DNA of 64,000 bases from Xiphophorus maculatus (lineage: Eukaryota; Chordata; Actinopteri; Cyprinodontiformes; Poeciliidae): contig NC_036451.1 in NCBI RefSeq assembly GCF_002775205.1, positions 20,570,351-20,634,350 on the forward strand, in the 5' to 3' direction. This document shows, one piece after another, positions 1 through 64,000 of this stretch. Positions within the stretch are counted from its first letter, which is position 1. Each line of letters starts with the position of its first letter. A program made the position numbers and the translations under genes. A model generated the notes under the pieces. That model did not search any database. It was not told the origin of the DNA and saw only the letters and a list, made by a program, of their open reading frames with translations.

Positions 1-526
1 TGGCTGGCTTCAGCACACGGAGCTTTTGCATAAGATGTTCCTGGTGATACACCTACTGGCGCCACTGCTGTGCTCACCATGTGCTTATACATGTCCACCA
101 TAACTAAAACCGACGTTAGGTCTTTGTTGGCAAAAAAAAATACATTTTAATCTCATCTGACTAAAGTGTATTAACTCCCGTTAGTCCTAGAAGACTTTAC
201 AGCACAAGTTGCATGTTTATGTTTGTGATGGTAGGACAGGAATAAGCTTGTTGCAACAAGTCATGAATCAAATGATAAATTAAGATGAATTTACAGAGAC
301 TTCATTTTATTTATGGTTTCTGTTTCTGTTTTATTTATTGATTTTGGTTGCCTGGTTTTACTTTTAGATATTTAAAATTTTGCGGGGCAGTGTTCTCATT
401 TCTTTAAGTAGAAAGTGAGTTTATTGTGTGGATATTTCTTAGATCACTACGATATTTGAAGACAGATATTTTTCTGTCTTTCAAAGTCACATCACACGGT
501 TGACCCTCATGTTTTTTGCCCTGCAG
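1..526 (+). other. sbno2 intron, left end of window
   Basis: No exon is visible before the acceptor that ends in ctgcag at 521-526. The stretch is AT-rich and I see no repeat or gene in it. It is taken as an intron because a clear sbno2 exon starts at 527 and the protein's upstream part is missing. Confidence 0.6.
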
Positions 527-2954
527 ATCAGCGTGGACAGAGGAATGCCATGGGACGAGGCGTACAACAGGTCACTGAAGCTCACCGGTCCTGAGGAGGG
601 ATTCTACCTTTCCCATAAGGTCCGTTCGTCCATCTCTGTCCAGGCTCCCGAAAGCTTCCCTGTGTGCTTTAAATTGATCAAATACTAAAATTGTGTGGGT
701 GTGTGTTCTCTCTCCAGCTGCGAGGTAACAGCCCGTGTGTGCTGCTGGCCGAGCAGGGAAGAGGTAAAAACTTCAACATCTACAAGCCCAACATTGGCAA
801 GCAGACGCAGCCCGAGAGCCTCAGCAACCTGCAGCAACGTTACAGAAAGGCAAGAAGTCAACTAACTGGACATATTGCTTTCCTATCCACTGCGTTTAGC
901 ACACTTAAGCAAACGTTTTCTACTTTCATCGTATACTTGTCTATTATATATTTTTTCCACCTTAATTTTAGCAAATATTGATTATTTCCTGACATTGCCA
1001 TTTAAAAACTAATAGCTCTGGAAATTGCTTTGAAAAAGATGGGTGTTCATAGCCTAGAATCTGCTGCCCCCTGGTGGACTTGTTTCGCCAAAGCCGTGTT
1101 AGTGCTTTGCGAGTCTGCACTTGCTGAACTTTCGACAGATTATCATGTTGACTCTGTGCTGTTTCAGGTTACTTTCTTGGAGGCCAGGGAGAGCTGGGAG
1201 AACCAGTTCACCTTTTCCTTTAAGAACTGCAGCCACGCCAACTGGTGAGTAACAAAAACATCCACAACATCCCCGAGGATTATCAGCTTAAGCTTCCTCT
1301 GATCAGTCCGGTGTCTCTAACTATTATAGCTTGTAAAATCATTGGAGTTATAAATAAATGTCACACTTAGCACATAAAAACAATAAAAATAGAAGAAATC
1401 CAATTGCCTTCTACCTTAGTGTTTGTCAAGTACTGGATGGCTGTTAATCCATTTCCTGTCTGCCTCTTCAAGGAATGGGAAGTGTAAGAAAATCGAGGAG
1501 GGCCAGGAGTGTCTGGCGGGGATGCGTCTCCGCCAGTATCACATGCTGTGCGGAGCTTTGTTACGGGTGTGGAAGCGGGTCTCCGACGTTGTGTCCGACA
1601 TCACCAGCTCCAGCATTCTGCAGATCGTCCGCCTCAAAACCAAGCAGCACAACAAGCAAGTCGGTGAGTGCATCCAACGTTTCAGCGTCGTGCACACGAA
1701 ATTTGCAGTTAAATTAATACTTTTACACTGTAACATTATGTTTTAATTAAGAGGGCTGCTGAATAGAGAGTTGTTTGATGTTTTTTAAGAAGCGTTCGAT
1801 CGGTCTCTCGGGACTCATTGGTTTCTTTCTCTCCGCTGTTGCTGCACACAGGCATCAAGATCCCAGAAAACTGCGTGGCCCGCGTGCGCGAGGAGCTGCT
1901 GCAGATGGACGAGGAGGTGAAACGGAGGCGGAAAGAGAAGGAGCAGCAGGAGCGCATGCGCAAAATGGAGCAGGAGAACAAGCACCTTCTGGAGAACCTG
2001 TTCAGCCGGAAGCCCATCCAAAACCAGACGCTCCCTCATCCTCTGGTGTCCAACCCGTTCCCCAAACAGAACCTGAACGCTCTGCAGAGGACTCAGCTCG
2101 GCAGCTTCTCCCAGCCGTCCTCCCACAGCCCGTCGCTGTTCCCTCTCAACGGCTGGCCCAACAACTCCTCCTCCTTGTCCTCTGCCTCCTCCGCCACCAA
2201 CGGCCAGGTCTGCCAGCCCAGCCACAGATTCCCCCCGTTCTACGGCTCGTCGTCTTTCATGTCTTTCCCTCAATCCAAGAACCCGCCACTCCAGCTCACC
2301 CAGTTCTCGCCGGCTCCCCTTCTGTCTTCCAAGAACCCTCTGGACGAAATCTTGGACCTGACCGTGAGCCCACCTTCTTCGTCTCCGGACAGCACCACGG
2401 CCAACCCGGCCGCGTTCGTGGAAGATTTCAACCTGGACGTTCTCTTGGGCCAGACGGCGCCGGACATGTTGACCGCCCCGCAGACGCAGCTGCCCCAACT
2501 CGACCTGCAGCACATCCTGCAGCACACGTCGGAGACAGCGGCGACGCCGTCCAGCCAGTTTGACCTGCAGCGCCCACCGGAGCCGCAGCAAGAGCAGCAG
2601 ACGCAGGAGCAAAGCCGCGACTTGTTGGTCAACAACCATCAGGACATACTAGAGCTACTTTGCGCAGGCCTGTCTCCGCCCCCGCCCGCGCAGAAAGCCG
2701 TCTCGTTGTCTTCCGCCCTGTCCCACTACCCCAATCCGCCCTCCTCGTCCTCGTCATCCTCCTCCTCGTCCTCGCTGTACTCCAGCGCGGCGCACTCCTC
2801 CTGCTTTCCGGCGAACTCGCTGCTGCCGCTCTCGGACCCTTTACCCAACGGCCAGTGCGGCGCGGGCGCGCTGGACGTCCGCGAGGCTCTGAACAGCATG
2901 CTGCAAGCCGGACCCGACCGCAAGTCCGTCATCCAGTACCGTCAGCAAGACTGA
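527..2954 (+). CDS. sbno2: Strawberry notch homolog 2, C-terminal part (5' end outside window)
   Basis: Nuclear co-regulator related to Drosophila strawberry notch, with a helicase-like core that lies upstream of this window. Exons: 527-619, 718-849, 1168-1244, 1473-1663, 1852-2954, giving the last 531 residues in one continuous frame. Visible pieces resembling vertebrate SBNO2 are [67 protein letters not shown] and [10 protein letters not shown] charged coiled-coil stretch follows ([17 protein letters not shown]), then a long Ser/Pro/Gln-rich tail containing ILDLTVSPP and ending near [10 protein letters not shown]. These tail motifs resemble the end of SBNO2 rather than SBNO1, and the gpx4/polr2e/arhgap45 neighbourhood agrees. 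The second intron starts with GC instead of GT. The last exon is GC-rich and has long antisense open frames that are shadows. Confidence 0.93.
850..1167 (+). other. GC-AG intron in sbno2
   Basis: The exon ending at 849 reads AGAAAG and the intron begins GCAAGAAG. The acceptor is tttcag at 1167. Phase 0 on both sides restores QQRYRK-VTFLEA, which matches the family. The nearest GT (857) would break the frame. Confidence 0.75.
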
Positions 2955-5900
2955 GAGCTCAAATCGTTACAAACTGTCTGGAATCTGTCCTTTTTTTTTT
3001 TCTTTTTTTTTTTTGGTGTTTTGGTTTTTGTGTTTTGTTTTTTTTTAAAGCAGATCGCATCTTGTTTGCTGCTGTCTAGAACCTGTCCTACCCTCCTTCC
3101 TCTCCCCCTGACCCTCTGACCCCCTGATCCCCTCAGGGCCTATAGTCACGTCACTGCCTGTCCTGTGCTGGACCCCCTCCCTCCCCCGCACCCCCTGAGG
3201 TGATGGCAGACTCAGTCAATAACAGATTTCTGCACCAAAGTGTGCCCTACACAGTAAAAGGCAGCTGTTTTACAAGTAAAAAACAAAACAAAACAAAAAA
3301 AAACAGGAAGTGAAAAACTAACCACCTTTTAGTGGAAAAAAAAAAACAGGAGCTGTCAAGAAACACAAAACTTATTCACTGAGGCATGGAAATTTTTAAA
3401 AACAAAACAACAAATCCCGCTGCTGATTCGTAACGAGTGAAGTTGCTGGAAGCTCTAAAAACGCCTCTCACCATTTACAACTTTTGCTTTTTCTGGGGGA
3501 AAAAAAAGTATGCTGAGTTTGAGTGAAACAAAACAAAACAACAGAGAGAGTGAAAGAGAAAACATGAAATCTTTTAGCTGGTTAGCCACGAAATGCCTCC
3601 GTTTTCTGTTATTTCCTCCACATCGTCCCTCCTGGTTCTCTCCCTGCTCCTATTAACACTAGCGCGAGGAAGAAGAAGGGGAGGAAGATCAGCCTGCTGT
3701 TGCGACAAACAGTGCCTTCAGAAAAAAAAACTATAAATGCAGTCTTTAATACTCCATGTAGCCTAATGTATAGATTTGTACTCTTGAGCAGTGGTTTTAT
3801 TCTTAATTTAATACACGTGTATTTGTATTTAACTTTGACCCCATGAATGAGTGAGTGAGTCAGCCGCCATTTAGTCGGTCTTTGCTGGTGTAAAGTTGTC
3901 TGCCTTGCTGCTCTTTGGTTGGAAAACAAACCAGGGGAGGGTTTCAGGGTGCCGAGAGGTGAAGCGAGTGGACAGACTCACACATGACAGCTTGGCTAAC
4001 ACCTGGTTAGATGCTCGGAGGTTATCAGGTCTCTGAAACGGAAAACACTACGCTCAGAGAAGCCCCGTCACGTTCTCGCACCAGGACCAGATTGCATCTC
4101 TTCTCTGTTGTTGCCCTCCTCCTCATTTCTTCATCTTCATCCGCCTCCTTCCTGTTCAAAATCTCCGTCTTGTCTCGATTTTTTTTGTAGCACTCATCCG
4201 ATGCAGATTCTGTTTTATATTGGAGCTCTTTGAGTGTTTTTAAATGTGCGTTTGCGTCACTATTTGTCCTCTTTGAGTTTGTTTCCCTCTGTAGGCATGG
4301 GCTGGTATGAGATTCTCGTGTAAAAATGACAATGAAATTTTCAATGAAACAGAAAAGAAACAATTTCTAACTAAAATATAGTCGCATATTTATTACTATT
4401 GCTGTATGAAATAATTCTATTAGATTTATGTGTTTATCAGCTACCTTTCAGCCAGCTGACCAGTAGTGAGCAGCGGTACTCATGTGAAGCAACTTTAAAC
4501 TGTCAACCTTGATAACTGTAACCAGCTCATGCCTCGTTTCAGTCTCTAAAACCCGTGGAAAAACAGAGAAAGTTGCATTTTTTGTTGTTTGTTGTTTTGT
4601 TTTTTTTTCATTTTTATCCATCATCTTCGACATAGGAAAACAGAAAGCTTGAGCAGCTTTGCTGTCCTTTTTCAGCTCTCAGCGTGTATGGTGTTTCCTA
4701 AACCTGACATCTGGTGATATTCGTGTGTGAAAACAATGCACTGTAGCTGGTTCGTGACAAATTGCCAGGAGTTCAACTTGTCGAAAAAGCAATAACCAAT
4801 ACAATAGTTTTGAAACGAAACAAAAACAAAACAAAACAAAACAAAAAAAAACACGGCGAAACGTTTACGCTCGAGCAGGCAAAGCTCTGCGGCTGTAGTC
4901 GTAGTTGTGGTTTGAATCCTTCGTCACGTTCGTTTTGTAAAGTACACTTTGACTCGTGACGAGTTGGTGTTTCACTTATTGCTATTCTGAAACCTATTGT
5001 TATTTATATTTAAGGGATATTTAGATTTTAGATATGCTATCTTCTTATAATAGTCCGTGGTATATTTTGGTCAGGGAAGTTACTTTGTGTTGAAGATTGC
5101 TTAAGAGTAAAACAAATTTTTATTATAACCTGCCACCAAATAAGATTGCACTGTTCTGTACTGCTGTACAGTGTCTGGGTTTATTTTAGCTCCCGCTGTC
5201 CTCTCGACCCGTTCGTCCCAGAAATACCAAAGTGTTCCACAGACAGACACCCCTAAAGATACTGGCTCCAACATGCGAGACCTTTTATCAATCTCAGGAA
5301 GAAACCCACCGTGTCAGGGCGTTCACACAATTATACCGTTTTTTGTTTGTTTTTTTCCCCTTGTAACAGTGATGAAACTAATGCTTCTGGGGTTTGTGTT
5401 GTTTTTTTGTTTGTTTGTTTGTTTCTTAACTCTGTGCTGTGACTCTTGCTGTATTTATGTTGGAGATTTAATGTGATTAGTTTATTTGTCCTTGTGAAAA
5501 TGCTAGTGATTTTAAATGTTTATGCCATCTTAGGGCAAAGATCAAAGCCTCTTTCGTTTAAGAAATTTTACCTTTTCTGCGGACAATTGTTTTATTTGTA
5601 TCCATTTTTTTTAGCTTCATTCACACCTGGGATATATTTTAACACAGAAATAACAGATGTGAGCCTTTCCCACCTCGTTTCACAGATGGTTAAGACTCAT
5701 TCAAAGCAATTATTTCTCTTTCTCATATTTCTCTTCAGGCACATTCCAAGACGTCAGTCTGCAAAAGCTTTCTTTGTGTTTTTTTTTTTTCTTTCTTTCT
5801 TTGTTTGTTTGTCACAAAAGTTAAAGCTTTACGTGTTTGAGGGATTTATAGATATACAAATTTATATTTACAGCAATTTTATTATTTTATTTGCTTAGGT

Positions 5901-6385
5901 AGGCCTTTAATCATATATCATTTTGCACTAAGAATGGCATAATCCAGTTACTGTTTGTGTTGGCTATGATTGAGCAGTGCAAGCTTGGCGTCTCTGTTCT
6001 TTCCACTTGCTCTCTGTATACTGTAACCATGTTTCTCGTTCCTTCACCATTTGCATATTATTATATAAATGTTATCACTCTGAAATAATTTATTGCTAAC
6101 AAAAAAAATGACACAAAAACATGCTACTGATTGTATGTATTTTTAAACAAAGCCTATTTTTTCTGTAAAAAAAAAAATAAGACAAAAACTGTGTTCAGCA
6201 CTTTTATTCTGGGTTTTGCTTTTGTTTTCTATATATTTATAATTTAGATCTAAATGTATATATTGTAAAATTTGTGCCTTTCGACTAATTCTTTAAGAAA
6301 AGGTTTTCTACTCATTAAAGGAAGGACTATATGAAACTGCAATCTTAACTTTGTAAACAAATAAAAACTTGAAGATTGCTGAAGC
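2955..6385 (+). other. sbno2: sbno2 3' untranslated region
   Basis: About 3.4 kb follows the stop at 2952-2954 with no credible gene on either strand. It holds T-rich and CAAAA-rich tracts and several ATTTA pentamers that could affect message stability. The best polyadenylation signal is AATAAA at 6360-6365. That the whole stretch is one 3'UTR is inferred from the lack of an earlier strong end. Confidence 0.6.
6360..6365 (+). terminator. Polyadenylation signal for sbno2
   Basis: Canonical AATAAA, followed by a TG/T-rich stretch (tcgtgtttgtttatttg) as expected for a cleavage downstream element. Confidence 0.6.
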
Positions 6386-6639
6386 GGAGTCGTGTTTGTT
6401 TATTTGAGTTTTACACTTTACAATATTGTTTTGAGTTCATATTTTAAACTATGCCATGAAGAAGAAGTTGCACTGAGCAGTTAAAAAAATGTGCCCTGAT
6501 CGCCCTCTCCTGGATGAATGATGCAACTGCATTAAAACTGACTTTTAAACTCCAGATTTAATCAGCAGGAATATGTTTATTTTATGAAGCTACGAAGGTC
6601 TCAGAGGTTTCTCAGAGAACTTTGAATATCTCAGCGGTC

Positions 6640-7290
6640 TGTTCAGTCAACAATCGAGGAGGAAGTAAAAAGGGAAAGAGTAAAGCACAACTGCAAACAG
6701 ACAGACCTGTCTAACCTGATGGAGAAGAAGAAATCTACAGCTCAGACTGGAGAAAATGTGATGCATATTGAAAAGTGACAGGAAGAAAGTTGTTGAAAGA
6801 AAGCAGAGATCGATGCTGTTAAACGTCTAGCTAAAGGCAAATGTCGAATAAGTTGATGTGGTCAAAGCAGAACAACAATGAATTTTGAGAAATAGTGCAA
6901 ACCGCTGCGTCTGATGGGGAAACAACTGCGCATCATCATGAACACAACATCTCAACGGTGGAACATGGTGGTGGCAACATCATGCTGTGAGGATGTAGTA
7001 TATCATAGCAGGGAATCCAGTCGATTAGTGGAGCTAAATATTGAACAAATCTGGACGAACATTCTGAAAAATATACAAGGACAAGAACCAAAGCGATTCG
7101 TTCAAGCGCTGGCCAAACGTTTCAGGTGTTTATTTCGATTTGTTTTGTTTTGTTTTGTTGTTGTTGTTACAAAACAAATTTCCATCCATTTGACTGGTAT
7201 GTCCAGCTTCACGTGACTCAAAATCCCAATACAATAATGGTTGCAAAATAAATGTGAAAATGTTCAGGGGTGTGACCAATCTTGTGAGGT
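6640..7290 (+). mobile_element. Decayed Tc1-like transposon fragment
   Basis: The stretch around 6940-6995 (acatggtggtggcaacatcatgctgtgaggatg) corresponds to the transposase segment that encodes the Lys-His-Gly-Gly-Gly-Ser region of a Tc1-like family very common in fish. The end near 7245-7275 (aatgtgaaaatgttcaggggtgtg) resembles the terminal part of the same family. No intact reading frame remains. Confidence 0.55.
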
Positions 7291-7361
7291 GACGTAGTGC
7301 ACACAGATCTTAGTTTGCGTTTCATAAAAACTGAAGTACTGTATTGCTAAAATATATTACT

Positions 7362-7432
7362 ACTACTACTAGTACTACTAATAATAATTACAATAATAAT
7401 AATAATGCTAATAATAATTATAATAATGACAG
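7362..7432 (+). repeat. Imperfect (TAA/TAC)n microsatellite
   Basis: Runs of TAC and TAA trinucleotides with interruptions, between sbno2 and tjp3. Confidence 0.7.
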
Positions 7433-7599
7433 AAGTGAACTTCACAGCCAGTTAGACCATTAGATAATCTGTTATCTCATTTAAAACAGAAACAGACGCA
7501 TAATGATGTTTTTCTAACGTGATTGCAGTCAAAGGTCATGCCTTACAAAACCTAAGCTAAGCGTTTTATCTGTGGTAGTAAACCCGTCTTTTTACCGTC

Positions 7600-7797
7600 A
7601 GTAAACTACGTCATGACGTCGTGAAACTCAGCGTCCGATCAGGCCACGCCTCGTGCTCACCTGAGCGCAGGAAGATTTGAGGCAAACTTTTACAAGAAAC
7701 CAAACAGCCACAGGGAGAAAACGACACCGCGGAGAAAGACTCCTACTGGAACATAGGACTTTGCTTATACGAAGAGAAAGATAGCGGAAAGAAACAG
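7600..7797 (+). promoter_or_regulatory. Candidate promoter and non-coding first exon upstream of tjp3
   Basis: Two overlapping cAMP-response-like elements (tacgtcat and tgacgtcg, 7607-7621) lie in a locally GC-rich, CpG-containing stretch. It is followed by a purine-rich segment that ends at a donor-like site (aaacag, then gtttgt at 7798). No start codon leads into a conserved protein. It could be a 5'UTR exon of tjp3 or of a non-coding transcript. This is inference only. Confidence 0.35.
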
Positions 7798-7849
7798 GTT
7801 TGTTATTCTAATTGGTGTTTTACGCGCTTTTTTTGTTTAAAGAAAAAAA

Positions 7850-10160
7850 AAAAGGTCAGGTTTTGGAAGGAGAATCGAGCTCTAAAGAAACAGGTGATTT
7901 CCATCGCTGTAGATTAAAGGCTCGTTATCTTAACCACCCTTTAATGTCGCAGGTGTCTCAACGCTTTACAATCTAGCAGCTCTTCTTCAGCTCTTATAAA
8001 CTCCAACCTGGACAAAATGATATTCAGAAGATTTTGCAATTTTTGTTTTTCCTTCCTTTTGTTTTAGAGAATTTCTTTGTACGGGTTTAACCCCGGTATT
8101 GTTGTGCAGGTATGTTGAATTGGATATTTGCTCAGTGTTGATGTCCGTGGGTTCTGTGAAGCCCAGCTGCAGTTCTTGGTGTTGAACGGTGACTGACAGA
8201 CAGCTGCAGGCCCACCTCTCCTTCTCTCCCCTCTTCCTTTCTTTTCTTCCCCTCGCCTTACTGGTTCTGCCACATGTACAAGTTTCTACCTGCCTGCCAC
8301 AGAGTTTCACAATAGTTTCGGCTACATTCCCAGAGTGCTGCGTCTTCCTCCGCCTCCATCCGAATCAGAGTCTGGATCTGATTAAATGATCGTTTCTGGA
8401 AACACCACTGAGAATAAAGAGGAATCTGTTGCGAGCGTTTTGATAAAATACTTTCAATAAAATTGCCTGCTGACATTTGACTTAAAATTAAGACGAAAAA
8501 TCATCAATGTATCTTTTAAAAAAAAAAAAGAAACACACAATAATGTATTTAAAAAACATGAAATCAGAATTAGATTAGCTCAAGACTTTTGGCTCTGGCT
8601 GATGGTGTCTTTCAATTGATATGCAATATAAACTTATTGAGTTTGGATCAAGTATTAAAACACATTAAACACAATATAGAAAATGTATGTATACAATACA
8701 AATGTACATGGATATATATGTGAATATTGCTGCTTTGTGTCAAAACTTCTTTCTTTTATGAGTGTGGTAGCTGTCAAGTTTGGGTACTTAGTTAAGTGAA
8801 ACAGAAACGGCTGTAGGAAATGATAGTGGGGAGTGAAATGAATGTTGATCTGAAACATACTGATATAAAATCAGTGTAGCCTATTTATTGTGCATTATTT
8901 AGTCATTTAGAGTAGTGCAGTTTTTAGGATTTTTGCCTTGCAGCATCAGTCCTACGTTTGAATCAGTTCTGGTATCAGTGTGACTTTGGATCTTTCTTTG
9001 TTAGTTTACTTGTTCTCAAAGCATACCAAGGTTTTCTCCACTTATTCTAGTTTTCTCACCCACTGGTTGATGGAGAGAGACGGCAGCCTCCCTGGCTGGC
9101 AGGATGGATGGAGAAGAATGCTATATATAAGCAGTGTGACTTAATGCAGTGAGAATTGCATTTAAATTTAATAACTTTATGCCTCACAGCTGTTCTTATT
9201 CCCTTAAGATTGCCCTATTTTTAATTGATCTTTTCTGCATTTTAAGAGTAGATGAACGGATCCAAAATTTCCTGGCAAATATTGACTTTAATTTGGTGCT
9301 TTTGTTTTGTTGACGGTTGAACCTCAGTTTCAATTTTGACCCGTTATGTTTTGTTTTTGGAGGGTTCTGTTTGCTCTATAAAAGTAACTACAATAAGTCA
9401 GACAAGTTCTTTGAAAAGTTGCTGAAAAAGCCATTATAGTGGTAATAAAATCAATCGCCTCTCAGAGCTCATCAGGGGGAAATGATCTTATTGATTTGTG
9501 CATATCTGCAGTAATTTCAAGACCTGCTGACTATTGTAAAGGCATGTGTAAAGCAGTCCAGGTAGCTGTTTACTGTCTCTGAAGTGGGAACTTCACAGAA
9601 GAAAGTGGAAGCTGAAATGTCCTGTTCTGTGTAATTTCAGCCACTCTGTAAACCTCTGGAGTGTTTGTGGTGGAACCGTGCGTATTTACACAAAGAGATC
9701 TTGCTTTTCTTCATTAACCACAGGCCAGTTACAGCCCAATCCTCTCATGACACTTCATCTCTAATACTTCAGAAGAGTTTTTTTTTATTTGCTTGTTTGC
9801 TTTTATTACAATGATGATAAATTCATAAACAGATTGTTGTTTTCCATGTCTTAAGTTGAAATCTTGGCTAGCGTCTAGAGAGTGAGCAGGCAGTTTGCAT
9901 GTTGGATGTTAAGCAGGAGTGTCTTTGTGACTTAGAATGAAAGAAAACCTACGATCTTAGTGATTCTGCTGCTGGACAAACCAGGGATAAGCAATTACAT
10001 GTCTGGTTTAAGTCAGAGAACTAGCTCTTCTTACTTTCTTCACCTCAGATTAATAACTCACTTGCACTCATGTTTGCCTCCAGCGGTCACACCTAGCTGA
10101 TACCACGCAACGTTCCTGCACCTGCTATGTTGCCAATACACAACCAACACATTGTGTTGT
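7850..10160. other. Intergenic, no gene seen
   Basis: AT-rich sequence with short unrelated open frames. Apart from the decayed tRNA-like repeat listed separately, nothing coding is supported. Confidence 0.5.
8912..9115 (+). repeat. Decayed tRNA-like dispersed repeat, copy 1
   Basis: Contains the degraded blocks ttgccttgcagcatcag, then gttctcaaagcataccaagg, then ttttctccac and tagttttctcacccac. In the same order these resemble a common fish repeat (ttgccttgcagca..., tttgcatgttctcc..., gggtactccggtttcctccc). A reverse-strand copy lies at 61470-61640. Confidence 0.45.
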
Positions 10161-10831
10161 CATAAACGCAGCGCTTCTGAATACGGAAGTGGCAGGTCGT
10201 TCTCTGTACCTTTATTTCCCCCCCTCTGATGCAGATTAGGGACAGGTCAGTGTGGCCTTAAAGAGGCAGGGTGCTGATATTCAGACAGCAATACCGCGAA
10301 GGCACTCCCACGCCCCGGGGCGTGGATAAACGCCATCCACGAAGCAGAGATAACATCAAAGCTCGCTGTTGCCACGGTGCCATTTCCTGGTCCTGAGACA
10401 CAACAGAGCCACTGTAGGAACCCAGGAAACCCAACTCCAGGCCAGAGGATCTATATTGAAGCAAACAGCCCGTCAATTATTAACAGACCAGTGCTCTCAT
10501 TCCTCTGTCGTAACCATGGCACCCAGCAGACTGAAACTCGGCCAGCAGCTTGGGACCTGCAGCTGCTGAAAAGTTGACCAGGATGCCCACACAGTGCTGA
10601 CACTGGGAGCAAGTGGACCTGTTTGGCTTTAGAGAAGGAATTGCCAAAGATCGGATTGGCCGACGCATATGGATTATTTGATGGAAGAAACTAAGAAGAG
10701 ATTTTTAGTTTTTAACTTTTAATTTCTTCACTATTGAGCATCCTGGTATCAGTGACCAGGTTCTCCACTGACCGGCACAAAACAGGGGATAATTACATAG
10801 AGGAGAAGACGACCGCAACGCTGCTTTCATC

Positions 10832-13800
10832 ATGAAACTGACACAGCGATTCAAACTGCTAAAACACTTCGGGTCTGTTCCCCCGGAGCCGCCGCCGCTG
10901 CTGGAGGTGCCTGTAAGTGAATGGATCGCTCCAGATGTAATGCTTTTGTTAGAAACATAACATCTGATCCGGTCGGTTTGTGGTCGAGGAACGAAACGGG
11001 GATTTAAAACTAAAAGTATCTTCCAGTCTACTAATCTGATCAAGTGCATCTACTATTTATTTTTAGGGTTATTTTAAGCAGATTATTTTAAGCAGCTTAG
11101 ATAACACTAAGCTTTTAATGTTAGTTAAAATTCAAAAGTTTAATTTACCACAGTTGTGATAAACTGCATCATGAACATGTTTAAATCCAATCATAACCTT
11201 GAAAAAAGTAAATAATGACTGCTTTGACTGCTGTGTTTTTCTAAACTTTACAAATTCAAATGCATGGGAGGGATTGCTCTCTACATTTGCATTCTAAGCA
11301 GGCTGCACCCACAGCAATGCCGCAGCGTTTCGCAACCAAAACCCATGATGCCGTTGTGATTAAATATATGTTTAAATGCTGAAACCCAAATATGAGAATG
11401 TGACACAATTGTTACCAGACTGAAAATATATAAATCATCTGAATTATTAAGCTCTCAGCTGAATTTTGTGGTAAACAAGTTATTTACAGACCGGTGAATG
11501 CAGAGGAAAACCTCCACAACAATTGTACACTAATAACTTGACATTATTTTGATACTTTCAGCTTTCTTTCAGCTGCATTTTTGTTGCTATAACCCACTCA
11601 GACTGGTATAATAATGCAAGTTAAGCCCTCTGGAAGAAAATTGAACTTTAAATTTGTAAAGAACACTTCACCCTGGAATAGGAAGATAATTTAAATATTC
11701 AAAATAAAATATGACAACCAAAAAAATTTGATAAAAGGGGAATAAAAATCACACAGAACAGAAACTATAAATAACATGGATTATATAAACAAAAATGGAA
11801 ATGATCAAGCTTATTTTAATTTATCATGCAATTAATTACTTGTTTGCAACAGACTTGAACATTATCTTTTATTTTTTAAAAATACGCATTTCTATTACTG
11901 CAAACAAATTTAATAGTACAGTTATTGTTAAATAACAAAACAATAGTAACAAAATAACATGGATGTTGACTATCCCTTTTTTGTGATTGGAAACATTGCC
12001 AAAAAACAACTTTGTCTTCTTGTATATAAATGTAATATCCTTCTTTCAGCCAGCTGACTATCAGTGCACAGTAGGGAAGGAGGAAATCTACATTATTTTA
12101 CACTTCAGCCAGAGAAAGTTCTTATCATTTCAAAGCAATAAGATAGAAATCTTTAGCAGTATTGAAACAGAAACTTTTCTTTAAAGGCACCTGAATGCTG
12201 GTAACCAACTCATGCTGAAGTTTTAATAGTTAACCTCTCAGTTGTACAACTATTGAAGTCCTCCTCAGGATAATGTTCTGATTACAGTAGCTGTCTCGAT
12301 TAAGGTTGTTTCACTGATCTCATATCAGTCTGTTGAGGTTAAAGGCGGCGCTGCTCCACCTTAAATCTGCTATCTACCTATAAAGCTCTACAGAGACCTA
12401 GAGAGTGGGCAAAGGCTCAAGGGGGAGGAGCGCGCTCCAGGTGAGGTCTCTGAAATGCTTCCCCGTTCGCTTGCTGGGAGAGGCAGAGAACTACCAGAGC
12501 TGGTCATATTACAGATAATTTCAGCGGGAGGATCGGGTTTCTGCTGGACTGCAGACTCCATCCATACAGAAGTGAATCTGAGGGAGAGGCTCTGCGGCCG
12601 GACGGCTGCAGTCCTGGGCGTTCTCGTTGTGCGTTTGTCAGTAGATGGAACATGAAGAGCGAGCTGCTTGTTGAGAGCATGGGGCCGCAGGTGTTTGGTT
12701 CAGGTTAGAAACCCCAGGGGAAAATGGAAGTAAGGTTCAAGGATCACATGGTGAGTGAAGAAGGTGGAAAACAAACAATTGTTTCCCTCATATGATGTAA
12801 TATTAAAAGGGCTTCTAAAAATTGGGATTAAAAATGAATAGAAAATATGTTTGATTCATTAGCTAAAGTGGGAAAGTTACTTTTTCAATTATTTTTATAA
12901 AACGTCTATGAGGATATGTTGCATTATTGTCGAATTTTTAGATTTATGTGTTAATTTTACTCCTGCAGGGACATGTTTAATTTAAGATGAACAAAGCTAG
13001 CTCTGTTTCTGTAGTTTCTTATATTTTTCTGAACTTTTCTGACAGACAAACCGTATTTAGTTTATTGACAAAGTTGGTTTTGTCTACTTTAAGCAGAGGA
13101 CAGTGATAAAACACACCCTGGAAGTTAACTTCAGTAGTTCTGCTGTAAATGTAGGTCTGCTCTGCAGTCGCCTTGGCCTCCTTTCCATTTCTCTCAATAG
13201 GAGATTTATGCTCTTGTTTGTGTTTGCTCTTTGCTCCTTCTCTGATTTTTACAGAGGGACATTCCTGATTCATTTTCCAAGGTACTTTTTCTTAGGGATG
13301 GGCTGAACGAGGCGTTCTGTGACTCTGGAGAAACATTTTGACCTTTTAAATGAGCTTTCAGTCAGGAGAATGCAGCTAATGAGCTACGATAAAACTACAG
13401 AATCAAACTGGTTATTTTCAGACTGGAGCCTGCCATGAAATCAGGTCACAGCCAGCTTTTATTTAGAGGATTCTCACAGTTGATGATTAACTTAGTCAAA
13501 CAGTCGGCCACCTGTCCAAAGGTCAAACTCTGCTGATCCTTCAGCATTTGCTAATTATCATAAGCATAACCTCTGGATAGGTGAGTACGCTAAATTTATG
13601 CAGCACCTTTCACAGGTATGAATCCCAAAATTGTTTCACTTTGACATAAAAACGTAAACATGTTTGACACCTAAAAAACATGAAACTACAAGATAATACA
13701 AAGTACAATTATAAGTAAAAAAAAATGTTCTAAATGTTTCAAACCTGTTTTTGACTCTCAATGACAGCAAGTATCTTGCTTTACCTGTTCTTCTGTAACA

Positions 13801-16800
13801 AGCATCTTCCTCCGTTTACTTGGGGAAAACGTAGCTCACGTTCAGCTCGTGCCTTCTTTGGCCTGTGTGTGGAAAATGCAAATCGTGAGGCATTTCAGTC
13901 GTTTGTTCAGGAAGTTGAGGTCCAGTGTTCTCACTGTTGGAAAGCTGCTGCTTTCCAACAAAAACTCCTGGACGGAAATGTAGCACTTCATCAAATTAAA
14001 AGAACCGCTGGTGAAACGATGCCTGTTTTTTTTTTAAATTTATTTTAATTTGGTTACTTTTTTGCTAAATTGATCTGATAAAACTGTCTTGATTCCGACG
14101 TAAAATCAACTCCAATACTTCACAATTGAGCTGCACAATATATTGCAATTTATCATCGCTGAGCAAAAAATACATATTGCGTTGAACTGCCTAGACCCAA
14201 ACAAGTGCTTGCAAATTATTTAAGTACCACATATTGTGACATACAACCTGAAATTATTTAAAAGTTAAACTTGTGGTAAGATGGTGAAGTTATCAAGAAA
14301 CAACAACTAAGTTGTTTTAATTCCAAAACGGCAGATGAAACAAATTTTTTAATAAAGTTTTGTTGCTGAGATAGAAATAATAACTTTTTTTTTTTTTCTG
14401 TGATCTGGATTAGAGCGCTCATTATCTTGGTTCTGAAAATACTTTAGTCAATATCGATTTTTGCCATATTAACCAATATCATCTCTTGTTTTCTGAATAC
14501 AGTGCAGCCCTGTCACAGAGGCTCTAGTGTTTCAAAGCAATGAACGCTTGCATAAACCGACAAAAGTTTTAACTGTGGAGGAGATCAAATGTTGTTTTAC
14601 AGTGACTGTTTACATAATCAGACACAGAAATATGCTGCGTTACTGAGACATAGTGAAACTGTAAATGGATCGTCATTAAGCCGATTGCATAGGTTTCAGC
14701 AATCATTTTCTATCTATGATTGCTGAACTTTTCTTATCTTGTGGTTAGAATAAAACTTAAATCTGACGACGTCGTCAGACATTTTGTAAATGACTCCACA
14801 TTAGTAATACTGAAAGACTCAGAGATCAGGACGGTAGTTTTATTTTTTATGTGTTATTGGTTTAAAAAAGGCTTGTGTCTCACCTGTTGTCCAGTTGTGC
14901 ATACATACATGAACATAGCAGGTAACTCCTCCTCCTAACCGGTCAGGCAGGATTGAAACAGGTGTGAGCACGTTCATATCGGGTTGAGGCGAACAAGCAG
15001 CCTTTCTGTTCTGAAGATCGACTGTCCGCCGTGTGAGGTCCAGCATTACATGACTGAATTAACTTATCATGTTTTCATTTAGCATAACTGTAAACCTCTT
15101 TTGCTAAAATCAGAAAGTTATTCATGTAATTTTTGTGTGTGTGTTATTTTTGTCTTTTCAGAAACCAGGCATGGATGAGTTAACGATATGGGAGCAGCAC
15201 ACGATAACACTAAACAAAGTAAGCGCCTGTTTTTGTCATCCTGATGATGAAGAATCGTTGATAAATGAGGGGAAAAACACTAATGAGCATGAAAAATGTT
15301 TTGCTGTTGTCCTTTCGTGCTGTTTGGTTTTTGGCTACTTCCGTGGAAACAAGCAGGCTGGGTGTTGTTTCGGTGTTTGTCAAGGCCATTGCGAGGAACT
15401 CGGGAGTCTAAGGTGGACCGTGCTTCAGACATCTAGCTTCCCAGCAGGAATTCAGAGAGACACACCCTGCTGCGCCCCGCAGCACCAACTGGCTCGTCAC
15501 CATCCTGGCGCTGGAATGTGCTTCTCTCTCTATCGCTACGCTCTATCACCCACTTAGCCTGCATTTCTACCCTCTCATTTTGCTGCATTCCTTCTCTGCC
15601 TTTAATGTGCTTTGTGTAATTTTCTCCTTATCTCAGTCCTTCCTCTTTATCTCTTCATTTCAGGACCCAAAGGTGGGTTTTGGTTTTGCTCTATCAGGAG
15701 GGAAGGACAAGGCTCACCCAGACACCGGGGACACAGCTGTGGTGGTGTCGGATGTTTTGCCTAATGGACCGGCCATGGGACGCCTCTAGTAGGTTTCTCC
15801 TTTTGGCACGATAAGTATTTTTCATCAAATAAAAAAGCGTTGATATCAACCTACAGAAACAGGCTTATATGTGTGGCTTCTTGTGCTTTTATTTTGTAGC
15901 CACAAAGACCAAATTGTCATGGTCAATGGAGTTTCGATGGATAATGTTCACTCTAACTACACCATTCAGGTCCTCAAGTCATGTGGCAAGACGGCAAACG
16001 TTGTGAGTAATTGCAGAGGCAAAAAATAAACTTATTGCGATAAACGATAATGTTTTTTAAAGTAATACAATAGTAACAATGGCACAGTAATGCAAGAACA
16101 CATTCTAAAAGATAAACACTGGAACTGGAAGACATTTGAAATATCCAAAATACATAAAGGAAACAACAGAAACAACAAATAAAATAAGTTATGAAGTCTC
16201 TGTAAACAATATTTTATTTCAAAAAAGGGATAGTTGAGACCAAAGCACCAGACTGATGACTTTTATCATTCAGTTTTTGGTAATAAGAGAAAGAAGAGAG
16301 AAAAACAATAAATCAAGCAAATTAAATTGGGTTTCTTTTAAGTTATCATGTGATTAATTGATTTGTCGTTTATTGTGACAGGCCAGCAGCTTCTGCACCA
16401 AGTAAAAGTATTCACAGCCCTTGAACCCTATCACATTATGTCACACCACAACTACAATCCTCAGTTTATCTTAAGATTTTAAATGATTGAAATCACTTAA
16501 AATCTACAGAGTAGCACAGAAACTTCATACCTCCAAATAAAATTCTACAGTTGATATCATGAGTAATTTAAACCCAATATAAAAGCCATTGTTCTGTAAA
16601 GGCTGCAGAACATTAGCGAATAATTGGCATCATAAAGGTCAGAGAGGAAGCGGAGTTTGGTTATAAAACAATATCTCATAGTTTGAACATCTCACATTGT
16701 GGTTCTACTGTGACAAAATGTTAATAACCTGCCAATGCTCATCAGTTGACCTTTTCTGTAAATCTCCGACCTTTCTGTCCTGCAGACAGTAAAACGGCCT

Positions 16801-19800
16801 CGAAAGATCCAGATCCCGGCCACCTCCAGGCCGACGAGGGCCGCCTCTCAGTCCAACCTGCTGGATCAAGATCCGCCAAGGCGAGCGCGCCGCTACTCAG
16901 ACGGCAGCGACAACAGGGATGGCGGACGCTACAACAGCCGCTCCAGCCCCTCGCCTCAGCGCAACGGGCAGGTTGGGACGCTGCCGCTGATGTCCGGATA
17001 CAAGAAGCTGCCGCAGAACAACGCTCCAGACAAACCGATCAAAACCACGCTGGTTAAAAAGAGAGCCACAGATGGTAGGAGAACTGGTTGTAGGTTGTTT
17101 TAGTACCAAAATAATCTTGGTTCTTTAAATCGTTAAATTCTGTTTTGCAGAGTATGGACTGAAGCTGGGAAGTCAGATATTTATAAAGCACATGACAGAC
17201 AGCGGCCTGGCCGCCAAGGAAGGCACACTGCAAGAAGGAGACCTAATACTAAAGGTGAAGATTTCTGAATGCTGCATATGTAGTGGTTATAAAACTATTT
17301 TAGACAACCAAAAGGGAAAACAAGATCTAGTGATCTGCGATCGTTATTTTGGTCTTTCAAGTTCAGTGCTACAGACAGATACAGTAAAGGGTAGCCTAAG
17401 TTTAATAAAGTTTAAAAACAATGTATTTTTCTTTAATGTCACTTTTCCGGGTATGTTTGGTTATAATTCTTGAAAAGTTCAACCTTTTAGATTTTAAGTT
17501 ATGAGGGTTTAATCATTCGAGTTTCGATTGGTTTTGTCTGATCGGATGTAGGGGAACGCGACGCTTCTGCTCCTCCATTACAACACTGGAGACGAAAGCA
17601 GTGACATCGTGTCCGTGTTTTTATTATTCCCCTACAGATAGAGTCCTTACTCATAAGGGGCGTAACACATACAGACTGGTTGGAAAAGCATGAAAACTTC
17701 CTCTATCTGTTATGAAGGAAGAAATCTAATCACTGCTTTCTATTAATCCATGTTGAAATAGATCAACGGCATGACGACGGAGAACCTTTCCCTCCTGGAG
17801 ACCAAGCACCTGGTGGAGAAGAGCAGGGGCAAGCTGACCATGACGGTCCTCAGAGACGACCGCAAGTTCCTGGTCACCATCCCGGAGGTGGACGACAGCC
17901 CCCGAAACAGCGGGGACGAGCTGCGCAAGGGCAGCAGCTCAGAGCTGGAGGGTAAGAGTTACTCAGAGGCGGGGAGGGTGAATCTGAAAGAGTTTGGGCT
18001 CATCATCTCTGCATGCAGCTTGTCTGGGTAACTCAATCAAAACTGCTTTCTGTGACCAATCAGACATTTCAGACATTGAAGAGGACATCGCCCCTCGCCG
18101 GATATCACGTCAACACACCCGAGAGAAACGAACACGCAGGTACAGACCCATACCACTTTTTACATTTTCTTTCATTCGTTAGTTCCAATTTTTAAGTTGT
18201 TAAATATTTTTAACCCAGAACGAGAGCTGAGCCACCGCCCCGAGCCAAGTCCAGGGATTCATCGCCTGCACGCTCCACACTGACCCGGCCTGCTCCGAAA
18301 ACTTACGCCTCTCGCAGAGGTACATCCTCCAGAAAATTTGTTTCCTTTCAAAAATGCACATTTCATTGTTGCAATAAAAATGATCATCTGGAAAACAAAC
18401 AACTTTTGAGCTAAATGAGTTGAGCTGTATGCAAGTTAGTTTTCAGGTCCACCAACTAAACAAATCACATGTAGGCAGTAAGATGAAGTACGTTTATTGT
18501 TATTGTTGTTTCTAATTGTAAATAATTTTCTCGTCAGCTCCATCTGAGTCCGATTCGGACCGCAGCACTTCTCCTCCTGCCAGGAGAGAGATTCCAGTAA
18601 TGAAGGACCCCAGCAAATACAAGTCAGTTAACTTAGGTTAAAAATTATTTAAAGAGGTTTCTGACGTGTTCTTTGAAGTTAGACATTCACTGACATTCAC
18701 TACTTGATAGCTTGATTTTAAGTTCCTTTTTGAACCCATGTCATTTAGTTATTTTTAAATATATTTGTAATAGTTCTGCTTTCTCTATGAGCTGATTCAT
18801 AATTGTGCTATTACTCTTCTGCATTCACTTGATAGCTTTCTAATAATTATATCTTAGTGGGTTAGTTTAAAAAGTGTGTATCTTTATTAGCTCCCTGTAC
18901 AGTAAAGTGATAAAGATTCTTACTGTGAAGACTTTGATGATGTTTGTCTCTTCTTGCAGAGCTCTTCCAGGATTGGCCGCTCTCCCAAACCCACGATCTT
19001 CTCCTGTGCAGAACTGGACCTTAACCCGTCCCTCCTCCTCTTCCTCAAAGCCACGCAGGCCGGTGTCTGAGTCCGACTCCGACCGCAGCGCCTCCCCACC
19101 TCCACACAGAGAGAGCGCCCTCCCAGACACCAGATACAAGTACGGACTGCATTTTAATTCACTGAGAGATTTGAAGCGCTGGTGTGCTAAAATATTTAGA
19201 TAACCAAATCACATGGTGAACATAAGGAAATAGTTGACTTTTTAAATATTTAAAAAACTATAATAATAAATGATTCCCATCTCCTTTGCATTGTTTCTGC
19301 AGATCTCTTTCTGATCTTCCCCATGTTAGTCTGAAATCCTCCCCCATCACAGTTCGCCAAGAGCCACCAAGAAGAGTCAGCTCCCCTGTGAGGATCCCAC
19401 CCCCAGGTCTGTATAAACACAAAATAATCCAGCTTCCTTGTGATGTTGTGTACCCTCAACAACTCCCTGACAATATTCATTCTAGTTTTAAGTGCTTAAA
19501 ATAAAGTGTAAAAAGAGATGGCCAAGTACACAAGTGCTCAACACCTCTATGAATGTTTCGCTAGTTGCTTTAAAAAATACTCATTAACTTTAAAGGATTA
19601 GCACTCTAGTTGTCGGTACAAAATGAAAACATTATAATTAGAATAATAATTTACAAAGAAAATGTCACACTACAGCCTTGAGTGTTAATCTTTTACTGAC
19701 ATTTTAGATTATAAACGAAAACAAAGTAGTGCATAATTGTGAAACAGAAAATGATGCATGGTGTAAAAACACTGTTCAGTAACGAAACTGAAAAAATGTG

Positions 19801-22800
19801 CAATGCATTTCTGTTTAAACCCTCTGAGTCATTAGTTTCATTCCCCAACTTGCCCACAGCATGATGCTGTCTCCACCTTGTTGCATATTGAGGTTATTGT
19901 GTTCAGAGAGATTTTGTTTTTTGTTGCATGTACCTCAAAAATTCAGTTTTAAAACATTTTTCATTTTCCTTCCAGTTCACAAATATGCACTACTTTATCA
20001 ATCAAGCTCTTAAATCCAAATAAATTGCAGTTGCAACAAGATAAAGTGTAAAAAAAACTTCATGGGATGTGAACATGTTTGCAGAGCTCTGTGATGCTGC
20101 TTTTAGTTTACTTTGTAATAAGAGTTATTCTGCTATCCTCGTTTCCAGATTCTGATTCTGAGTCGGACAGCACGTCGGCGCCTCCTCAGAGGCACAGCAC
20201 TTCGTACAGCCAGGACTCGATCAGCAGATACAGGTACAGATGATGGTCCTCCAAAATCCACACCTGAAACTCTGCAAGAGTTCACGAAGCGGACACTGGC
20301 CAGACTTCACGGCTCCCCCACTGTTACCCTTAGCTAATCACAAACTGTCGTTTGATTTTGACAATTGAAGCCGCCCTCTCTGTTTTTTTGTGTGTGTTTG
20401 TTTATTCATTTGCTTATTCTGGACCAGTTTTTTTTTTTTTTTTTACTTGATTTATTTTTCAACTGTGTATCACTTGTGTTTAAATTTTTTGTTTAATAAT
20501 AAAATGAATAAAAGTGGCTTTTTACAGAACATGTATGTGGCTGTATTGATCAGAGTACTTATCAATGAAGCAGCGCTGCTCCAATCAGACGCCAATAAAC
20601 CGATCATTCATCAGTTCCTGCAAATCTGCCTGTGTTTCAAAGCATGATTTTTAAAATGAGGTTAGTTCAGATATTTACTGGCCCAGAGGCTTTACCTACC
20701 ACATGATTAAAATGGATCATTTTGATTGGTCACAATGCAGTTGACCTTCTCACAGAGAGCTCACCTCAGAGGTAATAAGGTGAATATTTACCACTTAAGT
20801 CTCAGATTATCATCAATATAGCCACGAGTCCCCCCCTCGTCAAACATAACTGAGATTTGTTGTCTTCCTCCTCCCTCACTCCCACCTCCCGCTTTTTTGT
20901 TTTGTTTATCTTCCAGGACCTTGCCGGAGGTTTCTCTGCAGCCTCCCGTCGAGCCGCCTCGATGGAGCGAAACCAGCGAACTGCCAAAGAAAGGTCAGCA
21001 TGGAAAAACCTTCTCAGTTTTCATTCTTTCTTTCTTTTTTTTTTTTTTTAGATTGCATTAAGTAGCTTTAAAACCACATTCCATATATTCACTGACCTTT
21101 ACAGCTAACTCGGACGCTGAGTCAGATGCCAGTGATGCATCCGCCCCCCGTAAGGACTCCTCAGGGGGCAGAAACTCAAACGCAGCCAAGGGGAGACGCA
21201 GGTGAGATACATCTCACACTCTCAGGTGGGCTTCATCTACTTTCTACAATGTCTGTAATCTACCAAGCACTGGGTTCCTGCACCAGGAAGCTTTCATGAG
21301 TTGGCACTTTTGTATAAACATAACCTTCCAAAACAATTGACTTGAGAGTTCCTCGAAGAAACTAAATTTAACCTCAGCTGTTGACAGTAAACCTGAGCAG
21401 GTGGACAGTCGGATCATAAAAATCCTATCACACTTTATAGGCTCACAGAGGCCTGCAAAGGTATCAATACCTGTTGTACTTATTTATGTTTTGTAATGTT
21501 ATAATATACACCAATGTATTTTAATAAGATTTTTAAATTCCTAAAGGTAATATTCAATCCACTATCACTAAATAAAATCTATTGTATGATTAAATAGATT
21601 TTTTTGTTTTTTTTAGAAATGGCTTGAAAAATCTGCCATTACAGATTCCTGTGAAAGTGTCCAGAAAATTGTTGGTAGAACAAAAATACCAATATTTAGT
21701 CTTACATTTTAGATTTTCAGCTTAAAACACCATTTCAGACTTTTATTTGCTTATTAAGTACAATTACTAACACAGGAGCATTTAACCTAATTTATATACA
21801 CTTACAGAACCAAGAAGGTCAATTTCTTGAAACAAGAGAAACGAGAGTGTTTGGTTTGTTTTACACAAACTCATCTGCCATCACTTTTTTTTACACTCTG
21901 CACACACTGGTGCACATGACATGACTTCCTGTTCAGATGGCATCACATTACATTTCAGCTGCTGAGAATCCAAAATACACCAGGATTACGTCACTCCATC
22001 GTCCAAACAACAAATTGTTCGTGTTTTAAACTAGTCCTTGTTGCTAAATATATCTGTCAATATATATTTATTAGCAATATCTAAATCTTTTTGACATAAA
22101 GCAAAGTGGATCAGAGAGAGGAGTTATATCTGACTCGCATAACAATACTCCAGTTCTGTATTTGTAATCTTTATTGGTTATGTTAAATTTCTCTCCAGTC
22201 TTCAGAAGCTGAAGCATGACTAATGAATATTTTAAGCAGAAAACCACAAATTTCTATTTCATAGTCTTTATGTTATTGACAAATAAGTTTTTTTTTGACA
22301 TTTTTTGTTAGAGTCCTGTCTAAGAAAGCAACTTCACTTGCTGCAAGAAGGGAGCCTTCACGTCGAGTCAAATCCCCCGCCAGGCCGCCTCCAGATGGTG
22401 GGTTTACTCCTTAATGTTGAGCTCTTATCGTCGTTTTTGACCATGCAAACTGTGACAGCAGAGTCTCTGAAAAGCCTCTTTTGTTTCTCTTTCAGATTCC
22501 TCCGAGTCAGACGAGCTTTCACATCTCAGAAGGTCTGGCAGCTCTGAGCGAGAGCAGGACCACCGCAGGTAACCTGAACAAATTAAACCAAAACTGAATT
22601 GTTGTTTTTTATTGTTATTATCAGATATACCTAAAAGGTGTCATCTCTTTTAAAACAAGTTAAAGTGGGCTATTAAGAAATATACCTATTATTTTCTAAA
22701 CTGATTTTTAATTATCTTGATATTCTAGTTAGTTGGACACATTTTTAAATGAATTTTTAATCGATTTTTATACTTTAAAATACTTTAAAAGAAGATAACA

Positions 22801-25800
22801 CAGCAATATATTAACTTAGTAAGAAAGGTGCCTTTTAAGAGACGTAGATTAAATCCGTTTCTGTTCATTTAACCTCTTCAGCATTTTACAGTAAAATAAA
22901 ATAGACGTTCTAAGTAAATATAACTTTTATTTTAAGATATGTAACAGGTTCTCAGTTCAATTAACTTAATAAATAAGAATCAAATCACTCCATTCATATA
23001 TTAAGAGTCCTTTAATTTGCATTCAGCTAAATGTAAGTTGGACAGAGATTTAAAAAAGGTTATAATGGATTACTTGGTGTCTTGATGGTTAAAAAAAAAA
23101 AAAAAAGTACAGATAATTTATAAAATGTGATGATTTTTTTAAAATCAAATAAGCCACTTTTTTCTTGTACTTCTTAAAAATACAAATTAATAAACAAAAC
23201 AAAAAGTTGGCCATATTTCAACTCTTGTTAGCATGCTGATTTAGTTTTTATTTTGTTGTTCAATTAATCTTTTTCTTTCATAGTTAATCCATCTTCTCTG
23301 AAGTTCTCTGTGATTTAATTAATCTTGTTTTCTCCATCCTCTAGCTTTATCTGCCATCAAATTAAGATTAATCTGTGTGACATATTTGTTTGAACCACAT
23401 AAAAAAGCTGCAGCAGTGAGATTGGAGAATAAAAATCTGTTTTTTACTCTGCAGTGTTCCTCGTGCTGCAAACGGAGGCGGCACCGTCCGGTCCGGGATT
23501 TCGGTGCATAACCCTCAGCTCTACTGTAAGCCTCGGGATAAGAAAGTTTAACATTTAAATTTATTTAAATTATTTTTAAAATTCTTATTGTATGGTTACC
23601 ATAGTTATAATTCCATCCATGAAATTAGCTAAACTGCGATGTTTTGATTTCTCTTGCAGCCAAACCTGCAGAGGAGCCTCTTTATTTCCTACCTCCTGAC
23701 TCTTACCCATCATCTAATCCTGGGTCAGGAATATATTCTTAACAAAATTCATCTGTATTTAAACTTCATAAAAATAATTCTAGTGATCTGATTTGTTTGG
23801 CATCTCATTCTTTTGTTTTCTGTAGGTACAGCTCTGACGTAAACACAGTGAGGTTTGTCAAAGGGCGCAGTTTGGGCCTCAGGCTGGTGGGAGGCAACGA
23901 TGTTGGGATCTTTGTGGGCGGAGTTCAGCCAAACAGCCCAGCATACGAGGAGGGAATGAAGGAGGGAGACCAGATCCTCAAGGTAACCTTATCTGAGTTG
24001 TTCACATTTTTATTTATTTTATTGGATTGAGGTCAAAAAAGTACAAATATAAACCAACTTAAAAACCTGTTTTAAAAAGAAGCTTGTTGGGAAATATGTT
24101 GTATGAGCGTTTCAAAGACCATACTATTGATGATATAACAAGTGTGTAAATAAATTGTACATCTAAAGATGAGAATGTGGTGTTTTAAATGTCATGTAAG
24201 GTAGAAATAATTTATGTTTATCTGGTGTTTGGACATTTAATTGTTTATATGTTGATGAGTATGAAAGGGGCAGGAAATCATAAGATCTTGTATCTTTTAC
24301 CTGCTCCTTTTTGAATAGATTATATAAAATTGCATGTCAATTGGGCGTGATAATTTGTTTTAATTTATTTATTTTTCCTTCTTTCTTGCTTTCATTTTTG
24401 TCTGTTCAAAATAATTTATTTATAAGTAAATGAATAAATTTGGTGATTTATTTGGCTTTTAAACTGAATCAAGTCTTTGGTCTTTGTTTATTTTCAGGTA
24501 AATAATGTTGATTTTGCCCATTTCACGCGAGAGGAAGCTGCCAACTTCCTCCTCAATCTCCCAGCGGGAGAGCGGGTGGAACTGTGCACTCAGAAAAAGA
24601 TGGACCGTAAGTGTGGAGCGCAGCTAATCATGGTATGATTTACTTTTAGTGTTTGTCAGTCCTAACTTCTACTCTATCTTCAGTTTACAAGAAGATCATC
24701 AAGTCCAACCTGGGGGACAACTTCTATGTCCGGACGCACTTTGACCACGAGGCAGATAACCCCAAGGGTCTGAGCTTCACCAGAGGAGAGGTGTTCAGGG
24801 TCCTGGACACGATGTTCACTGGGAAGATCGGCAACTGGCTTGCTGTCCGCATGGGGAACGACCTGCATGAGCTGGATAAAGGAACCATCCCCAACAAGGA
24901 GCGGTGAGGAAACGCATTATATTCCTCCTTAAGCTCTTTGATATGCAGCCACATTACAACCTCAAACTTTATTTTATTTGGATTTTATGTGATAAACCAA
25001 GACAAGTAAAGCATAACTGAAAGACAAAGGCACTATTTATTCATTTATTTTTTTTACGAATAACAAGTTGAAAAGTGTGGCATGAAATTTCAATCAACCA
25101 CATTTTTTTACTCTTAGCACAGAATCTGTTGGAGTTGGGTATTGACTTTGACTAGGCCATTTTAACACCTGAACAGTTTTGATCTAAGCCAGCTGGGTCA
25201 AACTCATTTCTGTGAACATTATTAAAAGACCAATTGTGGCAAGATGTATTAATAAAAGTGAACTGTTAAAACATTATAACTGTCTCTGCATTCAATGAGT
25301 TCTTCTTAAAGTTAAATAATTATTTATTATCCTTTCACACTGATAATTTATTAGTATAGAAACAAAAAATTATTTGACTTATAAAATATTTAAGTACACA
25401 ACTGATATCTTACCTGAGCTGTGGTTCTCTGTAGCTCCTCCAGAGTTACATCCAGTCTCTTTGCAGCTTTTCTTATTATAGTTCTTTCCCTGTTTCTCAG
25501 TTCAGAAGCATGGCCATATTTTGATCTTTCCATTTTCTATATAATGCTTTTCCCAGCTTTTTGCCACCAAAAAAAGTAAAAATTCAAGCCGTATTTTTCT
25601 TTCACTCAATGTATTATTGTCATATAAAGTTTTATTAAACACACTGAAGCTCAACGGTGTAATGTGGCAAAATCCGAAGACGGATTTGAATAAATCCCCA
25701 GTTTAAAATTTTCTTCCAACAATCGCCTCCCGCAGGGCAGAGAAGCTGGCCACCATTGAGCGAACGCAGCGGTCCACTGGAGAAAGGCAGGGAACCGGCC

Positions 25801-28800
25801 CGAGGGCAGAGTTCTGGAAACTGCGAGGACTTCGTGGAAACAAGAAGAACGAGAAGAACAACAGACGGACTCGGGAAGACCTGCTGCAGCTCACCATTCA
25901 GGGCAAATTCCCAGCCTATGAGAGGGTCCTGCTCAGGGAAGGTGGGCACGGGTCTCTCACACACGAACACATGGACACTGTTAGTTCAGAAAGTCACAGT
26001 CAGTTCAGTTTTAAAGCGGCTGATTGGTTGTTGTTTTTTTCTACCAGCTAATTTCAAACGACCAATTGTCATCCTGGGACCCCTGAATGACATCGCCATG
26101 GAGAAGCTGGCCCATGAGATGCCTGATGAATATGAGGTGGCAGGTTAGTTTATACTCATTGTTTGACCATTTCTAACCTTTCTCATGAATAACAGAAAGG
26201 CATTGCACATATTGAGGCTTATTATTTGTGTTGAACTTTATTTCCACAGAGATGGTTCCACGGGGTGGCGGAGGAGACAATGGCTCCACAGTTATTAAAC
26301 TGGACACTGTTAGGAGAATAGCAGAGAAGGTGAGAAGAAAACATTAAAATTCAACTTTAAATGCTTTATTTCTCAACAGTAGACATTTTGTTTCCTGTGC
26401 CATCTTCTGAATTATTTGAGTTTTTTTCCAGGACAAGCACCCCCTGCTGGACATCACTCCCACTGCAGTGGAGCGGCTGAACTACATCCAGTATCACCCT
26501 ATGGTGTTGTTCTTAGACCCCCACAGCCGCAAAGACGTCAAGGCAATGAGGCACAAGTACAAGCCCGACTCCAGCAAGAGCTCCAGACGCCTCTACTCCC
26601 AGGCCGTCAAGATGAGGAAACACGCCAACCATCTGTTCGCAGGTATCCCTCATGTTAGACGGTTAAATGCAAGATACATTAGTAGGGACAGAAGCGTTTT
26701 CCCCTCACTTTTGACTCAGCAACGTTCACGGTATTTCTCCTGGTTTTGCCCTTCAGCTCGGATAGACCTCCAGCCCGGCTCCCACAAGTGGTACGACTCT
26801 CTGAAGGAGAGCATCCGGCACCAGCAATCCAAACCTGTCTGGGTGTCAGAGATCACGGTATGTCACGCTGCTCCAATGACCACTGGGGATAATCTGGTAT
26901 AATAAAGCTCTCTGTAGTCCTGGATAGACCGCTACTCTTAGCTGAACAAGTGGACTTTTAAAACCTCTCCAAATCTCTCTTTGACTTTTAGATTTCTTTG
27001 GACTTTCATCTCCCCTTTTTTTTCATAATGTGATGCCATTGAGTAATCCATGTTGTTTGTCTAAACAGCATTCTTATGCCTTTAAACTCTTCCTGAATTT
27101 TGTCTGTCCTACATTAATAGCAATGCCAGTTTGATAATTGTCATATTACAGTTTGCAAACTGTTTGAGCCAACATGCATGCGATTTGTTCACATCCTGAA
27201 GTTTACTCATGTTGACCACATCTTCACAGTGGTTACACACACTTGTGTGTTCAAGGCGTTTCTCAAGCCAGGTTCTTTGTTTTGAAGAAGGAAGATGGCT
27301 TCATGACTTTAATTTTCAGAAATTGTGCCTGTCAAAAAGAAAACAAGGACAGATCTTAAACTGACTGAAGTGAGGCACTTTTAAGAATCACACAGTGGGG
27401 GAATTCATTTTGTTTTTCCATCAAATACCCAGTCTTACAATCAAGTACATTTGAAAAGACGCATTTTATAACCTGCATGGTGCGCAGTTTGAATAATACA
27501 CGACAGATTTAGTTAGGGGGCGCTGTAGTGCAATTATAAAGTTCTTCCTATTCAGCTTCATTTATTTAAAACCTCTCCACTCATGTTCTCTTCTGTCCAG
27601 CTGGAGAGCGGAGGGGTGCAGGACTTGGATGCTCTGGACCCGAGCCAGATGGACTACCTGAGCGCTGCCAGCGATCTGGAGGACACCGACGGAGAAGCCA
27701 TCACCGACGGAGAGGCGTACACCGACAACGAGGACCTGGAGGAGGCCTATCCAGGTCAGGAAGCCGCCAGGTTCCCACAAAGCTCCCGGGGACCCGGAGC
27801 TGCTCTGGCCCGATCGTCTGAACCCGCCTTAGAGTACGACACTCCAGCCGCTGATGAGGAGCCTGGTGACTACGGCTATTCGGACAGAGAAGTTCCACCG
27901 TTGATGCATGTGCCGGAGCCCAGGTCGCCCCGCCAGGAGGACTACAGCCCATCCCAGAGCCCTGCAGAGCAGGAAGAGCCGTCTCAACGCAGCTTTACAG
28001 ACTCTGACTTTGATGGTCTCGATGTAGACGAACCCAACACTCTCTCAGACGGACCGCCAGACTTTATAGCCCCTGACCCATCAAATCGACGATCGGTACA
28101 TGAGACATCGTATGGCGAGGAGCAGCCGGAGAGCTTCCCACCTGCCCCCCTGTCTGCTATTGAGGAGAGGCTAGAGCAGGTTTGTCCAAACAGAAACCTG
28201 AGTTTTATTTATTAAAGTCAATCTATGGTAGTTGAGAATTGTTATGGTCGTCACAATATTTGAGAAACAGCTTAACCCTCCACTAGCTTCTTACTGGAAT
28301 TAAACATGGAAGGAAAATAACTTATAAGACTTTAAACAATATGTTTTTAATTTGGCACATATTGGCCTTATGTAAAGAAAAAAAAACAATTTACAGAGTT
28401 AGTAAAGTCTTAACATACACTCACTAAGAGCATAAAGTTCCCATTTAGTTTGGGCCTTTTTTTGGTTTACTTGAACTTTAATTTTTCTATAAAATGATAT
28501 TAGACAAAATACAGCTTCTATGAAACTTGACAAAATCCACAAATTTTAATTTATTCTGGATTTTGTCTAATCCACACAGGGTAAAAAAATTTAAAATATA
28601 GGCTCAAATATTTACATACACTCCACTAATATTTGGAAAATGTATCTTTGAATGAGCTTCTGGCACAATAGTGACTGAATATTGTAGCCCAGAAAAGTGT
28701 AAACACTTTCCTGGCTACAGAAAGACGTTTTAGATGTTGCCCCAGAGTTCACAGATTAAAATGTTTTTTGTCTTCACCTGCCTACCATTTAGAAAACAAG

Positions 28801-29355
28801 CCAAGGAAGACAAAGAAAATGCTCCATTTTATGTGTTTTAGAGCTTTATGGTTGAAACTCGGCTGCAAAACAGTTTTTGAGTCAAATGTAGAGTTACATC
28901 TAAAGTTAATTCAATTCAAAATAAATTAAATTCCCCGTGAAGTACTGTTGTACCTTGACAAGAATCAGAGAGCTTTGCTGTTTTTGCAGAATTTCAACAC
29001 AACAAAGCAAACTTTTATTATGAAGAGTTTGAATCTGTTCTAGTTTTAAATGTGTTTTTCCCTCTGTTCCAGACACGTGCAGCAGAACCACAGACCCAGC
29101 CTGAGCAAAAGAAAGGCCCGTCGTACATCGTGTAAGTCCTGGCTCCCTCTTTGTGGGATTCATTGATTAAAACGAGACTGATCCACTCTGACTCTTCACC
29201 GTTCTGCCCGTCACCTCCTCAGGTTGGCCCATCACCACCAAGCAGTCCAGTACAGACGCACACAGATCCAAGGCAGCGACAGCTCCGACGAGGACGAGTT
29301 TGACGAGGAGGAAGAGGCCGACGATATTGAATGGGGTCCGGCAACTGAACTCTAG
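10832..29355 (+). CDS. tjp3: Tight junction protein ZO-3
   Basis: Membrane-associated guanylate-kinase scaffold at tight junctions. It links claudins and other junction proteins to the cytoskeleton. Exons: 10832-10912, 15162-15218, 15664-15788, 15900-16002, 16786-17074, 17151-17254, 17762-17951, 18064-18139, 18219-18319, 18538-18622, 18960-19139, 19303-19406, 20149-20233, 20917-20993, 21105-21201, 22312-22397, 22496-22568, 23455-23525, 23660-23723, 23826-23982, 24498-24606, 24684-24903, 25736-25941, 26048-26143, 26250-26329, 26432-26642, 26757-26857, 27601-28179, 29073-29131, 29223-29355 (1332 residues, frame continuous). Domains: PDZ1 about 37-122 (GFGFALSGG), PDZ2 211-292, serine/basic linker 317-683, PDZ3 688-772 ([15 protein letters not shown]), SH3 783-846, guanylate-kinase-like 914-1076 ([18 protein letters not shown]), acidic tail ending [10 protein letters not shown]. 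The N-terminus ([10 protein letters not shown]) and C-terminus match ZO-3 rather than ZO-1 or ZO-2. It is longer than human ZO-3 (about 920 residues), mainly in the linker and the acidic tail. Confidence 0.94.
11655..11850 (+). repeat. Dispersed repeat family X, copy 1
   Basis: Shares ordered blocks with 16095-16385 and 38280-38510: (ct)ggaa..ggaagat, aaatat(t/c)caaaata, aaaaacnataaa, and atttatcatg..(a)attaat. No coding capacity is seen. Confidence 0.5.
12379..12723 (+). promoter_or_regulatory. tjp3: Candidate internal promoter and 5'UTR for a second tjp3 first exon
   Basis: TATAAAG at 12379-12385 is followed about 340 bases later by a start codon and a splice donor (next entry). A short upstream open frame, 12652-12708 (18 residues), lies just before that start and could dampen its translation. 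No conserved transcription-factor site was identified. Confidence 0.4.
12724..12750 (+). CDS. tjp3: Alternative first coding exon of tjp3
   Basis: ATG followed by eight codons (MEVRFKDHM) ends at a consensus donor (atg, then gtgagt). It is in the same phase 0 as the exon at 10832-10912, so both join in frame to exon 2 at 15162. This would give a 1314-residue ZO-3. Exon 2 also has its own ATG (15171) corresponding to the human start MEELTIWEQ, so either first exon may instead be partly untranslated. Confidence 0.45.
14128..14512. mobile_element. Short inverted-repeat DNA element in a tjp3 intron
   Basis: Begins gagctgcacaatatattgc and ends agtgcagccctg; the ends are imperfect inverted copies (cagggctgcac). 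The size of about 385 bases and the lack of a reading frame suggest a non-autonomous element. Confidence 0.45.
16095..16385 (+). repeat. Dispersed repeat family X, copy 2
   Basis: Same ordered blocks as the copies at 11655 and 38280, including gaaatatccaaaatac, gaagtctctgtaaacaa and ttatcatgtgattaattgat. It lies in the tjp3 intron after 16002. Confidence 0.5.
16400..16720 (-). mobile_element. Tc1-like terminal fragment
   Basis: Starts with aaagtattcacagcccttgaa followed by a cacattatgtcac block. This is the terminal sequence of the common fish Tc1-like family seen elsewhere in this window (24940, 36395, 42665). Only an end fragment remains. Confidence 0.5.
19660..20045. mobile_element. Internally deleted Tc1-like element
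   Basis: The left end (aaacaaagtagtgcataattgtg) and the right end (cacaaatatgcactacttta) are inverted copies. The middle keeps a short piece reading cacagcatgatgctgtctccacc, the reverse of a transposase segment. The size of about 385 bases fits a deletion derivative. Confidence 0.55.
21445..21860 (-). mobile_element. Tc1-like terminal fragment
   Basis: The block gcaaaggtatcaatacctgt followed by aatgttataatatacaccaatgtattttaat resembles the end of the common fish Tc1-like family. Strongly decayed. Confidence 0.4.
24940..25700 (-). mobile_element. Decayed Tc1-like transposon in a tjp3 intron
   Basis: The left part carries gcagccacattacaacctcaaac and ggattttatgtgataaacca. The right part (25420-25550) carries gtagctcctccagagttaca and catggccatattttgat, which match the reverse strand of the 5' transposase region of the same family. 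A different repeat (ctgggtcaaactcatttctg, about 25185-25280) is inserted between them. No reading frame survives. Confidence 0.6.
28585..28830. mobile_element. Tc1-like element fragment, second family
   Basis: Carries aatatttacatacactccac followed by taatatttgg; the same blocks recur at about 30108-30150 (atgtatgtacaccctcac, then taatatttgg). It lies in the tjp3 intron before the penultimate exon. Confidence 0.4.
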
Positions 29356-29643
29356 ATGCTCGGAGGATTGTTAGTTTCTCTAAAGAGGGCGATGTTGTTC
29401 AATGTATGACAAATTACCAAAAAATGTCTCACTGAAAACATTTTAGATCAAAGTGCCTATTTTTTTTTCCTTTTTATATTTATTATGTTAAAAATACTTA
29501 AAGCAACTCAGTCTGTTTTAACTGCTGTAATGTACAAATTCTAGTTTTTTTTAGAAATCATTAAGCAAAGTGATGTTAACCTACCCCTAACAATAACCTA
29601 CCCTTAAGACCAATTAAGAAACCAGTTTTTAAACCTTTTCTAC

Positions 29644-29649
29644 AATAAA
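29644..29649 (+). terminator. tjp3: Polyadenylation signal for tjp3
   Basis: AATAAA 289 bases after the tjp3 stop codon (29353-29355), followed by a T-rich stretch. Confidence 0.7.
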
Positions 29650-30350
29650 GAGTTTTTTCTAATTTCACAATGAGTTTATGAAGTCTTTTAAGTGTAAGAC
29701 ACAACCACGATCACTGAGGATGATGTCCACTGTACATTTTGTACTAAGGATAAATATGTGACAAACTTTAAAACCTGCTGCAGCAGAAAGGACAACTTAA
29801 CATGAATGGCTTTGCTCCAACTAAAGGGAAGAAAAACCCTGGTATATAAATATTTTCTCTCCAAAACTCCAAGGTTTTCGAGTTTTCCATGTGACTGGAT
29901 GCTTTGCGTACATAGAAAAATACATAGAAAAATAATTTGTGTGCAAATTATTTTTGGTTTTATGTTGGGGGTTAGCAGAAGAAATTCAGCTCAGTTCAGA
30001 AGTCTCTTCCACCCCCCTACATACAACTGCACAGATTATTTTTCTTATTTCCAAGCAAGAATTTATAGTGGATTTTCTTTAATACACAGATTTAAATTTA
30101 ATTACACATAGTCAAATGTATGTACACCCTCACTAATATTTGGCTAAATGTCCCTTTGCAATTGACAGAGACAACACATTTTTTTAGCCATCAACATGAA
30201 TCAAGAGTTAAATCTGGCTGGATATGAGACTCTAATCATCTGAAACTGTGCCAGAAATTACCCAATTTATAAGCTCAAACATTAAATTCTGATAAGAAGA
30301 GGTCAAACATCCATGCAGAATTACGGCAGACATGATGGGGTGGATTTATG

Positions 30351-30733
30351 TACAGTTGATGCCAGAAGTTTACATACACCAAATAAAAGACACTAAAGTC
30401 TTTTATTCTCATTTGAAATTAAATCAGACCAAGCTTCTCTTGTTTTGAGTTAGAATTACTCAAATTATGTTGCTTTGCTAAATGCTACAACAACACAGAG
30501 AGAATACAGTATTAGAGATTTATTTAATGCCAATACATTTCAGTATTTGGCAGCATTGAATTTGAGCTACATGACTAATTGGGTCAAATGTTTTTGGTTT
30601 TCCTTAAGCGTCTCAATTGTTCACTTGGTTCTAACTGAACTAAAACAAGGGAAGTTTGGTCTGATTTAACTTCAGGAAACAAAATGCATCCCTGTCGTTT
30701 TACTCTGTGTATATAAACTTCTGGTTTCCACTA
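30351..30733. mobile_element. Non-autonomous Tc1-like element with terminal inverted repeats
   Basis: The left end reads tacagttgatgccagaag followed by tttacatacacc. The right end near 30707-30735 is its imperfect reverse complement (tgtgtatataaacttctgg). TA dinucleotides flank both ends, as expected for Tc1/mariner insertion. The element is about 380 bases with no transposase. Confidence 0.65.
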
Positions 30734-30873
30734 CATCCAATAAAGTGGTGCACCAAATGCTTGTTTTAAATGTCAGTGGTGTTTTCTGTTGCCTTATGAG
30801 TTCACCTCGAAAAAGGAACTGTTCCAATCTTTTATTAAAAGACAAAATTTAATACGAGTCATGTCGATGATGA

Positions 30874-31068
30874 CAGGATGTGTATTTATTTTTTCTCTCC
30901 CCTCCAAGTTACTTTTTGTGGGCTCTAGTGTCCCTCGTATGAAAGTAGGCTGACAGGAAGGGGGGAAGACATGCGGATTCCGGGAATCGAACCCGTGACG
31001 GCCGCGTCGAGGACTCAAGGCCTCCAAACGTGGGTCGCGCTAACCCCTACGCCCCAGGATGTGTATTT
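30874..31068 (-). mobile_element. tRNA-derived SINE with target-site duplication
   Basis: On the minus strand the element starts with a tRNA-like head: an A-box-like gtaggggttagcgcg and a perfect B box, ggttcgattcc. An unrelated body and an A-rich tail follow. It is flanked by a 14-base direct repeat, caggatgtgtattt, at 30874-30887 and 31055-31068, the mark of target-primed insertion. The tRNA-like part is not a functional tRNA, because it lacks a clean acceptor stem and continues into the SINE body. Confidence 0.8.
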
Positions 31069-31291
31069 CTAACTCAAAATGCAGTTGTAGTTTAATACAT
31101 CAATGTTTCACCTGCCATGTTAAAGCCTCATAATGGCATTACATTGAAAATAGAAGTAGTGACCTGTGGTGAGGTTCATAGCGAGTCTGCGCTGATACAG
31201 AGAGCGAGAAAGAAGTGGTTTCGAGTTGTACTTTAATGGTTTCTCCCTTTGCTGTGGAGCAAAGGGAGAAACGCTGGAGGGCAAAAAGACA

Positions 31292-31318
31292 CATATATAT
31301 ATATATATATATATATAG
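31292..31318. repeat. (AT)n microsatellite
   Basis: About 13 AT units. Confidence 0.9.
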
Positions 31319-31567
31319 TTTTGAAGTAAATATTTGACCTTTAAAGCTTTTATCAGAACACGCTTTTATCCAGGGTTTGAGTTTTGTAACCAGAGTTTAG
31401 CGGGATCTTCCTGAGCTCCCTAAATTTGCATTTTCCACACTGGGAGTAAAAATCTTGTTTGCATTGATAACACTCGTTTTAACGTCTCGGGCAGGTGACG
31501 CAGCCCGGGTCACGTGTTGGACACGCACCTGTGTCAGGATGAGCTAATTGCTGTGGAGCGAAGAGAC

Positions 31568-31570
<3 letters not shown>

Positions 31571-31606
<36 letters not shown>

Positions 31607-31612
31607 CGCGCG
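31571..31612. repeat. (GA)n followed by (GC)n microsatellite upstream of arhgap45
   Basis: About 15 GA units run straight into a CG-alternating tract, then a C run. It lies about 400 bases before the arhgap45 start and probably belongs to the promoter or 5'UTR region. Confidence 0.85.
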
Positions 31613-32015
31613 CACCCCCCCCTCCATCACATCGGTTCTCACCCATGAGACAAATCTGCCTCCGAGCTGAGATATTCCTGTTGAAAGTTTGTAGAGCAGG
31701 TGTAATACACCTCTGTGTCTCCCCCCACGCCCACGCGTGCGCAGAGAGCGGATGCCAAGAGCGCGCAGTTTTGCGGTGAGCCCAGCCGTGCGTCTCTGCG
31801 AGTCAGTGAGCCTGCGCGGCTCGATGAGCAACAGCAGCAGCCACAGGAGGAGGAAGACGCACACACAGCTATCGTGGCTCAGAGCTGGTCCGGATGGCAC
31901 CGAGTTCCCGCTGAACGCCAGCGGCAGACGGAACAAGTGGCGAGTCGGGGGGTGGGTGGGGGGTCTGTGCGTCAAACTCAAAGAAGTCGGGATGGACGGG
32001 AAGGGCACTCTGAAG

Positions 32016-35000
32016 ATGTTCAGGAAGAAACCGCGGGAGCTCATCAAGACGCCGTCCATCTCAAAGAAGAGCCGAACAGGAAGCCCGGGGCCACAGAGCG
32101 GCGCGGCGTCTGTGAGTAGCGCATCACTTCTGGTTTCTCCCTTGTTAGTCTGTTGGTGTGTGTGTAGAGTCAGATAACCTTCATCTGGAGGGGACAGGCT
32201 GGACAGATCTCCAACCAAGAGGTGTTTCTATTTGTGTGAGAGTGGAGGGGCTTTTAACGCCTGCTCCCAGCTTTCTCAAAAAAAAAAAAAAATTCTGCTT
32301 TGCTGGCTGCATGGTGTGAGAAACTGTCAACTGCATGAAACGTCTTGAAGGCAATCACCAAAACGCAGCGTCATGAGGGCAAAATGCGCTCACTGGCACC
32401 CGATCCCACATTGGCTCACATCTGGTCAAGTGTTGCATAGGAGGTTCATCTCTTGCGGGTTTTCGTTCGTTCAGTTCTTTCGTGCGAGCCATTCTGCAGT
32501 GGCTCGGTGAGAGACTGCATTCAGAAGTGGATTGGAGCTGCAGCTAGATTGAGAAGAATGCTGAAACGTAGCAATAAAAACAGCTACAACCCTTACTCCA
32601 CCACTCAGAGAGTTAAGAAAGCAGAGTCCAAAGGCAAGGACAAGCTGGACATACTGCCCAACAAGCACAGCATATGGCTTAAACAGGTAGGAGGCTACTT
32701 CTCTTCAACGCCATCCGGATAAGTGCAATATTCTAGTTCCTTACGTCTGACCGAGATGTTTTTGGTCAGGTCAGAAATGTGTTTGACATTAACCCCTAAA
32801 TTTTTTTCAGTGTGTCTCGTTTGCACTTCATTTGGGGGAATTTCCAGTGTGGCCTCTCCAACCATCATGACATTCGACACTATGTGTCAAATTGCCACAC
32901 CCGAGGCAGCTTGGAGTCAGGAAGTGTTGCACAACGCAGCTCAGGATCTTGTGAAAGGCTTCCTATGTGTGTTTACCAACAGCAGAGCTGCTGCTGCTGG
33001 TGCTAGCGGTGGCGGCGGAGGCCGTAGGGGCCATCGTAGGTCACTCCTCTCTGTAGGGAGCCTTAACGGTCTCTAGCCGTCGATCGTTTACTGAAGCGGC
33101 TCAGTGCTGTTTCTCTCCCGTTCCAAAAATTGATCAGAGCTACCGTTTCAGCTTACAAATACATCGAGCTTTAAATGCGTCTTTTGCTTCATTAAGAATC
33201 GGATGAATGTTGGTATACCAAGCTGAATTCAACCGAGTTACTTTTTGGATGGGTGAATTCACACCGCAGGCCTTCTCGAGGTATTTTTAAAGATGAACAG
33301 GTCTGGTTCATTTTCAGAAGTATAAGTATAAAAACGGATTTAACAATGCAGATGTAGACAGATTCAGATAAAGTCGGGCCCAAATTTAGTCACACAATTG
33401 ATAAACTTAGAATCAAAATGATAATTATTTAACCAAGAAGTTTATTTCGCGTTGAAAATGAGACGGAGATCTCCCAAAAGATGAGAAGACAATGTTCAAA
33501 GGGTATCATTTTTTTTAAGAAGTCTGTTTTTCATTTCATTTAGACTGGCATGTTAAAATAGTTGTACTCTTCATATAACTGTGGAGCAGCGTTTTGTACA
33601 TTTCCACTAATATTTTGATGTTTTATCTTTGCTGATGAGCTCCAGGTCTCAGAGGTGGGAAGGCCTCCTTGTCATCACCCTAATCTTCTACCTTCATAGA
33701 TTCAGATCAGATTCAATCAGATCTCTGGCTGAGTAATAATAATACTCCCAGTCAGAAGAAACGTATCTCTCAGATGTATTTTGTTCTATTTATTTTTTAT
33801 TTAAAACTTAACTGACCAAGAAAAAGCAGCTTATTGTAGGAATTAATGAGTGGGATCGGTATTCCCTTTATGTTTTGATTTAAAAAAAAATAATTTAAGG
33901 GCATTTCTTCCTCTTTTATCTGGTATAATCCTTTGAAAAACCACTGGAGTCGGTAGGACGAACCTCCAGTGGAAAACTTAAAATCTGCATTTCTTTCTCC
34001 CAGCTGTCCATTCTCTCGGAGCAGCCTCGGAAAGATGCGGGCGACGCCGCCCTCTCCTCCTCGCCCTGTTCCTCCACCGCCTCTTCGAGCTTCACCCCCA
34101 CCGCAGCGGGGCTCCAGGATTTGTCCCTGTCCTGCCCGGGGACCCCGAGCCCCCAGCACGCCAAGCTGGCCGCCATGCAGGGGGTGGGTTGTCCGTCCCC
34201 TGTCCAGACCCTGAAGAGGCCCACCGCTCTGAGTCGACACGCCAGCGCCGCAGGTCAGCCTCAAGAACAACCTTCACTTCTACACAGTGTCTCATTAAAG
34301 TCATCACACCTGGCTGCTGAAGGCGTGGCCCTCTGTGTCAACAGCTGGGTGGATGTGTGCGAATCTGGCGCTTCAACAGAACATCCTAGTTCTTATAGGA
34401 TGATTAGACTCTAAACAGAAAGCAACTTTGAAGGTTGATTATTCTTAAAGAAATCTTAACATTCAAAGCTCTCAAATTCGTTGTACCCCAAATCTCTCCT
34501 ACACCTAACTGCACCTCTAAATTTGCTTTGTGTGTTCTGTATATTCTTCAATTACATCGTAATTCTGAGGGTAGTTTGTGTCCACTTTGAAGAGCTTTCT
34601 TGGAACCGTCTCCAAGGAGTTACTCTCTTGAGAACGTCTCAGAGGTGAAATATTCCAGGCAAAATTGACCGTCTTGTGTTTCCATGTCTGCCCAGGGTTC
34701 CCGCTGCCATCGTGGGTCCACACTAAAGGTCAGGGAAAGGGGGCCTTGAGCCCGTCCCCCCAGTCCGAAGTACCGGAGAGCACCGTGATCGAGGTGGAGG
34801 ACATCCCAGCCCTGCTGAGGGACGTGGCACGCTTCGCCGAGGCCGTGGACAAGCTCAAGGATGTCGTGCTGGCTGAGGGTAAGAGGCAGACCCCCGAGCA
34901 AAGAGAGAGAGGGGTCCAAACATTTTGGAGCTATTCTATTTGAGTTAACTTTGTATATCCGCTTCCTGTGCTGTAATCGACATGAAATATTATAACATAC

Positions 35001-37607
35001 TGCCTGTTTTCACGTCGGGGCAGACAAAATACATCTTTGTGTCATTGTGGAGACAGGTATGTTTGTTCTCACAGGGAGGGGGGAGTTCTCAAGCAGGACA
35101 ATGCTGTTTTTGGTGACTTTATTCAACTTCTCACGAGCGATCTGTCAGAAGGCCCTCCTGTCGCTCTTACATCAGCCCAAACACGTGTGCTTTACGTGAG
35201 TGACAGCGGCGGCGGGCGGAGCCTCTGTGTGCAGCTTCCTCTCTCTTGAGTTGACGAGTGCGCTTCCGCTGCGCCCACAGACGCGACCGCGCTCTTGTCT
35301 CCTGCAGGAAGCCAGCTTCTTGTTTACTGCAGCCGTGTTCGTGCACTCTGTGCCCCTCCTGCACGATGCAGCCGAGCCTGAAACGGCCTGCGACGCGGCA
35401 GAGCCCACAGTGGACCGGCTTCCACAAGCAGAACTTCTCAGACTGTCGTCCAGCTTCCTCCATAATCTAGTTACAACATATTTATTTATGGCAGATCCTG
35501 AACTATTTTTCTGTCTCCTGCTATCTTTTGTGAAGTCACGCTCTCCACCCATGTTGGCTTTCTGAACAGGAAGCCATGATGGATAACTCAAAGACAGAAA
35601 AGCCTCGTTGAACACTTCCTACTCTGATGGGTTGACCTACATCACCGTCACTCTGACTCTCATAATTCTGCTCCTACTGTGAAGCTCTTTATTTTACTGT
35701 TATGGTGCCACTTTGTTTTTTTGTTTTTTTTACTTTAGTTTTCAGTTGCGATCAAGGTGACCTGCCTTCGTGAGCCACAGGAAGCAGATACAGCAGACTA
35801 CCAGAGCTGAAGACTAATCTTGCAAATCTCGAAAAAGGGCCACATCCTCTGTGGCACCACTGCAAAACTGTTCCCTTCTGGGTCACCTGGTGCTCCTCCA
35901 CCATTGGCTGAATTCGACTGACAGACTGTGGGAGAATGAAGGTTTCAGCTGCTGTCTTACCTCCTCCAGCTGCAGGCGGCGCTAGGTAGCAAAAAGACGA
36001 TTGTAAGGAGAGGAAAAAACAACAAAAAGTGTGGTGAAGAACACAATTAAGCAGGCTGTAGTGTCTTCACTGGGATCAAAGCTGACCTTTAGTTTACTTG
36101 ACTGTCTCACACTGACTGTTCTTTGTTTTGTAACACCTTGTGACTAGGGAATTTGTCTGCTTTTTAGCCAAAAGGGAAATAAAGCGATTGCTGCCACTCA
36201 GCTGCCTCCTAAACATGCTGCCTTGGCTTTTTTGGTTGTGAAGCGAAGCTAGACGACTGGGTTTTTTTTTTTTTTTTTTTTTTGTACTGTCGAAATTCCC
36301 TCCAAACTATTCTTTTTTTTCTTTTTTCTTCTCATTACAAAGCACTTTGAGCTGCCTTGTTGCTGAAAATGTGCTATATAAATTAAATGACCTTGACATT
36401 CACAAGCTTTAATGTACTTTATTAATGCTGTACGCGAAGTGGAAGGAAATGATGCATCTTGAGAAAAAAACTCAAAATGATTTTCTTTGCATCCTGGATT
36501 TGTAGCTCAACATAATTTCTCCATCAACTTTGAGCAGCTTCCCTGTCCGCGTTACAAAAAAGCAGCCCGCAGCATGAGGCTGCCACCATCATGTTTCACC
36601 AAGGGGGGCTATGTGTTCAGGCTGATGTGCATTGTCACACTGTGGGTTTGCCTGTAGGCCACATAATATTTGGTCTCATCTGACCAGAGCAACTTCTTCC
36701 TCTTTGTCATGTCCTCAGCATGAATTGTGGAAAACTTCTTGATGTTTTCGTCTTTCTGCTCTCTGATAAAGGCCAGACTTTTAACAGTTGTCATGTGGAT
36801 GGATTCTCCCGGTAAGCGTCGGATTTAATACTCCTCCTTGTTGGGCCTTTCAGCCCAGCTGGAGATGATTGAAGAGAACGCTGTGAGATGTTTAAAGTTT
36901 GGGGTTTCGTTTTAAAACCTAACCCAGCTCTAAAGTTCTCCACAGCTTTCTCTCTGACCCGTCTGTGGTGTTCCTTTTTCTTCATGTTTGCGCTCTAATT
37001 TTCTGTGAACGCTTCACAAAACAGCTGAGGTTGAATCTTTTTGCTAAGTAGATAACCTCTGAAGAGAGTTGATTGAATTAAATTTTATTTCAGGATAACG
37101 CAGTGATGGAGGCTGAATAAAACTAAACGCTGCTTCTTCTTTTTCTTTTTTGTTTTCTTCAGATTTTTACTTATTTGACTATTGATACAATTCTCCAAAG
37201 TTTTTGACTTATAATGTGAGAAAATGTGAAACAGTTCAGTGGCTATAAATACTTGTATGGAGCATTTTGGCTTCCAGGCCAAACAAGAACAACCAAATTC
37301 AACAATTAATCACGTCCTAATTAGTCTGAGCAGTTTTGGAGCCTTTAACACATTTACAAATCACAATATGAGTAAAGCAGGTTTATTTAGTTATTTATGC
37401 TAATCAGTTAATTCATGTCTTATTTCCTGTTGATCATGAGATTTTAGAGAAGCTCCAAATCTATTTGCCTCTTGATGGCCCCATTTTCATACCAGAGTGC
37501 TGCTATTTTATCCCAACCTACTTTCATTTCCTAAACACAAACCAACACACTTACCAGTATCAATTCATTTTTCTCAATAGTTGGGTACACATATATATAT
37601 ATATATT

Positions 37608-37638
<31 letters not shown>

Positions 37639-40600
37639 ACTGGTGTGTAATATTGAATGCAACTGTATATTTTCCACCAATCTTGTATTGCATCTTGTTT
37701 TCAATAATTCTGATCCCTGTTTGGTTCGATTGACAGATTATATAATCCCTGATCAGACTAGAATAACTGAGTTACCTCCTGCTGGTGAATATTATTCACA
37801 TCCAATATTTCCTCACAGCAGAAAGTAAAAGTAGAAAATGGAATTGGAGTGGAACAGCCAGCACCTTTTTTTTTTTTTTTTTTTTAGAGCTAAAAATATT
37901 TTAATATGGTTTTTCATTTTTCTTTGTTGTCTTCTTGGCTGAAGATTGGCCCATGAGGGGATTTCTTTTTTTGTAGAACGACGAGCTGAGAGGAGTGTGT
38001 GCACAATGAGGAAAACTTCTGTATCGGTTTTACCTCGAGTTGTTTTTGCAATCCTTCAAATCAAAATCCCAGTCAAAGAGAAAATGTCACTCGTACTGCT
38101 AACTCGTACCAGAATGATTTTTTTTTAAACCTCTTTCGGTTTAGAGTCTAAACATTTCCACATTAGTCCCAGCTAGACTAGTCACAACAAATTTTGCTGC
38201 ACAGTAAATTGTCCTAGAAAGCAACTTTTAGTAATATTTGAAGCCATTGATAATGATATAAGAATACAAGTTTTCCCTGTCAAAGACAAACTAAACACTT
38301 GACCAGGAAGATACTGTAAATATCCAAAATAAAACACGGCAATCAAAAACGATAAATAAAACGGAAATAAAACCCATACATAATCGAAACCATAAATAAA
38401 ATGGATCATCAAGTCTCTGTAAACAAAACTGCACTTCAAAAAATATTCAGAATCCAATTATCAAACGCATTATAATTTATCATGTGGATAATTGATGAAG
38501 TGCAAGAGGCTTGGTCTCAATGGCCAGAAGGAAATGTACTTTTATGATGAAGTTTAAGGAAGAAATTAAAGCTTCAGCAGCAGCTGGGTAATGTTGCGGC
38601 CTGACGAAGCTAAAACAATGTCTGTCCTATAGGACTGGTGTGGTGCTTGTCATTATCAGAGCTCTGCAGAACTTAATCTGTAATTCAGCGGCTTATAACA
38701 CACAGGATGACAGGACAATGGTTTTTGCTCCCATTTAAAGATACGACCAACAGGAAATGAAGGGAACTAAAGGCTCTCTGCTGCAAAGTGGATATTTTTC
38801 CGTTTGTTGTGGAGGCAAACTTTTACAGTGGAAATAAAACCAATAATTCTCCTCCTTGCATCTCAGCGTTTTATGGTGTATATTTACATCATGGAGCAGC
38901 TCACAAGCAGCAATAATTAAAGCCTATACCAGATTTAATTACATCTGAGAGCGGCTCCCGCAGAGATGCTGATTGTTTAACGGAAACATTCACAATCTGT
39001 GGCACCGTCTCTTTTTTTTTTTTCTTTCTTACTTTTTTTTTTGCGGTCTTTTTATATGCTCGTCTCACCCAGCTCTTCCTTCACACAGGTAAGGAGAGCC
39101 AGCGGCCCGTGGCACATGAGTGTTTGGGAGAGGTGCTGCGAAACCTGCGTCAGGTCATCAACACGTACCCGCTGCTGAACACGGTGGAGATCCTCACTGC
39201 TGCTGGGAAGCTCATCTCCAAGGTCAAAGGTGAGGAGAAGGTAGAGGAGGGTTTCAATGTTCTGGGGGAAACTGCTGCAACCTGAACATCTGGACGTTGC
39301 TGCAGGGTTCCACTATGAGGCGTCCAACGAGACGGACAAGAAAGACTTTGAGAAGGCCATCGAGACCATTGCAGTCGCCTTCAGTAGCAAGTAAGTGCAG
39401 CAAGGTTATATTTAGCAGCTGTAAGTGAAGCTGGTGTTTGTTGCCGTTGGCGATAACGGTCTGGCTTCGTAATGGTGTCCACATGTATTTGACATACTCT
39501 AATGGTGTGTGTGTGTGCTCGTAGGTGTGTGTGTAGTAGTGAGCTGAGAGTCTGATGTTGGGAAGCAGAGAGAAGTGCTTGATGGTGACACATTTGCATG
39601 AGCCAAAGCTGAAAACAGGAAGTGGCTTGTTTTTTTTGTGTTTTTTTTCTTTTGTTTCTTTTTTGTTTTTTTCATCTACCGTCACAAAACCAAAACTTGA
39701 AACTTCTGTTGACTACCTGAGATCTAACGGCACAGTCTGAAGCAACGAGACGGTGTGAGAATGATCACCGGAAATTAAATGCACAGGAGGAAAGCGGATC
39801 AAATCAACGATTTAAAAATGATTCGAGATTAGTTTGTGTTTTTTTTTTTTTTCATTTACTAATTTTCTTAAAAGTAAACCGGTGAAAAGAGAGCGAAGTG
39901 TCTGTGCCGCTTCAGGGTTTAGACAGCCGTCGGTTTTAGGAGGAAGTGAGCTGGCAGAGACAGTTGAAATCTGCCTGACGTGTCTGTTTCCTCATTCCCT
40001 CCTCCGCTCTCCGTCCAACCGACCTTTCTGTCACAACAAAACAACTCGAACATGGAGTACCCGCTTTTGTGCTTTCGCTGTTTGTCCAACATGTTGCCAG
40101 ACAACCCCGGTTTCACAGGAAACAAACTTATTGATTTCACAGAAAAATGATTGAACCTGATAGAGGTGACTTGGTTCAAAAGTTTTATCTTTGTCACTTC
40201 CTGTCTCTGCTGTACCTGCAAAAGGTTTCGCATTAGGCTCCGACCTCTTCCCTTTTTTCCTCTTCTAAAAGCGTAACTGTTCACAAAACCAAACTGACTA
40301 ATGTCTGAGCCGTAGTTTCTACACCTCTGCTACAATGTGTTTAATATCATTTACCCATTTATTGATAGGAATATCAATAAATGGGAATATCATTAAAAGT
40401 TGCTGTATTTAAATAACTCTTAAAAGTTAATCTTGTATACATTAGCGCTATAATTACAGTTTAGGGCTGAAACAATTGAATTAATTACCAACTAAATTAG
40501 TGATACATTAATCCTTAACTGGAGTAAACAGACTCAAAAATAGACTATTTGCTGAATGAGTAACACATTCAGAGCAGTAATTAGGCTAAAACTGTGCAAA

Positions 40601-43600
40601 AAATATATACATTTTAGATTTAAGGGAAAACATTTTTTTTTTTTTTTTGTAAATTTGCTCTTCGCAGAACTCCTGAAGTGGCATAGTTTTAGCTTCACTA
40701 AAACTCTGTTCACTCAAATTCTGTTTAATAAAATGTCCAGTTAAGCATCTTGTTATCTCATAGCTAGAGAAATTATTAATCAGTTAATCCAAAAATTAGC
40801 CCTACTACATTACATCACCCTAAAAGAGCAAAGCTTTTCATATGTTGATGTTAGACGTATTTTCTTAGCTGCAGATGTTTTGCTACAAATGATCAAGCAT
40901 TCACTAAGCAATGCTCTTATTGTATTTCAGGTGATAAAGTGTTTATTTTCTCACATATTGAAAAAAAAAAAGACATTGAATTGTTTTGTATCTCTAATAT
41001 TGTACTAAAACTTAAATGGTGACATGCAGAATGTGCCAATTTTTTCATCCGATTAATGGATTGAATAATTTTTCACTAAAATGACCGGTAGCTGCAGCCC
41101 TATTACATTTAACCCTAAAATGTAATTTCTGAGAATGAGTATTATTAAAAAAGAAACATTAATTTCTATTAAGGTGGAGCTATTGATAATTGATGAGTCG
41201 GACCATAACACTTTTGCATAATTTTAAAAAATGCTGTTTTTTTTTAAATTTATTTATTTATTTTTCATTTGTGGTGAGTCATAATAAAATTGGCAGAAGT
41301 AATCATTTTAAAACTCACTGAAATGCCCCCGTTTCTTCCTCTCCAGTGTGTCCGAGCTTCTGATGGGGGAAGTGGACAGCAGCACGCTGCTCTCCCTGCT
41401 GCCCACAGAGAAAAGCAGAGTGAGTTTGAATCCATTACATCCTACATGCCAACTTAAACAGATTTACTACTGTTCCCAATGAAAACCATAATCCAGAAAG
41501 TTTCACCGCCAAATGTCTTGTGGTTTCAGTCGATGGAGAACTTGTACGCTGCAGCAGGTCAGGGAGTAGAAGGGGGACACTTCAGGAGTGACCTGCATGA
41601 CAACGGTACGTGATGAGCTCCTCCACTCCAATTACTGCTAAAATTAACGTTGCGTAAAATCAACCCAAGCCCCTATATGACAAGCTAAAAGCTCAATTTC
41701 TGGGCAGCAGACGCAATGTTTCACAGTAACATGTCCTGGATGACACAGTGGGTTGTTAGTAAGAACTCCTAACTCGCCTCATCCACCTTTGACCTCCTTT
41801 TAATGTCTACCTGGGTGTATGGAGACATTGGACTTGAGGATATGATCGATGGTAGAGATGGTTTGAACTTCCTCCTTCTCTCTCTGCTCTTTGGTCCTGC
41901 TCTGCATCAATGAAGTCTCCTATAACTATTTAAAAAATACATTATTCGGGTTTTTACCTCCATACTTTTCAAATTCTACTCAGTTCAACTTGTATTCATG
42001 CCGATGCATCTCCCAGTTCAGATTGGACCAGATTGAATCTGTTTTTAATGTTAAACAAACCCCAGAGGTTTTTTTTATATCAGTCTTAGTAATATTAAGT
42101 ATTTTTAAGTATATTCTTAAAAAAACAGACATGCTGTGAGGCAACAGTGGAAAGGAATGATTTATTTCTAACTTGAAGAAACCTTCAAGTTAGTCATATG
42201 TCATATGAGCTTAACATTTTTTAAAGTATTGTAAGAAAAAAAGTACAACAAACAAACACTGGAAACAACTAAAGTAAATGTTCAGCATTGAGACATTTAA
42301 AATCTTCTACCTGAGACCATTACAGAAACTACTGCAAACCTGGGCGTACCAGAAGGAGGCTCGAATCAAATCACAGTTGGTAGGAAAAACTGCTTTGTTT
42401 TGAGTTCGTCGACTGACGAAGGTTTGCGTGTCATTTCACAGGCCGAGTTGAGGAAGTGGATGTGATTCTCCAGCGCAGTGAGGGAGGTGTGGACTCGGCT
42501 CTGGTCTATGCCAAATCCATTTCTAAGTACATGAAGGATCTGATAACTTATGTGGAAAAGAGAACCACGTTGGGTAAGTGGAAATGCCTCAAGTTCAGGC
42601 TCTCAGAGGACAAATGTCCTGCATGGAAATTTAAAGAACAGAAAATGTTTGTTTTGTTTGTTTTCTGGTTATCTAGAAGTCACAGTGGCTTGTGAAAGTA
42701 TTTCACAGGGAACTTTACAATAGAGCACACATTACAACCACAACGTTCAATGTGTTTTCTGGGGGATTTTACATGACGGGCAATTATGAAAGTGGAAGAA
42801 AAAGATTTTTATTTAGCTCCCTTTACTACGATGCTCTTAAAAAAATTTCACTTCAACCAGCTATCTTCAGCAGTTGCCCAACTAGTAAGTGTGCAAAACC
42901 TATGTGTATCTTATTCTATAAGCAGCTGAACGCAAATGCGTGACATATTTTTTCATTTTTAGTTGCTACTTTATAAATCTTGGTCAGATGTACTAAGTCT
43001 TAATATTACTGTGAGTTACTGTAGATGTTTACGTTCAGGGAACACATCTCTGACGTAAAATTCTGATGCCACTATTTGCAAATTTTCTTCAGGCAACAAG
43101 TCATTGCTTGACAAACGTCTTTACTGCAAGTTCTACTGTAATAAAGTGAAAAACAAGGATAAAAATCAGAAATATTTTAAGCAACTACTTTTTCAACCTC
43201 TTAAAAGTAGCAAGCTCTGCTGCAAGTCTTAATCTGTCAGCACATAAGGACAACAAGAGTAGATTTGGTCTTGGCTGTTGTTTTTGCTTTTTATTCTTCA
43301 TTAAAACATTAGCTGTACCACATTTACATCACTCGCTGTGAAGCAGTACGATTCTCTGTATAGTGTGGAATTAAGTCTCTAAACTTTTCAACAACCACAA
43401 GGGGGAGCTACAGTGCCAACAGGTTTTGCTGCTCTTGTGTTACAGAGGCGGAGTTCTCCAAAGGCCTTCAGAGATTATACCAGTCCTGCAAACACAGCAT
43501 AACACACGTAAATCCCATTCTTTCTATTTCCAAATATCAAAAATTGTATTGAAAAAGTTCTGAGGGTATCGTTAAATCTTCTTTCACTGATATGAAGTGT

Positions 43601-46600
43601 TGTGTTTCTCCCTTCAGCCCCACATGCCCCTCTACTCCATCTACTCTCTCGCTCTGGAGCAGGACCAGGAGCAAAGCATAGGGCTGCAGCAGGCCAACAC
43701 CACTCTGCACAGTCAGACTTTCATTCAGGTGTCTGCATCATAAACGCAGCTTCTGCACCTCTGACCTTTTTGCTCTCGATCCAACCCTTGACCTAACATT
43801 TGGCCTTCCCCACACAGCCGCTGCTGCAACGCAAGCAGGAGCACGAGAAGAAGCGGAAGGACATCAAGGAGCTCTGGATTCGAGCAAAGAGAAAGCTGGT
43901 AGGACATTTTTTTTGTTTTGAATTGTACATGGCTGGTTCGGATTTCAACTTGCGATTGAAAATGACTTTTCTCGGTTAGCTGGAGTGCGAGGCAAACCTG
44001 CGAAAAGCCAAGCAAGCTTACATGGTTCGCTGCGAGGAGTACGAGAAGGCCAAAACGGCGGCCTGCAGAGCCGAAGAGGAGGGAGGAGGTTCTACTGCAA
44101 AGTCTGTGGAGAAGAAGAAGCGTGTTGAAGAAGAGGCTCGCAACAAGGTGTTTATGAGTATTCTTAATTGATTCATACCTTTACCTCTACAACTACATGA
44201 CAATAGACATCCGTCTGCCTACAGATGCACCTTGAATATCTTTTTTGAGCTGCGCAATGTGATATACCTATTAGAGAAGCTAAAGCATAAACTTGTGTTT
44301 TTATATCTACACAGGCAGTCGAAGCGGAGGCCACCTATAGAACATGCATCGCAGATGCCACCACTCAGCAGCTGGAGCTGGAGCACACGAAGGTGACGGT
44401 GCTGCGGCAGCTTCAGGACGTCATCAAACAGAGCGACCAGACGCTCCGATCGGTCAGAACGCGCATAACCAGTCCAGAAGTGCCACCACCGCCGCCTCGT
44501 ATCTGCTGCGGACGCTGAAGTGCGTTTACACTTTTGTCCTTCCTCCTGCAGGCCACCATCTCCTACTACCAGCTCATGCACATGCAGACCGTGGCGCTGC
44601 CCGTCCACTACCAGACCCTGTGTGAGAGCAGTAAGCTGTACGACCCCGGCCAGCAGTACGCAGCCCACGTACGAGACCTGCAGCTGCCCGAACAGCCTGG
44701 CGTCCACTACTCGTTTGAGACGTACTCCCCGACCAGCTCATCGTCCAGGTGAGGGATTCTCTCAGAGCAAACACCTCACACAAAAAAAACCCTTAGAGGA
44801 GGGGTGTCAAAGTCCTTCTCATTTCAAGAGCTAGTTGTGGCAGAATGTATTAATAAAACTACATATTGACAAAACTGTTTGAATTATATGGCTTTCGCTG
44901 TATTTGGGGAGTATTTCTGAAAATGTAGCATCTTTTCACGTTGATGTAATTTGAAGCTATCCAAAAACAAGTAATTTGATTTGACGAAATAACAGTTGTT
45001 ACATTGAAGTTCTCTTCATATGCCTGTGTTTCGAGGGCCACATAACCAGCTACGGCGGGCCGGATTTAGCCCCCAGACCTCGAGTTTAACACATAGGAGA
45101 CTGCTGAACATCACAACTGAGACCAGCCTCCCTGTTCATGCTAAAGGAAAACACAAATTAGAAAACTTGTTGTGAGAGCAACAAGATCTTTTTTTTTCTC
45201 CAACTAAAAGGATTTGAATTCAAATTCAGGTTTTTCAGATTTCAGTTTCTTTGTCTTGCACATAAAAATCCCACTAAAATACATTAAAATCTGTGAAAAT
45301 CTGAAAAGGTGCAAGGAAAATCTTCAGATGTGTTGAACAGACATCCATATAAAATGCTAAACCGAATATAACAAATGATTTCAGCCACAGACCAAGAAAT
45401 GACAGTTTCAACACCGATCAACATACGAGTCAGACTGAAGGTCCCACCATCAGTGTGGATCCTACTGCTGCAGAGGCGGAGGCTCAACGCAAGAGTAAGC
45501 AATGCCTTCCAAGAACCGTGGACATCGTTATTAAGGCTTTAAAGCTAAGCTGCTATTCCAATGTTTGCTTCTCCTCTCATTTTGTTGTTTTTCATTTTTC
45601 CAGGACAGGGACACAAATCCTGGGGTTCAACAGTGAGCAATGACAGTATGGTAGACACGGGGCTGGATTCTCCCACTGCCAGCACCAGTGAGTCACAAAT
45701 TTGTTTTGGTGAACAGTTTGACAGCAAACTGAAGATTACCTCTTCACCGTGCCACTAACAAACCAATAAGCCCTTTGAAAGTTCATTTTCTGTGTGCTGA
45801 CTTATAAACATCTGGTTTTACAAAGGTTAAAGGTAAATTAAGTTTTAAAAAAATCTCACATTGAGCCGTAAAATTTTTAGGTGACATTTCCAAAATGGCT
45901 CGAACGTCCTCGACTGGAACAATGTCGTCTGATGAGGAGACAGATGAGAAAGATGGAAACGTTTCATCGTTTGAAACTCCAAGTACGTTTTAGCACAGGA
46001 TCGTCCTTCCGCTGCGCTTTCTGTGGCCGACTTCTCCTGTTCTGTGTGTGACGACGACGGTTCTGTGCAGATATTAACGGCATGGATCCAGACGTGGTGG
46101 TCTCCACCAGACCTTTCCGGAACATCGGCCTGTCCAAAGCGGCCCAGACCCACAAGCTGAGGAAGCTGAGGACTCCTGCCAAGTGTCGGGAATGTGACAG
46201 CTACGTTTACTTCCAGGGGGCCGAGTGCGAGGAAGTGAGTCCTTCATCAGGACTTTATTCATTTATTTTGCAGAAGTTCTGTACAATTATATTTTCTGAG
46301 GAGTTGTTCTTTTAGACTTTATTTTTCAAATCAACAAGGAAATCTATCTGTGTTGATTTCTCAAACCTTTTTGAGGAAAAGTAACAGTTTTTAATACATG
46401 CTTTTAACTTCTGTAAATTATGTATTTTTATAAAATGCTGACCTCAGTTCTTAAACTTTTTAACAGGAGACAAAAGGTGTTGAGGGGCCACACAATAAAA
46501 TCCTTTTCATTGTCTTATAGATCAAGTTAATTAAATGTAATTTAAATATTAAATAAACGTATAGACATTATCATCATTGATGAGATAGATTTAAAGATAT

Positions 46601-49600
46601 TAAAGACCTACCTTAATGCCAAGTTTATATTTCAGTGCCAAAGTTATATTTACAACCTTCTGTTGTAAATTAATGATTAAAATTTTCAACGCATTTGATC
46701 AACTTTGAAAAATAAAGCATAATTAAAGATATGCCTCCGTTATTGTTTTACAAGGATTGTTTTCCCCACTGAGTAAATGGATTCAGTTTAAACATGAGCC
46801 ATTTCTAAAATATTCAGACAATATTGTACAGCAGTGACAGCTACGTTTACTTTAACATTTCGCATAAATCACCATCAGGCTCATGATGGAGGGCTCTGAA
46901 CGAGCCTCCGCATGCTTACAGTTTTATAAATTATAACTAGAAGCACTTCTGGTTTTGTCTGCACTTCTTTTCATTGTGTGGCATCACGGTAAAAAAAAAA
47001 AAAAAAAGACCCGAAAACTTTCAGGCTGATTTTTCTATCCCCTCCCAGTGTTTCCTGTCGTGTCACAAGCGTTGCCTGGAGACCCTCGCCATCCAGTGTG
47101 GCCATAAGAAGCTGCAGGGCCGCCTGCAGCTGTTCGGCCGGGACTTCACCCAGGTGGCGAGCTGCGCCAGCGACGGCATCCCCTTCATCATCACAAAGTG
47201 CATCTCTGAGATCGAGAGGCGCGCCCTCAAGATGAAGGTGAGGAGGCTCCCAATCTCTCCGTTCAAGACGTTTGGGCCGGTGTCAAAGTGTCGGCCGTGA
47301 ACCGCTGCCTCCTCTTCGCAGGGCATCTACAGGGTGAACGGCGTGAAGACCCGCGTGGAGAAACTCTGTCAGGCCTTCGAAAACGGCAAGGAGCTGGTGG
47401 AGCTGTCTCAGTGCTCGCCGCATGACATCAGCAACGTCCTCAAGCTTTACCTCAGACAGGTACACGAAGCATCCTAGAACAAGTACCCACACTTCATCAC
47501 TTCTTCTAGTCTCTCAGTTTGATTTTGTTTACCAGAGGTAAAATGGTAAGACATTAGATCCATTAGAGAACTGAATATTTGAACTTGCCAAGTTTGATAG
47601 TTTTTACTTTTTATATCTTTCTGTATTAAATCATTGCGATTAAAATTTGTGTATATATTATTCCCCTGGATTGGCCAGAAGTCGGTCAAATTTTAAAAAC
47701 GGATAATAAGGTGCCATTTTTAAACCTTTTAGCTAAACTAGGTTATAGATATGTTTTGCATAAATCTCAACTCTTGCTTAGATTCCAGTGCAGGAACCTC
47801 AAGAAACTGTTAAAACTGTGAGAGCTTGGCCCTCATTTTGCTTTGTATTTGATTCCAGTCGTCCTCGTTTCCATGTTATCTGAATTCTGTGCATCTGTTT
47901 CCTGTTGCCTCCAGCTGCCGGAGCCCATCATGCCTTTCCGTCTGTACAACACACTGATGGGTCTGGCCAAGGAGAGTTTGCACAGCGAGGGAGACGCGCC
48001 CGAGGGAGAGGAGGCCGAATCGAGCAGCGCCAACCCAGTAGCGGTCCGGGGCCCCGAGCTGGTGGACCTGGGGCCCGACTCGGACCGGGAAGTCCTTGTT
48101 TTGGTGGACAGTCTGAAGGAGCTGGTGAAGGAGCTGCCCAAGCCCAACTCTGCTACGTTGCGGTACATCGTTCGCCACCTTCGAAGGTCAGCTGGCAACT
48201 AGGACTTCTGCTAATGATTATTTCTGTTCTCAATTAATCTATCGATTATTTTGACGATTAATCGGATAACATTTGATTTGCACATCCTGCAGATTTTTCA
48301 TTTTAGCCTTTTTTTATACAACATTAAAAAATGCAAATAAATAATTCAGTTCCTTTTTTTTCTTACAATGAGAAGATGAACATTTTATTGCCTAAATGCA
48401 ACAACATGGCATTCCTTTAGTGAACAGCAAAATATACTTCAATACTTTTCAAGTTTTGTCCTTTCTGCTTGATTTTGACATCAATACAGTGTTGTAGGGT
48501 TAATATGTTTAATTTTTTGATTAAACACCTCTAATTGGATAACCAAAAGATGTTTAATAGATTTGTTGTGCAGAATTTGAACTAAAATATTTGAGGAGTT
48601 CTGGGTTTTTCCTCTTGAATGCAAAATATATATATTTGTACAATTTTGGTTTAATTACTGTTGCTGTTCTTTCTGCAAATTGCATTTTTTTGAGTCTCTA
48701 TACTCCAATTAACAATTAATTGATAAATCTGTTGACGATTTCAGTAATTGATTTATCACGATCAATTCGATTAATCATTTCAGCTCTAAATAAAACCACT
48801 AGTTTCCATGCGGTCCCACTGACTAAGTTTCTGTTGATCCAGGATTGCAGAGCTGGAGGAGGACAACAAGATGAGCCCCAGCAACTTGGGCATTGTGTTC
48901 GGGCCCTCCCTGATGCGTCCCCGTCCCACCGGGGCCACGATATCCCTGTCCTCTCTGGTGGACTACCCTCACCAGGCCCGCATTGTGGAGGCCCTCATCG
49001 TCTTCTACTCTTCAATATTCCAGTCGAAAACCTCCCAGACCAACAAAATCGCACGCTCCACATCTACATCCACGCAGCAGGTAGGTGCTGGGAAATATTT
49101 CAGTCAGTACAAATATTTCAGTCAGTACACAAATATTCATTAACCTAGAATTTTTTCTTTTCTCTTACTACAAACTTCCAACATCGTTCCTAATTGTAAC
49201 ATTAAAAATTTTAAGAGTGATGTCTCATAAAATTCCAATTAAATACATTAGTTTCCTCTAACATGACGAATTTTAAAATATGAAGCAGTTTTAAGATTTT
49301 CCAACCAATCTATTCAATATAATATTGATATTGAAGCATATGTCAAACTCGAGGCCCACGGGCCAAATTCGGCCCACCAGAACTATTTCTATGGCCCACC
49401 AGGCGGCCACAGAAATACAACTTCAAGATAATAGTTGTGTGTTTAAATATTATTTTATCAGTCAAATTAGTTTCTGTTTGTATGAATTACTTGGCCTTTA
49501 AATATAATTTTTTCATAAAGGTACAATATTTTACCAGTTGATCAATTTCTGCCTCAACCGGATCTTTGAGGACATTCATGGTGTGGCTGGAAATGAAAAT

Positions 49601-50504
49601 GAGTGTGATTAATTTTTATTTCCTTGCTCTAAGGAGCACAGAAAGTTGATCAACTTCACATCTGTTGTAAGCATCAATTTTCCATTTGAAATGCACATAA
49701 GCATCTTTGTAAACAATATAAATATGGTTGGAAACCCTCCATAAAACCCAGGAACTGTTCAGTTGAAACTATTTTAAGATTGTCTCATGTGATGCAATGT
49801 GTTAAATGAAGATAAGCAAATCTCTCAAACCTCCCCCGTCGCCTCACTCAATCAGGAAAGTGTTGGAGTTAAGATGGAAAGCACTGGAGATGGAGAAGAG
49901 GATGGAAGCAAAGACGACCAGAACAAGCCGGACTCAGACAGACAGGAGGAGGGCTGCGGTGAATTTCTATATTAACTCAAATCTTTTGAAATCCTCTCTG
50001 AGTAAACAAGGTTTTTAAGTTTGGATGCTCATTTCTAAACCAGGAAGTTCTTTGGGATCGCTGGGCTCCAGCGACCCGCTCCCCGACTCCGACTCGGAGC
50101 TGGACGAGGGCAGCCACAGCTCCAGCAGGCTGATGAAGCAGGAGAGCGTGGTGAGCACGGAGGACGAGCAGCTGAGCTACAGGGACAGCCTGGACCTGTC
50201 CGGCCACTCCGCCACCCACACCGACCCGGAACAGGACACAGAGCAGGATCTGGACATCCCCGAAGGAGACGGAGAAGGAGAGCCCCCCGCTGTGCCGGAG
50301 AGCGCCCCGCCAGAGGAAGACACAGCAGCAGCAGAGCAGGAAGTCACGACCTCACTGGCTGAGCTCAGCGTGAACCAGTCCAACAACAACAACAACCAGC
50401 TGAGCTCCCCCATAGCCAGCCTGTCGGGCGTCCCGCTGGCCTGCCTGTGCAGAAAGAATCTACCGCTGACAAGGAGGCGGGACACAGAGCCTGAGTTTGT
50501 CTGA
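32016..50504 (+). CDS. arhgap45: Rho GTPase-activating protein 45 (HMHA1)
   Basis: Stimulates GTP hydrolysis by Rho-family GTPases and binds membranes through an F-BAR domain. Exons: 32016-32111, 34004-34253, 34696-34878, 39089-39229, 39306-39390, 41347-41419, 41530-41605, 42442-42573, 43446-43507, 43618-43728, 43818-43898, 43980-44147, 44315-44452, 44552-44748, 45385-45494, 45604-45687, 45881-45982, 46071-46234, 47049-47237, 47322-47459, 47915-48186, 48843-49080, 49856-49958, 50044-50504 (1217 residues, frame continuous). Start MFRKKPRELIKTPSISKK matches the human N-terminus; an ATG eight codons upstream (31992) is also in frame. Domains: F-BAR about 300-570 (EVDVILQRSEGGVDSALVYA), zinc-binding C1 about 725-771 (CRECDSYVYF, CHKRCLETLAIQCGH), RhoGAP about 785-1010 with arginine finger R818 in GIYRVNG. 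The acidic/serine tail ends NQSNN...EPEFV as in human. Human length is about 1136 residues. Confidence 0.95.
32558..32686 (+). CDS. arhgap45: Alternative first coding exon of arhgap45
   Basis: An open stretch from ATG encodes 43 residues (MLKRSNKNSYNPYSTTQ...SIWLKQ) and ends at aaacag, then gtagga, a good donor. Its phase (0) equals that of the main first exon, so it can join exon 2 at 34004. The peptide is basic and not low-complexity. No other gene nearby could use it. Its existence as an exon is inferred from frame, start and donor only. Confidence 0.5.
36178..36183 (+). terminator. Possible intronic polyadenylation signal in arhgap45
   Basis: AATAAA inside the long intron 34879-39088. 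Reading through the donor at 34879 adds a short tail and a stop (34941-34943), so a truncated message ending here is conceivable. Confidence 0.25.
36395..37265 (-). pseudogene. Decayed Tc1-like transposase and flanks
   Basis: The minus strand at 36609-36794 still reads a transposase-like segment (LLWSDETKYYV, the DE-containing block of Tc1 transposases). It is followed by a stop and then a remnant of the Lys-His-Gly-Gly-Ser block (36540-36600). The outer parts resemble the ends of the same family (aagtggaaggaaatgatgc; gtggctataaatacttgtatgg). Not functional. Confidence 0.7.
37590..37638. repeat. (AT)n/(GT)n compound microsatellite
   Basis: AT tract with one interruption, followed by about nine GT units, in an arhgap45 intron. 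Confidence 0.9.
38280..38510 (+). repeat. Dispersed repeat family X, copy 3
   Basis: Blocks gaccaggaagatactg, aaatatccaaaataaaac, aaaaacgataaata, aagtctctgtaaac and atttatcatgtggataattgatg match, in order, the copies at 11655 and 16095. All three are in the same orientation. Confidence 0.5.
40461..41103. mobile_element. hAT-like inverted-repeat element in an arhgap45 intron
   Basis: Starts tagggctgaaacaattgaatt and ends tagctgcagcccta, with matching TTAAT-rich arms (gattaatggattgaat). It resembles the 'agggctgcaactaacgatta' class of short DNA elements widespread in fish. No transposase frame. Confidence 0.5.
42665..42960 (-). mobile_element. Tc1-like terminal fragment
   Basis: Begins cagtggcttgtgaaagtatt, then cacattacaaccacaac and ggggattttacatgacgggc. 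This is a well-preserved end of the same Tc1-like family as at 24940 and 36395. Confidence 0.6.
44801..45093. mobile_element. Short inverted-end dispersed repeat
   Basis: The left end ggggtgtcaaa and the right end gtttaacac form an imperfect inverted pair. The right part reads gcgggccggatttagccccc, typical of a common fish repeat. Related end sequences occur at about 25185 and 49336. Confidence 0.5.
48205..48790. mobile_element. hAT-like inverted-repeat element in an arhgap45 intron
   Basis: The left arm holds aatctatcgattattttgac, then gattaatcgg. The right arm holds cgattaatcatttcagctcta, an inverted partner. Same class as the element at 40461. Confidence 0.55.
49336..49420. repeat. Fragment of the 'tgtcaaactcgaggcccacgg' repeat
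   Basis: Contains tgtcaaactcgaggcccacg, then ggccaaattcggcccacc, an inverted copy of the right part of the element at 44801. Only one end is clear. Confidence 0.45.
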
Positions 50505-50553
50505 TTACAGGATTTTAAATTCAACCGACAGAGTTGGATGTCTGCAAGATACA

Positions 50554-50559
50554 AATAAA
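50554..50559 (+). terminator. arhgap45: Proximal polyadenylation signal, arhgap45
   Basis: AATAAATAAA 50 bases after the stop codon at 50502-50504. A second signal lies downstream at 50891, so two 3' ends are possible. Confidence 0.45.
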
Positions 50560-50890
50560 TAAATGTGCTTTTATACATTAAAGTCAGTCGAGGATGTACG
50601 ATGAGACTAAAATGAGTTTTTATTCCACTTTTGTAAAAGGTCATTAATCTGGCAGAGAAACTTCTGCACGCTTACTGCTCTTTGAATTAACCGTCACTTC
50701 AAGAAATTTGATTTCATGTACTTTTTTTCCAGCATTTTTGTAGTTCTACAAGCTTAATGTGAATATCGGTCAGATAAGTTTGTAGTTAGTTCAACTACTG
50801 AACAGTTTCCTTTTTAAAGTGCTGTGAAATTTTTAACTTTAGCAATTTCTGACATGTTTTCCATCTGTCTCTGAATGTCTGACTTATTCT

Positions 50891-50896
50891 AATAAA
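50891..50896 (+). terminator. arhgap45: Distal polyadenylation signal, arhgap45
   Basis: AATAAA followed by T-rich sequence. It is the last signal before the promoter-like stretch at 51007. Confidence 0.6.
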
Positions 50897-51006
50897 AATT
50901 GATTTTTATTTTGAAATGTTCCTCATGTATTTCTGTTTAGCATTTTTCACCTAACAGAAAAAGGAACCAATGGAGAGCAGGAAGCGCGTAGTTTCTGCCC
51001 CCGTCA

Positions 51007-51042
51007 TGATGTCACTAGTCTGGTTTTAGGGAGGGCATAAAG
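51007..51042 (+). promoter_or_regulatory. TATA- and CRE-like promoter
   Basis: TGATGTCA (51007-51014, one base from a cAMP-response element) lies 22 bases before cataaag (51036-51042). A start codon follows at 51115. The spacing fits a TATA promoter whose transcript starts near 51065-51070 on the + strand. Confidence 0.45.
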
Positions 51043-51114
51043 AGGAAGTGTCTGTGAGAGACGAGGTTAAAAAAAGAATCAGCATTAGAAACTCCAGCCT
51101 ACAGCAGCTACAGC

Positions 51115-51138
51115 ATGCCTTTCAAAAGGAAAAAGAAG
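51115..51138 (+). CDS. Orphan first coding exon with a basic peptide (MPFKRKKK)
   Basis: ATG in a fair context (cagcatgcc) opens eight codons, MPFKRKKK, ending at a strong donor (aagaag, then gtaggt). A TATA-like box lies about 75 bases upstream. No second exon is recognised close by; polr2e occupies the opposite strand downstream. The phase (0) would allow joining to gpx4 exon 2 at 56459, where the basic peptide would act like a nuclear-localisation signal. It could equally start an unrecognised gene. Identity unknown. Confidence 0.35.
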
Positions 51139-51225
51139 GTAGGTACTCGCATTCTTGACACAGCTCTGCACACCAGTAAAACTTTGCTTTAAACTAAAGA
51201 TTCAGGCAACCATATTTAAATTGAC

Positions 51226-51231
51226 TTTATT
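51226..51231 (-). terminator. polr2e: Polyadenylation signal for polr2e
   Basis: Minus-strand AATAAA about 250 bases after the polr2e stop codon (51480-51482). It lies less than 100 bases from the + strand exon at 51115, so the two transcription units converge or overlap here. Confidence 0.6.
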
Positions 51232-51479
51232 TTACAAAAAAAATCAGTAAATACACACAAAAATGGAATCTACAGAAGTTAAAAACAAGGAGAAATTCCA
51301 TCCACAAGCAAAAATTGGATTTCAGCGGTCCTGAAGGTCGATTCAGTAGAACTAGAAAACAAAACGGACGCGTGTGTCAGATTCTGCAACTCAAAACTGA
51401 AAGACTTAAAATACAAATGGATGGTTCAGAGAGTTTAAAACTGGATAATGTCTTAAAAGTTGTTTTGCGTACCTGTCCA

Positions 51480-54099
<2,620 letters not shown>

Positions 54100-54199
54100 A
54101 TCGCCTTAAATAACCCAGCTGAACAAAATGTACAAAAAGGATGGAGTTTTTTAATGGATAAGACCGTTTTGATCCTCGTCTTAGACAAGGCGACACACG

Positions 54200-54620
54200 C
54201 TTTCGTTTACCAACGCAGGGTAATGACGTCACGTGCTGTGAGACATGATACGCCAGTGCGTCTGCCATATTGTGAGGGGCAGCTTCGTATTAGTTACCCA
54301 CCGGAAACAGTATCTTGTTTTGTTTTCTTTTATATGCGGATGTTTTCCTGGTTAAAAGGCTCACAGAAGTTCACGTTCCAGTAATTTTATATTTATCTTG
54401 TGCTTGTAATACAGAAAACTCTTATGCAGCTCCACAATACACTTTTGTTCAGCTCGGTTTTAGTTATAATCAGGGTCATGGTCTTTGCCATAATATTGCG
54501 TTAATAATAATGATTATTATTGCAATATTGTTGCGAAAAAATATTAAAATTGTGTTAAATTTTCATTTATTTAAATAACTGATGACAATCACAATATGGC
54601 GGCGACGTTGAGGTGGTGCA
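54200..54620. promoter_or_regulatory. Promoter region upstream of polr2e, probably bidirectional
   Basis: TGACGTCA (54224-54231) overlaps an E-box CACGTG (54230-54235) about 130 bases upstream of the polr2e start. A YY1-type motif occurs in opposite orientations: gccatattg near 54259 and caatatggcggc at 54592-54603. YY1 sites near the start are typical of housekeeping genes; one may serve each direction. Confidence 0.45.
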
Positions 54621-54644
54621 TTTGAATAATTACGCTAGCTGGGT

Positions 54645-54773
<129 letters not shown>

Positions 54774-54883
54774 CACAGTTTGCTCCGCCCTCTGCAGCTC
54801 TTTCACAACATGTCGCTCAGCAGGGCGGAGTCACGGTCAGCTGGTGTGGAGATGGACCCCGTATTTTTACAAAGCTGTCCAAA

Positions 54884-54976
54884 ATGAGGCCGTTATATGT
54901 TATTTTTGCAGTAGGGACTCTGGCGAGCAGTGGGTCGCTGCTGGCGCTGATACTGTACTTCGTTTTATCCACGACG
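54884..54976 (+). CDS. Candidate first exon encoding a hydrophobic N-terminus
   Basis: ATG opens 31 codons ending at acgacg, then gtaatg. The peptide (MRPLYVIFAVGTLASSG...LALILYFVLSTT) is a single strongly hydrophobic segment, like a signal anchor. Phase 0 allows joining to gpx4 exon 2 (56459) in frame. An overlapping upstream ORF (54852-54887) covers the start codon. It may be an alternative N-terminus for gpx4 or the start of an unrecognised membrane protein. Confidence 0.35.
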
Positions 54977-55369
54977 GTAATGTAAAACCCTGATGCGTGA
55001 TGTGTTTCGTGTGACGCGAGATTCTCAAACTTGCTTGACAATGAGAAAGCTAACCTCCGCAGCTGTAACACCATATTTCTGTTAGCTTGCTTTTCTTACT
55101 GTCATCATGCTGCGAGCCTTTGATTAGCATTCCAGGGCTCTCTGGTTGCTTTTACCCCTGCACAGTTTATAACCTACACTGCTCCTCCCTATAAACAGTT
55201 TGCACAGACTGTGTACTTTGTTGTGGGCAAATATTCAAAGTACTGTGACAGGATTGTACTTCATGACACTCAAGTCAATGTCCCTCTTGCCCTCTGGGTC
55301 ATGTCACCTGCTGATAACCTCATCATTTATAAACACAGCTGCATGTGCCCTTTGGTCATGTTGCATAAC

Positions 55370-55510
55370 TGAATCACAGCGTAAAAATATTCATACCCTT
55401 TGTTTTCACATTCCAACCATAAATTTTAAATGTTTTGTCGCAGTTATATTTGATGGAATAAGTTGGAATTGGAATGAAAACAGGTTTTTCAAAGTCTTTT
55501 AAAAATATAG
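55370..55510 (-). repeat. Tc1-like terminal fragment
   Basis: aaaatattcatacccttt followed by cacattccaacc resembles the end of the Tc1-like family found throughout the window. Confidence 0.4.
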
Positions 55511-56243
55511 TATAATTATATTAAAATTTTAAAATATAAAGTCTTTGAAAAGTATAGCATTTCCAGTTGTGTGCATTTTTCTGTATTAGTAAATTACTGT
55601 TATGAAAAGGGTGAATATTACACAAACTTGCTTAAACATGATGTAAGAAAAATCCTTCTAAATCTTTTGAACATGTCTCCAAATCGAGATAACTTTGCTT
55701 TTTATTGAATCATGTTTTTCTTGGCACTCACGCTGCAGATTTCCCACATCAGCTTGTATAACGCTGCTTTAAAACGTCTTGAAACACACACTCTTTTGTT
55801 GTCTAGGATTACGATTTGGTTGCTTTTAAGCTCTGGCACTCAGATGAACTTCTTCAACCTACGTGTGTTCCCCAAACTTGACTGGTTTCCAGTTTGATTT
55901 TTTTAATTAAATCACATTACACAAACAGTCTGAGTGTGTTTGCTCTGAGCACCGCTCTTTGCCCCCGGGGGCCGCACGCAGCTCAGTTTTGCCCAAGATT
56001 ATCAAAAGACTTTGAACTATGGACTGCAGGACACGTGCCCTTCTGATCTGGATTTATTTGTTTAGAACCAAGGAGTCACAGCTTGTCATTTCTGTAAATC
56101 TGCGCCCGCTCCCTGGTAGATTGTGAACAACCTGGTGTGTGCTCTGTCTGTCAGTCTGAGGCTGTAAGCTTTAGTCACAGATCGCGAGGCGTTGGGAGCT
56201 GATTGTTCTCTCTGTCTTCAGTGGAACAAAGTAAGAGGCAGTC

Positions 56244-58160
56244 ATGCGCCTGATAGGGTGCACAGTGCTGCTCTCTGTCCTGCTGCAGGCGCTGGTAAGA
56301 CGGAATCAAATCAGGGCTTAAATGGTGGATCTTACTCTCATTTTTTATTCATAACTTTGCTATTTTTTTCAGTATTTGTATCCCCTTTCATACATAGTTC
56401 GAAGTAGAAATGCTGACGTGTTTTTTTAATATAATTTTAACCTCCTTTTTTCCAACAGTCTTCCCCAACCGAGGATTGGCAGAGAGCGACGTCCATTTAT
56501 GAATTTAACGCAACAGACATTGATGGGAATTTGGTGTCCCTCGAGAAGTACAGGTAAGTCTGCTTGTGTTCATTTCTCTTCTAATGTGACAGCCACAGTA
56601 TCTTTCTTTAATGTGTTTTTCGTGTGTGTGTGTCTTCAGAGGAAATGTTGTAATCATCACCAACGTTGCCTCTAAATGAGGTAAAACTCCTGTTAACTAC
56701 TCTCAGTTTGCTAAGATGCACGCCAAGTACGCTGAGAGAGGTTTACGCATCCTTGCCTTCCCATCCAACCAGTTTGGGAACCAGGTACGTTTAAATTCAC
56801 TTAAATTGTATTGTATTGATGCACAGCTGTACTGTGACCAAAGAAAAGTTTTTCATGCTAAAACGAATAGATTTTGATGACAGATTTTACAATCTACACG
56901 ACCACAGACGTAGCTCCAGATATAAATGTTTTCAGTGCTGCCAGTGCTGGCATTTAGTAGATAAGGTTTGTATGAATGTGTTTGTTTTGGATCTCTGCCT
57001 GTTAGTCAGCAGAATTATCCAGAAGCTGCCAGCTTTATGAAGCTTGGTGTAATATAAGAACATAAATAGAGAAGATACCGTCAAGTCGGTGTAGGTTCAG
57101 GCCAAGAAAGAGGTCATTATAATATTTGTGTGACTCAGGACTGTTCTGTGGCAGACAGTACCGGTCAGCAACTTGCACACAGTCTTCATTAGCATCATTG
57201 TAGTTTATAGTTTGGGAATTAATAACTTTTTTTATGTGTTCTTTTTAAGAAATCTGACACAAAATCAGCAGTGACTGGAAACATGACTTGGAAGCACCAG
57301 TTTCTATTTATATTTTTAAAAACTAACTATCCGTTTGCCTTCTGGTTTTCACCTGCAGGAGCCGGGTAACGAGACTCAGATCAAGCAGTTCGCCCAGGGT
57401 TACGATGCTCAGTTTGACATGTTCAGTAAGATCGAAGTGAACGGTGAGAACGCTCACCCACTGTGGAAGTGGATGAAGGAGCAGCCCAACGGGAAGGGGA
57501 CCTTCGGAAAGTACGTTGATAAAAAAAATACTTCAGTAAGACGCTAGTCTGTAAAAGTTGTATACCAGTTAATCGCAGCTGCAGATGACCATGTTTCATA
57601 AAATCAACTCTAGTGCCAGGGATTTATTTAAACTCAAATGAAGGTCAATCAAATGAAAAATAATTTTTCTGACATGCCTGTTTTTTCAATCCTGCAGTAG
57701 CATCAAGTGGAACTTCACTAAGGTAATCCCAACTAATAGTTTAGATTGTTTGACCTTGTCTTCTCTTTTTTTCTAAATTAGTAAGAAAACTACTCTACTA
57801 CTTAATTGTTCGGTGTGTTTTTTTAAAGCTCATGCTAAGTTACTTTGTGTTTTTTGTTTTTTTTCTGTACCTAGTTTCTGATCAACAGGGAGGGGCAGGT
57901 GGTGAAAAGATACGGACCCCTGGACGATCCAAGCGTACGTACAAAATCCTTCCCTCTGTTACTGAATTGATCTGAGCTGTGTCAGACTTTCAGGAACCTT
58001 GATCAAACTTCCCTTTAAATCAACTCGTGTTAAGTGGGAAACAATGAACAAACTAACTTAATTTCTGTCATAATTCATAGGAACTGGAACATTTCCAGAT
58101 GACATTTTACTCTTTCTTTGTTTCCAGGTGGTGGAGAAGGATCTACCCAAATACCTTTAA
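56244..58160 (+). CDS. gpx4: Phospholipid hydroperoxide glutathione peroxidase 4 (selenoprotein)
   Basis: Reduces lipid hydroperoxides within membranes using glutathione, and so blocks ferroptosis. Exons: 56244-56294, 56459-56553, 56640-56784, 57359-57510, 57698-57722, 57875-57934, 58128-58160 (186 residues). The in-frame TGA at 56677-56679 is selenocysteine 62 in NVASK-U-GKTPVNY, confirmed by the SECIS in the 3'UTR. The other catalytic residues are present: Gln in NQFGNQEPG, and Trp and Asn in IKWNFTK. The oligomerisation loop of tetrameric GPXs is absent, as in GPX4. The first exon gives a signal-peptide-like [17 protein letters not shown]. The mature part has no cysteine. Two other first-exon candidates (51115, 54884) share the splice phase. 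Confidence 0.96.
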
Positions 58161-58281
58161 TGCACCCCAATCATTCCTGGACTACTGATGCCATGCTTAT
58201 CATATTACATCTCCAATGCTTCCTTTTGTGTCTTTGCCTCTCCAAGAACCGATTCATATGGTTGAGGTCCGTCCCAGACCA

Positions 58282-58328
58282 GTGACGGTCTGTTCCAAAA
58301 CCCGCATTGCGGACAGGACAGACCTGAT
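58282..58328 (+). promoter_or_regulatory. gpx4: SECIS element of gpx4
   Basis: Core quartet GTGA (58282-58285) and TGAT (58325-58328). The helix between them pairs ggtctgt with acagacc. The AAAA run (58297-58300) occupies the conserved unpaired A position. An extra apical mini-stem ccgc-att-gcgg makes it a form 2 SECIS. It lies 121 bases after the stop codon and recruits SBP2 and EEFSEC so that UGA 56677 is read as selenocysteine. Confidence 0.85.
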
Positions 58329-58464
58329 GAAAACGGCGTGCCAACCTACTGGAAGGATCTCAAAACTGATATGAATCTGGTTCTCTGGAGAGAAGGAGAC
58401 AGAGTTTACTGTGCACATCAATAATTCTCTTAATCTACACAAAGTGATGTCTTTTTTTTTTCTT

Positions 58465-58470
58465 AATAAA
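58465..58470 (+). terminator. gpx4: Polyadenylation signal for gpx4
   Basis: AATAAA 304 bases after the stop codon and downstream of the SECIS, followed by a GT/T-rich stretch (tagtttttgtctggtctgtg). Confidence 0.75.
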
Positions 58471-58479
58471 TTTGCTCAG

Positions 58480-60060
58480 ATCCAAATTGTAGTTTTTGTC
58501 TGGTCTGTGAAATTTCTCAATAGTGTTGCTTTTGTCACAACCGGCCAGAGATTAAAAGGGGCCCAAAGCAGAATTTTATTGGGGGCCATATTTACAGCGG
58601 ATGCTATCACCAGCATACTAACATTTTTATAGGGCTTAATTGATTACAAATTCTGCAGATAAAACATGCCAACTGTGTTTAGTTGACATTATTTATTAAA
58701 TAACTATCACTGAATGATGGCCATAGATGGCTCTTGGAATAGGCAATATTGGCAGTTGCTCAGGACGCCAACTTCTGGCGGGGGCGCTGCCGCAAGAACT
58801 AAAAACTGAACCCTTACAAGAAATAAAAATAAATAAATAACAGCAAGAAAATGTTGGCCGACTGTCTCTGTAGTAAAAAATAAAAATTCAAACATATGTG
58901 AAACAAATGAACACATAACCGAACCGCTTCACTGATAAGGAAATATTTACATTTTTCCAGTTTCTTAAGGTTTTTTTGTGTCTATCTTATGATTATAGTT
59001 TGGAAAAGATGCTAACTTTTCTAATATTTTCCTTAAGCTACAATTTAGCTAAATAGTGCTGGCATATTGTCTCTTTATAGACTGAAGTTGGCATTGAGTT
59101 TGCAGCTTCTGTAAGAACAGTCTCACCTATTTATCTTTGGAATTGAATTAATGAAATGAATCAGACCAGCTTTGTGTCCCATTCCTGCCTAAAACTTCTG
59201 AACAATAATCTACCAGTTTAGGACGTGTTGGACAGTATTTCCTCTCTGAACAGGTCAAATGAAAACAATTCTAGGTCAAAAGTAAATTAATAATTGCTTT
59301 TAAAAAGCTCATAAATAAATGTTTGTGCTCCAGATCAGGCCCCGTATGTTTCTTAGTTTACTTACAGCTGGGTTCTGGCTTTCTGTGAATAAATGGTTAA
59401 AGGGGTGCCAGTTGAATGAGGAGAGGGAAGAGTTTAAAACTGCTTGACTATATTTTAGAAAACAGTTCATAGATTTTTAGAGCCTTGGAAGGATACAAGG
59501 ATATGAAACAGAAATCTTTGTGGGCATAACTTCTGTATCTAGAAGCCATACATGTCCCATTTTGAATCTGGTGATTTGCAACATGTAGAAAACGTACATG
59601 TAGAATGCAGTGTAAGGTGTGTGTTTTTGTTGCTGTCACCCTTGGTTTGGAGGGTGATAGCAACATTTTTATAATCTATTTAATTCCACAATTTGACCAA
59701 TGAGAATATCATCTGTGAAAGACTGTGCCATCCCAATTGTACTCTACTGTTATTGATAATTGATATTGATAATGTGAGGAGCTGCAGCTCTTTGAGATTT
59801 CCCAAATCTTAATCTGGAAAAACTGCTAAAAACTGTGCAGGTAAGAATTGCATGAGTCTGTGTGTGTATGTTTGAGCTGTGCATAGTTCTTTTAAAAAAT
59901 AGTAGTAGTAGTAATAATTTATTATCAATTTACTTACAGAAAATTTAAGGATGGGTTTTGATGAAGTAGTTGGAAAAAAAACCCTTCATATGTTTACTTG
60001 AGTTATTAGAATCACTTTACTTTAATCCATAGTGCAGTTTTCTGACGGTCTTTTTATAAA
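58480..60060. other. Intergenic between gpx4 and the next gene
   Basis: AT-rich. A fragment around 58540-58590 (gggcccaaagcagaattttattgggggcc) looks like a decayed dispersed repeat. I see no gene. Confidence 0.5.
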
Positions 60061-60179
60061 AGTATTCAAGAATGAATAAAGTTAAAGATGCCACTGCTGA
60101 CTCCAGGATTCACAACAAAAGACTCACACTGAAAATGTCCAAGTCGTCAGAGGTCCTGGCTGCAGTTCCCCCACATGCC

Positions 60180-60472
60180 TGCAGATGGAGCCAGAGCTTC
60201 CTTTACCAGCACCAACCAGGCACCAGCAGCGGGAGCTGCTCAGTAGGCAGCAGCAAGTGCAGCCAAGACGAGCGGGCTCTGCGCTGCTTCGTGAGGGAAC
60301 ACCGCACTGATGAGGGGACCGTCGCTGAGAACCGTCTCACATCACTCCCGGTTATTACCGTGACACATCCATCAACGCGTCGTTCCGCCTTCCGCCGGGG
60401 ATTTCACCGCCGCTGAGAAGAGGTCTGTCTTTCGGAGGACGCGCTTGTTTTCTTTTTCCTCCGGGAGGCTGA
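60180..60472 (+). promoter_or_regulatory. CpG-rich 5' region of an unidentified gene
   Basis: GC content and CpG frequency rise sharply compared with the surrounding sequence and run into the coding exon at 60473. No TATA box is seen. Consistent with a CpG-island promoter or 5'UTR. Confidence 0.45.
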
Positions 60473-60605
60473 ATGGAAGCAGCAGCCGAGGGAGCGGTCG
60501 GACTGTCGGAGGCCGGGGAAGGGAGCCCTCTATCCGGGGCCACGGCATCCGATGATGGGGAGACGGTTGTGGGAGTCAGTTACGGGATGGACGCCGCAGA
60601 CATGG
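60473..60605 (+). CDS. First coding exon of an unidentified gene (continues beyond window)
   Basis: ATG opens 44 codons (MEAAAEGAVGLSEAGEGSPL...) plus one base before a donor (catgg, then gtattt). The peptide is acidic, low in hydrophobics and probably disordered. I do not recognise the family. Because PIP5K1C neighbours TJP3 in human and starts with a similar Glu/Ala-rich exon it is one possibility, but the resemblance is too weak to name it. No second exon is visible up to 64000. Confidence 0.5.
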
Positions 60606-61469
60606 GTATTTTTTTATCACGTATTCATTAACCTCCATTCCTCTTTAATGTTCGCTTATTTTCCTCCTTATTATTATTTGTTAGATTTTCTCTTTCTGCT
60701 GCTGTGAGCAGAAAGTCCCGACTCATCTCTGCTAGCCTCAGGAACTGGAAAGCTAAGCTAGTAGCTTGGTAATGGGTGAGGAGAGCAGGTGAAGTTATGA
60801 ACATGCAGTTCTTGGCTCTGGGCAGCGTGTTGTCTGCGTGTCCTGAGCGGCTAGAAACACAACAAACCACGGACAAGATTAGACAAGCAAATGGGCGTTA
60901 TTATATGTGTATGAGCTGATAAATGTACTAGTGCTCTGGGGGAAATAAAAAAAAATAGACAGAGGCGTTGCTAGGATATTAGACCACCTCTCTAACAGGG
61001 ACAGCATGTTTCGTTCTGGTGCTTCTTGTTAATTAGAAATATAAAGAAGATTTTTTTTGTTTTTTAAAAACATGAACTGTAAAAACCATTGCATTCAAAA
61101 CAAACCAAATTTGTGTTATTTTTACAGATTCGCTTCAGGGTGAAATGTGCCCTGCTTTGATTTAACACAACAGGTTTGGGTTTGAATTTGAGCCATGGGG
61201 TTAGGTTTTCAACCCAAAAGACTGATGAAGTAAAATTAATACATTTTATCCACCTTTTTCTGTACATCTTGCAGGATTGCTGGTGGATGGTGCCTATACT
61301 GAGGCAAGATGCAGTCTGAACAGGGCAACACAGACACAATCTCACACTTAAGGACAAGCTGTGTTCAATTGGTCTCATAAGTTAGAGCGTCACAGGTGCG
61401 AGTTGGGAAACAATCTAACCTTCCCAGCTGGAATTCCGACTTGAGGAGGTGTTGCTGTTTTCCTGACGT

Positions 61470-61640
61470 CTGAGTATGAAGTGAAAGGTGACAAATTATG
61501 TGTTTTGCATTGTGGAAGGAGGCCAGAGTACCCATAAAGAACCAATGTATACACAAGGAGATCATGCAAACCTCACACCGATAGTCCTGGATCGTCTTTC
61601 AGTGAGGCAACAGTTGTGGACAATTGCGCCACCCTCCCTG
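61470..61640 (-). repeat. Decayed tRNA-like dispersed repeat, copy 2
   Basis: On the minus strand the order is tgttgcctcactgaaagacg, then ggtttgcatgatctcc, then tgggtactctggcctccttcc. These are the same blocks in the same order as at 8912-9115 on the plus strand, and closer to the family consensus. Confidence 0.5.
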
Positions 61641-62819
61641 AAAATGGATAATTTTCATGTTTATTATACCCCAACAAAAAAGAAAGTGAGCTGTGTTGTT
61701 GTGTAATGTCACAACAACATAAACCCAAGATTTTGGTGAAAGAACCCTCCCTCCCCAGCAGTTTGTACATTATAAAATATAATGGGTTTATTGGGGGTTA
61801 AGATTTTATGCTTACTTCAGCTAATGTACACTTTACAGGTATACTGTAAAAAAATGTATTTTAGAAGGGGTTTGCTCACGACCGGCAGCTAGAAACACTC
61901 AAGAAAAAACAACAAACGGCTGCTCACGGTAGCAAAGGCAGCTCCTTGAAGAAGAAAAACAAATGTAATCATTAATTAAATGTAAGCTGTGACTTTACTA
62001 TCCACCATAATTCCTGCATATCGTTCTTCAACTTCTGTAATCCTCCTCTTTGACGCTCACAATATTAAAATGTTTGTTTCATTTTGGGGTTTATGCTTAC
62101 AGAAAAACTCAGCTGCTACAGGTTTATCAGCTTACTGTATAACCTTCATATCTACTGATAAAGAAATTTTTTTTTTTGTCACTATGGATCTTGTTGTTGG
62201 GCTGCTCATTCCAAGTTGCACAGTCAAGGCGTATTCTTAGGCACTGCTCAGCGACAACTAAGCGGCAACTGCAGTGAAAATAAAATCAGCTACCCCCTGC
62301 AGGGGACCTCCACAGCACCCTCATAATGAGAACTGCCTGTGCTTGGTGATGAGATTTGGGGAAGAAATGCTTCTGCTGTAGGTTTCTGACTTCGTTTACA
62401 TATTATGCATGTTTGTTAGGAGTCAGATAAAATCATGAGGAGTCAGGTAGGATGAGGTCTGTTTGTGCTCAATTCAATGAACAAAAGCAAACGTTGCATT
62501 TGTTTTGCTCTGAGAGAAGACCAGATTTTAACTGAAGCTGTTATTGGGACTGCTGCCTTACTAGTAAACGGAGACCTGAAGTTTTGTTCTTAATAGCTGT
62601 GAAGATAAGAATCCTCGGTTTCTTGTAACTTCTAATTCGAAAGGAAGACGAATCAGTTTGTTGCTGTTGATGTTTGACCGCTCTTAGCAACAGAGTTGGA
62701 GGAGTTAATTTGAAATGGTTTGTTTCCTGAGTTGCACAAGGCGAAGTCCTTACATTTTCCGTGAGGCTGAGGTGGGAAGTATTCCCGAAGTTTCGTCTTG
62801 GCATTGTTTATTCACCCGG

Positions 62820-63400
62820 AAGCTATCTTGGATGTCTGAGGTCTATCTGAAGTATCTGAAATAAACTGTCACCCTCTGGATGAAGAAAATTTGCCATAAT
62901 GTTCAAAAATATCCAGAAACCACCAACAATCAAGCCAGCCACAAACTGGAAGTCGTTGAAATACCATTGTCACAATCTGCACGCAAGAAAACCCTGTTAC
63001 AAAATTCAGACCCAAAAGCAAAGGTGAAGTTTGAAGCCGATAATCATCCAAATAGGTTCTGGTAGAAGGTTTTGTGCTCAGGATTGCGCTATTGGGGCCA
63101 GATTCTCAAAGTATGTTCACAAGAGTCAAAGTGAGGTATAGGGTTAGGGTTTTTGAAGCCTAAGAAAACACTGTCCCAGCTGTCAGGCATGGTGATGGTA
63201 GAATCATTCTGTGGGTGTGTTTAGCTGTCAGTGCCATCTTTGATGTTTGCCTGGTAAAAACAAGCCCCATATTTTACGGTTTGCTTCGTACAGAGGATCT
63301 GAACCTTCGGCTATTGAGAAACGATTACTTGCTAGAGGTGTGGACTCTGTTGAAGTTTGAAAAAATTGGATCTGATTTTCCCTAATTGCTAACATTAGGC
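62820..63400 (+). mobile_element. Decayed Tc1-like transposon, plus orientation
   Basis: The stretch cactgtcccagctgtcaggc, then atggtgatggtagaatcattctgtgggtgtgtttagctgtcagtg (63169-63234) corresponds to the transposase block Pro-Ala-Val-Lys-His-Gly-Gly-Gly-Ser. A short upstream open frame (62880-63065) is probably the remnant of its middle part. Stops and frame breaks show that it is dead. Confidence 0.55.
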
Positions 63401-64000
63401 CATGACGTATGTAGTGCGCTAGCTAGCTCGACCGCGAAGGAAGCTTCGCTATGAAGCCTAGACAGGATTACATGCACTGTAAACAACCTTATCTCACTGT
63501 GAAGAGATAAATGCCAACCCGAATGATATCTAATAAAATATCTTAAATGTTCTTCTTGCTTTGACTTTAATTTTTCAATATTTGGACGCGTGGCCAACAC
63601 AGACTAAATTCGTTCACTTCTTCTGTTGTCATTGCCGAACTACAGTCAGGCTGCAATTCTAAAACAGTGAATAATCTATCATTCACAACTCCTCCTCGTC
63701 TTTGCTGATTGGCCCGGTTGAAGTTCAGCCAGAGAAAAGGAGCTCAGTTGGAGAAATCTCAGACGGAGCCCAGAAGGGAGAAGAGAATTGAGTGGAATTG
63801 TGTAGGAAGGCAATGGCCGGGCTAATTTTATATGCTAAGGGCCTGATTACTCTCATTAGTGGAAGTCAGTATTGACAAATGTAGACCAAAAAATTCTTGC
63901 TGTTATTTCAGTTCTCAGAGGTGATTCTGTGGAAATACTGTATACCGAGACTTTCTGGACTTTGAATTAACTCCACACATCATCCTGACTCTAGTAAGAT

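Follow-up and report, generated by a model that had tools for sequence, protein, structure and literature searches.

Analysis of the window, the whole 64,000-nucleotide stretch of the Xiphophorus maculatus genome considered here (NC_036451.1, positions 20,570,351 to 20,634,350, forward strand), revealed a gene whose spliced protein contains Pfam PDZ and SH3_2 domains, with Guanylate_kin encoded by an exon at about 26.4 kb; its order of PDZ2, PDZ3, SH3, and GUK is that of the ZO/TJP family. Its PDZ2 portion gives a match to ZO-1 chain 3cyy. When the PDZ3-SH3 part was compared with provisional human segments, it fitted ZO-1 at 60% (207 bits, the best score), ZO-3 at 60% (199 bits), and ZO-2 at 57% (189 bits), whereas the PDZ3 exons of two other loci in this genome (C2 and C4) fitted human ZO-1 at 90 and 87%, respectively, and that of a third locus (C8) fitted human ZO-2 at 85%. 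Because its fit to ZO-1 and ZO-2 is poor compared with these paralog loci, the window gene appears to be close to neither ZO-1 nor ZO-2 and, by exclusion, to be ZO-3 (tjp3).

The linker between PDZ2 and PDZ3 of tjp3 consists of 12 exons, called by hand from genomic DNA rather than from transcripts (Table 1). Re-checking of coordinates, motifs, and phases demonstrated that each of the 13 introns lying between 17952 and 23825 starts with GT and ends with AG, and that the linker exons splice into a single open frame of 366 linker residues, compared with 6 and 18 stops in the other two frames. The exons listed in a preliminary description of this DNA, with their coordinates and phases, are hence confirmed. 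Intron phases run 1,2,1,2, then the 2-to-2 exon e4, then 2,1,2,1,2,1,2,1,2, so that the alternation, described as strict, holds through the linker but breaks across e4. The 2-to-1 exons (partners of the 1-to-2 head exons) had been called basic, which is true of five of the six, e7 being the exception with a net charge of -1.

Table 1. Exons of the tjp3 PDZ2-PDZ3 linker and the flanking PDZ exons (positions in the window)
Feature	Position	Strand	Basis
e0, last PDZ2 exon	17762..17951	+	phase 1 at end; spliced frame; alignment with PDZ2 exons at three paralog loci, same genome
e1, 1-to-2, DISDI exon	18064..18139	+	corresponds by position to linker exon A of ZO-1/ZO-2
e2, 2-to-1 partner exon, 101 nt	18219..18319	+	e4a similarity
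e3, 1-to-2 head exon	18538..18622	+	DNA match to e4; leave-one-out profile
e4, fused 2-to-2 exon	18960..19139	+	lines up with spliced e2+e3
e4a, 101 nt	18960..19060	+	split placed by analyst at e2/e3 junction
e4b	19061..19139	+	same split
e5, 2-to-1 partner exon	19303..19406	+	e9 similarity; leave-one-out profile
e6, 1-to-2 head exon	20149..20233	+	similarity to e3, e4b, e8
e7, 2-to-1 partner exon, net charge -1	20917..20993	+	phase; weak e5 similarity
e8, 1-to-2 head exon	21105..21201	+	e6 similarity
e9, 2-to-1 partner exon	22312..22397	+	e5 similarity
e10, 1-to-2 head exon, DSSESDE start	22496..22568	+	phase, acidic head
e11, 2-to-1 exon	23455..23525	+	phase, position
e12, 1-to-2 exon	23660..23723	+	phase, position; corresponds by position to linker exon C of ZO-1/ZO-2
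e13, first PDZ3 exon	23826..23982	+	phase 2 entry; Pfam PDZ; ZO-1 PDZ3 chain match

The two ZO-1-like loci and the ZO-2-like locus served as the paralog set; the weak matches C37 and C11 lay outside it. Each has three linker exons, A, B, and C, with phases 1-to-2, 2-to-1, and 1-to-2, against 12 in tjp3, these paralog exons being hand-called under the guidance of provisional human linkers, such that an additional unrecognised exon there is possible. The provisional human ZO-1 linker maps completely onto the three exons of C4, and the provisional ZO-2 linker maps onto three exons save for two residues between matches. With 366 residues compared with 102-128 in the paralogs, the tjp3 linker seems to have become about threefold longer through exon-pair copying. 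Since the paralog linker exons already alternate, alternation alone is no evidence of amplification: the phase alternation is old, and what is special to tjp3 among the compared loci is the copy number, with five extra pairs. The preliminary description had named a one-to-one presence of these exons in ZO-1 and ZO-2 as the outcome that would speak against a local expansion, and no such correspondence was found in the same genome. A scan of genome contigs from other species returned one match, 36% over 59 residues, on a bacterial MAG contig (L017), and a scan of viral contigs returned none.

Similarity among the linker exons was evaluated against residue shuffles and against stricter shuffles within 8-residue blocks, which keep the layout of the acidic heads; p-values are per pair and uncorrected for the number of pairs. 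At p<0.05, residue shuffles supported 7/21 head-head, 4/15 partner-partner, and 0/42 head-partner pairs, and block shuffles supported 7/21, 4/15, and 1/42, respectively, so that 11 of 36 within-class pairs stand out under either shuffle. Out of 1716 class labelings, 11 matched or beat the true one, which is itself among the 11. Where serine aligned with serine, both codons came from the same family in 36 of 41 cases (null 25.3 ± 3.3, p=0.004). As joined units, partner+head pairs reached p 0.01 or below in 4/15 comparisons, and head+partner pairs reached p<0.05 in 6/15. Individual matches include e3 with e4 in DNA (78% identity over 49 nt, E 2e-8) and, under residue and block shuffles, e2 with e4a (p 0.004 and 0.002); under the two shuffle kinds they also include e5 with e9 (z 8.9 and 6.7), e6 with e8 (p 0.004 and 0.011), e2 with e11 (p 0.009 and 0.016), and, weakly, e5 with e7 (p 0.048 and 0.032). 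On the exon side, the self-alignment proposed earlier gave matches, and amplification of a two-exon cassette, adding some five pairs in tjp3 and not in the compared paralogs, is supported by this class-specific similarity together with the paralog counts.

Similarity beyond composition did not extend to every copy. Leave-one-out profiles supported e3 (0/500 shuffles), e4b, e6 (13/500), and, at the borderline, e8 (25/500) in the head class, and e5 (0/500) and e9 (20/500) in the partner class, but not e2 (72/500), e4a, e7 (236/500), e10 (247/500), or e11 (308/500); e1 was likewise without profile support, and e12 found none in the profile or in summed tests against the head copies. Sequence backs four head copies, with e7 and e10-e12 placed mainly by phase.

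Exon e4, previously proposed to be a fused pair, indeed lines up with joined e2+e3 at a score of 72.5, compared with 19.1 ± 9.0 for a codon-shuffle null (maximum 63 in 1000 shuffles). This alignment suggests that the phase-1 intron once inside e4 was probably lost. Fourfold sites differ at 9/19 positions between e2+e3 and e4, while the two ZO-1-like loci, compared over their linker exons, differ at 26/42; the tjp3 duplications look old. Comparison of the tjp3 linker introns with one another, the other half of the proposed self-alignment, gave a single 32-nt match (E 0.08) and no duplicated intron sequence; no breakpoint is visible because the introns retain no clear similarity. Such absence is expected of old duplications, for which shared intron sequence is not required. 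A profile search for relic copies in the tjp3 introns, the paralog linkers, and the remaining window yielded none that was accepted (best E 0.29).

We also considered which pair was copied. The first ten bases of e1, ACATTTCAGA, are the same in both ZO-1-like A exons; in a weak sequence test against the paralog A exons, e1 reached p 0.027 for one of three, and pairwise it matched e8 and e6 at p 0.009-0.027. The head class probably descends from it. No summed score was significant when e1, e12, and the three A exons of the paralogs were set against the head copies, and the best summed match to these copies was the ZO-2-like B exon (p 0.009), which belongs to the wrong class. Against the partner copies, e2 matched in summed score (e4a, e5, e7, e9; p 0.016), and e11 did not. 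When the nine paralog exons were run against two profile models, the nearest matches, one ZO-1-like B exon to the partner model (13/500) and the ZO-2-like A exon to the head model (27/500), were of the fitting class, yet unremarkable among 18 tests. The duplicated pair was most likely A-B.

The feature that recurs along the linker is acidic. The strict acidophilic motif [ST][DE]x[DE] occurs 10 times where 1.3-1.5 would be expected. The sites begin at residues 3, 62, 64, 124, 126, 184, 186, 239, 300, and 314 of the linker; all of them fall in e1, e3, e4, e6, e8, or e10, spaced by about 60 residues, and the paralog linkers contain 0, 0, and 1. The loose motif [ST]xx[DE] was not enriched in the tjp3 linker (13 vs 11.0 ± 2.7). 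The repeated element is an acidic CK2-type serine cluster, forming a putative phosphosite array. The modules had been called SR-like, a reading that we reject, as RS/SR dipeptides number 12 compared with 18.6 ± 3.7 in shuffles; one ZO-1-like linker, that of the C2 locus, is RS-rich.

From the observed exon counts, phases, and similarity of several copies, we consider it likely that the linker arose as follows. It would have started as the three-exon A-B-C unit that ZO-1-like and ZO-2-like genes retain, and would have expanded as one exon pair, most likely A-B, was duplicated in tandem several times until there were six, presumably with breakpoints in phase-1 introns, copy e4 later losing its internal intron; the order of these events, the founder, and the membership of e7 and e10-e12 are likewise inferred. 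Because each pair enters and leaves in phase 1, the reading frame would be kept at any copy number. The outcome would be a low-complexity, probably disordered linker, in which acidic serine clusters lie between mostly basic, proline-rich stretches, and which most likely functions as an extended spacer, constitutively spliced in, that separates PDZ2 from the PDZ3-SH3-GUK module and has its charge pattern set by CK2-type phosphorylation. The preliminary interpretation is, overall, partly supported.

Among the alternatives, neutral length drift, in which a disordered spacer tolerates extra pairs whose repeats have no function, is compatible with the duplication history and deserves serious, if lesser, weight: the copies have diverged strongly, and conservation is weak in the partner class, but the acidic cluster has been kept in six head exons at regular spacing while the rest diverged. 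Regulated skipping of pairs, varying linker length and phosphosite number by tissue, seems unlikely as the main role. The claim that pairs can be removed without breaking the frame is true of 9 among the 11 adjacent pairs and, of the single exons, for e4 alone, and 36 of 78 contiguous skips are frame-neutral, with none of the 36 creating a stop; however, this neutrality follows from the alternating phases and would exist without any skipping, and every cassette except e4 requires joint skipping of two exons. The 12 linker donors scored slightly below 9 donors elsewhere in the gene (p 0.09), and also below a set in which 9 donors from paralog linkers were added to those (p 0.04), a marginal difference obtained with a provisional weight matrix over part of the gene. 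Splice variation of copy number is a possible secondary effect. More speculative, and distinctly improbable, is a copy-number-tunable phospho-spacer, in which phosphorylation of six clusters with basic stretches between them would set chain collapse or condensation, and in which pair number, varied by species and tissue through duplication and pair skipping, would tune junctional ZO-3.

That the long linker was ancestral and that ZO-1 and ZO-2 lost pairs is very improbable: the apparent age of the duplications would suit it, but it needs independent contraction to the same three-exon state in both lineages, the e2+e3 versus e4 divergence is below that between the two ZO-1-like loci, and the human ZO-3 linker, which in the preliminary description lacks the added modules, is probably short. 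Convergent composition on inherited phases, with no duplication, draws on the partly inherited phase pattern and on e7, e10, e11, and e12, which show little beyond composition and phase, but is already disfavoured and scarcely credible given class-specific similarity that persists under block shuffles keeping local composition, shared serine codon families, the e3/e4 DNA match, and a rise from three to twelve exons at unchanged alternating phases, which needs duplication or many intron gains.

Duplication of exon pairs, as preferred here, would make tjp3 a case of a junction-scaffold linker lengthened by units whose phases predate the divergence of the ZO genes, with likely phosphorylation sites arrayed at regular intervals in one ZO paralog only, as judged against three paralog loci. 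Deletion of exact cassettes could be used to test how the length of the linker and its number of phosphosites affect a ZO scaffold. In other respects, it follows an evolutionary route already known, here in another protein. A literature search for exon duplication in ZO-3 found no paper, and among the matches listed by other searches, none concerned the tjp3 linker by title or abstract start.

Several known systems invite comparison. Tropoelastin (eln), like the tjp3 linker, repeats two contrasting kinds of exon, crosslinking and hydrophobic, many times; it is, however, an extracellular elastomer with far more copies, and its 36-nt and 48-nt exons are each whole codons, unlike the 1-2/2-1 pairs of tjp3. 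The units of titin PEVK are single exons with documented splice isoforms, whereas those of tjp3 are exon pairs known from genomic sequence. PEVK is reported to be a charged spring region whose size is changed by exon duplication and loss and whose length is varied by splicing (PMC6469411), which resembles the tjp3 linker as a charged region probably enlarged by exon duplication. The ZO-1 and ZO-2 linkers share with that of tjp3 their position, A-B-C exon phases, and a DISDI/DISEI start, and differ in having three exons, 102-128 residues, and no enrichment of the acidic cluster. The SR repeats of ZO-2 are reported to be phosphorylated by SRPK1 (PMC6747478) and likewise form a serine-rich segment of a ZO protein, there under kinase control; the tjp3 modules differ from it in being poorer in RS/SR dipeptides than shuffled sequence.

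On the + strand of the window (C9:20570351-20634350 of the 704 Mb assembly) lies a ZO-type gene with Pfam matches to PDZ, SH3_2 and Guanylate_kin, which also matches solved ZO-1 PDZ2 and PDZ3 chains. Against human segments, it was 60% identical to ZO-1, 60% to ZO-3 and 57% to ZO-2. It is about equally far from all three, and since three further loci in this genome closely resemble such segments over one exon (ZO-1, 90 and 87%; ZO-2, 85%), the gene would by exclusion be tjp3. The zebrafish set comprises tjp1a, tjp1b, tjp2a, tjp2b and tjp3 (PMC10703405).

Elsewhere in the window, an open stretch downstream of GUK contains a period-18 tandem repeat (2.4 copies) encoding an acidic TDGEA repeat. 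A downstream gene on the + strand, which we take to be of ARHGAP45 type, has an exon matching the end of the RhoGAP domain (Pfam), preceded by a cysteine-rich exon without a Pfam match. A TAA microsatellite has 37 copies with a 96% match.

Positions and sizes of the features discussed (window positions unless a contig is named)
Feature	Position	Strand	Phase	Size or detail
e0, last PDZ2 exon	17762-17951	+		
e4, fused linker exon	18960-19139	+	2-to-2	
e13, first PDZ3 exon	start 23826	+		
First strict acidophilic motif by exon (linker residue)				e1 3, e3 62, e4 124, e6 184, e8 239, e10 300
ZO-1-like linker exons A/B/C, C4				133/140/106 nt
ZO-1-like linker exons A/B/C, C2				145/134/106 nt
ZO-1-like linker exon A, C2	C2:6604859-6605003			
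ZO-2-like linker exons A/B/C, C8				106/128/73 nt
Period-18 repeat	27683-27726			
Downstream gene	~46900-50500	+		
RhoGAP-matching exon	~48.8 kb			
TAA microsatellite	54661-54772			

Between e0 and e13 we called 12 linker exons (e1-e12) by hand, with GT-AG borders in all 13 introns and phases alternating between 1 and 2, the sole break being the 2-to-2 exon e4; exons and phases are thus as the preliminary description had them. Spliced together, the 12 exons give an open linker of 366 residues, and the other two frames contain 6 and 18 stops.

The units compared were seven phase 1-to-2 head exons (e1, e3, e4b, e6, e8, e10, e12) and six phase 2-to-1 partner exons (e2, e4a, e5, e7, e9, e11), e4 being split into e4a and e4b at the point aligning with the e2/e3 junction. 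In local protein alignments against residue shuffles, p<0.05 was reached by 7/21 head pairs, 4/15 partner pairs and 0/42 mixed pairs, and when 8-residue blocks were shuffled, which preserves the layout of acidic head and basic tail, by 7/21, 4/15 and 1/42. These p-values are uncorrected for the number of pairs, and the evidence is the contrast between classes (11/36 same-class against 0-1/42 mixed pairs), which places within-class similarity above composition; in the block-shuffle test, out of 1716 ways of labelling the classes, 11 (the correct labelling among them) performed as well as the correct one. Joined partner+head units gave p 0.01 or below in 4/15 pairs, and joined head+partner units p<0.05 in 6/15. 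Serine is encoded by two codon families unconnected by single substitutions. Across e1, e3, e4b, e6, e8 and e10, 41 pairs of serines align, and 36 of them used the same family (25.3 +- 3.3 when codons were dealt out anew; p 0.004). The sole clear DNA-level match among the copies was e3 with e4, 78% over 49 nt, a stretch over which e6 reached 61%.

Leave-one-out profiles supported e3 and e4b (0 of 500 shuffles each), e6 (13), e8 (25), e5 (0) and e9 (20), and gave no support for e10 (247), e7 (236), e2 (72), e4a (478), e1 (315), e11 (308) or e12 (500). Pairwise, e2 matched e4a (p 0.004 and 0.002 with the two shuffle types), and e1-e6, e1-e8 and e2-e11 reached p<0.05. From these profile and pairwise results, four head copies and the partner matches e2-e4a and e5-e9 are well supported, and the remaining units are assigned mainly on phase and position.

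The reading of e4 as a fused pair was borne out: e4 and spliced e2+e3 gave a gapped alignment along most of the length, at a score of 72.5 (codon-shuffle null 19.1 +- 9.0, maximum 63, n=1000), and e4 with e5+e6 scored 45.0 (null mean 12.3). The e2/e3 junction is ungapped in the first of these alignments, and a split at this point gives an e4a of 101 nt, the same as e2. Loss of an intron in e4 is the simplest reading, since a phase-1 intron is present at the B/C boundary of three paralog loci and, within tjp3, at the five remaining partner/head boundaries.

In searches with human linker sequences, loci on C4 and C2 matched the ZO-1 linker (labelled tjp1a and tjp1b, the letters being arbitrary) and a locus on C8 the ZO-2 linker; coverage was complete for ZO-1 on C4, and for ZO-2 save two residues between hits. 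Of 13 genome matches, two weak ones being left aside, none was recognised as a second ZO-2-like locus. Each linker shows three exons (A, B, C) in phases 1-to-2, 2-to-1 and 1-to-2. Phase alternation is therefore an old pattern of the ZO family, and not the sign of amplification for which it had been taken, and the exon number, with five extra pairs, is particular to tjp3 among these loci. The exons of tjp3 do not recur one-to-one in the ZO-1-like and ZO-2-like genes (3, 3 and 3 against 12), which agrees with a local amplification adding about five pairs. A profile search of the paralog linkers revealed no further copies of the tjp3 modules (best E 1.4); an extra, unrecognised exon there is possible.

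On position and phase, e1 is the candidate A exon and e12 the candidate C exon, although sequence does not prove this. The former matched the A exon on C2 (p 0.027), with no significance for those of the other two loci, and the latter matched none of the three C exons significantly; nor is there a match between the C exons of the ZO-1-like and ZO-2-like genes, and these linkers therefore evolve fast. With the partner copies, e2 matched (p 0.016) and e11 did not. Fourfold sites, few in both comparisons, differed at 9/19 between e2+e3 and e4 and at 26/42 between the two ZO-1-like linkers. The closest visible duplication is thus, though on few sites, not recent. This is in keeping with linker introns that share almost no sequence, and the duplication should therefore be common to other fishes. 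Most phase-1 introns of the linker are short (112, 218, 742, 111, 98 and 134 nt) and phase-2 introns more often long (79, 337, 163, 683, 1110, 886 and 102 nt), a contrast that might mark partner+head as the jointly moved unit.

The modules had been called SR-like, a description that does not hold, as shuffled sequences contain more RS/SR dipeptides than the linker does (12 in the linker against 18.6 +- 3.7); the partner exons, described as basic, are net basic in five of six cases, the remaining one not. Ser/Thr-Pro likewise falls below shuffles (7 against 12.8 +- 2.9). The linker has 10 copies of the strict acidophilic motif [ST][DE]x[DE], where 1.3-1.5 would be expected, with none in e12; the three paralog linkers have 0, 0 and 1. 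The loose motif [ST]xx[DE] shows no enrichment (13 against 11.0 +- 2.7). Separately, the ZO-1-like linker on C2 is RS-rich (10 against 4.5 +- 1.9 expected) through its exon A, RHRSSRSRSPDRRSEPSDHSRHSP, unlike that on C4 (3 against 2.2 expected).

The tjp3 linker thus carries in-frame copies, a fused copy and regular acidic clusters. It is probably disordered, and CK2 or a similar kinase may phosphorylate these clusters, which could alter how far the spacer separating PDZ2 from PDZ3-SH3-GUK extends and what charge it carries. At tight junctions CK2 targets occludin, altering ZO-2 binding there (PMC3695765), which does not show action on ZO-3. That the linker simply grew in length neutrally is a serious alternative to such a phosphorylated spacer. 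As for splice switching, 9/11 adjacent exon pairs are frame-neutral, as is e4 alone among the single exons; so are 36/78 contiguous skips, all 36 without a stop; this follows from the alternating phases and is hence no evidence of skipping. Donor strength differed marginally between linker and other donors.

Within the accessible portions of the open-licence literature searched, we found no reports of linker exon duplication in ZO-3. Tropoelastin and the titin PEVK region (PMC6469411) exemplify the same kind of event as the growth of the tjp3 linker.
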